From: Norana najaformis
Taxonomy: Eukaryota > Annelida > Clitellata > Crassiclitellata > Hormogastridae
Length of the DNA stretch: 64,000 nucleotides
Reading direction: 5' to 3'
NCBI GenBank assembly: GCA_964023275.1
Contig: OZ029916.1
Span: forward strand, 12,144,607 to 12,208,606
A program made the translations under genes and the position numbers. Of the stretch, positions 1-64,000 are shown piece after piece. Each line of letters starts with the position of its first letter. Within the stretch, counting starts at the first letter, position 1. The notes under the pieces are model-generated. The model was not told the DNA's origin, did no database searches, and saw nothing but the letters and a program-made list of their open reading frames with translations.

Positions 1-27
1 CTGCCTTCCACACGTGCCCTTGCAACA

Positions 28-1255
28 CACCCCCGAACAACAGAGAAGGGCACCCAACGGGTGACCGATAAAAAATCCTCATGATTAAACATAATTATGC
101 AAATAATTCCAACATAATCAATATCATACTCATCACATTCAGAACAAAATCAATCCTAATACAAAACATAACCTCAACAAACTTCATGACACACTAAATT
201 CCTTATACCACAACAATATAATTGCACAATTCCTACCATCATTAACTACATAGCAAACATCCATCCAACTACTAACAGTCTGTTACCTAAACTGGTCGTT
301 AGAAATCTCAGAACACACAAAATGCAACAAGCATTCAAAAGCAGACACACTGCCGCAAAAAAATCCAATACCTGGTTAAAAAATAGTCAATATAGACTCG
401 AACGTGTATAGAACACCACAAAACACAGGTTTGGACTAAACAAAATCCGAGACTCTACCGAAACCAGACAAATACACAAATCAATATAATCCACACAAAA
501 CCTACAACAATATCAACTCCATACTCATCCAACAACAACATACAACCAATACATCCTGAAAGAACAAATCTAATCACATCCAACAGCCAAACGAATCATG
601 AAAAAAACAATACACGAAGTCCTCACAAGAATACCTTAATCGAACACTACACATACCTCAAAAAGAATAAAATTTACCCGACACACTTTCAACGACATCA
701 ACACAAGTAATAAATAATTCCAACAGCAACTAATCAATCAACTCATCCCTTAATATCTACACAACATCCACACACGACCCAGACAGATGGTAATTGGAGC
801 TTAGGACCTCCGGACGAAACAGTAATCAAAATTTACTATAAACACCATATACAACTCACCAAAAACACAACGAGGCACCACAAAGTCACCTCACATACAC
901 AAAATCACCAAAAACACAACGAGGCACCAAAACGAAGTCCCCACACAATACACAACTCTACATCACAAGACAAAGCCAGACCTCAATAAGTACCAAAAGG
1001 CTGTCAAAAATACTCCACTAAATAACTCTTAATAATAACAGTTTAATCCGAAGACCCCAAGTCCATCCTACTACTTCAACTTAAACAATCAGGATTCAAG
1101 CAACTACTTTCCCTCAAAACAACTATCAAATCACATTTTACGCAAAATTCATAAGTTATCATAAATAATTCTCATAAACTATAGTCAATGCAATATCTTT
1201 TCTTTAACAGAAAAAGTGAATTTAAGAACAGTCCAACCTAAACATTTAAAATACA
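28..1255. other. Internal region with extreme A+C bias on the plus strand
   Basis: No long open frame is seen. Plus-strand G is nearly absent (one G in 121-180) while A and C dominate. Read in the element's own direction the RNA would be T/G-rich and poor in C and A. A GGGGGTG stretch abuts the left LTR copy on the minus strand and may serve as the polypurine tract. Confidence 0.6.
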
Positions 1256-2056
1256 CTAACCAATCCAAACTTTAAATGTCAATACCCCCGAATTACTTAA
1301 CCTAAACCGCAAAGCTCCTCTTACTCTAGGATCAACCCATAAAAACGGTATTCTGGACCAAAGATCAGCGTTTACACCTGTAGGCCGAAACCAAGGATTG
1401 TGTACAAACTTGAGAGGTGTCGGAAAATTTCGACTTGACTGAAACGTTCTTGGCATCATCATACCCGGCCGACCGTGACAGACCGGACGACGACTTTGAC
1501 CCGGCACACGACTGGAAGCAACCACCAGCTCCGGAAATGCACCACTCGAACTGAAGTCGTAATTAGCTGACTCACCAATTGGAGAGAACGGCCGACACGG
1601 ATGACTGCGTGGCTCCGACCGACCAAACCAACGGCATACGACGGAAGAACTGCACGGCACCATCCCTGAAACCGATTCTGACTCGGCGGAAGAATGCCTC
1701 GCTCCACTATCACGTTCCTGCGAGTTCTCGTCCGTTTGAACAACGCACCTTTGTTGCTCTTTCATCGGCTGACCGTCATGACGAATCTCTGTCGAACGAA
1801 TCTGCTCCCGACAACCGTCATTCGGATGAATTTGCTCCCGGCAACCCACACACAGATGAATTTCCTGCGGATGACCCACACACGGCTGAATTTTCGGCGT
1901 ACGAGCATCATCCGGATGAACTTCCTGCGAACGAATTTGCTTCGGACGAGCCTCACTCGGATTAATCTCTCTCGGACGAATTTGCTTCGGATGAGCCTCA
2001 CTCGGATGAATCTCTATCGGACGAATTTGCTTCGGACGAGCCCCCATCTGTTGCAT
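1256..2056 (-). CDS. Repeat-containing ORF of the LTR element, function unknown
   Basis: An open frame of 266 codons runs from an ATG in the last bases of the LTR through the primer site into the internal region. Residues 5-95 are about 18 pentapeptide repeats of the form IRPxE/IHPSE. Residues 96-266 are non-repetitive, with a Ser/Arg/Pro-rich middle and no protease, zinc-knuckle or reverse-transcriptase motif. The repeats alone could keep this frame open. The frame then extends a further 170 codons, which is some support for coding. The upstream position would suit a gag-like protein, but nothing in the sequence proves that. The start inside the LTR is uncertain; the next ATG is three codons further. 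Confidence 0.35.
   Translation of the reverse strand: MQQMGARPKQIRPIEIHPSEAHPKQIRPREINPSEARPKQIRSQEVHPDDARTPKIQPCVGHPQEIHLCVGCREQIHPNDGCREQIRSTEIRHDGQPMKEQQRCVVQTDENSQERDSGARHSSAESESVSGMVPCSSSVVCRWFGRSEPRSHPCRPFSPIGESANYDFSSSGAFPELVVASSRVPGQSRRPVCHGRPGMMMPRTFQSSRNFPTPLKFVHNPWFRPTGVNADLWSRIPFLWVDPRVRGALRFRLSNSGVLTFKVWIG
1772..2041 (-). repeat. 15-nt (pentapeptide) tandem array starting inside the primer binding site
   Basis: About 18 imperfect 15-nt units follow the LTR, with a higher-order 45-nt period in the first three triplets. The unit consensus is close to ATTCGTCCGANNGAG and translates as (I/A)(R/H)Px(E/Q). Several units keep the GCTCGTCCG core of the primer site, so the array looks like an amplified primer-site segment. 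It keeps one reading frame open on both strands. Confidence 0.75.
2033..2046 (-). promoter_or_regulatory. Primer binding site, tRNA-Pro type
   Basis: TGGGGGCTCGTCCG lies two bases after the LTR end on the minus strand. These are the first 14 bases of the 18-nt site complementary to the 3' end of tRNA-Pro. Position 15 onward (AAGC) diverges. The same stretch is the first unit of the 15-nt repeat array that follows. Confidence 0.7.
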
Positions 2057-2412
2057 GCTGGAAAGCGATTAGGCTCGTAGAGGTATAGGCCGAACCAGCA
2101 TACAACGTTCGTTGGTTTAAAACTCTGTATTCTCGAATCCAAAATGGCAACAACAACTTCAACTCAACGAACTTCCTCCAACACGGCAATATATGACCCA
2201 TAACCTTTTCTCACAGCAATATCTCCCAAGAACTTTCCACTCACTCTTTTATACATTCTTCTCTCCCAACGAGACAACCACTCCTTTAAACACTCCCTCA
2301 AACACTCCTTTCAACACAAGTGCATGCGCACATGTTCCTAACCGAATGTTGCATGGGCACGTGTCACCTTCTGACCTAACCCAACCTGCCTTCCACACGT
2401 GCCCTTGCAACA
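2049..2412 (-). repeat. 5' LTR of the short retroelement
   Basis: This 364-bp terminal repeat starts TGTTGCAAGG (minus strand, from 2412) and ends CATGCAACA at 2049. It contains a TATA box at 2246-2253. The outer 66 bases (2347-2412) are themselves an imperfect palindrome, TGTTGCATGGGCACGTG against TGTTGCAAGGGCACGTG. Only the first 27 bases can be compared with the other LTR, and they are identical, which suggests a young or gene-converted copy. Confidence 0.75.
2246..2253 (-). promoter_or_regulatory. TATA box of the LTR promoter
   Basis: TATAAAAG on the minus strand, about 165 bases into the LTR from its 5' edge. The position fits a U3/R promoter. No AATAAA is obvious downstream within the LTR. 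Confidence 0.5.
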
Positions 2413-2454
2413 AATATACTGCATGTCCTCCTGTGTGGAACAGAAACCTGGACA

Positions 2455-2735
2455 CTTACCAAAGTTCTGGAGATGAAGCTCGACGCCTTCCAGTGGTGGT
2501 GCCTCAGGAGGAAACTGTGCAGTCCCTACACAGCACGTCACCAATGCAGAAATATATCACCATATAATGCACATCCCAGTGTCGGAGATGATTCAAACAA
2601 GGAACAACAGTGGAAGCTGATCTGCGCCTACTGAACTTTGGGCTACATACGGCCTGGAGATTGCACAGAATAGATTTGACTGGTTACACATTATAGAAAC
2701 AGCAATGCTTCAGACAGGAGCATGCCACAGATGAT
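2455..2735 (+). pseudogene. RTE-like LINE 3' relic
   Basis: Conceptual translation in shifting frames gives LDAFQWWCLRRKL, then SVGDD, then VEADLRLLNFGLHTAWR and finally ETAMLQTGACHR. That is the usual order at the C-terminal end of RTE-like LINE polyproteins. The middle part, with the RxxGH and GRPxxxW motifs, is missing, so there is an internal deletion plus frameshifts. Confidence 0.55.
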
Positions 2736-2921
2736 GATGATTACGTTGCTAGCTTTTCTATTGTGTATTGTTCATGTTCCTGCTTCTTGTCAAATCTGGT
2801 AGAGACAGGTCTGTTGTTGAACTCATGCATGCATTGCTGCAGTTTGGTGTGTTTTTGAACTTGGTTTAGGCCCATCCATTTAACCTGATTCTGGGTGCTG
2901 TTTTTTTCAGTTCAGTCTTAT

Positions 2922-2953
2922 TTGCTGCTGCTGCTGCTGCTGCTGCTGCTTGA
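2922..2953 (+). repeat. (TGC)n microsatellite
   Basis: Ten uninterrupted TGC units lie in otherwise unassigned sequence. Confidence 0.9.
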
Positions 2954-3392
2954 TACCAGTAACATTATTTTTCATCCCATGTTAAATGCAGATTCATGCA
3001 AAACATCTTCAACTACCTTTCATCAGTTGTCTTTGTATCTGCTTCTGTTGCTTCTTTTGGATCATAACACCAAAATTTACACTGGGTCAGTTAGACTTCA
3101 GAATCTGGATATTGGTCAATTAAAAATTTTTTCTTTTAAATAAAGCTTAAGCTATACATAATTTTCTTTGTGGGAATTCCTTGCACAAACTTGCTGTTGA
3201 TGAGACCTGGGTTCAACTTAATGATACAGCTGCATTCATTTCTGACCTCATTCCCCCAACCTTTTCCATGCTGAACGAGCCTCGGTGCAGTGGTAAGGGT
3301 GGGGGCTTGCCTTTTTTTTAGGTCATATGTACCACCGCTTAGGTTCACTTTGCCTATTTGTACACTCAGGTCATATGAAATCTGCATATGTG

Positions 3393-3930
3393 TCAGAAGG
3401 TTAGAATAAGAATAGGAGCATATTCAGAACCAGGAATAATTGGTAGAGGAGTAAGATAAGGATGCCCGCTATCACCACTACTGTTTAACATCTATATTGA
3501 AGAACTTGTACGAGAGTTGCTAGAAAATATGGAAGAGGGAATAAAAGCAGGAGGAAGACTGGTGAAGGCGCTGAGATTTGCAGATGACCAGGCAATGTAA
3601 ATAGACAAGAAGGTCTACAGAGGATGATGGACCGCCTGAACCTAATTTCGATAGAATATGGTATGAAAATAAATATCAAAAAGACAAAGGTTATGAAGAT
3701 AAGCAGAAAATAAGAAACAACAGTAAGAATAATGGTAAATGATGAAGAGTTAGAACAGGTCAGGCAGTTCTGCTACTTAGGAAGTATGATTACAACAGAT
3801 GCAAAATGTCATAATATAAAAAGGATACTGGTGGGAAAAGACATTTTTATGAAGAGGAAATAATTAATGAGAGGGGGACTGAACAGGAACCTAAAGAACA
3901 GAATGGTCAAAACACTGATATGGGACATAG
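3393..3930 (+). pseudogene. RTE-like LINE fragment (family A), decayed
   Basis: Translation gives GVR*GCPLSPLLFNIYIEE, GGRLVKALRFADDQAM and then a stop-riddled thumb region. This is the reverse-transcriptase core including the FADD catalytic motif. It is closely related to the minus-strand copy at 50240-51760 (same GIIGRGVR, GGRLVK and EELEQVRQFC stretches). Stops and frameshifts are frequent, so it is an old copy. It lies in the presumed last intron of the syntaxin-type gene. Confidence 0.8.
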
Positions 3931-4296
3931 ACTTGGATTTTGCCAAACTAACACACGGATGCTCTGTGCAGAATTTGGCTAGTTACCATTATTAGCAAAG
4001 AACTGTCATCTCTGGAAGGGACTCTTTTGGCTGGGCTCCATGTATGTGTGCATGAGGGCCCATTAGTGGACTTTTCCAGTTATATGAGCATTACTCACTT
4101 ACAGATGCATTTTCTGTTTGTAATGAACTTTAAGTCCGCTCAGGCTAGCACAAGCAGCACTTTTGTGAGGTATTTAAAAGGTGATTTTTAAGTGTTTGGA
4201 TACATACATACATAAACAGTAATGGTTCAAACTCTGTAACAGGTCTCTTGTAGAACTGCACAACTCTTAATATATTTTGTATGTTTTGTGTTTTAG

Positions 4297-4377
4297 AAAA
4301 AGATTATGATAATCATCTGCCTTGTGATTGCAATTATTGTGATTACACTTATCATTGGACTGTCTGTTGGACGTTAG
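4297..4377 (+). CDS. Last coding exon of a syntaxin-type SNARE (tail anchor)
   Basis: A pyrimidine-rich TTTTAG acceptor at 4291-4296 is followed by 26 codons and TAG. They read KKIMIIICLV at the start and IIGLSVGR at the end, a basic pair followed by one hydrophobic membrane span of about 20 residues. Plasma-membrane syntaxins (syntaxin 1/3/4 type) end with KKIMIII or KKVLIAI plus a tail anchor ending in GG or VG, and in vertebrate genes this segment is the last exon. The role would be C-terminal anchoring of a Q-SNARE in the membrane. The SNARE-motif exons are not visible in the 4.3 kb upstream, so they must lie outside the window to the left. A different tail-anchored protein is possible but less likely. 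Confidence 0.65.
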   Translation, partial: KKIMIIICLVIAIIVITLIIGLSVGR

Positions 4378-6590
4378 GAGAAGCAGTTGCACTTTTCAAC
4401 TCAGGACATTTCAGTTTTCTCTAGCTCTTGAGCTCACAAGGTGGAAGTTTGATGCGCCCCATTTGTTATACTTTCTTTCCATATCCTGCACTGACTGTAC
4501 AAATCCATGATGGAAGCAACATATCAGTGGTTCTTCCATGTTGACTTTTTACTCTAGCCCCTCATCATCAGATTTTAAATATAAAACTTTCAAACTAAAT
4601 AATGAACATTACTACTTTCATCCTTGTGTCTTGCTATCATTGTTGCATTTCATTATACTATCAATATGTTGAGCATGTGTTACATTTCATTAGGATGTCT
4701 AGTGACATATTTCCATATGATTAGCTGAACTGTTGCAGTTCAGTAATAATAACCCTTTTAACTTTACATTTACATCACAGATATGTTTCTTAATGGTGAT
4801 TTAATTATTCAGTTTTCTGTTTATATTTGTTATTTGGGGATTTGTACATACTTATGGCTTTGCTGTTTCTTATACCCTTCAAAAGGTTTTTGCAGCTTAA
4901 ATCATGGGTTAAATTAGTCTATCAGATAGGTAAAGTAAGTTAATTGTGCATATTTATTTTGACTGTATGAACACCAGTCCTTACGTGCTGTCTTACGGGT
5001 TAAATTTTTCAAGATGAACCTGAAACTTTTTCCTAACCCCTATACCACTGAATAACGTTTTACAGTTTTCTTATGTAACTGCAATGTCAACAGAAAGCAA
5101 ATTCATGTATACGTCATGATAAACTAATCCGTTTAGATAGACATAAGTTTTTTCTGCACAGACAGACACAAAATGTGTATGTCCCAAAACTTCCAGTTAG
5201 TAATGGTTTCTTTGCCTGGTAATTTAACATATCACTTTCTAATGCTTCATCAGTAGAATTGGAATAATGATGAATACCATGCTATAACATTCTAGAGATC
5301 ATCCGATATGAAACAAGAGATCCAAAAGTCTAAATCTGCAATGAGTTTTAGATTATGGATGGTTAAAATCTGTGCTTTAGCCCAGTCATGTATAATACCC
5401 ATAGCTTCTCCCAAAAGTAAGCCTGCTCTCAGTTATTGCTATACCACTACATGTGCCAGTCTGTCGTACAAGATGCTATAACTGTCACCCTTTGCACCCT
5501 CATGATTTTCACCTTTGGGTATTTGGAAGTGTATCTCAGCCAGATGAGGGATGTCTATAGATTACTGACAAGTTAACTTGGTTATGAACAAGCAGATTTG
5601 TGATGTGGTAAAGGATTAAAGGGCTGCATGGCTTAACAACAAATTGCCATTTAATATGATGTTCTGGTCTTAAACAAGCTGTCCACAGGTTTTCAAGCTG
5701 AATTTTGTTGACCCAACACTCTTACTAAAATATTTTAAATATTTCTAATAACTAATTTTTATTCTTGTATGCAAAATGACTGACAAATTTTACTATGAAA
5801 TTATCATACTTACTTAATTAGCTGTGTTCTAAATAAGTCATCTATCTTTTCTTGTGCCATTTTTCCAGCAAGGCTGGGCAAAATGTGCTGAATTTGGTTT
5901 TAAAATGCTTTATAGCTGTTGATTATTAATTGGTCATATGTTACTGATGATGAAAATGCAGTAGCTAGAGGAAGAAAAGTTGGCAAACAAAATGAGAAGT
6001 GGTATATTTTTTTATGAAAGTTGAAGATTCAGTGTCTCATCTTCTAACAGTTCATGTTACAATGGAATATAACACACTTCAGAATGAGATACAATACACC
6101 ATGAGATGTATGAGGTAATTCAAAGAAAAATTTGTGAAACCATTGTATTTACTTATATAAACAATTCTTTTAAGTAATAAAATTAATAAATTAATTCATT
6201 TACCCAGGCATGACTAACTAATAATATACCAGTATGTATGTATGTATCAATATTCTTAATACTTCTGCGCCTTTAAAGCACCTCTCTAAAGGCTTATGCA
6301 ACACTCCAACAAAAAACAATTTAAAGATTGAGAATGGCCTCACCCCATCAAGTATTCAGACATTGTTGTCTCAACTGAAGCAAAACACTGCCAACTTACT
6401 TTCAGTAAATGTTACAAATTCGGCTTTACGAAAAACTGTATAGGTATGTTAATTGAAAAGTGTAAAACTGAAGATTTTATGTTTTGATACAATATAATAG
6501 AAGAGCTCTTTACAACAGCTCAAATGTGCACAAAAGGAAACACTATTAACTAGCTGTTTGTCAGTTTGACTGGAAGAGTTAAGTTTTAGG
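4378..6590. other. Presumed 3' UTR of the SNARE gene and intergenic DNA
   Basis: AT-rich sequence directly after the stop codon. No protein homology or structured RNA was recognised. The first part is probably the 3' UTR, but its end cannot be placed. Confidence 0.4.
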
Positions 6591-6599
6591 TTAAGAGCA

Positions 6600-6830
6600 A
6601 AAGAGAATTACAAACACAAGGAGGTAAAGATTTCCAAATGGTGGGACCAGCTACTGTGAATAAGTGCCAGCAAAGACAAGATGGGTGCCAGGAACAGCAT
6701 ACTTTCTACAAGATGCTGATCATAGAGAATTGTCCATTTATTGAGCACATGCTCAGGAGTGCCAGCTTGAAGCAGATATGCTCAGATATAGAAAGCCAGT
6801 GCAAAGAACATTTGTGCAGTTGTGAAGTAG
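6600..6830 (-). pseudogene. CR1/L2-like LINE C-terminal relic
   Basis: Minus-strand translation in broken frames gives LHWLSISEHICFKLALL and, further on, FTVAGPTIWKSLPPCV. These are the two landmark motifs (LHWLPVxxRIxFK and FSVAGPxxWNSLP) at the end of CR1/L2-type LINE proteins. Several stops lie between them. Confidence 0.65.
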
Positions 6831-6959
6831 CATGACAGAATTCCCACAAATGAATCACAAAATTTCATATGCCATTTTGCTTAAAATTGGCCAAACATTA
6901 CTTAGTATGTGACCAAACTGCAAGTGCCTGATACTGGATGCAAGCATAAGCAGTTCTTT

Positions 6960-8530
6960 AGCCATTTTCCTTAGTCCTTTACTTCCTGCTTAAGAATCAG
7001 AGTGAATATATTTACTTATGTTACTAGGACAATGACTGATGTCGTTTTGCAACCTGTTCTTAATAACTGTGTGCTTTATAAATACATATATTCTATAGAT
7101 TGCTTTGAATCTACGTGTATTGTCTAACAAGTGATTGAGCTGCAAGATCTGTGCACCATTACATATTGTATCCATTTTCACATGCTAAGGCTAATATCAA
7201 TGCTTTTCTTTCATCTCTTCTGGCTCAGCTAAATATTTTCTCATCTAAACATTATTATTAACATTATTATTATTATTATTTGACCAACATCTAAACAGCT
7301 AAATCTTATCAAGTTCTGGTGAAGTGTCACACTGGCAGTGAACAGAGATGGAATTGAAATGCTGAATTGTGACAGGTAGATGTTGGAAGAGGTAGCTAGT
7401 TCTTATTTTCTTTATTATTCTTATTCTTCTTCTTATTATTATTATTATGCAAATTTATAAATTCCCACAGTTTCACTCATTAGTGAAAAATGCAAAGAAA
7501 GAAGGCAAAGTGACATCTGAAGCATGGATGGCATACAAAATTGCACCCATCAGAGAAAGGCATTTCCTATAGAGTTATCCTTTTCAGTCAACTGAAAACT
7601 CCAGTGTGGCTTTTATTTAAGTGAGACTGGATCATTACACTACTTTTGTATGTAAATAAATCATATCAGTATAGTTGTATTATCATTTCTTAGCTACAGA
7701 CACACTAGAGCCTGTAATAACATTACTAACAAATGCATTTGTGAATTTACCTTTCAGCATAATTGAACTGGTATTTAAAGGCAAAATGACATAAGCAGTA
7801 TTGCATAAGTTAGAGTTAGAAGATTATTAGAATGTAATAATTTGTCTAAATCTATACACTATATGCAATTATTAAAATGTAATAATTTGTGTGAATCTAT
7901 ATACTATATGCAAAACTGAAGTGGCTGTAGAAGTGTAACTTCTACAACTTAAAACAAACACTGTAAAATTTAAAGTTTACTAAAACAGCTGATAAAATCT
8001 TTCAGTTATTTGCTAAATTTGTCATCAAACTTTGATTTGAATTTTAGTGTATCCTGATAGTTTGTCTATTCCCATACTGACAGGTGCTGGTACTTATTAC
8101 AGAACTCAGCAGATCAAGTTTACTGAATTTTAACTTACTAAATTTAACTAATATTTATAGATTATCACAATGGGTATTTTAAGATCTACCAATTGTAACA
8201 TGTAACAATCATGTAAGCATTTGCATATGAGGTTTTGTTTTTGCTTTGGGTTTTGCTTTTGTTTCTAAAAATGTTGAACTAGCCATTAGAATGTTACATT
8301 TACAACTTTCTGTGAGGTTTTCAAAAATTAAGTCTCCATTGTCATCATAATAACACCTTGATAACATCCTAGAGAAATATCAAGCATAAATTTTTAAATA
8401 TCAACATGCAGTGAGAGTTCATTTATTTAACTTGCTCCAAATCTAATTACCAAATATTTGGTTTATGTTTTTATCTAATAACAATAAAAGCATACTTAAA
8501 ACTTTAAACTATGAAAACCTTAAACCATAA
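6960..8530. other. No gene seen; small direct repeat and (ATT)n tracts
   Basis: Short (TTA)n runs occur near 7255-7285 and 7430-7448. Two copies of a roughly 40-bp sequence (about 7829-7867 and 7874-7912, sharing ATGTAATAATTTGT) stand side by side. Nothing coding was recognised. Confidence 0.6.
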
Positions 8531-8535
8531 CCTAG

Positions 8536-9357
8536 CTTTTCTGATCATATCACCTATCTTTCCCACTCTTGCTTCATGCATATCCGTGACCTCTGCAGAA
8601 TCCGCCCTATGATTGACTTCAAAACTGCATCTACCATCACCACAGCCATAGTCCATACAAAACTTGATTACTGTAATTCATTTTTCCTCAATATAGACAA
8701 AACCCTGATAAATCAAATTAAAGGAATTCAGAATCTAAATGCCGTCACCAAATCTCCCAAATACCATCCCATCACTCCTGTTCTGAAATCACTTCACTGG
8801 CTTAAAATACCAGAACAAATAGAGTAAAAAGTCTTATCCCTCATCTACAATACACTTCAATCTTCCCAACCCTCTATCTTCGTCAACTGTTTACAATACA
8901 ACCACTTCGTTCAACCCGCTCCTCATCTGTCCTAACACTTCTTCGCCCTCCCGTCACCTCATCCTTAAAATTTGGAAATCACTCCATAGCCATAGCTGCC
9001 CCACCCCTTTGGAATAAACTCCCACCAGAATTGCAACAGTTGTCTGGTCAATCATACGAACTCACCAACACTTCACCTCTTTCAGTTTCTGCGCAGGTCT
9101 TTCACTCAAGACTGAAAACACTTCTTTTCCAAAAATCTTATCCTGATTCTTCCTCTTCCCTTATCTCTCTTCTCGCTTCAATTTCAAACATCATCCACCG
9201 TAGCCGTCCGACTGTCTGACTCCTGGATCTTGACCTGGAACCGAACCCTTTTTCGTAGCGATTTTGTTTTGACTGAGCACCTGTGAATAAGCTTGTTCCC
9301 GCGACTTAGCTTTCGTTGGGCGTTGTAGAAATCTCGAGATTACGATTATGATTCAAA
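8536..9357 (+). pseudogene. CR1/L2-like LINE 3' fragment
   Basis: Translation gives VHTKLDYCNSFFLNI, HPITPVLKSLHWLKIPEQIE and a later, frameshifted region ending in FHSRLKTLLF. This is the C-terminal domain after the reverse transcriptase. The 3' UTR ends TTGTAGAAATCTCGAGATTA with an A/T tail, and the same tail occurs on the minus strand at about 45525-45655 and near 18040-18090. Frameshifts and stops show it is dead. Confidence 0.8.
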
Positions 9358-9831
9358 AAGCAACTGATATTCTATCTATTATAATACGCTTAGTATGTGC
9401 CGACAGTTTACACTGTTACGCAACATAGAAGGAGCTCACTGCTGATGTTGCTGTATAATACAGTACAAGCTCTACTGTGCTAGCTCATTAATAAAACACT
9501 ATCACATGTTTAAGTCATGACATTTTACACAGGTAGATGCACTAAAATCCTAACATGATATAAAGTGACATAACAGCCAAGTCTGCCTGGTTTACTAGTT
9601 TTGCTTGTGGACCCAATACCATTTTCTGTTTCCATCCTGTTTTCTTATATTTACATCCAATTCTTTAGATCAGTTTTCTATCATCACTATTTTTAACTAG
9701 CAACAAGATCAGTACTGAAATTTTATAGTTATGGTCCTCACGTTGTAACCACATGGTGTTTACAAGTGGTGTAGTTTATCTCAGCAACAGGCAATTTCTG
9801 AGATTTTATTGCATGATTATGTGCATATATA
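9358..9831. other. No feature recognised
   Basis: AT-rich sequence between a LINE 3' end and the left end of the pogo-like element. The TA at 9830-9831 is the target-site duplication. Confidence 0.6.
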
Positions 9832-10500
9832 AGGTATAACTTGACATATTTTTGCAAAAGTAATTATATTGGAATTATCATTATTCATACATATTATTCG
9901 TATTACACTGTTGAAACTATTCAGCTCAATATTTACATTAATTTTGAATGCTAATGTCTCATGATAACTGATATTTTTTAATGTTTGTATAACCACCCAA
10001 AAAGTCAATGTTACCCCATATCTGGGGTCAAATTGACATCTCCTCCAAAAATCCAGTTGGAAATGTTACAGTTTAATGAAACATTATCTTCTTCACATTT
10101 AGTAAAGTACTTCTGTTTGTGCAATATATGCTAAGTCAAAAAATAAATTGCATGAATTTTGCATACTTTATTAATGCAAGTGCATTTAACATAAGTGTCA
10201 TAAACAGCAAAATGATTAACAAAAACATACTGACATTTCATTGCATTCATTATTGTAATAGTGACAAGACAGCATGCGCTTCAGTTGAACACATCTATAA
10301 AGAAATGTGAGCTCATCTTGCATCACATTATACCATTAAATGGTTTTGTGCCTAAATTTTCCAGAAAACTCACTACACTTTTAATGCAAAAGTTACCTCA
10401 CAGTACAGGAAACATTGATATGGTTACAGGTTACATTGACACACCATGTCAATGTTTCTCCACATTATATACAGTTTGAAGTTTGTTGACTGTAAATATG

Positions 10501-10935
10501 TCAAAGTGCGTATCTCGATGGCTTGCAAATGCTGCATACACTGTAAAACTTGCTCACTGAAATATGAACAGGAATCTCGAAAGATAAATGCTTAAGCTTG
10601 TTATTAATGTCATGGTGTGAAACATCTTCCACTTGCTGAGTGTATGTCATCTTAGCTGGTGGCCGCTCCATTTCAGCTGATGAAACATGATCAGTTGACA
10701 TCAGCTTAACATCAGAAGCATTAACTGGGGACAGGTTTTCTGGAAAGCCACTGTTCAGCCAAATTGGTTTTCTCACTAACAACTGCATTTTACTGAGCAA
10801 AGGCTTGCAACATTTGCTAGTCTTCTTCTGCAGCGTGTAATAACCTTTGACTTTGGTAGCTTTTGCAGTTTTTGCTGTTTCTGGTAATCCAAGGTTATTT
10901 ACATTCAGTGTGCTTCTAACCTTCTTTGCTCCCAT
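10501..10935 (-). CDS. 144-codon ORF in the 3' part of pogo copy A, unknown
   Basis: An open frame with a Lys/Thr-rich start (MGAKKVRSTL, TAKATKVKGYYTLQ), no recognisable domain and no membrane segment. Its place downstream of the DDE domain and inside the inverted repeats suggests it may be the C-terminal tail of the transposase, or the remnant of a second element ORF. No homology was recognised. Confidence 0.3.
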   Translation of the reverse strand: MGAKKVRSTLNVNNLGLPETAKTAKATKVKGYYTLQKKTSKCCKPLLSKMQLLVRKPIWLNSGFPENLSPVNASDVKLMSTDHVSSAEMERPPAKMTYTQQVEDVSHHDINNKLKHLSFEIPVHISVSKFYSVCSICKPSRYAL

Positions 10936-11344
10936 ATCTGTCTTCTTTCTTCATCATTCCTCAAGCAGTTACTTGCCTCCTCGGAAGTCAGACATTTAGC
11001 CAATGTTCACTTATACGGACGCGCTTGTCTTCTGTAAGCTTAGTGATTTGCCTTGTGAGCCATAATTGCCATTTCAATTCCTTCACGAGGTGAATTCATC
11101 GTTGTTGCTGTGTCTGGTAAAGATGATGACAAGCTTACTGGACAAGATTTGCAGTTTCCTATGTGTTAACGGCACAGACCACCAGTTTGTCACTAGTAAC
11201 CTTCTGCCTGTTCAGTGGATATACTCCATAGGCTGTAACCCCCCTGTGTCTAATACTCTCTTGTCTAGTTCTGGTGACTATAGATTGCAGTCACTTTACA
11301 TTACACCATGGTACCTACAAGCTTGTTTAGCCAGTAGGTAGATA

Positions 11345-12777
11345 CACATGTTAACTGGGGTTAGTCTCCTGATATGATAATTATAGGTCAGACTCAAATC
11401 AACATGTGATATCTAGCGGAAATTGTAATGATATTACAATAGCTCGTATTTTTCCACTACCATCTTGTATCATAATGTATGATTGAATAAAAATGAACAA
11501 AGTCACTTGTTGTAAATCAATCGATATATTATATAGTTCAATGTCTTAATTAACTCTTAATTAAGGCCAGCTTCTTATCAAGCCTAAACCTATGATTCTA
11601 CCCACCCACAAGCTTGGATGGCCATTTTACCTCTGTATACTGACTCTTTGGTAAAGTCTGAAACAGTTTCACTGTGAGTTGTAGTGAGCTTGCATCGACG
11701 TAGAATGGTTAGATTGTCACTCACCACTAGTTGTCTCTGCGCAAACAATTCTATTCACCAGGCCGACATACCTTGTAGACCATCGGTTAAATGTCTCTCG
11801 TAGTAGGTACTTTAAGCAAGTTCCTAGCAGTTCAAGGAACGGGATTCACACGATTCAATCGTAACCGTCCAAAGGAATGGTTCCTTGACGAGATGGAGTT
11901 GCACTGTAGAGTCGAAGACTTTCGACTCACGCCACTAAGTCCCTATCGACACACTTACATGGAATTAATCCACGAATTTCTGACGTTAGTTTCTCGACGA
12001 AAACTTAGTCATTTCACAACGGAAACACAGGTTAATTACCTGTAAAACATGAGCCTTTATATAATCATCATTCCAGAATGCAGTTCGACTTGACAAGTCC
12101 GCAACTGACCACTTATTTCTCGGAGTCACGCTGAATCGCAACAAGGACTTTCCTGTCCAAAATCCAGCCGTGAACTAACTACTTCAACGGTTTTCACAGC
12201 GAATCTTCCACCGTTAAAAGGTTTCCTATTGGCTGAAATTATCGTCTGCCTCTTTCACCAATACTTGTAGCGATTTCATAGTCCTTCTATGAAATCTTCA
12301 TCTGCTCACTTGTTTACAAAGGATAAGGAATCGCGTCCACTGTGTCCCCTCATTGGCTGACGACTTCCAATAGCAACGTGTCGCCATTGGTCGAAAATCC
12401 CACAAGTAAAATCGCGATTGGCTGGCAATCGAAACATCAGTTTGAAATATCATTCGTAATGACTTGCAAACTATGGCAGATTGCGAATAAAACAATCCAT
12501 CAACATCCACGTTGATCACCCATAAAATTAGTTCAGAAAACCATCCTTTGTTCCCCGTATTTAATATATTTTTAGAACCTATGATGGCCTTGCTATTTTG
12601 ATTAGTTTGAACGTCCTAAGCCGGCCAAGTATTTTAAGTAAGTAATTACGTTAGTCAACACAAACGCTTATTCTAATATACGCATAACTATGTCAATAAT
12701 ACGCACAGTTCATACAATAGTAAAATCAATTGGAATTGATAAACATGGCGAGAATATATATATAGATTCAGTCTACA
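11345..12777. other. Unassigned insertion-like segment inside pogo copy A
   Basis: The transposase reading ends abruptly at about 12787 (AFKAY), and the following 1.4 kb is richer in CpG than its surroundings, with no transposase homology. It has TGTTAACTGG on one side and GTCTACA on the other, which would suit a solo LTR, but I could not find a convincing duplication of the target. Confidence 0.3.
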
Positions 12778-12786
12778 TAGGCCTTG

Positions 12787-13840
12787 AATGCACTGAGTGC
12801 ATTGCTTGTTGAGAAGACCCCAGTGTCCACCAAAGCAAACCAGAAAAAGCTCGCTTGTGAATATTACTGCAGCACATTGCATCATAAAACTCTCAAAGAC
12901 ACTTTCTCCATGTTCCTGTCATGGCCTTGAAGATGCCCACATCCAACAGCTGGAGAATACTACTTGTATGAGCAGGTAAACAAAACAGTTCAATGTTGTT
13001 TTCTAGTGCCATTGTAATGACCTGTGACGATATTTAGGAACTGTGCCCATCAAAAGATGAGCAGCTTTCTGCTCTCCAGATGATCAGTTTAACTTTGTCA
13101 AACCATTTGACAAACTGGTATCCCTACATCCATCCTGAAGGCAAGCAGTTATATACTGTTCCCTCTGGTCCACCAATGCACCAAGTGTTGTACAAACACT
13201 TGCCTTTATACATGATGTTCATTGGCAAGTATTAGTCGATAGCTGAGCAGCAAACCTGAATTGTGGAAATTGTTTTTGTTGAAGATGCTTTGGTTTTATG
13301 TGGGTTTTTGACTCCTCGCTTGCAAACCATTTTCTGACTTCCAATGTCGGTTTGAAAACCTGTCTCACCTGCATTAAAAATGTTTTGGTGAATCCAGTTG
13401 TTGTTTACTGCTGTAAGTTTATCAAAGACGTCATCAACAGTGCAGCATTACAAGCAACACATCGTGTCAGCTCACCTTTCCATCTCTTTTCAAACCCATA
13501 CATCCAGTCAGTACCAGGCTGACCAACACACACGTGCTGACAACCAATATTTTTCAGGTAGTCCATCATGATACACTGAACAGAGTTACGATCAATCCCA
13601 AAGCCCCAATCACCAAGCTTCTTCAGTACATGAACAATTATCAGCATGAGTATAGTAGGCCTGCCAGCAGCTCCAAATCGATACTGCTGCAGGTGATTAA
13701 CAAGTGCAGTGCGGTTCATTTGATACATGAAAGTTACCTTCTTTGTGCTCAAGCCACTTTCTTTTACCTCCTTCATTGCACTCTGCATTGCCTCATTTGA
13801 ATAACCATATTTTCTGGCATCTTCCTTTTTTGTAGTAACT
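12787..13840 (-). pseudogene. Pogo/Tigger-type transposase, inactivated
   Basis: Read in shifting minus-strand frames, the order is: an N-terminal helix-turn-helix (MQSAMKEVKESGLSTKKVTF, GAAGRPTIL), a CENP-B-type second HTH ending GTDWMYGFEKRW, then the DDE domain with NAGETGF (13355-13375), VCKRGV, YLPMNIMYKGK, PEGTVYN and the late LQLLDVGIFK motif. Family members carry NADETGF; here the first catalytic Asp is Gly (codon 13367-13369). The second Asp region is frameshifted. The enzyme would cut and paste the element at TA. It cannot be functional here. Confidence 0.85.
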
Positions 13841-14729
13841 GGGCATTATCACTAAATTCAATTTTGCCTGTGGAACAACAGCATAAAATGATGTTAGTGG
13901 AAATTTCATCTAAATAATAATTACATTACTACATAATTCTCCCACCATGGGTTTCCACATTACGCGTTAGCTATATATTCCTTGTTCCTTATTTTACCAC
14001 AGCCCTACAACTGTGTAGGGGTAGATAGGTGGGTCAGACAGCCCTGCCACAGGAAATGAAATATTAACATTTCCACTAGTTAATAATATTCCTAAGCTAG
14101 ATACTTGCTAAGCCTTATTTTGACTCGAAGGTTAACTGACAGAATGCATCATGGCAAATATGGGGCAAGTTTGACACAAACATGGGGTAACACTGACACT
14201 GTGTCAATGTATATACCCCAAAAAGAAAAACAGATATAGAATTCATCCATCCAAAAATACTCTTAAATGAAGTTTGCAACACATATAATAACATTAATGT
14301 CAATAGTTATTAATAAAAAAGTGGACACTAACTGATCAGAAAGTAAAGTTTTTTTACTTTGAAGTAATGGCTTTTCTACACTCAATAATACTGCCTCTAA
14401 ATTTTCTGAAGTTTATGCACCTGTGCTTAAAGTGAATGTAATAATCATAAACAGCACTTCAAATATGCCAAAACGCCAACCAGACATAGTAATTAAGCAA
14501 GTCAATATTATCATATACTGCTGTAAGCAAGAAGTGTCAAAGAATCCCAGTCTCGGAGTTACCCCACATTACCTTATCTGAATAATTATGACATGAGAAA
14601 TGCAGATGTTCAATTTAAAATTCATTATGAGCGATTTTGAAGCAAATTAGGGGCAAATGTGAATAATAATTTCTCAATTTGGCAGGGTCTTAAATGACAC
14701 CACTCATCTGCGCTGAGTATATAATCTCA

Positions 14730-15055
14730 TCTAATCTAATGACTCTACAGCACCATTATCATAATGCCCAAGGCATCAATCGAAGGTCACTTCAAGTGAA
14801 ATCATAATCAAAATTATAATCCATTCAAGAAGTTTGGTCGAATTGCTATAAGTCAGAGAAATCATAAGCATTTGGTAAGCAAGTTGAAACAGATGAATGA
14901 GTCTCAAGTTTAGACCCGAATGACATCACAGCACCGGCAGAACAGATAGAACTTGGCAGCGAATTCCAAAACTGTGGACCAACAACTGAAAACGTTCTAG
15001 AACCCAACACTGTTCTGGTATGAGAGACAACTAGAGTCATAGAGTCCACTGACTG
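14730..15055 (-). pseudogene. CR1/L2-like LINE C-terminal relic
   Basis: The minus strand gives TRTVLGSRTFSVVGPQFWNSLPSS followed by a frame-open end, the FSVAGPxxWNSLP landmark of CR1/L2-type LINE proteins. The 3' end with CACTTCAAGTGAAATCATAA and an AT tail is at about 14790-14820. Confidence 0.75.
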
Positions 15056-15788
15056 AGGTCAATATTTACTGGTACGGTGTCTTGAGCATGGAACAGATTT
15101 AAATTGATTTAAACATATACTTTGTGAAGTATAAAACAGATTTTAAATTGGATTCTTTGCTTGATGGGCAACCAGTATAATGAATACAATATTGGTGCAA
15201 TAAGCTGATTGTCTTGTCTTTTTAATCATCCTCAAGCCAAGAGTTGGCTGCACTACGGACAATTCTGTACCATCTGCTTCTGTCCCTCGTTTCTTGTAAT
15301 AACTGGTCAAACATAATTCAGTCCAAGACTTGATGTTGTTTATCCATGTCATATAATGGGTCTTCCACAAGCTTGAGATCCAGGAATTGTGCCTTTGATC
15401 TCTTTCTCTAAGCAGTCTCCACTCTATCACAGCATTTGCCCAAGGTATAACAGCTTCCTCGTTTTGATTAATCTGGGCAGACTCCTCTCTACTCCTGCAG
15501 TCTCAAGGACCCAATCGTTTTTCTTCTTGGCAGTCCACGGTACTCTAAGAATCTGCCGCAGACACTTCATTTTAAATGCGTTGATTCTTGCCAATTGATT
15601 CGTTGATTCTTGCCAGTAATCAGTTTGATTCCGTGTTTGTCCATAAAGAAATTATGGTCCAGCTCTCACTCACATCCATACTGAGCCACTGACCATAAAA
15701 GAGCTTTCAGATGTCTTATCACTGTTGCAAGCAATATGCCAAGACTTTTCCATACATTTTTAATGCTGCCCCAACACACTGTCTTTTT

Positions 15789-16460
15789 AGTTAGTAAGTA
15801 AGTAAGCTAGCATTTATAGCGCGCTTAAACAAAACTAGTCTTGCACGAAAGCGCGTAACATGAACTAAGTTAATCATAATACAGTCTAAATAGATGAGTT
15901 TTAAGTGCAACTTTCAATGCAGTTATTGTAGGTGAGGTTCGGATGGCGATTGGTAGCTTATTCCATTCTGTTGGTCCGGCGAGAGCAAATGCATGGTTTC
16001 CAAACTTCCTGGTTGAGCGGGTGTTAACAAAAGAGCCAGACGTAGATGAACGCAGTCCTCGTCTAGACTGGAGGGAGGAGCACGGGGTGATGAGAGATGT
16101 CAGATAGGATGGGGAGGAACGGGTAGATATGCGATACATTAAAAGACAGATCTTGAAAATAATGCGGGCTGGTATAGGAAGCCAGTGGAGTTCACGTAGA
16201 GTTGGGGTAATGTGATCACGTGGGGAGAGATTCTTGATAAGCTTTGCAGCAGAATGAAGAATGGAAGTAAGTGGATGGAGAGTGGAGGCAGGGAGGCCAT
16301 ATAGAACCAAGTTACAGTAGTCTACACGCGAAATGACAAGCGCTTGTACTAGAATATGAAGAGATTTTTCGTTTAGGCTTTTCTTGACCTGGCAAATGCG
16401 TCTGAAGTGGAAGAAACAGGATTTGGTTATAGATTTGGTTATATTGGCCAGTCTTGGCCA
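15789..16460 (-). pseudogene. CR1/L2-like LINE 3' end inserted in the RTE-like LINE
   Basis: The minus-strand frame is open from the RTE-like part into this insert, giving a chimeric 270-codon frame (15870-16682). The insert part reads ISRVDYCNLVLYGLPAST, LRELHWLPIPARIIFK and FALAGPTEWNKLP, and ends KTHLFRLYYD. Its 3' UTR ends GCGCGCTATAAATGC with a (TTAC)n tail at 15795-15815. The coding frame is intact up to the stop, so this is a fairly young 5'-truncated copy. The fusion is an accident of insertion and is not a gene. Confidence 0.8.
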
Positions 16461-16739
16461 AATCTCTTTACTGCAATCACAGTCTTCGGTTATCAAGATA
16501 TGGTCAAGATATGGAAATGTGTCAACCTGCTCAAGCTGATTGCCTCGTACTCTGATATTGCAGGTTGTACCATCTGTTACAATGATCTTGCTTTTGTCTG
16601 CATTAATCAACAGACCCTGGTTGCTGCTTGCCTGGTCAAGATGATCCACTATCTCCTGTAGTTCTGCTTTCGAGGTTGCCAACAGAATATGTCATCAGCA
16701 TATCCCAGAAATGTAACTCTTCTCCCTCCTATTTGAATT

Positions 16740-17867
16740 CCACCAGAATAATCATCCAGCACTTCCTTTATGCTTCATTGACTTTGCCCAGGCCTACGAC
16801 TCAGTCTGGAGATCAGGAGCATGGAAGATCTTGGAGAAATATGGCATTCACGCCAAATTAATCAGACTCATCAGAAAACTATATGGCACAATAATGGCAT
16901 GCATTCGATTAGAAGGAGAAGAAACGGAATCGTTCAAGATAGAAACAGGTTTCCGACAGGGGTGCATGCTGTCACCAATCTTGTTTAATATGGTATTGGA
17001 CTATATCATGAGACGTCTGGAAAGAACTCATAATTTGGGAGCACAATCTCAACCAAGAAATGCAGAGGATGTCGAATATGCAGATGATGCATGTATGATT
17101 GCAGAATGCCTAACAAGAGTAATGGAGTTGTTGGACTGAAAATTAACTATAACAAAACTAAAATAATGCCAATAACAAAAAAGGAATACAACGGGCCAAT
17201 AGTTAAGCTTAAGGGACAGGAAATTGAGGTAATAAATAAGTTTGTCTATCTGGGAAGTGAAATGAAAGCAGGGGGAGGATCAGAAACAGAAATCGAAAGG
17301 AGAATAGCGCTTGCAGGGTCAACCTTTAACAGGTTACAAAAGGTCTTCAAACAACATGATATAAAACTGGCGATAAAGCTAAAAATCCTCAACACATTCG
17401 TGATCCCAGTACTAATCTATGGATGTGAGTCATGGAGTATTACAAGAGCAATGGAGAAGAAACTGAATGCAGCAGAAAACAAATGGCTCAGAAGAATACT
17501 AAGAGTTAGCTATAAGGACCATGTAACGAATGAAAGTATTAGACAACGAACACAGCAACCATTGATAAGTAATGTGATCAAGAAAAGAAGGATGAAGTGG
17601 GCAGGACATGTCCTGAGGATGGAGGAGAACCGCAATCCAAAGAAAATCTTTAAATACAAACCGGACGGAAAGAGAGCAGTGGGAAGACCGAAAAGAAGAT
17701 GGATAGATTGCCTTGAAGAGGATCTGAAAGGTGCCGGAGTTACTATCTATGGGAAAACGGAGGGCAGACGGAGAATGACCCTTGAGGAGATGGCCGGGAA
17801 ACGAGATTTGTGGAGGGGTGTCATAGAGAAATCAACGACTGGATCCAGTCCAGAGATGATTACATGA
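16740..17867 (+). pseudogene. RTE-like LINE (another family) inserted in opposite orientation
   Basis: Two overlapping frames are seen. Codons from 16831 give FRQGCMLSPILFNMVLDYI and VEYADDACM, the RT catalytic core. The frame from 17091 gives KFVYLGSEMKAGGG, IYGCESWSITRAMEKKL, KRRMKWAGHVLRMEE and VGRPKRRWIDCL, the usual RTE-like thumb and C-terminal end. One stop/frameshift at about 17139 separates them. The 5' end is truncated near CFIDFAQAYDS. The surrounding minus-strand LINE coding (HLWTG... to IGGRRVTF) resumes on either side. Confidence 0.8.
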
Positions 17868-18689
17868 CATGACTTCCTTTATGACCATCTCTGCCAAGAT
17901 GTTCAATAGGCATGGTGAAATCACACAGCCCTGCCAAACCCCTTTCTTGACACGGAACCCTCGTGATAATATACCGGCTGCTCTCACTTTAGCTTGCTGT
18001 TTAAAGTCCAGTAAGCAGGTTGGTGATATGAACATTGTAATTCCGAGATTTCTACAGCACCCAACGAAAGCCGCGCCCCGGGGATGCAGGTAACCCATGT
18101 CTATCAGGGCCAGCCAGAGCTTCTCATGGGAGACACAATCTTAAAGTCAACAAAGTACAAGTGAAGGGGCTGCTGATGCTCTCTAGTTTTCTGCATCATG
18201 AGATTCTGAGATAAGTGATTTTATATCGTTTCCCTTCCTCTGCAAAGTCCAGCTTGTTCATCTGCCACCTCACATTCAGTTTTCGTCCTAATCCTTTCCA
18301 GGATGATCTTTAGGATGATTTTACTGGCATGTGAAACCAAGGCTATGGTCCTGTAATTCGTGCATTGTTGCATATCGCCTTACTCTGGAAGAGGAATGAA
18401 GATTGAGTTTGTCCAACCTGCTGGCCATTCCCCAATCTCCCATAATGGCTCACACATTCAATGCATAAGCTGATACATGTTTTTGCTATGGCTCTGGCCA
18501 GAGTTTTGAACCATTTATAGTTTGTGCAGATACTACTGTCATCTGACTTGACCAAGACATGAGGACACATGCTGGGTTCCATTCCAACATGACCTTCGTT
18601 TTGTACCACCACCTTGAGCACACAGTAATAACACACATCAGTACCAGTTGGACGATCTAGTTTGGAAGGCTGTAACAACTAAATTTTCA

Positions 18690-19950
18690 TCCAATGTACA
18701 TAAAAACTCTCAAAATGTGATGCTATATGCATAATTGACACTATTTTGATATTTTTAGAGGTTTAGCAGCTCCACAGAATATTTCATCATATGTAGTTTG
18801 ATAAGCCACCAATTAACATAAAATTTGTTCATAAATTCACTTTAATTATGATAAAGAAATGTTTATGTTAACTTTATTTTTAATAGAAATTACTTAGGTG
18901 TGTTGCATTTATATTTTTAAAAGTGATCACATTAGTTTTACAGTTTTGATATTGATATATTAGGGTAAAAAGTCTGTTAATACCGTCCATAATTGCATCT
19001 CGTGAAGCCAAAAAAGACCATATTTGACACTCTGTAAACTCCTTAAAACAAAAAACACCATCGGGATTTTTGGAACACGTATCAAGTGATCTATGCTCTA
19101 TCAGAAAATGCAATAAAAAATAATATTTTGGTGTCCCTTTTTGGGAATATTTTTTCTCTTTGACCCCCCTTGTCAGATTTGGTGAACTTTAACCTACTAT
19201 ATCCAGCAGATGTGAATAAGTAATCAAGTCAAACTCTGCCAAGTAATTGCCAGCTACATAGACAGTATACTTGTAAAAATTGATTGCATTGTGCCTGGTA
19301 ATTGTGGAGATATTGATCACTGAATATTGTAAAATTTAGAAATCAAATGAATATGAAGGCACTTTGACATTTAATTCAGCTGAAATTATAGGACATACAA
19401 TAATAATAATTATATTTTTGTTATCTGCAAAAGAAACTGTACTGGAAGAAAACAAATCATCTAAATTGGTCCAACAGCTCTAGAGATATCAATTCTCAAA
19501 AAGTGGACATCGTGAAGTTTTGCGAAATGCCTTCGGAGGGTGGGATCACGGAATCAACGATATCTTGGAAAGTATTCTAAATATTATCTTGGAAAGTATT
19601 CTAAATATTGCAGAAATATTTTGGGCTTTTCCGTCCAATACATCTTGCAACATGTGGTTAAAATTTCAGCCAATTCTGAGATGGTCGGGTGGGAGGCATT
19701 GGTTGAGTTGAGCTGGAATGACCCATATCTGACCATTTTTCAGTTTTGGTCTGGAGTGACTTAAACCCTCTTCGCTCTTACAATCAATCCAAATCTGAAA
19801 GACGCTTAATTACCGAATCTAGTATTCATGAGTTCCATACGCGTCTGATTGGAACGGATTGAACTCCGGTAATATCTGCTTGTAACAACTGTGACCCCTC
19901 TCTGGCATATTCAATATTTATTAATTAATATAGAGCTGTTTACGACTCTT
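18690..19950. other. No gene seen
   Basis: AT-rich sequence without recognised coding. A 23-bp tandem duplication (ATCTTGGAAAGTATTCTAAA...) lies at about 19560-19608. Confidence 0.6.
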
Positions 19951-19959
19951 CACTGCCCG

Positions 19960-21239
19960 TAGTGTCTGATAATCTAAAAGGCCACATCTTATTAAAACAA
20001 CCATGGATGACCCCTGGCCTGTTAAAATCGTGTAAAATTAAATCTAAACTTTATTTTAAATATCTTTAAAAATCCTTCCACAACCATTAAAAACAAATAC
20101 ACTAAATATAGGAACAAACAAATTAAGCAACTCAGAAATTAAGCCGAAGAACTGTATTATGTAAAAAGTTAAAGGATTATAAACATGATGTGCATTAAGC
20201 TATACGAGGTTTAATAGGAAGTAGTATCCTTAGTAATTTTATTGATGCCATTAATACTGATGGGACCGTGATCAGCGATGCATACTCTATAGCGAATAAG
20301 TTTAATGATTTTTCTTGTCGGCATCAATTCCAGCACCTACCATTTCTTTTGAATTTTATTTGATGCACCCGCCCACCCAACTCGTTTATTTTATTGCCTG
20401 CGTGCGTCAATAAGCTCATTTCCATTTCCAGTTCTATTAAAACAACGCATAGCTCGGGACCAGATGATATTTGTCCTAAATTAGCTAATCCAACGATCAG
20501 TATTATCGACCCAATATTAACTGAAATTATTAACTGTTCATTTAAAACTGGTATTGTGCCAGAAGGAATTAAGATGGCTATATATCATGACATACGCAGA
20601 ATTAGGCATTATGTCCCCATGTCTTCCAGAATATCCTTAGCCAATGCATTGGTCTCCAGTCGCCTTGACCGTTGTAAATCCATTCTTGTTGGTATCACTA
20701 AGTCAAACATGCAGAAACTCTGAAGAGTTCAGAACTCCTTGGCTAGAGCCATAACAAATACTTCTAAATATGAGCATATAACCACTGTGCTTAAATCTTT
20801 ACATTGGCTTCCTGTTCAGCAAAGGATTTGTTTCAAATTAGGACTTACAGTTTATAGAACATTGAACTACGGCCAACCACATTACTTGAAATCAGTCCTT
20901 ATTCCCCAGACTTACCATTATTCAGCAAGGTCATCTGATTGTCTTTCTCCGGTCATACCTTGGGGTAGAACTGTTCTGGGTAAACGAGCATTTCCGGTTG
21001 CTGGACCAAAATTTTGGAACTCCCTCCCTGTGTCTGTTCGTTCTGCTCAGTCGCTTCTGTCATTTCGTTCTCAACTTAAAACTTACCTGTTTCAAATTGC
21101 TTATCCACCATAGGCTGCCTCTCTGTTGTGCGGACTGACCTTCTGGATATCGACCTGATTGTGGCTTGGTTTTGGTGTGCCAACGGTTGATGCCTTGTGC
21201 ATTAGACACCGGCGCATTAGAAGTTGCTAATTATTATTA

Positions 21240-21240
<1 letters not shown>
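19960..21240 (+). pseudogene. CR1-like LINE with internal deletion
   Basis: The first part reads PWMTPGLLKSCKIKSKLYFK and SSGPDDICPKL, the linker between endonuclease and RT. It then stops at about 20585, and the frame continues at YVPMSSRISLANALVSSRLD, so the whole RT palm is gone. The C-terminal part is well kept: VLKSLHWLPVQQRICFKLGL, FPVAGPKFWNSLPVSVRSA and QLKTYLFQIAYPP. A (ATT)n tail of about 40 bases follows, and the second pogo-like element has inserted in it. Confidence 0.8.
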
Positions 21241-21275
<35 letters not shown>

Positions 21276-21625
21276 AGGTAAAGTGGGACAACTTTGACAT
21301 TGGGATTCTTTGACACATCTTACTTACAGCAGTATATGATAATAACTTGCTTACTTACTACGTCTGATTGGTGTTTTGTCATATTCCAAGTGCTATTTAT
21401 GATTATTGCATTCACTTTTAAGTGCGGGTGCAGGGACTTCCGGAAATTTATAGGCGGTATTATCGAGTGTAGAAAAGCCGCTATCTTCAAAGTCAAAAAA
21501 CTTTACTTTCTGAGCGGTAAGTGTCCAACTTTTATGTAATAACTATTAACATTAATGTTGTTATATGTGTTGCAAACTTGAATTAAGAGTAAGTTTTGGA
21601 CGGATGAATTCTATATCTGTTTTGA

Positions 21626-22359
21626 CGAGGTTACAGGAGATGGGGGAGGGGGTAGGACTATGCATCAACAGTGCGAAAACAAAGGCCATGATCATCGGAG
21701 ACACAGAGCACTCAAACATCAGGATAGGCCAGGAAACTATAGATTATGTTAGCAATTTTCCATACCTGGGAAGTTTTATGGAGAAGGATGGCGGCGTAGA
21801 GATGGATGTCAAGACAAGGATTGGTAAAGCTGCATCAGTCTTTCAGAGAATGAGGACAGTATGGAGATCGGGAGCGTTGAGAAGAGACGCAAAGATACAG
21901 TTGTACTCGACATTGGTGTTGCCTGTGGTGTTATACGCGAGTGAGACTTGGAAGACAACGGTGAAGACAACAAAACAACTGAATGTCTTTCATAGGAGGT
22001 GCCTACGATCCATACTGGGCATCTCATGGAGGGACCACGTCAGAAATGAGGAGGTGCTGAGGATGGCGGGAACGCAGGATCTTGAATATGTCATCGCGGG
22101 GAGAAGAGGAAGGTTGGCCGGACACATTCTTAGACTACCGAAGGAGAGAATTGCGAGGACAGCGATGGATTGGGTACCGGAGGGTGGAAGACGTAAAAGG
22201 GGACGGCCGAAAAACACTTGGAGGCGAGCTTTCAGGGGAGATCTGGAGCGGATGGGATTGGACTGGGACGAGGCGCTGGTGATGGCTGGTGAGCGCGTGG
22301 AATGGCGAAGGCTTGTCGACCAATGCTCCGATCGGAGCAGGAGGATCTAAGTCTAAGTA
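21626..22359 (+). pseudogene. RTE-like LINE 3' end inserted in pogo copy B
   Basis: A frame open to 22350 reads LCINSAKTKAMIIGD, YVSNFPYLGSFMEKDGG, VLYASETWKTTVKTT, LRSILGISWRDHVRNEE and GRRKRGRPKNTWRRAF. This is the RTE-like C-terminal region after a truncated RT. The open frame begins in pogo sequence at 21565, but LINE sequence starts only after TCTATATCTGTTTT. Base composition is more GC-rich than the neighbours. With no stops in 240 codons it is a rather young, 5'-truncated insertion. Confidence 0.8.
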
Positions 22360-22470
22360 AGTTTTCGTTTTGGGGTTTACATTGACATAGTGTCAGTGTT
22401 ACTCCAGGTGTGTGTCAAACTTGCCCCATATGTGCCATACTGCATTCTGTAAGTTGACCTTATAGTATCT

Positions 22471-23154
22471 CACCTTGTCACCTTGTGCTGTCAGCTCTTT
22501 GAGCTCTAGCGACCGTCATGATCAGTCTTCTCCATTTCTTTCTTTCCAATGTCGCGTCCCTTAGTTGTGCCAAGTTCATTCCAGTTGCTTCGTGTATCTT
22601 GTCCATCCATTTTTTCCTTGGTCTCCCTTGTTTTCTCTTTCCCTCTCCACAAGCCAGCATCATTTCTTTTTCCAATCCATCTGATCTCATAACATGTCCA
22701 AAGAACCTCAGCTTTGATTTTAGCACTGTTTGTTGTAACGTCTCATCTTGCTCAATTCCAATCGCCTTGCGTACCCATTCATTAGTCCTTTTCTCCGTCC
22801 ATGATGTTCTCAGCATCTTCCTCCATATCCACATTTCACAAGCATTGATTTTTTTCTCTATTTTCTTGGTCATTGTCCACGTCTCACTGCCGTATGTTAC
22901 TGTTGGTATAATCAAGGCCCTCACCAATCTTTTTTTCGTGTCTGTGCTCACATGTTTGTCTTTCCATATTTTTTCTAGTCCATTCATTGCGGCTTTTCCA
23001 ATCGCCACCCTTCGGTTTATTTCCATATCGCACTTTCCTTCTCTTTCTACTACTGATCCCAAGAATGTAAAGCTTGTTACCATCTCTAATTCCTCTCCAT
23101 CCACCATAAAACTGCCCTCCTCAGCTGTTGTCATGATCTTCGTTTTATTTATAT
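22471..23154 (-). mobile_element. RTE-like LINE, young family C, 5'-truncated copy 1
   Basis: It is flanked by the 11-bp duplication TTATAGTATCT (22460-22470 and 23155-23165). The minus-strand frame reads KTKIMTTAEEGSFMVDG, TFLGSVVEREGKCDMEI, YGSETWTMTKKIEKK and RKQGRPRKKWMDKI with no stop until the end. The 3' end is a short AAGGTGAC repeat. It is nearly identical to copies at 24868-26953 and 54529-56242. Confidence 0.9.
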
Positions 23155-23276
23155 TTATAGTATCTAGCTTAGGAATATTAACTAGATTCACTGCCTTGCC
23201 TGCAGCAGGGCCGTCTGACCCAGTTATCTATCCCTACACGGTTGAAGGGCTGTGGTAAAATAAGGAATAAGGAATA

Positions 23277-23640
23277 CAGTGCAATTCACTTAAGACGAAA
23301 ACGGATAGGACAAAATATCGCTTAGTACGAAATGAAAACTTAGTCCGTGCCGATCTAAATCAATAATAACGTTAAATTATTCTCTTAAGACAAAACTGAT
23401 AAAACAAAAAGATCGGTTATTACGAAAATGATTTTCAGTCCTGTGCATTTATTTCAGTGCTAAGTCCGTCGCATAAGACGAAATGTTGACTGAAACACAA
23501 CAGCTGCAGCTTTCAGTAAAGTTTCAGGTTCGCATTTCTGTATACGCCTACGATAGTTTGACAGCGTCGGTCTTTGAAGAATGTCACCACTCGAGGAATG
23601 AGATAGCATACATGTTTATACTGTAATTGGGTGATTAACG
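23277..23640 (+). repeat. Tigger-like terminal repeat fragment
   Basis: After TA, the sequence CAGTGCAATTCACTTAAGAC and the following GGACAAAATATCGCTTAGTA look like a Tigger-type TIR with its subterminal part. The same sequence occurs on the minus strand at about 54262-54345. The right end was not found. Confidence 0.5.
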
Positions 23641-23839
23641 GTAAGAGACACACAGACCACAGCATCAGGCTTGTCAAAATGCATTGGTGCTGAAACTTTT
23701 ATAGCTGTCTACAGTAATGTGGCCATTTCATTCATGGGTATATTTTGCCTGACAATAAAGGACATTAAGGTAGTCATGTGGCACATTTATGGTAGTGAGA
23801 TATGTAACCACAGTGGTGCCCTACTGCTAGACGCATTAT

Positions 23840-23960
23840 TTATTTTATTTATACGGAACACTTATATAGCGCCCCTTCAAGAAAACTACACAGAAGCGCT
23901 CCCAAACCAACCTCGGCGAAAGAGAACAGTCCTAACAGAAGAATAGAAGATAGAAGTAAA
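23840..23960 (-). repeat. CR1/L2-like LINE 3' tail
   Basis: TATATAGCGCCCCTTCAAGA and the following AGCGCTCCCA belong to the 3' end shared by many LINE copies here (for example 41340-41400 and 57475-57530), read on the minus strand. Confidence 0.6.
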
Positions 23961-24779
23961 ATCCCGGGGTAGAAGACATATTAGACAGTTTAAGTATCTT
24001 TGACTACTCTAGCCAGCTTAGTGCCTGCTGTTATCAGACATATATGTAACTTTCAGAGCTCTTCTCAAGTAGCCTAATATCTTCGTTGACAAGTCTTTGC
24101 CATGTGGAGAAGACGTTGGTCAATGGTAAGAAACTCCTAAGCGCCTTGCAAACTACATAGGCATTCGCCGCAAATCAATCAGCACATACATTTACATGTA
24201 CTGTACCCTCATTCAAAGGCTTCTCTCTGTCCGATACCGAATCGGATTCTGTCGAAATAGCGTCGTAATGGAATGTATCGGCCTTAGCCCTTCCATAAAA
24301 CCTTAAAATACCCCTCTCTTGCTGCTTCATCGTGAAACAGACTAGTGGTATGCTGCCGCTCGCGTCTAAAAATGGCTGCTATGTCAATGTTCCCCATACT
24401 GTGAGGGTAACATTGACATTAAAAGGGTATTGACAGTTTTCTGAACAATTTAGGCATGAAACTCTCATTTTATGGTGTAATATGTGCAACATGAGCTCAC
24501 ATTTCTTTATGGATGTGTTCCACTGCAAATGCTTGCTGCTGTCTTCTCACTATTTCGATAATGAATGCAACAAAATGTCAATATGTTTTTGTCAATAATT
24601 TTGCTGTTTATGACACTTACATTAAAAGCACTTACATCAATAAAGTATGCAAAATTCATGCAGTTTAATTATTATTTTTTGACTTAGTATATATTGTACG
24701 AACATAAGTACTTGACCAAATGTGAGGAGAATAATGTTCCATTAAAGTGTAACACTTCCAACTGGATTTTTGGAGGAGA

Positions 24780-24815
24780 TGTCAATGTTACCCCAGGTCT
24801 GGGGTAACATTGACA
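24780..24815. repeat. Perfect 17-bp inverted repeat with 2-nt loop
   Basis: TGTCAATGTTACCCCAG, GT, then the exact reverse complement. The arm contains the TIR core of the pogo-like element, so this is a subterminal double site. Copy A has a decayed version at about 10007-10053. Confidence 0.9.
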
Positions 24816-24867
24816 TTTTGGGTGATGATACAAACATTCCAAAATATCAGTTATCATGACATATTAG

Positions 24868-26953
24868 CCACCCTTGTCACCCTTGTGCTGTCAGCTCTTT
24901 GAGCTCTAGCGACCGTCATGATCAATCTTCTCCATTTCTTTCTTTCCAATGTCGCGTCCCTTAGTTGTGCCAAGTTCATTCCAGTTGCTTCGTGTATCTT
25001 GTTCATCCATTTTTTCCTTGGTCTCCCTTGTTTTCTCTTTCCCTCTCCACAAGCCAGCATCATTTCTTTTTCTAATCCGTCTGATCTCATAACATGTCCA
25101 AAGAACCTCAGCTTTGATTTTAGCACTGTTTGTTGTAACGTCTCATCTTGCTCAATTCCAATCGCCATGCGTACCCATTCATTAGTCCTTTTCTCCGTCC
25201 ATGATGTTCTCAGCATCTTCCTCCGTATCCACATTTCACAAGCATTGATTTTTTTCTCCATTTTCTTGGTCATTGTCCACATCTCACTGCCGTATGTTAC
25301 TGTTGGTATAATCAAGGCCCTCACCAATCTTTTTTTCGTGTCTGTGCTCACATGTTTGTCTTTCCATAATTTTTATAGTCCATTCATTGCTGCTTTTCCA
25401 ATCGCCACCCTTCGATTTATTTCCATATCGCACTTTCCTTCTCTTTCTACTACTGATCCCAAGAATGTAAAGCTGGTTACCGTCTCTAATTCCTCTCCAT
25501 CCACCATAAAACTGCCCTCCTCAGCTGTTGTCATGATCTTCGTTTTCTTTATATTGAAGTATAGTCCTGCTTTCTCGCTCTCTCTCTTCAGCCTTCTTAT
25601 CAGTTCTACCAGATCGGTTTTTTTACCTGCTAATAGTGTTGTGTCATCTGCGTATCTCAGATAATTCAGTGTTCTTCCCGCTATCTTTACTCCCTCATTT
25701 GCCCCATCCATTTCCGCCATCCTCATTATCCTTTCTGCATATAGGTTAAATAGGATTGGGGACAGAATGCATCCCTGCCTCACTCCTTTCTTTATTTTGA
25801 TTCTTTCGGTATCTCCAAGTTCAGTTCTTATTACCGCAATCTGTTCTTCGTACAATCCCTTAAGAAGTTGTATCAAGTGCCTTGGTATTCCCATTTCTAT
25901 TAAGGTTTTCCACATCAACTCAGGATCAATGCAGTCAAATGCCTTACTATAGTCAATGAAGCATATGTATAATTTTTGTCCATACTCCTTTTGTCTCTCC
26001 ATTATCCACCGCATGTTGGCGATATGATCACGAGTTACGCAGGATTTCCTAAATCCTGCTTGGTTATCTGGAAGCTCCCTCTCTATTATGTTCTCCATTC
26101 TTTTATGTATTATTTTAAGTAGTATTTTACTTATGTGCGATATCATTGCTATGGTCCTGTAGTTTTCACTCTCTCGCATCTCCTTTTTTGAATATAGGGA
26201 TAAAGATTGAGCTCTTCCAATCCTCTGGCCATTTTCCGGTTGTCCATATGATATTGCACATTTTTGTTATTGTCTTTGTCATTGCGCCATCTCCTGCTTT
26301 TACCATTTCTATGGGTATCCCATCCAGACCTGGTGCTTTATTGTCCTTCAGTTGTCTAATTGCCCATTCCACCTCTGCTTCCAAAACGTCCGGTTCCTTT
26401 TCATGTTCTGATACATCGATTCGTTCTTTCATTACTCTCCTATCTTCACTGTACAGCTCCTCTGTCTATTCTTTCCATCTGTTCTTCATTCCCTCTTCGT
26501 CTGCGATTATGTGTCCATTCCTTGACCTCAGTGATCCCATTCTTAGTGTGAATTTTCTCGTTATTTCCCTCACTTTTGAAAACATTTCTTTAGTTCTTCC
26601 TTTCTTTCCCTCTTCCTCCATTTCCTTGCACATTGCATTTAGATGTTTTTCTTTGTCTATACGTGCTTGCTTTTGGAATGCTCTATTCATTTCTCGTACC
26701 TTGTTTTTGTCTCCTTCTTTTTTTGCCTCCTTTCTTTCTACAGCTATGTTGATAGCATCCTTCGAGAGCCACGGAGTTGTTGTGGCTTTCTTTTTCTTCG
26801 GAATGTGTTTCTCAGCAGTTTCTAGTATTATTCCCTTCACCTTCTCCCACAGGTTGTTCGTATCCTCATCTATCACCGTCTCGTCCCTCTCTAATATTTC
26901 AAACCTATTCCTTATTTCCATTCTGTATTCCGGTGTAATTCCTTTGCAGTCAT
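24868..26953 (-). mobile_element. RTE-like LINE, young family C, longest copy
   Basis: The 9-bp duplication ACATATTAG at 24859-24867 and 26954-26962 marks the insertion exactly. Minus-strand pieces in order are: linker (26466-26957, EKHIPKKKKATTTPWLSKD), ELEAEVEWAIRQLKDNKAPG-type region (26166-26432), RT core (25373-26179; CFIDYSKAFDCID, GVRQGCILSPILFN, LRYADDTTLL), then thumb and GRPRKKW end (24854-25351). Breaks are few: one stop at NGL*KLW and frameshifts near 26170 and 26440. The endonuclease domain is not present, so it is 5'-truncated. Confidence 0.9.
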
Positions 26954-27104
26954 ACATATTAGCACTCAGAATTAATGTAATTATTGAGCTGAATAGTTCA
27001 ACAATGTAATATGATTAATGTATATGAACTCGTGTTAATGATAATTCCATTATAACTACTTTTATAAAAATGTGTCAAAGTTACCCCACTTGACCTTATT
27101 AAAA

Positions 27105-28085
27105 TAAGTTGATAAATCCAATAAGTTATTAATAATTACATACCTATTTCTTTATTACCTTACTTTTCGAAACTTTTTGGAAAAATGATGTATGAACGAT
27201 TGTATCATTTTATAGATAAAACGAATATATTACACCCTAACCAATTTGGTTTTCAAGCTGGCCACTCGACTTCTGTGGCTGTTTTGGTATTCATGATAAA
27301 ATCTCAAAGTCTCCCAATCCATTGATGGTAACCAGTTCTCAATTAGAATTTTTTGGGACTTGGCCAAGACTTTCGATACAGTAAATCATAAGATTTCATT
27401 AAAGAAACTTGAATTCTATGGAATACGAGGCCTACTAGGCTACTTATGTGGTTTACAAGTTACTTGGATAACAGGCGGCATCAGGTGCTGTGTGATGGCG
27501 CCCTATCTAAAAGTAAACTAATCTGCAGTGAAGTCCCCCAGGATTCAATTCTCACCCCTTTATTATTTTTTCATATGCATAAACAACCTTCTGTATTCGT
27601 CTAAATTATTTAATTTCTTACCTTTTGGGGATGATAGCAATGTATTTTTCTCACATAAATCACTCAACACTGTTTGAAACTGTTAACAAAGAGCTTATTT
27701 TTATCACCAAGTGGTTTCATTCTAATGATAGCCATTAAATTTAAAGAAAACTAACTTCATTCTATTTTCCTCATATAGGAAATCTGTATCTGATTCGGAT
27801 CTGGATGTTAGTATTGACGGATATCGGGTTTTTCAGGTCACTTTATGTAAGTTTCTCAGCGTATATATTAATATCATCTCACATGGAAAGACCATGTGTA
27901 TCATATATCTTGTAAAATAACTAAAAGTATTTGAATATTTTTTCGTATTCGCCACATTTTGCCAAGTCACAGTTTGTTAAACTTATATTATTAATTAATT
28001 TATCCATATCTAACAAATTGTAATCTCGTTTGGGCATCTAATTACCACTCCAGAGTCCAGAATATCAAGTCTATATATTTTACAA
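27105..28085 (+). pseudogene. CR1-like LINE RT fragment
   Basis: Broken frames give NYIPISLLPYFSKLFGKMMY, HPNQFGFQAGHSTSVAVL, DLAKTFDTVNHKI and PQDSILTPLLF, the RT fingers and palm. YADD is not clear. It is probably related to the CR1-like family at 20-21 kb, whose copy lacks just this part. Confidence 0.7.
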
Positions 28086-28089
28086 TGAC

Positions 28090-29375
28090 GTTTGGTTAGA
28101 ATAATCCTGCCAAAGCGTCAGTCCAATTTCAGGAAGGGCCACTCGACTAAGACGGTGGTCCTTCGACTTGTCTCCAACATCTATGACATAGTCAACGCCA
28201 GGATGGTCATGGTGCTTGCTCTCCTTGATGTCAGCACAGCGTTCGACACTGTGGATCATCGGATTCTCCTGAATCGTCTCGACACCTCGCATGGCTTCGC
28301 AGGCTGGGCTGGATACATTCTTTCCTCGATGTGCAAACCATGAGGGTTGAGGTCGGGATGGACGCATCAGCTGGATTCCGGTTCTCTGTGGTATACCACA
28401 GGGATCGATTCTTGGGTCACTCCTCTACATACTCTACACTGCTGATCTAACCCGGGTCGTCACAGCTCTGGGTGCGATGGTTCATCAATATGCCGATCAT
28501 CAATACATGCGACCTGCCATCCATCTGATGCCTCAGCCTGCGTCTCTAGGGTTCAGACGGTGGTTACCAATATACAGAATTGGATGTCCAAACCAACTTC
28601 GGCTGAACCTAGTGAAAACACAGTTCATTTGGTTTGGCTCTGGGTGCAGACTTTGTGACGCGAATCGAGATATGATTCTGGCAGTGTCTTCGAACTGGGT
28701 CTCGCTGCGAATGATTCGTGATCTGGGTGTTTTGTTGGACGCAGGCTGTCGATGGCGGGCCAAGTTAATTCACTCTGCCGGGCATGCTATTATGAGCTAA
28801 GTCGGAACCTGTCCTATAGCACAGCTGTCACGCTCGTCCATTCCTTCATCATGATGCGTCTGGACTACAACTCCGTCCTGGTCAGGTTGCCTAAATTCCA
28901 CATTTGTTTGTCCTCAACTCTGCTGCTCGGCTCATCGCTGGTACATTTAGATTCTCGCATATTTCTACCTACATACGTGACACCCTACACTGGCTTCTTG
29001 GTGAGAAGAGGGTAGAGTTTAAAATATTTTCATGGTCAGGTCCTCAATCGATGGTTCAGCGCCAGATTATATCAACGAAATCATCACGCCGGTTGATGAT
29101 CAATCTGGCCGACAGACTATGATCGGCGCCATATGGTCACCTCAGTGTACCGCATTCTCGCACAACAGGTCAGGCAGGACGCGCCTTTTCCACTGTGGGG
29201 CCGTCTCTCTGGAACACTCTTCCACCAGACATCCGATCTCTTGCCTGTTCAACAAAAGAAGAAACATTTTCTGCCCGTCTCAGTTTGTCCCTGTTTAGAG
29301 ACCATTAGGTACCCATGCTGCAGTGCCTTTGTGAGTTACTTAAAAGGCATTATACAAGTTTAGTGATACATACAA
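28090..29375 (+). pseudogene. CR1/L2-like LINE RT and C-terminal relic (family D type)
   Basis: The first frame gives FRKGHSTKTVVLRLVSNI and LLDVSTAFDTVDHRILL. Further pieces give YADHQY, NQLRLNLVKTQFIWFGSG and LCRACYYELSRNLSYSTAV. The 3' end TTAAAAGGCATTATACAAGT lies at 29340-29360. Numerous frameshifts. Confidence 0.75.
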
Positions 29376-30457
29376 ACACCTTGTTCACTGCCTACCATAA
29401 TAACCTTGGAGAGGAGGAGCTCTGAGAGATCAAATGAGACAAGCAGGTTGATTTCATACCTGAGACAAGTTTATGAACATTGTGACACTAGCAGCAAAAT
29501 TTGAGGAGATGAGAAGGCAAATGGGAGCATCGTGAACACCTCTCAGACCAGCTTCGTAGCCTCATAGCAGTGCCAATGTCTGAGTTGTACCAGTGCTGGG
29601 AAGGGTGTGCTGCAACTCTCTTAGACATAACAGGAACAAGCTTATCCAGGATTTCAGATAAAGGCGAATTTGGCTGTGCACCAAGTTCAGTAGACGTCTA
29701 TGCTGTACAACAACCACAGAGAGAAATGCTCAATGCTCGAGGATGTTAGCTCTGAAGGTGGAAATTTTGACCATTTTCCAAGGACGGTAACTGATGAAAG
29801 AGAAGTAGGAGGTGGCGTATGGTGGAAAGAAACCTGACCAGTAATAGCAGTATGGTCAGACGAATACGACTTAGAAGGAGAGATATTTGTAACAGAAGGT
29901 TATAACCAGATAAAGTGTATGGCCCATGTCATGAGTTGAGAAGGAGACATGCTCCATAATATCATAGCCAGAGAGGAGATCCAGGAAGTTTTGTGAAGCA
30001 TACTCCAGAGCAGATATGTGCATATTAAAGTCGCCCACTATTAAAAATTCAGAAGGAGAAACAACCAGGAATTCAAGCAGTGATTGGAATTCTGAGAAAA
30101 AGTCAGAAAGTAAAAGTGAGGGCAGACAGTAAATATTAATGAAAATGAGATGCCAATTTCCAGAGTTCTGAGTAGCAATAAGACTTTGGAGTTGCAATAT
30201 GTGAAGGGAAGTGATCAAGTTTCAGGTGTGATTTGTGAAGAAAGGCACTAAATCTATTCAGCCGAGGTTCAGTTAAGAGAGAAAAAGATGGAGGAATCAC
30301 TTTACTTAAAAGTAAGTAAGTCCAAAATGAAGGAAGGTGTGTCAGACTGCTGGAGCCAAGTTTCATGGAGAGCAAGACTATCTACCTGATTATCCGAGAT
30401 GTAATTTTTAAAGCACGGGACTTATTCCGGCTAGAATGGATACTGAGGTGGCAGAAA
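29376..30457 (-). pseudogene. CR1/L2-like LINE apurinic endonuclease and linker
   Basis: The minus strand gives a decayed APE endonuclease: FLHKSHLKLDHFPSH, then WHLIFINIYCLPSLLL and FLIVGDFNMHIS (the GDFN catalytic motif). A linker follows with LDKLVPVMSKRVAAHPSQHW and SERC..., ending KVF at about 29380. The RT part is absent, so this is a 5' piece of a LINE, which is unusual because LINE copies normally keep the 3' end. Confidence 0.75.
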
Positions 30458-30865
30458 TTAAGTTTCAAGATGTTGAGGACCAAAATTAAGCTCAATATCA
30501 CCAGAAAGAAGCAACAGAAAGTAAACTAGCAACAAGTAATTCCAGTGTGCTTTCGACCTAGGTGTAGAATTGGAATAATCGGAACATGGTAAGCAAACAC
30601 ACCAAGACAGAAAAAAGCTTGCCGGTATATTAGACAAGGTTGGTTGGACAAGGTAAAAGGAACGGGCTTCAGAAACATGAAATACAATAGAGGCATTAGT
30701 TCCAACAACGTCATGAGGTGATGGCTCGGTAGACTGAGGACGTATGTGTGAAAGTGAACAGAAGAGAGGGACTGTAATAATGAGAATCACAGCAAATGAT
30801 GTGGATGTGTCATGGTAGTGTTTAATCTGTTGGAAGCACAAAACTTGCAGAGGAACAGAAGGCAT
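30458..30865 (-). CDS. LINE N-terminal ORF with hydrophobic leader and decayed 2A-like motif
   Basis: An open frame of 135 codons has several hydrophobic stretches and ends LLVYFLLLLSGDIELNFGP followed by QHLET and stop. GDIELNFGP (30476-30502) matches the D-x-E-x-N-P-G-P signature of 2A ribosome-skipping peptides except that the first Pro is Phe. 2A-like sequences are known at the N-terminus of APE-type LINEs of CR1/L2 clades, where they follow a leader-like hydrophobic stretch and precede the endonuclease. The endonuclease here lies just downstream (29376-30457). The Pro change and the stop mean skipping should not work in this copy. Confidence 0.6.
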   Translation of the reverse strand: MPSVPLQVLCFQQIKHYHDTSTSFAVILIITVPLFCSLSHIRPQSTEPSPHDVVGTNASIVFHVSEARSFYLVQPTLSNIPASFFLSWCVCLPCSDYSNSTPRSKAHWNYLLLVYFLLLLSGDIELNFGPQHLET

Positions 30866-30889
30866 AATTTCTTTGGAAATTAAATAAGT

Positions 30890-31420
30890 AAGTAAGCAAG
30901 TAAGACATCAGTTAACACACCATGTGTCCATCGGCTGAGCGAGGAATCGTAGGTGTGGATGAGTCACAGTGGTCAGACAAAAAAATATGGCACAAATAGT
31001 TTTACGAATATGTCTAGCACAATGTTGTGAGTAATGTAAACAGGGAGACTGTTCCAGATGACTGGTGCAGAATTGCTGAATCCACGTCTTGAGAATTCAG
31101 ACCGATAGTCTCGGATGTCAGGAATAGACAATTGGTTTTGTGTAGCTAAACGCAAAGATATGGATGGCTGATAGCGCTGTAAGGACGATGACAGATAAGC
31201 AGGTTGATTGGTTGAGAGAGTCTTACATGTAGGGAGAGCCATCTTGTAAGTGATTCTGGTAGTCAATGTAGCTTTGCCAGTATATGGAGTGACGTGAACA
31301 AACCTGTGGGTTCCTGTCACTAGTCAGGCTAATAAGTTCTGGATGTGTTGCAGCCTGGCAATCTTGGACTTTGCAGTGCCGTACAACACCATTTCTGAAC
31401 GACAGCAACCCACCCTACTT
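30890..31420 (-). pseudogene. CR1/L2-like LINE 3' end
   Basis: The minus strand reads HRFVHVTPYTGKATLTTRI, SEFSRRGFSNSAPVIWNSLP and ends before a 3' UTR with TGTGACTCATCC, CACATGGTGTGTTAAC and a (TTAC)n tail at 30885-30905. The same 3' UTR is found on the plus strand at about 59310-59385. Confidence 0.75.
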
Positions 31421-31429
31421 ATCATCCTC

Positions 31430-31684
31430 GACCTGTCCACATCCTTTAATACAAATGACAAATCAAAAATATCTATCAGATTATCCAAGACAAAAGTTAT
31501 TCCAGACTGGATATTGAGGTGGCATAAATTATTAAGAAGTTGAGGATCAAGGTTAAACACCAGAAAGAAGCTGAAAAGAAAGCAAAAAGAAAAAGAACAT
31601 AGTGAACACCTTTTTCTTTTACAATTCTGGTGCATGACACATCTCAGTTTCTCCATTTAACTGGCAATATCAAAATTAAAGTTG
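31430..31684 (-). pseudogene. Second copy of the LINE 2A/leader region and a shared repeat
   Basis: The segment at 31500-31640 matches 30440-30520 (ATATTGAGGTGGCA, CACCAGAAAGAAGC) and would encode a more decayed version of the same leader and 2A-like region. The adjoining 31600-31684 (CTTTTACAATTCT, ATGACACATCTCAGTTTCTC) is repeated at 40967-41043. Confidence 0.5.
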
Positions 31685-31689
31685 ATAGT

Positions 31690-32515
31690 TAGTATTCAGG
31701 TATCTTTCTTTTGTTTTGTTCCAGATTTTTCTTTTTAACTTTTCCCTGCAACACTGCCGTTTTCACTCGTATTGCGCCGTTACCTTTTGCAACTGTACTC
31801 ACACCTGCATGACTCGCCTGACCCTTATTTAAATAATTATGCACTCTGAGCTCACTGGCAATGTTAAACGATGTTGAATGAAGTTTTGAATGTTTGCAAC
31901 TAACACCTGTATGACCTGTACGCCCTTATTTAGCATGCCCTCAGAGCGGGCTAGCAAGGCTAGCGGTGTTTGCTGCCACTGTCTGGCCACAAGGCAGCTA
32001 CACTTGGGCGACTGGACAATCCATCGCCATGGACCGCGAAATAACCCATGTCCTGGCTCTAACCTTCCACCTCTGTCCGCAGGAAACAACCCCAGCGGAT
32101 GCACCTCCTCAGTAGACAGTCGGCCACCCTGCCGATGCCTGTCGTCCAAACGCCAGACTCATGTAGCAATGGTCATGTCGATGCGCATATGTTGCAGGCT
32201 CAGGACTAGCTTGCCCACAGGAGTTGGCTTCGCACCTGCAGACTAACGGCCCCCTCCTTAAACACACTGCCAAGGGGGCACGCCTCGCGAGGAATTGTAA
32301 GCATGGATGAGTCACAGTGGTCTTGATCGAAGTTTTACAGAACGGTAACAGCAGTCCCAACACGCCAGATACTTTGAGGGTGTTGTACCAGTTTTCCCCA
32401 TGTATTCTAGCTCAGCCACCTCGAGCAGGTTGCAGGCGGAATTTAGCCAATGTCATCAAGGGTCGTGTTGATACATGGTCCCAAGATCAGAGATCGACCG
32501 CGTAATGGGCCTTCC
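31690..32515. other. Unassigned, GC-richer segment
   Basis: Contains a 118-codon plus-strand frame (31890-32246) with many Cys and Arg and no recognised domain, and an imperfect internal duplication (31798-31860 against 31900-31950, sharing CACCTG..ATGAC and CCCTTATTTA). A GAATTGTAAGCATGGATGAG stretch at 32291-32310 belongs to the LINE 3' UTR seen at 30950. Confidence 0.4.
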
Positions 32516-32521
32516 AAGAGT

Positions 32522-32990
32522 AGATAATTGTAATTGTAATTTAAAATTTGTATAGCGCCACTTCAAGATAAACTCATCAGTGGTGCTCTCTGCACAAACC
32601 GCAATGATGTTAGAAATGTCATTAAGATCACAAAGTTTATCATTTAGCAGTCAATTGTTTGGAGAACTAGAAAAGTCACCGGTGACAAGCCTGCGCACAC
32701 ATGCAGAGACCTGCCAACAGATTCCCATCCAGAGTAGACGGATGACACGACATTCAGAGTGTCCCCGGACCAAGCAGAGTCGAAGACGTAGCACGAAGTC
32801 GAACGACAGCATCGCAGTCACGAAAGCACTATCGTCCACGGGGTCCCGCGTAGGTGGCATCTGGACGTTTGCACGAGCAGGCAGGCAGACCGATGCTTAG
32901 TACACAGCATTGCGATTGATGGTATAAGTCCCTTCTGTTAGACGGTTGAAGCAGAACCGATGCCATAGGCCTCTTCCTCGTTTGCCGCAA
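32522..32990 (-). repeat. LINE 3' region, also present at 57.5 kb
   Basis: The minus-strand 3' end has the tail AATTACAATTA and the shared TATAGCGCCACTTCAAGAT block. The body (ATCACAAAGTTTATCA, CAACAGATTCCCATCCAGAG) matches 57455-57935 over most of its length. No coding was recognised. Confidence 0.7.
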
Positions 32991-33039
32991 TCGTCCATCT
33001 CGACACTGGACCTGACATCCCCTTGACTAAGGACGAACG

Positions 33040-34770
33040 GGCATTAAACATGAGTAGAATAAAACCGTCCACAAGGTCGAAATTCATCGCAGAGCTCAGA
33101 CGCTTTTATCGCAGCTATAAGTTCGAAACTGGAGGATGGAAACATCTGTGCGGCTGTTCGCATTCTATGCAACCGGAGCCAACCTGTCCCCGCTAATGAT
33201 GAGAACTTTCAGATCCTCCTCAAGAAGCATCCGGTTGATCCAAGTCCAGACAGCCTTCAAAATCTTCCCGACCCTGCAACCACCACTCCTTTCCAAGTTA
33301 CGGAATCTGATGTAATGGATGCCATTCGTTCGTTTCCTACGGGTTCGGCTGGGGGCTGGATGGGTTTCGACCTGGACATCTCTTGGAGCTGATGAACCAT
33401 CGCGAGACATCTGCAGCACTGCTGAGCGCTTTGACTGATTTTGTCAACCTTCTGCTGCGCGGCGGTTGCCCTTCTGAGGTTAGGCCCGTACTTTTTGGAG
33501 GCAGCCTTATCGTGCTTTCCAAAAAATCTGGGGGCTCAGACCCATTGCCAATGGTTACGTTTGGAGACGCATTGCAGCAAAGTGTGCTAACAGATACGCA
33601 GTGAACAACGTTGGCTTTCTTTGCCCCGCTTCAAGTCGGCACTGCTACCCCCGCAGGCCGTGAGGCGGCAGTACATGCAGCACACCATTTCGTTAACGCC
33701 ATGCCACAAGATCACATCTTTGTTAAGCTTGATTTTGTAAATGCTTTTAACAGCTTACGGCGCGACGTCATGCTTAAGGCTGCTTTTGAAACCATCCCCG
33801 AACTCTATCGTTTTGTTCATCAGGCCTATGGGAGTGCCTCCGTTCTCAGGTTCGGCCAGTATTCCATATCATCACAAACAGGCCCACAGCAAGGAGACCC
33901 TCTGGGCCCTTTACTTTTCTGCCTGCCTCTGCAGCCCATTCTGCACTCCCTGCAGTCGATAGGACGGCAGTTCGGGCAAGTGCTGAAAAACTGACTGATT
34001 GAGCACGTTTGGCCGCAGTCAGTTGCCCCCACTTTGACGATTGGCTGACCGCTCATATCATCATGCGGTCTCTGCTTAAACAACGAGGCGGTACGAGTGG
34101 CAGTTGGCCTCCGTTTGGGCCTTAATCTTTGCAGCCCACATCAATGTCGCTGCGGTGATTTGGTTGGCCCTGAAGGCTATCACGGTTTCGTCTACAGACT
34201 GGCTTTCGGAAGACCTCTTCGTCATTTTGCCATCATTGATATAATCTGGCGAGCTTTACCGAAAGCCGATGTCCCCAGTACTAAGGAACCAGCAGGCTTG
34301 TTCCGCTCTGATGGCAAGAGACCAGAAGAGAAACAGAAAGAAGAAAGCTTGCACTCTACCCGTGGGGACTTGCAACTCTGTATGTTCAGTAGAAATGGAG
34401 TTCATTGCACTTAAAAATACTGTGGCTCTCATGCACAGTATCTTGTAATGCGAATACCAAGGGTGACAACGGTTCCTTGGGTGGCTGGGAAATATCTTGC
34501 CTGGGATGCCACAGTTGTGCAAACCTGTGCGGCATCTTGCATCGCCCACACAGCAAATTCAGCAGGGTCAGTGGCAGAACAGGCTGCCATTCGAAAAACC
34601 AAAAAATATCTAGGGCTGCCATCAACATCTTTTTCTGCCCATCACATTCGAAACACTGGGCCCAATTAATTCTGCCGGGGTCGATTTCATTCGCGAGGTT
34701 GGCATTCACCTTTCGACCATCTCAGGAGAATCATGTCAGATTGCCTTTCTTTTTCAGTGCCTCTCCATCT
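33040..34770 (+). pseudogene. Non-LTR retrotransposon (family E) RT and C-terminal domain
   Basis: The frame at 33611-33994 reads GTATPAGREAAVHAAHHFVN, FVKLDFVNAFNSLRRDVML and QTGPQQGDPLGPLLFCLPLQ, an RT core whose QGDPLGPLLF motif differs from the CR1 and RTE copies around it. Downstream pieces give LFRSDGKRP, then after a 142-bp interruption VPWVAGKYLAWDATVVQTCA and SAGSVAEQAAIRKTKKYLGL. That WDATVV...K..KY domain recurs at 49.9 kb and 60.8 kb. It may be a PD-(D/E)XK-like nuclease domain, but this is inference. Several frameshifts. Confidence 0.7.
34322..34463 (-). repeat. 142-bp insertion splitting the family E domain
   Basis: The coding sequence for GKRP and for TVPW is separated by this block, which is almost identical to 35030-35168 (AAGCTTGCACTCTACCC, TTGCAACTCTGTATGTTCAG). 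In the second place it is joined to the LINE leader sequence, so it is probably the 5' UTR of the 2A-type LINE. Confidence 0.65.
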
Positions 34771-34904
34771 GTATTCAGCGCTATAATGCCATCGCTTTCT
34801 GGGGCACGTTTCTTGATGTTGCTGAGGACGAGGCCTGATTTCCCAGACACCCCTTAACAGCTCCTAGAGTAATTTTTCAGTTCCTGAGGGATTATACTTA
34901 CCTC

Positions 34905-35170
34905 GGACTAAAAAAAAGAAAGAAAAAGAAAGCAGAAAGAAGCAACAGAAAGCAAACTAGCAACAAGTAATTCCAGCATGTTTTTGATCAAGGTGTAGAT
35001 TGTGAAAATGTGAGCAAGATGCGTGAACAGAAACAGAAAGAAGAAAGCTTGCACTCTACCCATGGGGACTTGCAACCCTGCATATTCAGTAGAAATGCAG
35101 TTCATTGCACTTCAAAATACTCTGGCTCTCATGCATAGTATCTTGTAATGCGAATACCAAGGGTGCTAAA
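34905..35170 (-). pseudogene. 5' UTR and leader of the 2A-type LINE
   Basis: 34915-34995 matches 30485-30560 (AGAAAGAAGCAACAGAAAG, ACAAGTAATTCCAG). The minus-strand frame 34908-35105 codes for a strongly hydrophobic leader. It ends before any 2A motif. Joined directly to the 142-bp block also seen at 34322-34463. Confidence 0.6.
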
Positions 35171-35244
35171 TGAAGATCCCATTCTTTCAGTTGTTCGACT
35201 GTTAGCTTCCTTAATGCAGCATTAACCTATTTAACCTGTCTACA

Positions 35245-36555
35245 TGTAGCCAGTCGTCCTCTCTAATCCGCATTTGCTTTGTAATTCTGTACATACTTAC
35301 TTGACTAGTTTTATATCTAGCTGGCCAGTTATCATAAATGGTTAGAAATTAGTTAAGAATGATTAGTTTTAGTTTTAGCTTAAGCCGGCCAGCAATAATA
35401 TAAGTAAATAGTTAAATGGAGAAGGCCAGTTTAGCTAATGTATGAATATTAAGTGGGTTTTACTGGGGGTTTGCTGGGCCTTGACTAAGCACGCCAAGGA
35501 TATCCATTGTTCAACGTAGACTGTTTAACCATGACAAGGCAAATTTGAACGGTAGACATAACTCACCAAACGATCGGTCTAACCGTTGAAACTGTACGGC
35601 CGAGCACGATAGTAAAGAATTTGAATATTCTGACATCATCAGCAGACGATCTTCTGCAAAGGATGTAATGGTGAAAACGGTTGAAATTCGACAGTCTTAC
35701 GGAAGGTAGCAGACGCAATGGTCATTGTGAACGCCTCGTATTTCTCGATTTTGTGGAGTTTATTCGGTCGATTTGATGATACCAAGTCACCGTTTAAGAC
35801 TTGTTAAATCTAAGTCTTAGCTGCAAGGAGCAGTCTTTAAAGACTTACCATTCGAACAGTATTGTACTTGAAGCTAAATCGGACGATGTCGATTCGTAGC
35901 GAGTGTTAGCTAATCGAGGGAACTTAGAGCGTCGTATTTGAACGTATCTTTGTTCGTGAAACTTTGGACTAACTCACCATCGAGTTAGGTCGTCATATGA
36001 AGGAACTTTCGATCAACAAATCATCGAAAGAAAAGTTATTGCTTGTCTATCAAGTAATAATCCTGCGAGTTATAGAGGAGTCGCCATATTGCCTCTATAT
36101 GTTCAAGGACTCTGCTAAAATCGCACTGCCACACGAAAGAAAAGGCGAAAATGGATCCATACTTCTGCTGAAGGACTCTGGAGAATCGGTCATGAGAAGC
36201 TCATCTTGGGGAAGGTAATATATATTTATTACCTTTAGCATAAATAACTGCTGGCCTTCTAAGTAAGGTAATTAGATTCTTTCATCGCATAAGTGTAAAC
36301 TGGACTATTGGATACAATACATTGTTTTGTCTTTAATAAAACTTTTAAAATAGACTTTTAACGAGCCATAATCTATTTATAAACTTATGATAACTGTCAA
36401 TACTTGAGTAAGGTGAACAACAGCATATGATCAATGTCTGTATCAAGTAGCGGACTCAAGTGAATATATAGCGAACCCTAGACACCTAATTTAAGTTAGT
36501 AAGTAATCAATACACACAAAGAGACATTAAGTTATAATATGAAGAAATCGCTACA
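35245..36555. mobile_element. Solo LTR, 1.3 kb
   Basis: The ends are TGTAGCCAG and ATCGCTACA (inverted termini TGTAGC/GCTACA), and the 5-bp CTACA stands directly outside both (35240-35244 and 36556-36560). An AATAAA occurs near 36337. A 73-codon open frame (35997-36218) shows no homology. The end structure and 5-bp duplication fit a Gypsy-type element reduced to one LTR by recombination. Orientation cannot be set with certainty; the polyadenylation signal favours plus. Confidence 0.8.
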
Positions 36556-36629
36556 CTACACAACCATTACCCGTTGCATAGAATGGACTTTGATTGAGCT
36601 GTAATTGGCTGTACCCCTCCTGTACCGCA

Positions 36630-36945
36630 ATCATTGCACAAGTTTTCCATTGAACCGAAAGTTCAGTTTAAGCCATGTCTCAGTTTACACGGTATTGCAC
36701 ATTGCCCGGCCAACTTACCTTTGCCTTTCCTCACCCCTCAGACTCTTAAATACTCCACTTGCTCATTAGGTGCTTACACTCTTGTGCCTCAACCCAGAAA
36801 AGCACTGGGTTCCCAGGCTTTCTCAGTTGCTGATCTGATGCCCTGAAATTTGCTTACTATTTCTCCTACTGCAAGTTCTACAGTCATTTGGGTCTGGTTT
36901 AAAACCTCTTTTTCTTGAACTGATTAATCCTCCATAGTTTGTCTT
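36630..36945 (+). pseudogene. CR1-like LINE C-terminal relic
   Basis: Pieces read LVPQPRKALGSQAFSVADLM and, in another frame, KTSFS; the FSVAxPxxWNSLP landmark is damaged. Old copy. Confidence 0.55.
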
Positions 36946-36949
36946 TTGG

Positions 36950-38285
36950 TCTTTGCAGCCTCATGGATCTTGCCCGGTCTGTGCAAAGGATTATGATTTT
37001 CAAATGCTGTTTTGCTTAAATGCGACCACTGACTGATGCCTTGTGCATTAATTAATGCACTCTTGTGCATTAAAGTAATGGTGCTACAGAAATGTCAGAT
37101 TACATGCATTCAACTGAGTTCTCAATTTCTTCACATTTTTCTACTAGTACATCAAACAGGTGAAGATGAAGTAAGGTTTTTATTAAGAAAAGTAAGACAG
37201 CAAACACAGGCACTGGCCTCTGAACAGATCACATATGCCAATGATAGACCTGCAGTTGCAATTTTAGCAAGGACCACGAAGACTGTTTCATTCCACAATT
37301 AAGAATCAGCTGTGAAAGCATCTAATTACTGGCAGGTTCCATTATGAATGTTCCAAAGCTCATACCATATACAAGCATTACTGTGTGAAACACACGTCAT
37401 TGTGGTCATTGTTATCATGCAAGATTTCAGTTACCTGTACACACAGCTCAACAGCATGCCTCCTGTGTGTTCATATCTGCTGTAAATTACCAACCACAAC
37501 TCCACCAATGCATCTGAGAAAGATGTCTACCAAGAACAGCCACATACTGACCTCAGTGCATCATGTGTTAAATGCTTAATTACACAGGTCTACAACGGTT
37601 TAATAGTCTTATTAAATTTTTATAAATTTGTCTGTTCTAGTTCAAAAATGTAGCTTAAAGTTTTCTATCAAGTAAGGTTGTCCACAAAACAAATGCTCAT
37701 TTTAGCAAGTAAATCCTAGTTTATAAAATTAAATTATCAATTTTGATGGAAGTAAACAAATACTAGCTTTGATCATTCTTGCTAATATTGGTTTATAAGA
37801 ATAAAATAAATACATATTAAGAAAACATCTGGCCGAAACATTATAATAACTTAGGAAAAAGTATAAACAGGATTTGTGGAGTAGGTGGGACCAGCCACAA
37901 GCATTTCTGATCCTGAAACCCCAACCACCACCACTCTACCACAGAGATGCTAGGTGCTGACAACTTGATCTGACTTAAACTGCTGATTGAAGTGCAAGCT
38001 GCAGTTAATTAATGATAATTGTAAAAGTACCACATATTTTAGTTTAGTATTAAATGTAATTTTTCTTTGCATGAGTAATTTATTAGTTTTTTATTAGTAT
38101 TTGTAGAAATTGATGTGATAATGGAAACTAGAGGTTGTTAAAACAGTTCTGATGTTTTTTGTTTCATACAGTGCAGACCTGTTCATGAGCAGTCAGCGGG
38201 AGGCAGTCTCAGCAACCGCATGTTAACAAACCATGTGTTAAAAAGGCCAAGCCGAAATACAGTAGTGCATGATTTACATAAATTT
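36950..38285. other. No gene identified
   Basis: A plus-strand 88-codon frame (37036-37302, containing TGEDEVRFLLRKVRQQTQ) follows a TTTTTCTACTAG acceptor-like sequence. No homology was recognised, so it is not called as an exon. The rest is AT-rich. Confidence 0.45.
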
Positions 38286-38289
38286 TAGT

Positions 38290-38900
38290 GTGGCTAGAAA
38301 GCTCAGACATACGCTGTCTGGTTCATGCATTCATCTGCTCAAGAATTGATTTTGGCAATGCCGTCCGTCCTTGCAGTTCTAGGATCCCCCTACGCTGCGC
38401 AACTCCAGTCTGTCTTGAATGCTGAGGCCGCCTGATTGGCAGCATTCCTAAGTTTGGCCACATTTCTTCATTTATGCTGGAACAATTGCATTGGCTCCCA
38501 ATATGGGAGCACAGTCGCTTCAAAATCTTGACCTTTGTGCGGAATTGTCTTGTTGATTGTGCTCCACTTTATCTAAGGGAGCTCTGCATCACCCTTTCCT
38601 CTATTCCAGGCCGCAGACCACTGCGTTTGTCAGTTAAGGGCGATCTCGCTGTCCCTCTAGCTCGAACTGCCACCACTCAGCGCTGCAGCTTTGCTTTTGC
38701 TGGCTCTGCTTCTTGGAAATGACTTACCTGCTGACCATCCAACGGGAGCTTCTCTCTCTCTCCCTTCCCTCTTCCGTAAGTGCTTGAAGACCATATTATT
38801 CCCCAGTTCTGATGAGGCTACCTTGAATTGGCGCTTTACAAATTCACGACAGACCATTTTACGACCAGACGCTTTTGTCCAATTACTTTAAAAGGCCACA
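38290..38900 (+). pseudogene. CR1/L2-like LINE (family D) C-terminal relic
   Basis: The order of fragments YAAQLQSVLNAEAA, WNNCIGSQYGSTVASKS, SLPSLFRKCLKTILF matches the intact family D copy at 42.9-43.4 kb (KLQSVLNAAAHLIGG and onward). Frameshifted throughout. Confidence 0.7.
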
Positions 38901-39046
38901 CTGCTGTCTTGATATGGGTAAAAGTGATTATGATTTAATACCAGATGTTTCTGGCTACATTAACATCCACTCTTTCCATACATCATTTTAAAGTTTGAAG
39001 TCGTCAGTTTTGCTGCCAAGCCTATCGGTACACAGTTGTTGTAACC

Positions 39047-40103
39047 ATGGCTGAGAGAGCAGCTAAGCTCCGGCTGGTATTTGCTAGACTGGCTGTGGCA
39101 GGCAAGGGCAAAATTTACTGTCCTGTGTCTTTTGCTTGGTATAGGAATAGAGAAAAGAAATTCCCTCCATATTTTATACATGATAGTTCTCTGGTTTACT
39201 GCATTTATGTTCTTAGCCTAATACAGAAGTTTGGTATAGAATGTAACTCTTCTGCAAGGAGGTTATTCACTGACTCATAAAAAGAAGTCTTAAAAGAGTT
39301 CTTCTGCACAATGGTAATAAATATGCATCCATTAATGTTGCACATTCCGTCCATCTAAAATAAACCAACATGGAAACTCTTCTTGAGAAAGTTAGAAAAA
39401 CATCAGCGATCATTTGCGGTGACCTAAAGTTCTTTGGCCACCAGTCAGGATATACAAAGTTTCCATGTTTTCTGTGTGAATAGCAGAGCCAAGAACTTGC
39501 ACTGGGAGCAGAAACAATGGCCGATTAGTCTGCTTGGAACCAGAAACCAAGAAATTTGCTGGAAATAGCTTGGTTTATGCAAAGCAAGTTCAGTTGCCAC
39601 CTCTTCACATAAAGCTGGGATTAATGACACAATCATTAAAAGCTTCACACAAAGATGGTAATTATTATAAATATGCATGAAGCAAGTTTCCAGGTCTGTC
39701 AGAGGCTAATCTTACAGAAGGCATCTTCACATGTCCTGATAGAATGACCGTTGGTTTAGACACGAGTTTCTTTCAAAGATGTTATTATAAAGTTCTTAGG
39801 AAAGAACTAGGATCCAAATTACAAACAAACTGTACAGAATTATGTCACATAAGTTCATGGAGGTAGGCTGCAAAGGTGCATTTCTTGAACTCCCATTTGG
39901 ACAATTTCTTGGTAATTTTACAGCTGTTAGTGAAGAACAATGGAAAGATTCCATCAAGACATAAAGGAAGTTGGAAGAGTGTCAATATGATTGGTGACTA
40001 CTGCTGGATGTTACACAGGGAGGTTCCAGAAAATGTCTACAAAAATAGTCCTGAAGCTAAAAGCTTATATACCCCAAAAAGGAATATTGATTCTGATCAG
40101 TGA
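39047..40103 (+). pseudogene. Decayed transposase-like ORF of an unclassified dispersed family
   Basis: The first 77 codons (39047-39280) are open and end ECNSSARRLFTDS. The next pieces read LLHNGNKYASINVAHSVH, then ICGDLKFFGHQSGYTKFPCF with CE, LPPLHIKLGL in another frame, FLNSHLDNF, and ERFHQDI with DYCWMLHRE. I know this order of motifs (CGDLK, GYTKxxCFxC, HIKLGL, ERFHQDI, YCW) from repeated uncharacterised proteins of several invertebrate genomes, which suggests a mobile-element origin. The class is not established. Stops and frameshifts occur every few dozen codons. Confidence 0.55.
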
Positions 40104-40109
40104 AAAAGT

Positions 40110-41320
40110 ATATTTACTAGTATATTTTTCTTGTCTCTTTGTGAATATATTTTATGTATCAGATATTTAAAATGTTTTCTTTCTTTGTTTTTAAGATTTA
40201 ATTTTGCATGTAAAAAACTACAATTTTGTGAATTCTGACTAAAGGTTTGCCATTGTTTTGCCAAAAAACCTTACATGATTTCAAATACATATTTCAGTTC
40301 TACACGTGAGTGTTGCCTGAAGTAACCTCAAACAACCCAAACAACTTTTAACTTGTATTATATTGCAGACCTGTGTTAGCGTCAACCATGTAAAAGAATT
40401 AAAACAGGCTCATGTTTGAAAAATTAACAATGATGTAATTGGTTCTTATTTATTCTGTGCCTACACAAAAATGAAATTAAACTGCAACAAGATATGACAG
40501 CTTTTCTGTGCCAACATTGTCTGTAACAATTTTTCTTGGAACCATATGATGGGTTTCTAATTTGTTCTATCAAATTACTGCAGTCTCAATTCAAGAAACA
40601 TCTGAAATAAAAAAAACAAATCTTGATATCAAACATGCATAATACTTCCCAGCATTAATCAAGCTATCTAAGCCATTTCACATGAACTACTTGATATCAA
40701 CCTTACCTAACCAATCAGTGGGTATCTATAACATCACCTTTGTGAGGTTCTATATAAATAGCAAGATAAATACATATATACATACCTGGCTCATACTGTA
40801 CATCTCGGGTGTATGCCCAGGAAATTTGCAGTGTCACCTGTAACACAGGTATTTCTTGGACTTGTCCTTGAATCCTATTCATACCTCTTCTGAATAGTCT
40901 ACTCCTGATAAAAACTGTTTACCTATACACAGACCTATTTTCAATCTGAGTAAAATTCCCTGATTACTTGAACACCTTTTCTTTTACAATTCTCATGACA
41001 CATCTCAGTTTCTCTGTTTAACTCGCAATATCAAAATTAAAGTATTTCCTGTTTGCTGAAACTGAACTGCAGAGCTCCTCTATAGGGAACTACATACTGA
41101 AGTCTTACTAGGTGGTGGGATAATATGTCAGCACATATTTTCTTTCAGCTCAAACTGGGCATACATAATCAATATTTTCATGTGTTCCGCATCCAATGTT
41201 CAAGTCTGCAAATTGCAACAGGCTTAGACAAAATGTATCTTAAAATTTATTATTTTTACATTTTTCCATTTTATTTTAACGAAATAGCACATTCAATTCT
41301 GATTCAAATGATTGTAATAA
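40110..41320. other. No gene seen; shared repeat at 40967-41043
   Basis: AT-rich. CTTTTACAATTCT and CATGACACATCTCAGTTTCT at 40980-41015 match 31617-31660. No coding was recognised. Confidence 0.55.
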
Positions 41321-41324
41321 TAAT

Positions 41325-41955
41325 TGTAATCAGAAACTTATAAAGCGCCACTTCAAGATAAAACTCATCAGAGGCGCTCCCAGCCCGATGTCCCAAAACT
41401 AGCGGGGAATAATACGGTCTCCAAACACCTGCAGAAAAAGAGGAAGAAAGAGGAATTCCCACCGAAGGTCACCAGACAGGTTGTTCCATGAAGCAGGGCC
41501 AATAACGGCGAAGCTGTGTTGCTGTGCAGTGGTAGTGCAAACAATAGGGACCACCAGGTCTCCCTGAACAGCCAATCGCAGCAATCAGTGACCAGTAGAA
41601 ACATGGACACAAAGCTCCCTTAGGTAATAAATCAGAGCACAGGCAGCTGTGCACAAGGACTGGAATTTTAAAGAGAATGCGCTCTCAAATTGGAAGCCAG
41701 TGAAGTTTTCCCAACACAAATGAGAAGATATGGCCAAACTCAGAAATGCCGCCAATCAAGCAAGCTGCTGCATTTAGGACAGATTGAAGTTGGGAAAGGG
41801 AGGAGGATCCAAGACTGGCAAAAACCATGTTTCCAAAGTCAAATCTGGAGTAGATGAGTGCATGGACTGAGTGATGGTGGCCTGGGTTGAAAGGGAACAT
41901 CGGATAGCGTGTATTTGACGCAGGTGGTAAAAACAGGTATGGCAGACATTATTAA
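41325..41955 (-). pseudogene. CR1/L2-like LINE family D, 3' half, minus strand
   Basis: The minus strand reads FYHLRQIHAIRCSLSTQ, LGSSSLSQLQSVLNAAACLIG, VLGKLHWLPI and, in other frames, RLAVQGDLVVP and FAVIGPASWNNLSGDL. The 3' UTR has the GAGCGCCTCTGATGAG/CTTGAAGTGGCGCTTTAT block and an ATTACAATTA tail at 41315-41350. It abuts the plus-strand copy 5' to 5'. Confidence 0.8.
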
Positions 41956-43475
41956 TGGAGTCACCTGCTAAGTCCTGTGAACTGGACTTATTACCGCCAT
42001 TTTTAATCAAGGATTTTATAGATGACTTAATTCCATTCTTACACTTGCTTTGTAATACCTCCCTGGGTCAGGATTCACTCCCAGCTCCTCACAAACGTGC
42101 TGCAGTCTTTTCCTCTCTCAAGCGCCAGGGTCTTGACCCCAGTGATATCTCTAACTACCAACCTACCTCTAACCTTTCCTTCCTCTCTAAGCTTCTTGAA
42201 AGATGTGTGTCCGTCCAACTGGTTGACTACATTGACTCTAACTCCCTCATGCCTCCTCTTCAATCTGGATTTAGGAAGTTCCACTCTACTGAATCATTCA
42301 TTACACGTCTCCTGGCCGACGTCTTTGGAGCTTTTGACCATGGACAGGTTACTCTTCTAGCCTTCTATGATGTTAGTGCTGCTTTTGACACTGTGGAGTG
42401 TCTAGAAAAATCTTTTGGCACTACTGATACTGCCCTTCTTTGGTTTCAATCATTTCTCTCAGACCGCTCTCATTCTGTTATCTTTGGGCCTGGTCCCTTA
42501 TACCTTTTGACCTCCTTCAGGGTTCTGGCCCCTCTCCTTTACATTGTGTACACTGCTGACCTGGCATGGGTTCTCCTTCCCATGGGTGTTGCTGTCCATC
42601 AGCATGCAGACGACATTCAGGCCTTTGCTCATGGTCCAGCGGATGCGGCTCCTCTCTTTGGTGGAGAGGATTCTTGACGCAACTTCTGCCCTTAGTCTCT
42701 GGATGTCCTCTAATTGCCTCCGACTGAACTGTGCTAAGACCCAGTTCATCTGGCTTGGTGGTCGTGCTCAGCTTGCTAAGACTGATTCATCATCAGAGGT
42801 TTCTGGACATTCTATTCTGTTCCAAAGTCCGCGATCTTGGGGTTGTTCTAGATCAGGAACTCTCCTTGACCAATCATGTTAACAATGTCTCCCGCTCATG
42901 CTTTTACCACCTTCGTCAGCTTCGTACTATCCACCGCTCCCTCTCCTTTCATGCTGTTGCTACTCTAATTCACATCCTTATCTGCATCAGGGTGGATTTT
43001 GGTAATGCTATCTTTGCTGGACTCTCATTTGCCAATATTTCCAAGCTTCAGTCTGTTCTGAATGCCGCTGCCCATCTTATTGGAGGCTTCCTCCAATAAG
43101 TATCCAGTTCAAGATCCTAACCCTTATGTGTAATTGTCTCATTGGCTCTGCTCCATCATATTTTAGGGACTTCTGCATTTCGGTCTCCTTGGTTCCAGGC
43201 CGTAGCATCCGGTCGGCCTCCCTTGGACTCCTGACTGTCCCTCGTATGCACACAGCTACAGCTCAGTCTAGAAGCTTTGCCTATGTTGGACTTAATCGCT
43301 GGAATCGCCTTTCCCGAGAGCTGTGGCTTGAGTTCCTCAGTTGGTCCCTTCTGCAGTTTCACAAGTGCCTAAGTCTGTATTATTTGACAGTGGTCTCACT
43401 GGTCTGGAGCGCCTCTGATGAGTCTATTCTTGAAGTGGCGCTTTATAAATGTCAGATTACAATTACAATGTGCTC
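41956..43475 (+). pseudogene. CR1/L2-like LINE family D, near-complete RT
   Basis: The frame at 41955-42677 reads AKSCELDLLPPFLIKDFIDD, KRQGLDPSDISNYQPTSNLS, FRKFHSTESFITRLLADVF, FYDVSAAFDTVE, APLLYIVYTADL and HQHADDIQAF. The catalytic motif is HADD in place of YADD. Further frames give NCLRLNCAKTQFIWLGG, LRTIHRSLSFHAVATLIH and FAYVGLNRWNRLSREL. The 3' end GAAGTGGCGCTTTATAAATG with an ATTACAATTACAA tail is intact. Frameshifts near 42677 and 43099 disable it. The endonuclease is missing. Confidence 0.85.
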
Positions 43476-43824
43476 CTGCAAAGTGAGCTTCCGATCCAGG
43501 GTCCCTCCCAGGTTTCGCACCGATATATATGGAAAGAGATGTAGGGAAAGAGCAGGGATAAATTTACCATATCAATCTTTGAGAGTTGGATGGAGCCACC
43601 GAGCCAAATGACTGAGTCTTGTGGGGTTCAGACGAAAGTGGTTAGATATTAACCAGGCCTCGAGTGCCAACGATGCATGAAGCAATCTCTGGGTCATAGA
43701 GACAACCTCTGCCGCCGGGCCTGTGTCATCGGCATATTGATGGGATATTACCCCTAATGAAGATAGAATAGCACAGAGGTCAGCAGTGTAAAGAATGAAA
43801 AAGAGCAAAGTGTAGCGGACTTCT

Positions 43825-44135
43825 CCCACACGGGAACGCAACGTGTTCGCCCTTCCTCCACACGGGAACGCATGGGAACGCAACGTGTTCGCCTTCCTCT
43901 CACATAAGAATGCAACGTGTTCGCCCTCCTCACGTACGGGAACGCAGCATGTTCGCCCGCATAAGAACGCAACGTGTTCGCCCTTCCCCCGCATGGGAAT
44001 GCAGGATATTCGCCCGCACGGGAACGCAACGTGTTCGTCCTCCTCCCGCATGGGAACGCAACATGTTCGCCCTCCCCCACATGGGAACGCATGGAACGCA
44101 ACGTGTTCGCCCTTCCCCGCACGGGAACACAACGC
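43825..44135 (+). repeat. About ten 32-bp tandem repeats in the LTR U3
   Basis: The unit is close to GGGAACGCAACGTGTTCGCC followed by a variable CCTCCCGCAT-type spacer. The AACGTGTTCG core is seen about ten times with small changes (AACATGTTCG, AGCATGTTCG). Units are 29-42 bases long. The array keeps open frames on both strands, which are not genes. Confidence 0.85.
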
Positions 44136-44147
44136 GAACTCGCCGCC

Positions 44148-44155
44148 TATATAAG
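44148..44155 (+). promoter_or_regulatory. TATA box of the solo LTR
   Basis: TATATAAG directly after the repeat array and about 100 bases before AATAAA at 44256-44261. Confidence 0.6.
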
Positions 44156-44529
44156 AGAGCAGCAGAAGGGAGAGTTTGTGTGGAGGGCACGGAAGTCTTA
44201 GCGTAAGGGCTGTTTCGATTAGATGCTACATGTATTGTTCAAGCGTTTTGTGAGAAATAAAAGGGCGATAGCTGATCAGTTGACTTGGTGTTCAGTCTCT
44301 TGAGGACCTCGGGGGCTTACCTCGCGGGCTGGCAGTAGATAGGCGCTGGTAGGGAGCCTTCAGGTAGAGTGGCAGAAAACCAGCACCTTGACACCCCCGG
44401 TTTGTCGCAGAAGCAAGGGCCGAACCCTGTGGGAGACCCTGGTTACCAGGGACTAGATGGTGCGTGTTTCTCCAGAGATGATAGAGTGGGAGCAATCAGA
44501 GAAAAAGAGGAGAACCAGGCCATTTAAAC

Positions 44530-45135
44530 TGGCGGACGGTCATTAACACTGACAGATTAAATTCAAAGTATTTGTACCTCAAAAATAGTTTATTGGTTGT
44601 AGCAAAACAAAGTCAATGCCACAAGCCCTTGCCTAGAAGTATTGATTAACATATTACCCAAAGGTTAGGCCAGTTCAAATGGCTACTTCTGACAGCATGT
44701 CTGGTTCGAACACCACACGTTTTAAAATATTATACGTACACAAGATATAACATTTTACATAAAATATATATAGACCTCATTAAAAATTATGTATGTATAT
44801 ACATTGTACATGCATATGTATATTTATATATATGCATTATGCAAAAAAAACTGTTGATCTGGTATCACCAGGAAACAGACAAGCTGTTTCAGTTGCCACA
44901 TGATTACATTCCCCAGAACTGCCTCACCTGTTAGCTTAACCCCTTTATTCAGAGGTTGCTCAGAGAGGCCAAAGTTTACTATGTCATCAGCATGGTATGA
45001 ACTTTCGTAAACTCTTATGCACAGTGCACACGGCTCTTTTGCACATGGTTCTTTGCACTCTTCTGCACATGTGACCAACTTCCTAAATAAGACAGTTAAC
45101 TAGCCACAACAGATGAGATGAACATCCACTCACCG
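44530..45135. other. No gene seen
   Basis: AT-rich with an alternating ATATAT-type stretch at 44760-44840. Nothing recognised. Confidence 0.6.
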
Positions 45136-45142
45136 AGAAACA

Positions 45143-45337
45143 ATGGCAGCCAAAGAAGGTGAACAGAGCCAAATAATATGGTCAAAGCCAACACTCATCG
45201 ACCGAGAACGATTGGAGAAGCAGACGAAGAAGACAATCGGAGCAGAAGAAGAAGATGAACGGATCAGAAGAAGATGGTCGCAGCCAATACTCACCCGCCA
45301 AGAACAGTTGGAGCAGCAGATAAAGGAGATGGTTTGA
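45143..45337 (+). pseudogene. Charged ORF with internal 32-codon duplication, unknown
   Basis: A 64-codon frame holds two related halves: IIWSKPTLIDRERLEKQTKK and RRWSQPILTRQEQLEQQIKE. It is strongly charged and probably helical. It may be the N-terminal part of the decayed element ORF that follows at 45.9-47.0 kb, from which it is separated by a LINE tail. Confidence 0.35.
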
Positions 45338-45524
45338 GCCGAAGAAGGTGGCAACATGTTCGCAAGATTACCTCGTTATCCCCACAGAAGGGATAGAAGG
45401 AAGTAAACTACCACCATCAGAGAAGCAGGACCTTGGCCACTTTATGCATCGCCATAGTGTATTGAAAGACAATATCTGAATGGCATACAGTGAGTAGAAG
45501 ATTTCCAGTTCTGTGCTAGAATAG

Positions 45525-45660
45525 TAATCGTAATCCTGAGATTTCTACAGCGCACAACGAAAGCCATGTCATGGGGACCAGGTTATTCACAGGCGCTCAG
45601 TTAAAACAAAATCGATATGTAAAAGTTCGTTTCCAGGTCAGGCAGAGAGACAGCATGGCA
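45525..45660 (-). repeat. LINE 3' tail
   Basis: Reverse complement of the 3' UTR at about 9235-9357: ATCCTGAGATTTCTACAGCG, AACGAAAG and GGTTATTCACAGGCGCTCAG. Confidence 0.75.
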
Positions 45661-45899
45661 GCTACGGTGGGTGATGTTTGGGATCGGAGCAGAAAGAGGG
45701 ATAAGAAGAGGAGTCAGGATAGGATTCCCAAACAAACATTGCCAACACTCGATCAAATAGCTCGAGCAACTATTCCATGAATGGCAGGGGCTGAAGAAGA
45801 ACAAAAGTTGTCAGTTCCAGACTCAAACAGTCAAAGAAGCTACAGTTTTAGACAGGATCGGGGAACTGTTTGACACTGCTCGAGCTAACGAAATGGAGC

Positions 45900-47010
45900 T
45901 CATCGAGAATCAAGAAGACAAGCTCTACCTCGAATCATAGTGGAAAAAGGGACGACTGGGCTGCGTGACAGGAGTCGACAAGGCACTGCTCCAACAAGAG
46001 CAGAAACAGATGGAGAAAGAGGAGATGCTGCAAAGGAGGTGACAGCGATCCCAACTTCAGAAAGATGCCCTTTTGGAGAAAGTTATGTTGGAGAGCAGCA
46101 CCGACTCGGAAGAAAGTCAGTGTGAATGTGACGATCAAGATCCATGTGCCAGTATGAGGACTGCTAACCCGTCACGAAAATGAGGACACCAAAATGTTAT
46201 ATCACCAGAACTGGCATCTATGCTTGATCAAAATGGACTGAGTGACAGGGACGCCATGATGATGGTCTTTGAAGTGTCTAGGGCTCTCGGACAAGATCCA
46301 GAAGCACTTGCACTTAACACTTCAACCATCCAGCATCTACATCCAAGAAACCGAAAAGCAGCAGCTGCTGGCATTGTACAGGTATTCAAACCAAACAAGT
46401 CCTGACAGTCCACTATGATAGCAAGCTGATGTTTGATTTTACAGGGAAAGAGAAATGCAGCATACACTGCCTATTCTGGTTTCAACGATGGGGGAGAAGA
46501 AACTGTTGTCAATTCCAAAGATACCCTCAGGGACTGGCCAAGCTGTGGCCGAAGCTGTGCACAACAGAATACGAGACTGGAGCCTTAAAGGCTTAGGCCG
46601 GGGCACGTGTTTTGACATAACCAGCTCAAACACCGGCTGACTATCAGGTGCCTGCGTCATTCTGAAGCAGCTACTGGGCTGGTCTCTTCTACACTATGAC
46701 TGTCAACACCATACCATGGAATTTGTATTGGCTGCCACATGTGGAGTATATATGGGGCTTAGCCATGGACCAGAAGTCCTTGTCTTCAAACGGTTTCAAG
46801 AACAGTGGTCATCCATCGACAAAGAAAGATATGACAATGCCTCCTCCGATAATTTCACCTCAACTGAGCTCATCGATGTCCAAGATGAAGTCACAGTATT
46901 CTGTGAGCAGCAGGATCAGCAATCCCTTGAGGACTACTGCAAACTACTCCAACTAATGATTGTCTTTTGAAGAATGCCAAATCATGGTATGACTTCAGCT
47001 CTATTATCTC
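45900..47010 (+). pseudogene. Decayed hAT-like (tentative) element ORF
   Basis: Frames in order: a Glu/Gln-rich helical part; STDSEESQCECDDQD; NVISPELASMLDQNGLSDRD and VSRALGQDPEALAL; the frame at 46455 with GEKKLLSIPKIPSGTGQAVA and GTCFDITSSNTG; and MEFVLAATCGVYMG, GPEVLVFKRFQEQW (46716-46970). The CFDTTxSNTG...HHxxE order is familiar from repeated uncharacterised proteins in invertebrates and recalls the RNase-H fold of hAT transposases. That assignment is inference. Stops occur at about seven places. Confidence 0.5.
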
Positions 47011-47918
47011 CACAACCGTCTCATGTGTGTATAGATAACCAATGGGAAAATTGTAGGCGATTTACTGCCCTAATTAACAGTGCCTTTGTTTACGTTGGAT
47101 GAGCGCTGATTCCCTAACTCCAACCACTTTAGTAAGCCTATCTCGCAGATCTGCACCTATGGCACACACAAAATGTTTTCCCATGTCGCAAATTTGCACC
47201 CCTGGCGGGCTAAGGGTTAATAAAACAGTTCTTATGAGCACGTGCTGCCTCAGTCTCTTGTAAAAACTATAATCCATGTTTATTTTCTTTTTCGCTGTCC
47301 AGTCATCAGGTTACATGAGTTTTGCAAAGTTCCTTTATGATAATTTAATATAATTTCTTTTAAATCTGAAGAATGATAGAAAGTGCGAAAAAATGTGTGG
47401 TAGACAAAAATTTTTATTTAAATGATGATGACACTGTGATTTGCCAACAGTTCTTGGTTCAGACAGTGTTAGTGCATTGTTTGAGCAACTGGCAAAATGG
47501 GAAAACATTTTTACATGCAAAATTAACTAAAAATGTGTTGTTTTGTTAGTTTTTTAAAAATAATAACATACTCTAAACATTAGTAAACAAGACAATTTCT
47601 CAGCCGCTGTAAACAACTGAAGTCACTTAAGTAAGCAAGTAAGTATATTCTTTATTAACCAATAGCTAATCGCACATCAGTTAATTTCAATAGTAATATA
47701 CATGATTATAAAAAAATTAAGAATTTCACTTTTGAAGTGACTGTAAAGTCTTTAAGACAATTCAATAGTGATGTGCATAATTATTAAAAATAATGTATCA
47801 ATATCTTAAATAAACTAAAGCAAGTAAAAACATATTAACTGTGTACAAGTTTGGAGTACCAAAATTTAAAAAAACTGAAAAATTATATTATATTTTATAC
47901 TTATTTTATTTTTGCTAT

Positions 47919-47926
47919 TTAGCTAT
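47919..47926 (-). CDS. Candidate 8-nt terminal coding exon of akirin
   Basis: On the minus strand the acceptor CAATTTTTAATTTTAG is followed by ATAGCTAA. Joined to the single T left by splicing exon 3 at its GTAAGT, it would give TAT AGC TAA, that is Tyr-Ser-stop. Akirins end in SYxS, so this would restore a family-like end. An AATAAA lies just beyond. The match is very short and could be chance. Confidence 0.22.
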
Positions 47927-48256
47927 CTAAAATTAAAAATTGAATTATCAAATAATTCAATCATTTGTTGTTTGCAAGCTGTTTGCAAGTCAATTAAACT
48001 GAATTAAAATTTTTGATCAATACCCAACCCTACTTTATATACATTGCATTTATCTCAAAATCTGAGTGCAAAATTCACTTTTCTTCACGTTTGTTTGACA
48101 CAACTGCCAGTTGTTAGGGATATATTTTTGTGACAAACTAAAGGATTACAATCGTGTAACCTGAGTGTGCAGCTAATATGTGTTATGACAGACTGTAAAA
48201 GTAGTCCCCAATGTGTTAACACAATGCCTTTGACAGAAAATATAGGTGAATGTATT

Positions 48257-48336
48257 CTACTTACAGCTGGCAGCAGACTCATTGAACTGTCTGTGGAATT
48301 CATCCTCGTTGAACTTAAGGAAGGCGTCATACTGCT
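48257..48336 (-). CDS. akirin-like gene, exon 3
   Basis: The acceptor TTTTTTGTAAACAG (AG at 48337-48338) is followed by AG, which completes the Glu codon begun in exon 2. Then comes QYDAFLKFNEDEFHRQFNES. In akirins the block LAEQYDAFVKF follows the MICERxxxE helix, so the join is exactly right. The frame then runs AASCK and TAG (48257-48259). The sequence AGCTGTAAGTAG contains a perfect GTAAGT donor at 48259-48264. If that is used, the reading ends AAS plus one base and continues in a further exon, which would suit the family's SYxS end. Both endings are possible. Confidence 0.85.
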
Positions 48337-48439
48337 CTGTTTACAAAAAAGACGTTCTAATTACTAATACGAGTAACTTGTTAGTCTCTATGCCACCATA
48401 ATTAAACACACACTTAAAATCAGCCCTAAATGTGATTCA

Positions 48440-48515
48440 ATTCGTTAGCGCAGAGAGCGCCTCTGATGATCTTGAAGAGGCACTATACAAGTTTCAAATT
48501 ACAATTACAATAACA
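48440..48515 (+). repeat. LINE 3' tail in akirin intron 2
   Basis: GAGAGCGCCTCTGATGATCT, then TTGAAGAGGCACTATACAAG and an ATTACAATTACAA tail, the same 3' end as family D. Confidence 0.75.
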
Positions 48516-48519
48516 ACCC

Positions 48520-49830
48520 TCTTTATGTACCACATAATTTCAACCAAAGTTCTCACCACAGCCACATATTTAAGACATCTGCCTAAATTTCACCTCCTTA
48601 TCTAAAACTGTATTATCATTTCAACCACTGAAGATAAAGCTAAAAGGTAACCAGGAAATATTTTTAGCCATTTATTTGTGCAGTGCAATGGTCTGTTTGG
48701 CAGTACAACTACTAATTACTGAGTTGAGCGGACTCCACGTAACGGCTCTGGCAAAGTTGCCTGTTTACATTCTCTTGCATCTCAAATACAGATTTATTGA
48801 CTGTGAACAAGTCAATGTAATAATGTGGTAATGAGTCAGCAAGTTTTTAACCGATGCAGGAATGTCTTTATCATATGCCGGTGATTGGTGAGCATTCACA
48901 GGCTTATTAAATGTTCATCCGCTTATTAACTGGCAGCAATCCTTTGTACATTCTTTCTGGTCTGGAGTGTTTGAAAAAACAGACTGCCTTTTGTTATATG
49001 TTTATGACAGCAGTCGCTTTACTGCCATTGAATGTATTCTTAAACTGGATGAACATTGTTGGCTTTCTGAATGAAAATCACATGCATTGTCTTTACGCCA
49101 AGAATGGAAGACAAAACATTTGCATTTTCTTTGCCATAGTGTTAGTATATTTCAATCTCACAGTGTAGAAGAAGAAATGCTCCCAAAACACCATAACACC
49201 ATGCTTGTTGCCTTGTACAATGCCTTTTAATAGTGGACATTCAAATCAATCGTATCAAAATACAATTCCTGTTCACTTCTTGTACGAATTAATCAAACAA
49301 AGGTTGATATGAGCTGAAAATGTGCACTGTGTGAAATATAACCAAAACACTATAAGTCTACTGCAGTGACATGGTGGACCAGACCCTGAAGACGAGCCTC
49401 TTTCACAGTCTGTCACTTTAATACACTCTCATCTTTGATGTTTTTTTAGGTTTGTCTGTAACCTTTGGGGATTCATAATCATGAAAATCGGACATCTTAA
49501 TGATTATTATACATTTACTTATAAAATGTCAGTAATGAACTATTATCTTCCAAGCAAACAGTTGTCTTCCCCAAACATAAACATCATGAATATTAATAAG
49601 CCCAAACATAAACAAACAACAAAAATGAAACCATTTTTGAACTTAGTTGATTGTTGGTTGTTCCAGTGTATAACAAAATTAGAAATGGGTTTTTGTTGGA
49701 TTTATTGTATTCTTCCATGGAACATCAAACTATTATAATATATTCCAGCCCAATTGCTGTACTTAGCAATGCAGCTTGCTAAATTTAGGAAAAAATTGGA
49801 CTTGGTTCTCTTCCAGGCCTCAAATGTGTA
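48520..49830. other. Akirin intron 2 sequence, no feature recognised
   Basis: AT-rich. An 85-codon hydrophobic frame at 48911-49168 on the antisense strand has no homology that I recognise. Confidence 0.55.
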
Positions 49831-49834
49831 CTTG

Positions 49835-50235
49835 TTTTTTATATATGGCAGTTTAAACAACTTTGCCCCAGTGCTGAGATGAAGGCCAGACCAGTATTAT
49901 TTATAGAACTGAGGGTTTTGAAAGCCAAAAGGACAAAGTGGTAAGTGGCAAGAAGTTGGCCGTATTTAGCATTTTTGCAAATAGCTGCCTGCTCAGCGGC
50001 AGCACCATCCATGATCGAGGATTTTGGTAAATAGCAGACAGCCAAAGTATCAGTCACCATAGCATCCCGCACTCATGGGAACAGTGTAAGCCAAGCCCAT
50101 CTGGTCTCTTGCCATTAGTTCTAGAGAGGCCAGTTGGGTCCTTGATGGAAGGGTACCAGCACAGACAGGACTTCGACAAATCAAACCATTTAAGGTGCTG
50201 TGTCAAGCCCTGCAGCAAGGGCCTAAACTGCAGGA
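49835..50235 (-). pseudogene. Family E non-LTR element, C-terminal domain
   Basis: The minus strand reads MVTDTLAVCYLPKSSIMDG, AAAEQAAICKNAKYGQLLAT and YHFVLLAFKTLSSIN. This corresponds to the domain at 34.5 kb and 60.8 kb (VVDTLTDSYLP, AELAAQRKVTKYMGL). Frameshifts at both sides. Confidence 0.7.
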
Positions 50236-50239
50236 TAGC

Positions 50240-51760
50240 CCATGTGAGTCATCTGCAGTAACCTTCTTCTTTAAGTTCTCTGCCCCCCATCATCCAATCT
50301 AGTAGCATTTGTCTCAGTCTTTCTCTTCTTTTCTTCCCTTCAATTCTTCCCTCTATGATATTTCTCAGAAGGAAATCACCTCTCAGTATGTGTCCAATCC
50401 ATTTCCTCTGTCTTGTTCCCTATAGTAGCCACCAGAGATCTTCTCTCTTCCACCTCCTGTTAAACCACCTCTTCATTTGTTGTGTGCTCTTTCCAGCTAA
50501 CCTTCTCCATCCTGCGCCATACCCATAACTCAAAAGCCTCCAGTCTTCTGATGTCTTCTTTTCTGACTGTCCATGTTTCAAATTCATATAAGACCACGCT
50601 CCATATCAATGTTTTGACCATTCTCTTCTTTAGGTTCCTGTTCAGTCCAACTCTCTTTAATTATTTCCTCTTCACAAAGGCATCTTTTCCCATTGCTAAC
50701 CGTCTTTTAATTTCATTATGACACTTTGCATCTGTTGTTATCATACTTCCTAAGTAGCAGAACAGCCTGACCTGTTCCAATTCTTCATCATTTACTATTA
50801 TTCTTACTTACTGTTGTTTCTTCTTTTCTGCTTATCTTCATAACCTTTGTCTTTTTTATTTTCATACCATATTCTATCAAAATTAGGTTCAGGTGGTCCA
50901 TCATCCTTTGTAGACCTTCTTGTTTATTTGCCAGCATTGCCTGTTCATCTGCAAATCTCAGCACCTTCACCAGTCTTCCTCCTACTTTTATTACCTTATC
51001 CACATTTTCTAGCGCCTCTCGTACAAGTTCTTCAATACAGATGTTAAACAGTAGTGATGATAGTGAGCATCCTTGTCTTACCCCTCTACCAATTATTCCC
51101 GGTTCTGAATATTCATCCTTCTATTCTTATTGACATTCTTATTCTAACCTTCTGGCTCATGTACAGATTTCAACAAGTCTACTATACTTCCAATCAATTC
51201 CCAGTTTCCTGAGTACATGCATCAGTTTTTTTCCAAGCTACTCTGTCAAATGCCTTCTCATAGTCCACAAAACATATGTAAACATCTTGATTATGTTCAA
51301 GGCTTCTTTTTGTCAACACCCTCAGTGCTCCAATGGCATCTCTTGTACCTCTACCCTTCCTGAATCCAAACTGGTCTTCTCCCAAATACTTGGTCCCTTC
51401 TGTGATGATCTTTAGCATAATCTTGGAAGCATGTGCATGTAGGCTGATTGTTCGATGATCCTCACAAGCCACTGCATTGTTCTTCGTTTCATCGGGATCA
51501 TGATGGACTGTAAGAAGTCCTCCGGCCATGCTCCAGTTTTGCATATGTCCTGGCACAGCCTTACCAGTTCAGCCACTGCTTCTTCTCCCAGATCTTTGAG
51601 TATCTCTGCCTGGATGTTATCAGTTCCACCCGCCTTGTTATTTTTCATTTCACTGATGGCTGCCAGAAACCAAAGAGCTGCAAATGCACATGTGTCATTC
51701 ACAGAGACCAGTGCCAAGATGGAGACCATTCTAACTGCCCTGTCATCAAGTTCAGCCAAT
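50240..51760 (-). pseudogene. RTE-like LINE (family A)
   Basis: In order on the minus strand: EMKNNKAGGTDNIQAEILKD; EDQFGFRKGRGTRDAIGALR and DVYICFVDYEKAFDRVAWKK (51194-51556); a damaged GRGVRQGCSLSSLLF; GGRLVKVLRFADEQAML (FADD changed to FADE); TKVMKISRKEE; then a decayed thumb. Motif 5's second Asp is Glu in this copy. It belongs with the relic at 3393-3930. It lies in akirin intron 2 in the same orientation as the gene. Confidence 0.8.
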
Positions 51761-51799
51761 CGCCAGCATGTGGGGCAGAAACTTATGATGACTTACTTA

Positions 51800-52440
51800 T
51801 ACCATTCACATAGATGGTGAGAGACATGGTAGAATCAAAAGCAATGCCCAAGTTATGAGCAGCATCAGCCAACTCAGCAACTGAGTAACTCGGTTTTAAG
51901 GTTTTAAGCCATTCAGACTTCTTAAGTTGCTGTGGAGTGCCCATTTAGAAATTCAGCTTTCGATCGGTTAAGGAGTTTACTAGCCACCTCCTCACAGGCA
52001 CCGTACAACAGCTGCACAGACAAGTGACAAATGATAGGTACATTACAGAATCATCAGCATAGAAATTATATCCGAGTGGATGACTGTGCACCCAGTGGTG
52101 TGGTTTATAACATAAACAATAGGACTATGCAAAACCCTGCAGAATACAACGAATAATTACCACTGAAATATACCAAATGGACTAAGACAAGTAGCAAACC
52201 AAAACAGGAATAGCTGGAGAAGATGCAAACAATATTTTTCAAAAAGTATCAAAAGCAGCTGACAAGTCAAGAACAAATGCCATCACCCTAAGCTTATCCA
52301 TAATATCATTATGAACAGCATGAAGGGCAGATTCTGTTGAATGAAATTTACAGTATGCAGACTGAAATGGAGATTAGAAAGTTGGAAGATAGCAAGTTTG
52401 TATACCACAACAGCTGCATCTAACCTAGGCCAGGACATGC
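51800..52440 (-). pseudogene. CR1/L2-like LINE RT fragment (family F)
   Basis: Minus-strand fragments read FQSAYCKFHSTESALHAV, MAFVLDLSAAFDTF, YNFYADDS and LADAAHNLGIAFDSTMSL. RT motifs 2 to 5 are recognisable, including YADD, but frameshifts and stops interrupt them. It ends about 50 bases from the splice donor of akirin exon 2. Confidence 0.7.
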
Positions 52441-52492
52441 AATAATATATATAACATAATTTTATTTGTGACATTACTAGTTTAAAACTTAC

Positions 52493-52768
52493 CAGCAAGC
52501 TTAGAGGTCAGAGCTTTTCCATATTGTTCTCCCAGTTCATTTTCTTTTTCTCTGATCATCCTCTCACACAACAATGTCATTTGTTTCTGGGTGAACATTG
52601 GCACATCTTTGTCCAACAGGTTTGGCTTCTGGTGAGAAGATGAAGGTTCACTGCAGACAATTTCATCAACAGTCTGCGAGATAACATTCAGCTGTCTTCG
52701 CCTCTGCATCCGTTTTATCTGAGCACTTATTTGAGCAGCTATTTCCTCTACAATTTCAACAGTGTCAA
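52493..52768 (-). CDS. akirin-like gene, exon 2
   Basis: This exon joins exon 1 by one base plus two (Val) and codes DTVEIVEEIAAQISAQIKR, then MQRRRQLNV, a low-complexity linker, and DVPMFTQKQMTLLCERMIRE with SKLA before the G of the donor GTAAGT (52487-52492). In akirins the order is: EQILxxIKxExKRMQxRR helix, a variable Ser/Pro linker, then PLFTxxQVxxICERxLKExE. Akirin is a small nuclear protein without a catalytic domain. It bridges transcription factors and chromatin remodelling (NF-kB target genes, muscle development) and in vertebrates also aids nuclear import of proteasomes. The acceptor AAATAG is the inner one of two tandem copies. Four LINE-type blocks sit in the 4.2-kb intron downstream. 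Confidence 0.93.
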
Positions 52769-52826
52769 CTATTTAGAGTGAGAAACACTTTATTAAACTA
52801 TTTAGACTGAGAAACCCTTTATTAAT
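52767..52826 (-). repeat. Tandem duplication of the exon 2 splice acceptor
   Basis: Two roughly 30-bp copies of AACTATTTAGAGTGAGAAAC with CTTTATTAA stand head to tail. Each carries a full CTAAATAG acceptor on the minus strand. The outer acceptor would add 29 bases and bring TAA into frame at once. Confidence 0.85.
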
Positions 52827-52849
52827 TGATTCGGAAATATCTTTGGATA

Positions 52850-54255
52850 GTCATATACATACACACAAATACAGTCAATCCTTGTTCATTCAACCAGTTT
52901 TGGAAAATGTCTCACCTCAGCATAGCAGATTTTTATAATATTAGGCCAGTCTGTACAGAAACGTCTCACGAGAGCCTTACTGCCTAGTAGTTCCTGATAT
53001 ATGAGGCTTAACACACAGCTGGTGTTGCCCAATCTTCGATGCTGTGGCTATTAAAGTAACTTTGGTTTTTTAGTCACTGTATTTCAGTACTCACATAAGT
53101 TCAGTTTGCTGTGTGTTTTCAGCAAATGTAAAATATTTAGTTCTGTCTGACAAATTTTAAAGAATTAAGTCATGACATACAAGCTGCTTTATAAATATTT
53201 GCAATATGCAATAGTTCCACATAAAGTAGAGCCATTAACTAACCTTCAGCCAAACTCTTGCAGAGTACCCCACTTAGTGTAATTTTTCCATAAACTACTA
53301 GGAATTTATTATAATTTGTACTTGCGTACAACAGTTACTTGCCTCAAAGATTGGGTTTTGAAATCCTAAATCTGTAACTCCAGATACAATTGTAGTGACC
53401 AGGAAAGACAAGTGGGTAATAGTCTAGGGCCTTCAAATTTTTACTAAACACAGGAAAGCCTATCAAATTTATGTAGCTGATATTTCATCTTTGTGTCTCA
53501 TCTCATTCATTACCAACATGTCTAGTATGGTTTTTATTTAATGCTGTTGAGAGTCAAATTTCAACAGTAAAACACTGGAGTGCTAAACTTTTAATTTGAC
53601 ATATTTTCCTGTAGTTGTTAGTTTAGCAAAAGCAATTCAGTGTTCATTATTGTTATTTTTCAAATATCTATAGCTATCTAGCCCAGAAATAAAAAACATT
53701 ACTGTGACTGCCTCCTAACTAGCCTAACTACAGTGGTGACTCACTCTTACAAGCCTAAGTTTATTTATTTGACTGCACAGAAATGTTATCACAGTAAAAA
53801 ATCTGCGTTAAGTCCACTACGGCAAACATGAAATGCTCCGCCAGTTACAGGTGGAATGGTCCACCGTGGAAATGGTAGAATGCTTCACCAGCTATTGGTG
53901 GAATGGTTGACCACTGAAATGTGGTACTCCAGTAGCACATCAGTAGATGTGCACTGAAGTCTGTTCCTGAAGTTCTGTTGCATCCAGCGCCGTGGTATCT
54001 CCAAATAACAATGGTCAAACTATCGTAGGCATATGGAAGTGCAAAGCCAAAACCTTACTGCAAGCTGAAGCTGTTGTGAATCAGTCAACATTTCATCATA
54101 TCAGAAGTGATATATCAGAATATATCAGATATTTCATATCAGAAAATTTAATATGCATTAAATTACATTCACGGGACCGAGAATCAATTTTGTAATAACC
54201 AATCTTTTTGCTTATCAGTTTCGTCTTAGAGAGTAATTTAACGTTAAAATGCATT
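52850..54255. other. Akirin intron 1 sequence, no gene
   Basis: AT-rich. A short inverted/direct motif group GAATGGTC/CCACCGTGGAAATGG lies near 53850-53920. No coding was recognised. Confidence 0.5.
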
Positions 54256-54261
54256 GACATC

Positions 54262-54345
54262 GGAATGGACCAAGTTTTCATTTTGTACTAAGCGATATTT
54301 TGTCCAATCTGTTCTCGTCTTTAGTGGTTTCATTTCCACTGTACA
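54262..54345 (-). repeat. Tigger-like terminal repeat fragment
   Basis: Reverse complement of 23277-23360: GGACAAAATATCGCTTAGTA and ATGAAAACTTGGTCCATTCC. Confidence 0.6.
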
Positions 54346-54528
54346 ATAATAGTATGAAATTTGTAAAACAATATTTTTTTTTAATTCGTGAAATGATATA
54401 TTAATGACCTTGAAATACTTTATACTGAACATCACTAGTACCTTGTATTTATTTATGGCCTTTCAGAAACAATCTCAAATTATTCTCAATTTAGTCACCA
54501 GACGGCCTTTTTGTTAACCTACTAGTAC

Positions 54529-56242
54529 GAGAAATATAACCTACTAAATAACGAGAAAAATTCACACCAAGAATGGGATCAATGAGGTCAAGGGATGGAC
54601 ACATAATCGCAGACGAAGAGGAAATGAAGAACAGATGGAAAGAATACACAGAGGAGCTGTACAGTGAAGATAGGAGAGTAATGAAAGAACGAATCGATAC
54701 ATCAGAACATGAAAAGGAACCGGACGTTTTGGAAGCAGAGGTGGAATGGGCAATTAGACAACTGAAGGACAATAAAGCACCGGGTCCGGATGGGATACCC
54801 ATAGAAATGGTAAAAGCAGGAGATGGCGCAATGACAAAGACAATAACAAAAATGTGCAATATCATATGGACAACCGGAAAATGGCCAGAAGATTGGAAGA
54901 GCTCAATCTTTATCCCTATATTCAAAAAAGGATGCGAGAGAGTGTGAAAACTACAGGACCATAGCAATGATATCGCACATAAGTAAAATACTACTTAAAA
55001 TAATACATAAAAGAATGGAGAACATAATAGAGAGGGAGCTTCCAGATAACCAAGCAGGATTTAGGAAATCCCGCGGAACTCGTGATCATATCGCCAACAT
55101 GCGGTGGATAATGGAGAGACAAAAGGAGTATGGACAAAAATTATACATATGCTTCATTGACTATAGTAAGGCATTCGATTGCATTGATCATGAGTTGATG
55201 TGGAAAACCTTAATAGAAATGGGAATACCAAGGCACTTGATACAACTTCTTAAGGGATTGTACGAAGAACAGATTGCGGTAATAAGAACTGAATTTGGAG
55301 ATACTGAAAGAATCAAAATAAAGAAAGGAGTGAGGCAGGGATGCATTCTGTCCCCATTCCTATTTAACCTATATGCAGAAAGGATAATGAGGATGGCGGA
55401 AATGGATGGAGCAAAAGAGGGAGTAAAGATAGCGGGAAGAACACTGAATAATCTGAGATACGCAGATGACACAACACTATTAGCAGGTAAAAAAACCGAT
55501 CTGGTAGAACTGATAAGAAGGCTGAAGAGAGAGAGCTAGAAAGCAGGACTATACTTCAATATAAAGAAAACGAAGATCATGACAACAGCTGAGGAGGGCA
55601 GTTTTATGGTGGATGGAGAGGAATTAGAGACGGTAACAAGCTTTACATTCTTGGGATCAGTAGTAGAAAGAGAAGGAAAGTGCGATATGGAAATAAACCG
55701 AAGGGTGGCGATTGGAAAAGCCGCAATGAATGGACTAGAAAAAATATGGAAAGACAAACATGTGAGCACAGACACGAAAAAAAGATTGGTGAGGGCCTTG
55801 ATTATACCAACAGTAACATACGGCAGTGAGACGTGGACAATGACCAAGAAAATAGAGAAAAAAATCAATGCTTGTGAAATGTGGATATGGAGGAAGATGC
55901 TGAGAACATCATGGACGGAGAAAAGGACTAATGAATGGGTACGCAGGGCGATTGGAATTGAGCAAGATGAGACGTTACAACAAACAGTGCTAAAATCAAA
56001 GCTGAGGTTCTTTGGACATGTTATGAGATCAGATGGATTGGAAAAAGAAATGATGCTGGCTTGTGGAGAGGGAAAGAGAAAACAAGGGAGACCAAGGAAA
56101 AAATGGATGGACAAGATACACGAAGCAACTGGAATGAACTTGGCACAACTAAGGGACGCGACATTGGAAAGAAAGAAATGGAGAAGATTGATCATGACGG
56201 TCGCTAGAGCTCAAAGAGCTGACAGCACAAGGTGACAAGGTG
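54529..56242 (+). mobile_element. RTE-like LINE, young family C, copy 3 (in akirin intron 1, antisense)
   Basis: ACTAGTAC at 54521-54528 and 56243-56250 is the likely target duplication. Frames: 54573-54947 (KDNKAPGPDGIPIEMVKAG), 54967-55539 (CFIDYSKAFDCIDHELM, GVRQGCILSPFLFNLY, LRYADDTTLL with YADD at 55459-55470), 55579-56235 (FLGSVVEREGKCDM, YGSETWTMTKKIEKK, GRPRKKWMDKI). One frameshift near 54945 and one stop at 55537 interrupt an otherwise intact protein. It is 5'-truncated: no endonuclease. The 3' end is AAGGTGAC repeated. About 18 bases between the duplication and the start of family homology may be filler. Confidence 0.9.
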
Positions 56243-56254
56243 ACTAGTACTCTG

Positions 56255-57450
56255 AGTTTTAACAGTGAACAAAGTAAGTTGTAATTTAAGAAATCTCAAC
56301 AGTTCAGTGTAGAAACATAGCTGACAGCTAACCAACTGCAACATTTTGCAATTCACTTAAGTGCTGTATGTTATAATGGATGTAGATAACCCAGCAATAA
56401 CCATGACATCAGTATACAGTCTCAACATCAAGCACAATAGCTATGTTCCCTTAATGTTTCTGATGATTTGCTACGTTAATCTACTATGTGAAGGTTTATG
56501 CAGCGTAAGAGCATTTTTAACAGTCAGGAGGAAGGTTCAACAAGTCATATCTGTTGAACTTCATCAACATTTCTCTCAATGATCGATACTCATATGGCAT
56601 AGTCTCATGCTATTACAAATATTTCTATATCATCACCCTCTGCAGCACACAAAACAACTGTGATAATCAGCTTCAGAGCAACTTTCGACTTTTCATATAT
56701 TTGAAACGGCAGGAGACACTCTGATAATTGTATTTTCATAATCAGCATAAGAAATTTAGAAGCCGAAAATTTTAGGCTTCTATCCCATTACTTCCAGATT
56801 TACAGCAAGTCAAAGATCATTCAATTTTTTACGAAGTCACAAAACGGCCAAAAAGTTTAAACTTCTGTAATTCCAACATTTTTTTCAGATAATCAAGTAA
56901 AATTTTCAGAAATTCTTTATATCTCTTAATAGAAAATATGTGTAAAATTAATTAAAATCCAAGATGGTGTGGTGTACACCTCTGGTTGATTTCACATGGA
57001 ATGACCCATAAACAATGGCAGAAGATCATCGACAAAGCCCTTAACTGGAAATGGTTGCAGACAGTGCAGAGGGTCAGGCTCACATGACTTCAGTGGTGAC
57101 AACAGCAGCAACTGGCACAGGTCTATGATTAAGATAGGCTACATGTCACATCATTCCACAAGTTAGCCGCTTGTTTTAGGTCTCTGCAAGTTTAAATTGT
57201 CTCGAAGTCTTGACATCTCATTACAGTGAGTTTCCAATACCAGCAGCTTCCTCAGAGTGTCTGGACTTCAAAAATTTAAAGTTCAATCTTTAAGTTAGGC
57301 TCGATCTTTTGAAGGATTTTAATCTCTAACAACTTAACTGTGCAGTTTTGGAACTTTGCAAGCTATTCCAGTAAGACAGGAATAACATCATAATGCCATC
57401 ACCTAGCAACGCTCCTCTAAGCAATCTGTTTACACTGTGCTGCGTCGTTC
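56255..57450. other. Akirin intron 1 sequence, no feature recognised
   Basis: AT-rich. A 73-codon hydrophobic frame at 56361-56582 has no homology that I recognise. Confidence 0.5.
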
Positions 57451-57454
57451 CTGC

Positions 57455-57935
57455 ATTGTAATTGTAACCAAACATTTATAAAGCGCTGCTTCAAGAAGAA
57501 ACAACTCGGTGATGCTCTCTATGTAAACTGCAACGATGTTAAAAAGTCACTAAGATCACAAAGTTTATCACTTAGCAGTCATTGTTCAGAGAACTAGAAA
57601 AATCCCTGGTGAAAAGCGCACGAACACACATAGTGACCTGCCAACGGATTCCCATCCAGAGTAGATGGATGACACAATGTTTAGAGTGTCCCTGAACCAA
57701 GCAGCATCGAAGACATAGGACAATGTTGAGTGACAGCCTCGCACACACGAAAGCACTATCATCCACGGAGTCCTGGTAGAAGACAAGTCATCAGGACATT
57801 TGCTTGAGCAGGTAGGCTGATCCTTAGTACACAGCACTTCGATTGATAGTACAACCCCTTTCTGTTAGATGGTCAAAGCAAATCAAGCGCCATCTTTCGC
57901 CTTTGCCAGCATAGATAGGCCTTATACCTCATTTG
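57455..57935 (-). repeat. LINE 3' region, related to 32522-32990
   Basis: Tail GTAATTGTAACCAAACATTT, block TAAAGCGCTGCTTCAAGAA, body GACCTGCCAACGGATTCCCA and CCAGAGTAGATGGATGACAC. Co-linear with the 32.5-kb copy. Confidence 0.75.
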
Positions 57936-58289
57936 CCACAACCATCCATGCCAATTCTGAACTTGACATCTCCTCACCTACAGAGTTCCAGTGTCGAACA
58001 GGCATTAAACACGTGCAGAATAAAACCGCCCAAAAGGCTGATATCCATATCAAACTTGTGTAAAAATATCCACATTAAGACAAACTTTATGATGAAATTA
58101 CGGTGACATCAAGGCCATTCACTCCAGTTGCTTTGTTGACCTCTATGACAGCGAATATTCCACATGCCTGTTTTCAGTCGCTGCCATCCTTCCTGGTCAG
58201 CCCGTCCCATGCGCAGGCCTTCAGCTGCTCAGCAGTGCCAGTTTGGCTCCACCTGGGCCATGCGGCTTCTACCAACCAGCTCGTCATCG

Positions 58290-58700
58290 TTCAGCCACAT
58301 GCGTATTTGTAGCACTACTGCTTTTGCTAAGAGGAGTCAGGTCCTGCTGCATTCACCCGCCTCACAAGCAGCTCACTTTTGGGTCCCTCAACACATGCAG
58401 TGCCATCTGCAAAGGAGCACAATTTGATTGAGTCTGCTCGGAGTCTGCAAGACTTGGATCTCTGCTGAAAATCCCAATGTCATCAAGTTCGACACCACTA
58501 AACCAAAGTATGTGACCAGACATGTCCGCGGTTCAGCCCCCAAACCAATGGGCAGAAACAGCAGTCTTGAGATCATCCACCGTGATACACTTACCGTCAG
58601 AACTCATCCACTTCAGAATAATGTGACAACAAGCAGTTTCCACTTTCAAGCTGTCCAAATATTCACCCATCTTGAAAAGATGTTACTTTTTCTCAATCGA
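58290..58700 (+). pseudogene. CR1/L2-like LINE endonuclease fragment
   Basis: Pieces read LLLLRGVRSCC, FGSLNTCSAICKGA, then LLGVCKTWISAENPNVIKFD and HVRGSAPKP with RDTLTVRTHPLQNN. This is the beginning of an APE endonuclease (the CETW motif is CKTW here, so the catalytic Glu has become Lys). The preceding Leu-rich stretch occupies the place of the 2A leader, but no 2A signature remains. Confidence 0.65.
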
Positions 58701-58744
58701 TGTGTCATGACTTTGTTGGAACCTACTGACGTACGCAAGCCCCA

Positions 58745-59033
58745 ATGTCGCGTTGGAAGTCTGGTACAGATGACACAAGATTATTGAATGAACCCAATGT
58801 TCCCATACACTTAGCTGATCATCCAGAAGGTGCAACCTCAAACAAAAGATGCACTGTCTGCACAGAGAAGTACAAGGTGGCCAAGCGAAGTGATCCAAAG
58901 GCCAAGGAAAAGGACTTACCCAAATGCTGTAAAACTGGGTATTGGTGTAAAGTCTGCAGTTTTCCTGTACATTGGCACTGGTACCAACAACTGTTTTGAG
59001 AATGATCATTCGAAAGTTGAATTCTGGCAATAG
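58745..59033 (+). pseudogene. piggyBac transposase C-terminal end
   Basis: The first frame reads NEPNVPIHLADHPEGATSNK, RCTVCTEKYKVAKRS and KTGYWCKVCS. After a one-base shift at about 58955 the neighbouring frame gives FLYIGTGTNNCFENDHSKVE and ends FWQ. The CxxC...WCKxC...NCFExYH pattern is the Cys-rich zinc-binding end of piggyBac transposases. Only this end remains. The frameshift destroys the motif. Confidence 0.8.
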
Positions 59034-59283
59034 CCTAATTGACCAAACTGTACAGCAATGAGCTGCAGCACAAGGAAAGTTATGTTGTGAGAAACTGTTT
59101 GTAAGTAATACATAAATAAAATCACTATTTTGTTTTCATGGTCATGAATTATGTGTTTTGATGTGTTTGGGGGTCAAATTTTATAACTTTTCAAAGTAGA
59201 AATTAAAAGATTTTTGGTAAAAAATTCCCCAGGAACCCCGGGTTTTGTGCCAATTGGCTGGGGAGCTCTGGGTTGAAAGGGTT
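59034..59283 (+). repeat. 3' UTR and probable right end of the piggyBac element
   Basis: AATAAAATCAC at about 59116 could be the polyadenylation signal. The stretch ends GGGTTGAAAGGGTTCAGG, which on the minus strand reads CCCTTTCAACCC, like a piggyBac terminus beginning CCC next to a decayed TTAA. Confidence 0.5.
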
Positions 59284-59299
59284 CAGGCATATTTGTATT

Positions 59300-59390
59300 G
59301 TCTTGCTTTTGTTGTCTGACCGACGTGACTCATCCATGCCTACGATTCCTCACTCAACCAATGGACACATGGTGTGTTAACAAATGCATC
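59300..59390 (+). repeat. LINE 3' UTR fragment
   Basis: GACTCATCCATGCCTACGAT and GGACACATGGTGTGTTAAC match the reverse complement of 30905-30975. Confidence 0.75.
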
Positions 59391-59592
59391 ACTTACTCAC
59401 TCACTCAACTGCAACATCCACCCATCAGTTGGAGGAAATGTAGTACCTTCAGTAGAGTGACAGACCGAATCTATCATCTGATTCAAGAACTCCACAAAGT
59501 CCAAAACTATGTATGACGGTTGAATAAAACTTCGATGCATTCAACTAGATATACTCAAAACCAAAACCTAAACCATTAAACTATATACATAC

Positions 59593-59782
59593 CGCTGGAT
59601 ATTTTAGAAGATACAGGTTCAAACAGTGATCTGTTTATCTGGTGCTGCTTGGTAGGAGGTGCAGCACCAGACATTGTGAAACGCATGCAACGTCTTCTCT
59701 TTACTGAACGTTCTGAACCACAGTCATGAACTGGATCAAAGTCGAAGGTTCGCTTTAGGCTTAGAGTGGCACCACAAGCCAT
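59593..59782 (-). CDS. akirin-like gene, exon 1 (start codon)
   Basis: The exon reads MACGATLSLKRTFDFDP, a short linker, SVKRRRCMRF and, at its end, LFEPVSSKISS plus G before the donor GTATGT (59587-59592). MACGATLKRxxDFDP and the following KRRRC nuclear-localisation signal are the hallmark N-terminus of akirins. An in-frame ATG five codons upstream (59797) is ignored because the family begins at MACGAT. With exons 2 and 3 the protein is about 181 residues, the usual akirin size. Exon 1 and 2 are 6.8 kb apart; the intron holds family C and other LINEs and the piggyBac relic. Confidence 0.95.
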
Positions 59783-60049
59783 TGATATGAATGTCAATTA
59801 GACAAGTCAGACAGCACCCTTCTTTCTCTGAAATTTAAGATAAATCTCAATTACTCCAAAACATCAAACACATATCACTGGGAAGCCTTGTTTTGTCATA
59901 TTCAATGCTAGAATGTCTCTGACCATTTAAAATACCCTGCATTTGATGCAAACATGTGTTAAAGAACTAAGTGACCATGTCCGACAAAACTTCTTTGAAT
60001 CAAACTGATCATAAAAAATTAAATAAGTTGAGTAACACGATACGATAAA

Positions 60050-60170
60050 CCGCCTGAAGTCTGTATTATTTGACAATGGTCTCACTGGTTCCAGTTGGGA
60101 GTGCCTCTTAAGAATTTATTCTAGACATGGCACTTTATAAATGTCAGATTGCAACTACAATTATGATACA
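60050..60170 (+). repeat. LINE family D 3' end
   Basis: TCTGTATTATTTGACAATGG, CACTTTATAAATGTCAGATT and the tail match 43375-43475. Confidence 0.85.
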
Positions 60171-60269
60171 GAACTGGACTACATTCTGATATAATTCTCC
60201 ATGGATCTCCTTGTTTTGTGTGGGCGGCCATCAAATTTGCGGCCATTTTGGGTTGACTGCTAGGACAGG

Positions 60270-60375
60270 AAACAATTGCAATAATGATAATAATGATGAT
60301 AATGAAGTTAATAATGATATAATAACGATGACGACCACATCATAATCATAATAATTATAATAATAATAATAACAT
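60270..60375 (+). repeat. AT-rich microsatellite (AAT/GAT)n
   Basis: Interrupted ATA and ATG trinucleotide runs. A second, shorter run is at 60543-60588. Confidence 0.8.
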
Positions 60376-60589
60376 GCCACCTGTTTCAGCACGTATACGT
60401 TGCCATCCAATGATTTAAGGCTGTCGCTTTCTGCAGCACCTACCCTCTGCCAAAACTTGATGAGATTTAGCCAATCCAGACAGTTTATTTCTCCAGAGTG
60501 TTTTTATAAGTCCCAAGGGATCATAAGTACCTCGAGCAAAAATGATTATAATAACAATGATAATAATAACATTATTATTATATTATAGG

Positions 60590-60971
60590 TACCATGCCTC
60601 TCCAGGCATCCATCCTGGCCAGATCCAAGACTGACACAGTGGGAGATGCTTTTCTTATGGCCAGGTCCCAATGGAGTTTAGTATCAAATGTACCCTTTCC
60701 AGACAACCCAGTTGCACATAAAAAATCAGCATGGGATCGCCCAGATGGCGCTACTCTCATCCCCTAGCAGGCGGGCAGGTGTATGGTCTGGGATGTTACT
60801 GTTGTCGACACTTTGACCGACTCTTACTTGCCTCACATGGCCACAAATGCAGGTACAGCGGCAGAGTTGGCTGCTCAGAGGAAGGTCACAAAATATATGG
60901 GTTTATCGGCTTCCTATCAGTTCATCCCTCTGGCCTTCAAGACCCTTGGCCTGATAAATTTACAGGGCCTA
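60590..60971 (+). pseudogene. Family E non-LTR element, C-terminal domain, interrupted
   Basis: The reading gives MPLQASILARSKTDTVGDAF, SAWDRPDGATLIP, then VWDVTVVDTLTDSYLPHMAT, AGTAAELAAQRKVTKYMGLS and YQFIPLAFKTLGLINLQGLG. It then stops at the Harbinger left end. The PDG, WDVT and K-x-x-KY positions are the same in the copies at 34.5 and 49.9 kb. Confidence 0.75.
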
Positions 60972-61149
60972 GGGCCATATGCAAGAAGCCGTAGTAAGTC
61001 CTACTACATAGTAAATTCTGCCTACTCAGGAGCAGCGAATCTATTTCGGTATGCACGACGACGTAGTAGCGCACAACTCATCAAGTAACCCTACTCGACC
61101 TAGCTAGCACGCGTAAGTGGGCTACTACGTAGTAAGAGGAAGAAAACAA

Positions 61150-61376
61150 CATGGTGGCTGTCCCGATTCGACGCATTCGTCGGAGTTTACGACGTCAAGA
61201 GTATTCAGGGACCGTCGAAATCCTCTCGATTCGTTCTCGGATGACGAACTTTACGATAGGTTTCGTTTTCGTCGTCACGAATTGCTGTTAATTTGTGATG
61301 AACTCAAGTACGATGTGGAATTCGCTGTACCACGACATGGGTCTCTGCCGTGCATGTGCAGGTACGATCAACGTTG
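61150..61376 (+). pseudogene. HARBI1-like transposase, first exon
   Basis: The frame reads RVFRDRRNPLDSFSDDELYD, RFRFRRHELLLICDELKYD and VPRHGSLPCM, the N-terminal HARBI1 region (R-x-N-P-L...ELxxRFRxx). It is followed by CAGGTACG, a likely splice donor. The join to the next exon does not keep frame by the simplest choice of sites. Confidence 0.75.
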
Positions 61377-61734
61377 AGCTAAATGTAACGGTAATTCTTC
61401 ACAGCTGTTGTGGAAACAAACTCTTGCCACATCTAGGCCTAATTTAAATTTCTTTGGATTTGTTTTTAAGACATGGCAAGGCAAACTATTTATTGCGTGG
61501 TTATATGTAGTATTCATTTGGCATTGTAACAAATCAATAATGCTGATTGAGGTGCTGTTTCTGCGTTAACCCAAAAAAATTACAGACTTATTGTTTTTCA
61601 TTTACACCTTTTTATTTACTTTTTAGGCAAGCTGCAATGCAATAACTAATAACAATACACAAAATGCGAATTCATACACAAATAATTTTGTTGTATTACA
61701 GTTTATGATAATGTTTAGAAATTTTTGTTTTGTT

Positions 61735-62202
61735 AACCAAGGAGGAATTGTGCAATTGCAGGTGATGCTGACTCTGCGATTCTATGCGACTGGAACATTC
61801 CAAAGTGTCAATGGAGAGCTCTTTGGCGTTGATCAGTCAACGGCAAGTCGAACCATCAGCCATGTCACCTATTCACTTGTGCGACAGATGCCAAAATGGG
61901 TTCATCTAGCCAGCCAGGAAGAAGCTGATACAGCAAAGGCCAAATTCTATGCAAAGGCCGGATTCCCATATGTCATTGGCTGTATCATTGGGATATTGGT
62001 GTTCTCAAGCGTCGTTGGCACTGTCTTCCCACGGAGCTACGGGTTGCACCACAAAAGGTGTGTGAGATTGTCTGCGCATGTGTTGTCCTGCACAAACGTT
62101 CAACGCAACTGAACCATGTCCTTAACGACATTATCATTGACCACGATGACAGTCATGGTGACAATATCACTACAGTCATAACCCAAACTGTCATTGAGTA
62201 GG
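61735..62202 (+). pseudogene. HARBI1-like transposase, second exon, catalytic core removed
   Basis: Here QVMLTLRFYATGTFQSVNGE and GVDQSTASRTISHV form the helix-turn-helix. KFYAKAGFPYVIGCI follows, where the family has GCIDGT; the codon at 61987-61989 is Ile in place of the first catalytic Asp. After ILVFSS the reading skips several hundred bases of the DDE domain and resumes in another frame with LRVAPQKVCEIVCACVVLHK and HDDSHGDN. The DDE core is therefore deleted. Confidence 0.8.
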
Positions 62203-62250
62203 CACAAGTAGCTGCAGGGAAGGTGGCAAGTAACAGCCTGTAATTTCTGC

Positions 62251-63130
62251 AATTTCTGTAATTTCAGGAATCATTACTGCATAATTGTGTTGTTTCTATC
62301 ATTTCAGGAATCATTACTGCATAATTGTGTTGTTTCTATCATTTCAGGAATCATTACTGCATAACTGTGTTGTTTCTATCATTTCAGGAATCATTACTGC
62401 ATAATTGTGTTGTTTCTATCATTTCAGGAATCATTACTGCATAATTGTGTTGTTTCTGTAATTTCATGAATCATTACTGCATAACTGTGTTGTTTCTGTA
62501 ATTTCAGGAATCATTACTGCATAATTGTGTTGTTTCTGTAATTTCAGGAATCATTACTGCATAATTGTGTTGTTTCTGTAATTTCAGGAATCATTACTGC
62601 ATAATTGTGTTGTTTCTGTAATTTCATGAATCATTACTGCATAATTGTGTTGTTTCTGTAATTTCAGGAATCATTACTGCATAATTGTGTTGTTTCTGTA
62701 ATTTCAGGAATCATTACTGCATAATTGTGTTGTTTCTGTAATTTCAGGAATCATTACTGCATAATTGTGTTGTTTCTGTAATTTCAGGAATCATTACTGC
62801 ATAATTGTGTTGTTTCTGTAATTTCAGGAATCATTACTGCATAATTGTGTTGTTTCTGTAATTTCAGGAATCATTACTGCATAATTGTGTTGTTTCTGTA
62901 ATTTCAGGAATCATTACTGCATAATTGTGTTGTTTCTGTAATTTCAGGAATCATTACTGCATAATTGTGTTGTTTCTGTAATTTCAGGAGTCATTACTGC
63001 ATAATTGTGTTGTTTCTGTAATTTCAGGAATCATTACTGCATAATTGTGTTGTTTCTGTAATTTCAGGAATCATTACTGCATAATTGTGTTGTTTCTATA
63101 ATTTCAGTAATCGTTACAGCATAATTTTCT
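62251..63130 (+). repeat. Satellite: 22 copies of a 40-bp unit
   Basis: The unit is ATAATTGTGTTGTTTCTGTA followed by ATTTCAGGAATCATTACTGC. From the TCATTACTGC at 62271 to TCGTTACAGC at 63111 there are exactly 21 steps of 40 bases. The first copies have TTTCTATC in place of TTTCTGTA; a few carry ATAACTG or TTCATGAA; the last is diverged. The high identity suggests recent homogenisation. Confidence 0.97.
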
Positions 63131-63399
63131 GTATTGTCATGGAATTTGATAAGTAATGACCAACCGCATCACTTCTCAGCAAACAAACCCTGTGCATTTG
63201 GATGTTTCGTTCATCAGCTGATTTAAGCAGGATTTATCGTATGGGTTCTGATTTCGGGAGAGCTTCTTGATTCTACTGTTCCGTCCAGTTATCTGTCTCA
63301 GTTCATCTGTCCATCATTGTATGTCCTTTTTCGTGTCTCTGTCTGTGGGTCTGTGCTATTGCTTGTCAGCTGCCTGGGTCTTATTCTTTGTGGGCGTCC

Positions 63400-63730
63400 A
63401 TCTTTTGTCTCGTACACGAGTCTTTGTTGCTGTCTCAATTGCCTCTGTTTCTGTGTCTGGAAAGGCCTTCCTGTAGCCATCCAAGAAGCCGAGAATGTTT
63501 TTGTTTTAAACAGACTTTTGAGATCCCATCTGTTATCAACTCGTAGTTAAGATTTTCTGTTTACTATCTAACTCTAGTATCAGCATTGAATTTTGATTTT
63601 GTACATCATCCATTTATCATTTTATGTTGGACTCATGTGCACGCCAACATTCGACATTGTAAAGCACCCTTGAAGTAGCTTCCTACTGACGATGCTGTAT
63701 AAATTGTCGTGATTACAATTACAAGTTTCT
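63400..63730 (+). pseudogene. CR1/L2-like LINE 3' end
   Basis: The frame reads CVWKGLPVAIQEAENVFV and LNRLLRSHLLSTRS, the LWNSLPxxIRxAxS...FKxxLKxHLF end of CR1/L2-type proteins. The 3' end TTGTAAAGCACCCTTGAAGT and an ATTACAATTACAAG tail follow at 63655-63726. Confidence 0.75.
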
Positions 63731-63832
63731 CATTTGTTGCACTGTGTTTCTCTGTTTGGGTGTATTTCATTCGTCTTCCTGTCTTTGTTGCTGTGATTGG
63801 TATATCTGTACTACTTTCTTTAATCTTTGGAG

Positions 63833-63920
63833 AAGGGTAATAACATTGATCAGGCTAATAATAACATTGATCAGGGTAATAATAACATTGACCAGGGTAA
63901 TAATAACATTGACCAGGGTT
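63833..63920 (+). repeat. Tandem repeat, about 4 x 21 bp
   Basis: AATAATAACATTGATCAGGGT repeated with small changes (GATCAGGC, GACCAGGG). Confidence 0.9.
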
Positions 63921-64000
63921 ATACATAATTCCAAATTTTACTGGGAATGTGGAAGACATTTACAAAAGCTGAAAGCGGATAAGCTGCGGAGACCTTGCCA

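What the first reader, a model, noticed from the sequence alone, without database searches (positions are those of the whole stretch)
1772..2046. Primer binding site amplified into a coding pentapeptide array
The tRNA-Pro-like primer site next to the LTR is the first unit of about 18 tandem 15-nt units that share its GCTCGTCCG core. The array keeps a frame open as IRPxE-type repeats. A retroelement whose primer site is embedded in, or gave rise to, a repetitive coding array is unusual. Several units might pair with the primer tRNA, and slippage in reverse transcription could be the source.
Basis: partly seen in the sequence, partly recalled or inferred. Interest (0 to 1): 0.72.

Follow-up and report, generated by a model that had tools for sequence, protein, structure and literature searches.

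The report
Retroelement primer site inside coding repeats
A small LTR retroelement in an animal-like genome has its tRNA primer site as the first unit of a short-unit repeat array that appears to be part of a protein-coding frame, an unusual layout read here from one copy only.

Summary
On the minus strand a 364-nt LTR (2412-2049, TG...CA, TATAAAA box) is followed after 2 nt by a primer site identical to the first 14 nt of PBS-Pro (0 of 4 in the last four), then by 17-18 tandem 15-nt units in the same phase. The shared part is a 9-nt core, GCTCGTCCG; permuted primer sites match the array as well in 4 of 16,000 trials. Only unit 1 pairs with the tRNA's 3' end without interruption. The youngest duplication seen, of 45 nt, touches the primer site (42/45 identical). 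The open frame is probably a real ORF: beyond the array 171 codons have 0 stops against 6-10 in the other five frames, P=0.001, and wobble C is depleted, 21/171 vs 88/342. Inside the array no selection on the pentapeptide is visible. Best reading: an LTR element, without detected pol in this copy, whose ORF runs through the primer site as in Ty1 and whose array grew at the primer-site end by frame-preserving duplications. No second copy could be examined, so origin and generality stay open.

The parts
2049..2412 (-). 5' LTR, 364 nt, TG...CA; TATAAAA box starting at 2253; no AATAAA or ATTAAA
   Evidence: first 27 nt repeated at 27-1
2047..2048 (-). 2-nt spacer GA between LTR end and primer site
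2033..2046 (-). primer binding site, 14 of 14 to PBS-Pro; the next four positions (2032-2029) match 0 of 4
1771..2040 (-). array of 17 clear and 1 marginal 15-nt units; 45-nt period near the primer site, 30-nt period further out
1951..2040 (-). two 45-nt blocks, 42/45 identical: youngest duplication seen, overlapping the end of the primer site
1256..2056 (-). ORF from an ATG in the last 8 nt of the LTR (second ATG at 2047 overlaps the primer site), through the array to a stop at 1258-1256; 266 or 263 aa
28..1255 (-). distal internal region, T/G-rich and C-poor on the sense strand, no sense frame of 100 aa or more
1..27 (-). start of the 3' LTR, cut by the window edge

Best explanation
This is an LTR retroelement on the minus strand, primed by tRNA-Pro and without a detected pol in this copy, so probably moved by another element's proteins. 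An ORF starts in the last bases of the LTR or on the primer site, runs through it, through an array of 15-nt (5-codon) units and on for 171 more codons. The array arose by duplications of whole 15-nt steps (15, 30, 45 nt), which keep the frame. The youngest seen, a 45-nt one, adjoins the primer site, as expected if reverse transcriptase slips or switches between similar units close to where synthesis starts and strands are transferred. Each replication resets the first unit to the tRNA sequence, which is why unit 1 alone is a full primer site. Shown: layout, phase, shared core, duplication pattern, coding signs. Inferred: non-autonomous movement, slippage as the source, resetting by the tRNA, the primer-site region as the seed.
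For: LTR end, 2-nt spacer and 14-nt exact primer site. Shared core: 136 of 238 positions in units 2-18 in register; next best of 15 registers 86; permuted primer sites reach 136 in 4 of 16,000 (fixed register) and 4 of 4,000 (best register). Adjacent 45-mers from the primer site outward: 42, 34, 28, 17, 17, 14 of 45. Unit 7 equals unit 1 at 15/15; of the 3 differences between units 1-3 and 4-6, one (2037) lies in the stretch that tRNA copying would reset. ORF beyond the array: 0 stops against 7, 10, 6, 6 and 7 in the other five frames; open in 0.1% of 2000 dinucleotide shuffles. Wobble C 21/171 vs 88/342 at the other positions, P=3.7e-4, as strong in 4 of 609 overlapping host windows; in the array 3/91 vs 58/182; no class difference in the distal region.
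Against: One copy only. The second LTR is seen for 27 nt. No convincing polypurine tract: only GGGGG stands near the 3' LTR. In register, the units carry neither TGGGG nor GGAT, so a whole 18-nt primer site was not what was duplicated. The recalled tRNA-Gln site scores 118 against 136 for Pro in the same register, so the match is not very specific. Outer units compared at lag 30 are up to 23/30 identical, so the 45-nt gradient overstates ageing outward. An ATG at 2201 in another frame lies upstream of the ORF. In overall 3-periodicity the ORF tail is matched or exceeded by 11% of 305 host windows, though by only 1.9% of block shuffles. The tail's lower end was set by its own stop, so P=0.001 is conditional. 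No relative of the protein was found.
Confidence: 0.55

Rival explanations
1. The array came first as a coding repeat next to the LTR, and one unit happened to match tRNA-Pro well enough to become the primer site; copying from the tRNA then rewrote its first 14 nt (primer switch).
For: Only the 9-nt core is shared; in register TGGGG and GGAT are absent from the other units, as if TGGGG had been laid over unit 1 alone. The bases after the primer site (AAGC) are those of units 4 and 7.
Against: Nothing shows an earlier primer. It needs the array to lie two bases from the LTR end by accident.
Confidence: 0.25
2. The array is an ordinary short tandem repeat grown by DNA replication slippage after insertion; primer site and ORF play no part.
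For: Plain slippage makes such arrays. Within the array 3 of 25 single-base codon differences counted are synonymous (1 of 9 and 2 of 16), about 23% expected, so no constraint on the peptide is visible; column-shuffled arrays keep at least one of six frames open in 84% of trials.
Against: The wobble-C depletion extends into the array and the frame continues beyond it; neighbouring units differ at up to half their positions or more, so most duplications look old.
Confidence: 0.15
3. The ORF is chance, and the unit is kept as nucleic acid, for example for RNA packaging or as repeated sites for a host zinc-finger repressor of PBS-Pro.
For: The core is conserved at base level. ZFP809 binds PBS-Pro in mouse (PMC4587795, passages).
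Against: RNA folding of the array is no better than shuffles (z 0.63; 145 of 200 fold at least as well). Coding signs outside the array. A repressor site should not be favoured in number (inference).
Confidence: 0.05

Closest known systems
Ty1 (yeast LTR retrotransposon)
   Same: Primer site inside the ORF that starts upstream of it: 53-nt 5' UTR, PBS at nt 95-104, further tRNA-pairing boxes downstream of it (PMC5454406, passages).
   Different: Ty1 uses initiator tRNA-Met, has GAG and POL, and its boxes pair with other parts of the tRNA; no tandem array joined to the primer site is mentioned in the passages seen.
Gammaretrovirus-type elements with PBS-Pro (e.g. MLV)
   Same: LTR, two bases, PBS-Pro (layout recalled; PBS sequence in PMC4587795).
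   Different: PBS there is 18 nt and gag starts far downstream of it (recalled). Here 14 nt match and no gag or pol is found.
Non-autonomous LTR elements (TRIM, LARD and similar; recalled)
   Same: LTRs and primer site, no pol detected.
   Different: Usually without an ORF (recalled); here an ORF of 263-266 aa with a repeat array at the primer site.

Membership tests
LTR retroelement | Direct terminal repeats with TG...CA ends | tested here: inconclusive
   364-nt 5' LTR; only 27 nt of the other LTR lie in the window, 27/27 identical
LTR retroelement | Primer site complementary to a tRNA 3' end next to the 5' LTR | tested here: met
   14 nt exact to PBS-Pro, 2 nt after the LTR
LTR retroelement | Polypurine tract before the 3' LTR | tested here: inconclusive
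   only GGGGG
LTR retroelement | Target-site duplication | not testable with these tools
   the other flank lies before position 1
Autonomous retrovirus or retrotransposon | gag/pol domains | tested here: not met
   no Pfam match for the 270-aa frame, its 171-aa tail or two plus-strand frames; the only other sense frame of 100 aa or more in the element (1459-1761, 100 aa) was not scanned
PBS-Pro gammaretrovirus-type element | 18-nt PBS-Pro | tested here: not met
   14 of 18, last four all different
Ty1-like layout (primer site within ORF) | ORF opens upstream of or on the primer site and continues through it | tested here: met
   ATGs at 2056 and 2047, open to 1256; translation itself untested

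The most novel reading that the evidence does not exclude
The primer site is the growing point of a protein: mistakes around tRNA-primed reverse transcription next to the primer site add whole 15-nt blocks, the tRNA re-writes the first block at every round, and the element so builds and edits the N-terminal repeat domain of its own ORF, with part of the protein sequence (MGARP) templated by host tRNA-Pro.
Probability: 0.2. Interest if true: 0.75.

Novelty: new variant of a known kind. Interest (0 to 1): 0.42.

Why it matters
If other copies confirm it, a step of reverse transcription would be tied directly to the growth of a coding repeat, and the first codons of a protein would be copied from a host tRNA at each replication. 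Repeat number across copies would then record past errors near the primer site. If copies do not confirm it, this is an ordinary LTR element with a tandem repeat in its leader.

Tried and rejected
Searches for relatives: primer-site 18-mer, 270-aa ORF, array 20-mer and LTR 20-mer in viral contigs gave 0 matches each; this is a collection of viral contigs, not of animal genomes, and the patterns were exact. Pfam and solved structures: 0 matches. Rfam at gathering thresholds, whole window: 0. RNA structure of the array: none beyond chance. tRNA genes in the window: 0. Seven paper searches about the layout listed 1, 5, 1, 13, 0, 7 and 0 papers; I saw only titles and the beginnings of abstracts, none of which describes a primer site as unit 1 of a coding array; this is not proof of absence. 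Considered and held unlikely: that other units serve as ordinary primer sites (the script's label for a paired tRNA end was set by position and marks units 1, 9, 10, 12, 13 and 14, but the printed structures show the last base paired only in units 1, 12 and 14). Suggestive only: the 15 nt at 2055-2041, spanning the LTR end, match a unit at 9/15.

Full report
What is there. The feature lies on the minus strand. A 364-nt LTR (2412-2049) begins TGTTGCAAGG and ends GCATGCAACA and holds a TATAAAA box starting at 2253. Its first 27 nt recur at 27-1 in the same orientation, 27 of 27 identical, so the element spans from before the window to 2412. Two bases after the LTR end stands TGGGGGCTCGTCCG, identical to the first 14 nt of PBS-Pro; the next four bases match 0 of 4. 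PBS-Pro was recalled and then seen in a passage of PMC4587795. A 15-nt periodicity follows without a break: 17 clear units and one marginal unit, down to 1771. Matches at lags 15, 30 and 45 total 426 against 184 +/- 12, maximum 240, in 5000 shuffles. The array is real.

Relation of primer site and array. With the register fixed by the sequence after the primer site, units 2-18 agree with its 14 nt at 136 of 238 positions; the next best of 15 registers gives 86. Permuting the 14 nt reaches 136 in 4 of 16,000 trials at fixed register and 4 of 4,000 at the best register. Of 13 recalled decoy sites of other tRNAs, the best (Gln) reaches 118 and the other 12 reach 102 or less. The likeness lies in GCTCGTCCG (5-9 of 9 in the 17 units); in register TGGGG is matched at 1-3 of 5, and no unit has GGAT. 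So the relation is probably not chance, but it covers 9 nt. This fits duplication of the end of the primer site together with what follows it, and fits nearly as well a primer site laid over an existing array.

Can other units prime? Predicted pairing with the last 18 nt of tRNA-Pro is -33.1 kcal/mol for unit 1, -22.3 for unit 7, -19.7 for unit 14 and weaker for the other 15; 300 shuffled 22-mers gave -9.8 +/- 3.5, strongest -21.4. In unit 7 the tRNA's 3' end is outside the duplex. In units 12 and 14 its last two bases pair, but as a 2-bp tip separated by an interruption from the rest. Unit 1 is the only one with an uninterrupted duplex to the tRNA's end. Ordinary priming from other units is therefore unlikely but not excluded; loose holding of the tRNA by unit 7 is possible, and Ty1 has extra pairing boxes downstream of its primer site (PMC5454406, passages).

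How the array grew. Adjacent 45-nt blocks from the primer site outward are identical at 42, 34, 28, 17, 17 and 14 of 45. The first pair is clearly the youngest. Further out the period is 30 nt, where 30-nt blocks reach 23/30, so the fall in the 45-nt series overstates ageing outward. What stands is that the youngest duplication touches the primer site.

Is the frame coding? The array alone does not show it: column-shuffled arrays keep at least one of six frames open in 84% of 20,000 trials (the observed sense frame in 34%), one antisense frame is also open, and 3 of 25 single-base codon differences counted are synonymous, about 23% expected. The 171 codons beyond the array do point to it: 0 stops against 7, 10, 6, 6 and 7 in the other frames, open in 0.1% of 2000 dinucleotide shuffles, and wobble C depleted, 21/171 against 88/342, Fisher P=3.7e-4, a depletion reached in 4 of 609 overlapping host windows. 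The rest of the element is C-poor on the sense strand (8.6% C in 28-1255) with no difference between position classes (35/410, 34/409, 37/409), so wobble positions look drifted towards the element's background while first and second positions were held. The array shows the same pattern, 3/91 against 58/182, though its units are not independent. Against: overall 3-periodicity of the tail is equalled or exceeded by 11% of 305 host windows (1.9% of block shuffles). The first ATG of this frame (2056) lies in the last 8 nt of the LTR, the second (2047) overlaps the primer site, and an ATG in another frame lies upstream at 2201. No relative of the protein was found.

Reading. An LTR element without a detected pol in this copy, with an ORF through its primer site and an array that grew at the primer-site end by steps of 15 nt. 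That reverse transcription made the duplications is inferred from their place and from the tRNA-like first unit. The nearest known layout is Ty1, where the primer site lies in GAG; what differs is the tandem array in phase with the primer site. The element itself is of a known kind, so I call it a new variant of a known kind, with moderate interest, because one copy cannot show whether this is a family trait. The genome search that would decide did not complete in 8 of 8 attempts.

Host. Not identified. LINE reverse transcriptases (5 of 9 window frames scanned match RVT_1) and a syntaxin-like C-terminal exon (likeness recalled) suggest an animal, probably vertebrate, genome; this is inference.

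On rereading I softened the statement that no other unit can pair with the tRNA's end (units 12 and 14 pair its last two bases). On rereading I corrected the ORF length to 263-266 aa and the place of the syntaxin-like frame.

Noticed in passing
28-1255: Sense strand of the element's distal region is T 0.45, G 0.27, A 0.20, C 0.09: strong strand asymmetry, as if C (and perhaps A) were lost on the RNA strand; the LTR is also C-poor (0.14).
   Followed up: partly
2347-2412: The first 66 nt of the LTR hold an 18-nt inverted repeat (94%) around 30 nt, each arm with a CACGTG core.
   Followed up: no
1256-2046: CpG observed/expected is 1.47 in the array and 1.21 in the ORF tail against 0.53 for the window: perhaps a young or unmethylated insertion.
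   Followed up: no
62253-63126: Array of about 22 copies of a 40-nt unit, 97% matches.
   Followed up: no
43826-44128: GC-rich array of CACGGGAACGCAACGTGTTCGCCC-type units just upstream of a TATATAA stretch.
   Followed up: no
54847-55539 and 25373-26266: Two LINE reverse-transcriptase frames on opposite strands, closely similar by eye (not aligned).
   Followed up: no
4297-4377: Frame reading KKIMIIICLVIAIIVITLIIGLSVGR then stop, like the C-terminal membrane anchor of a syntaxin (likeness recalled).
   Followed up: no
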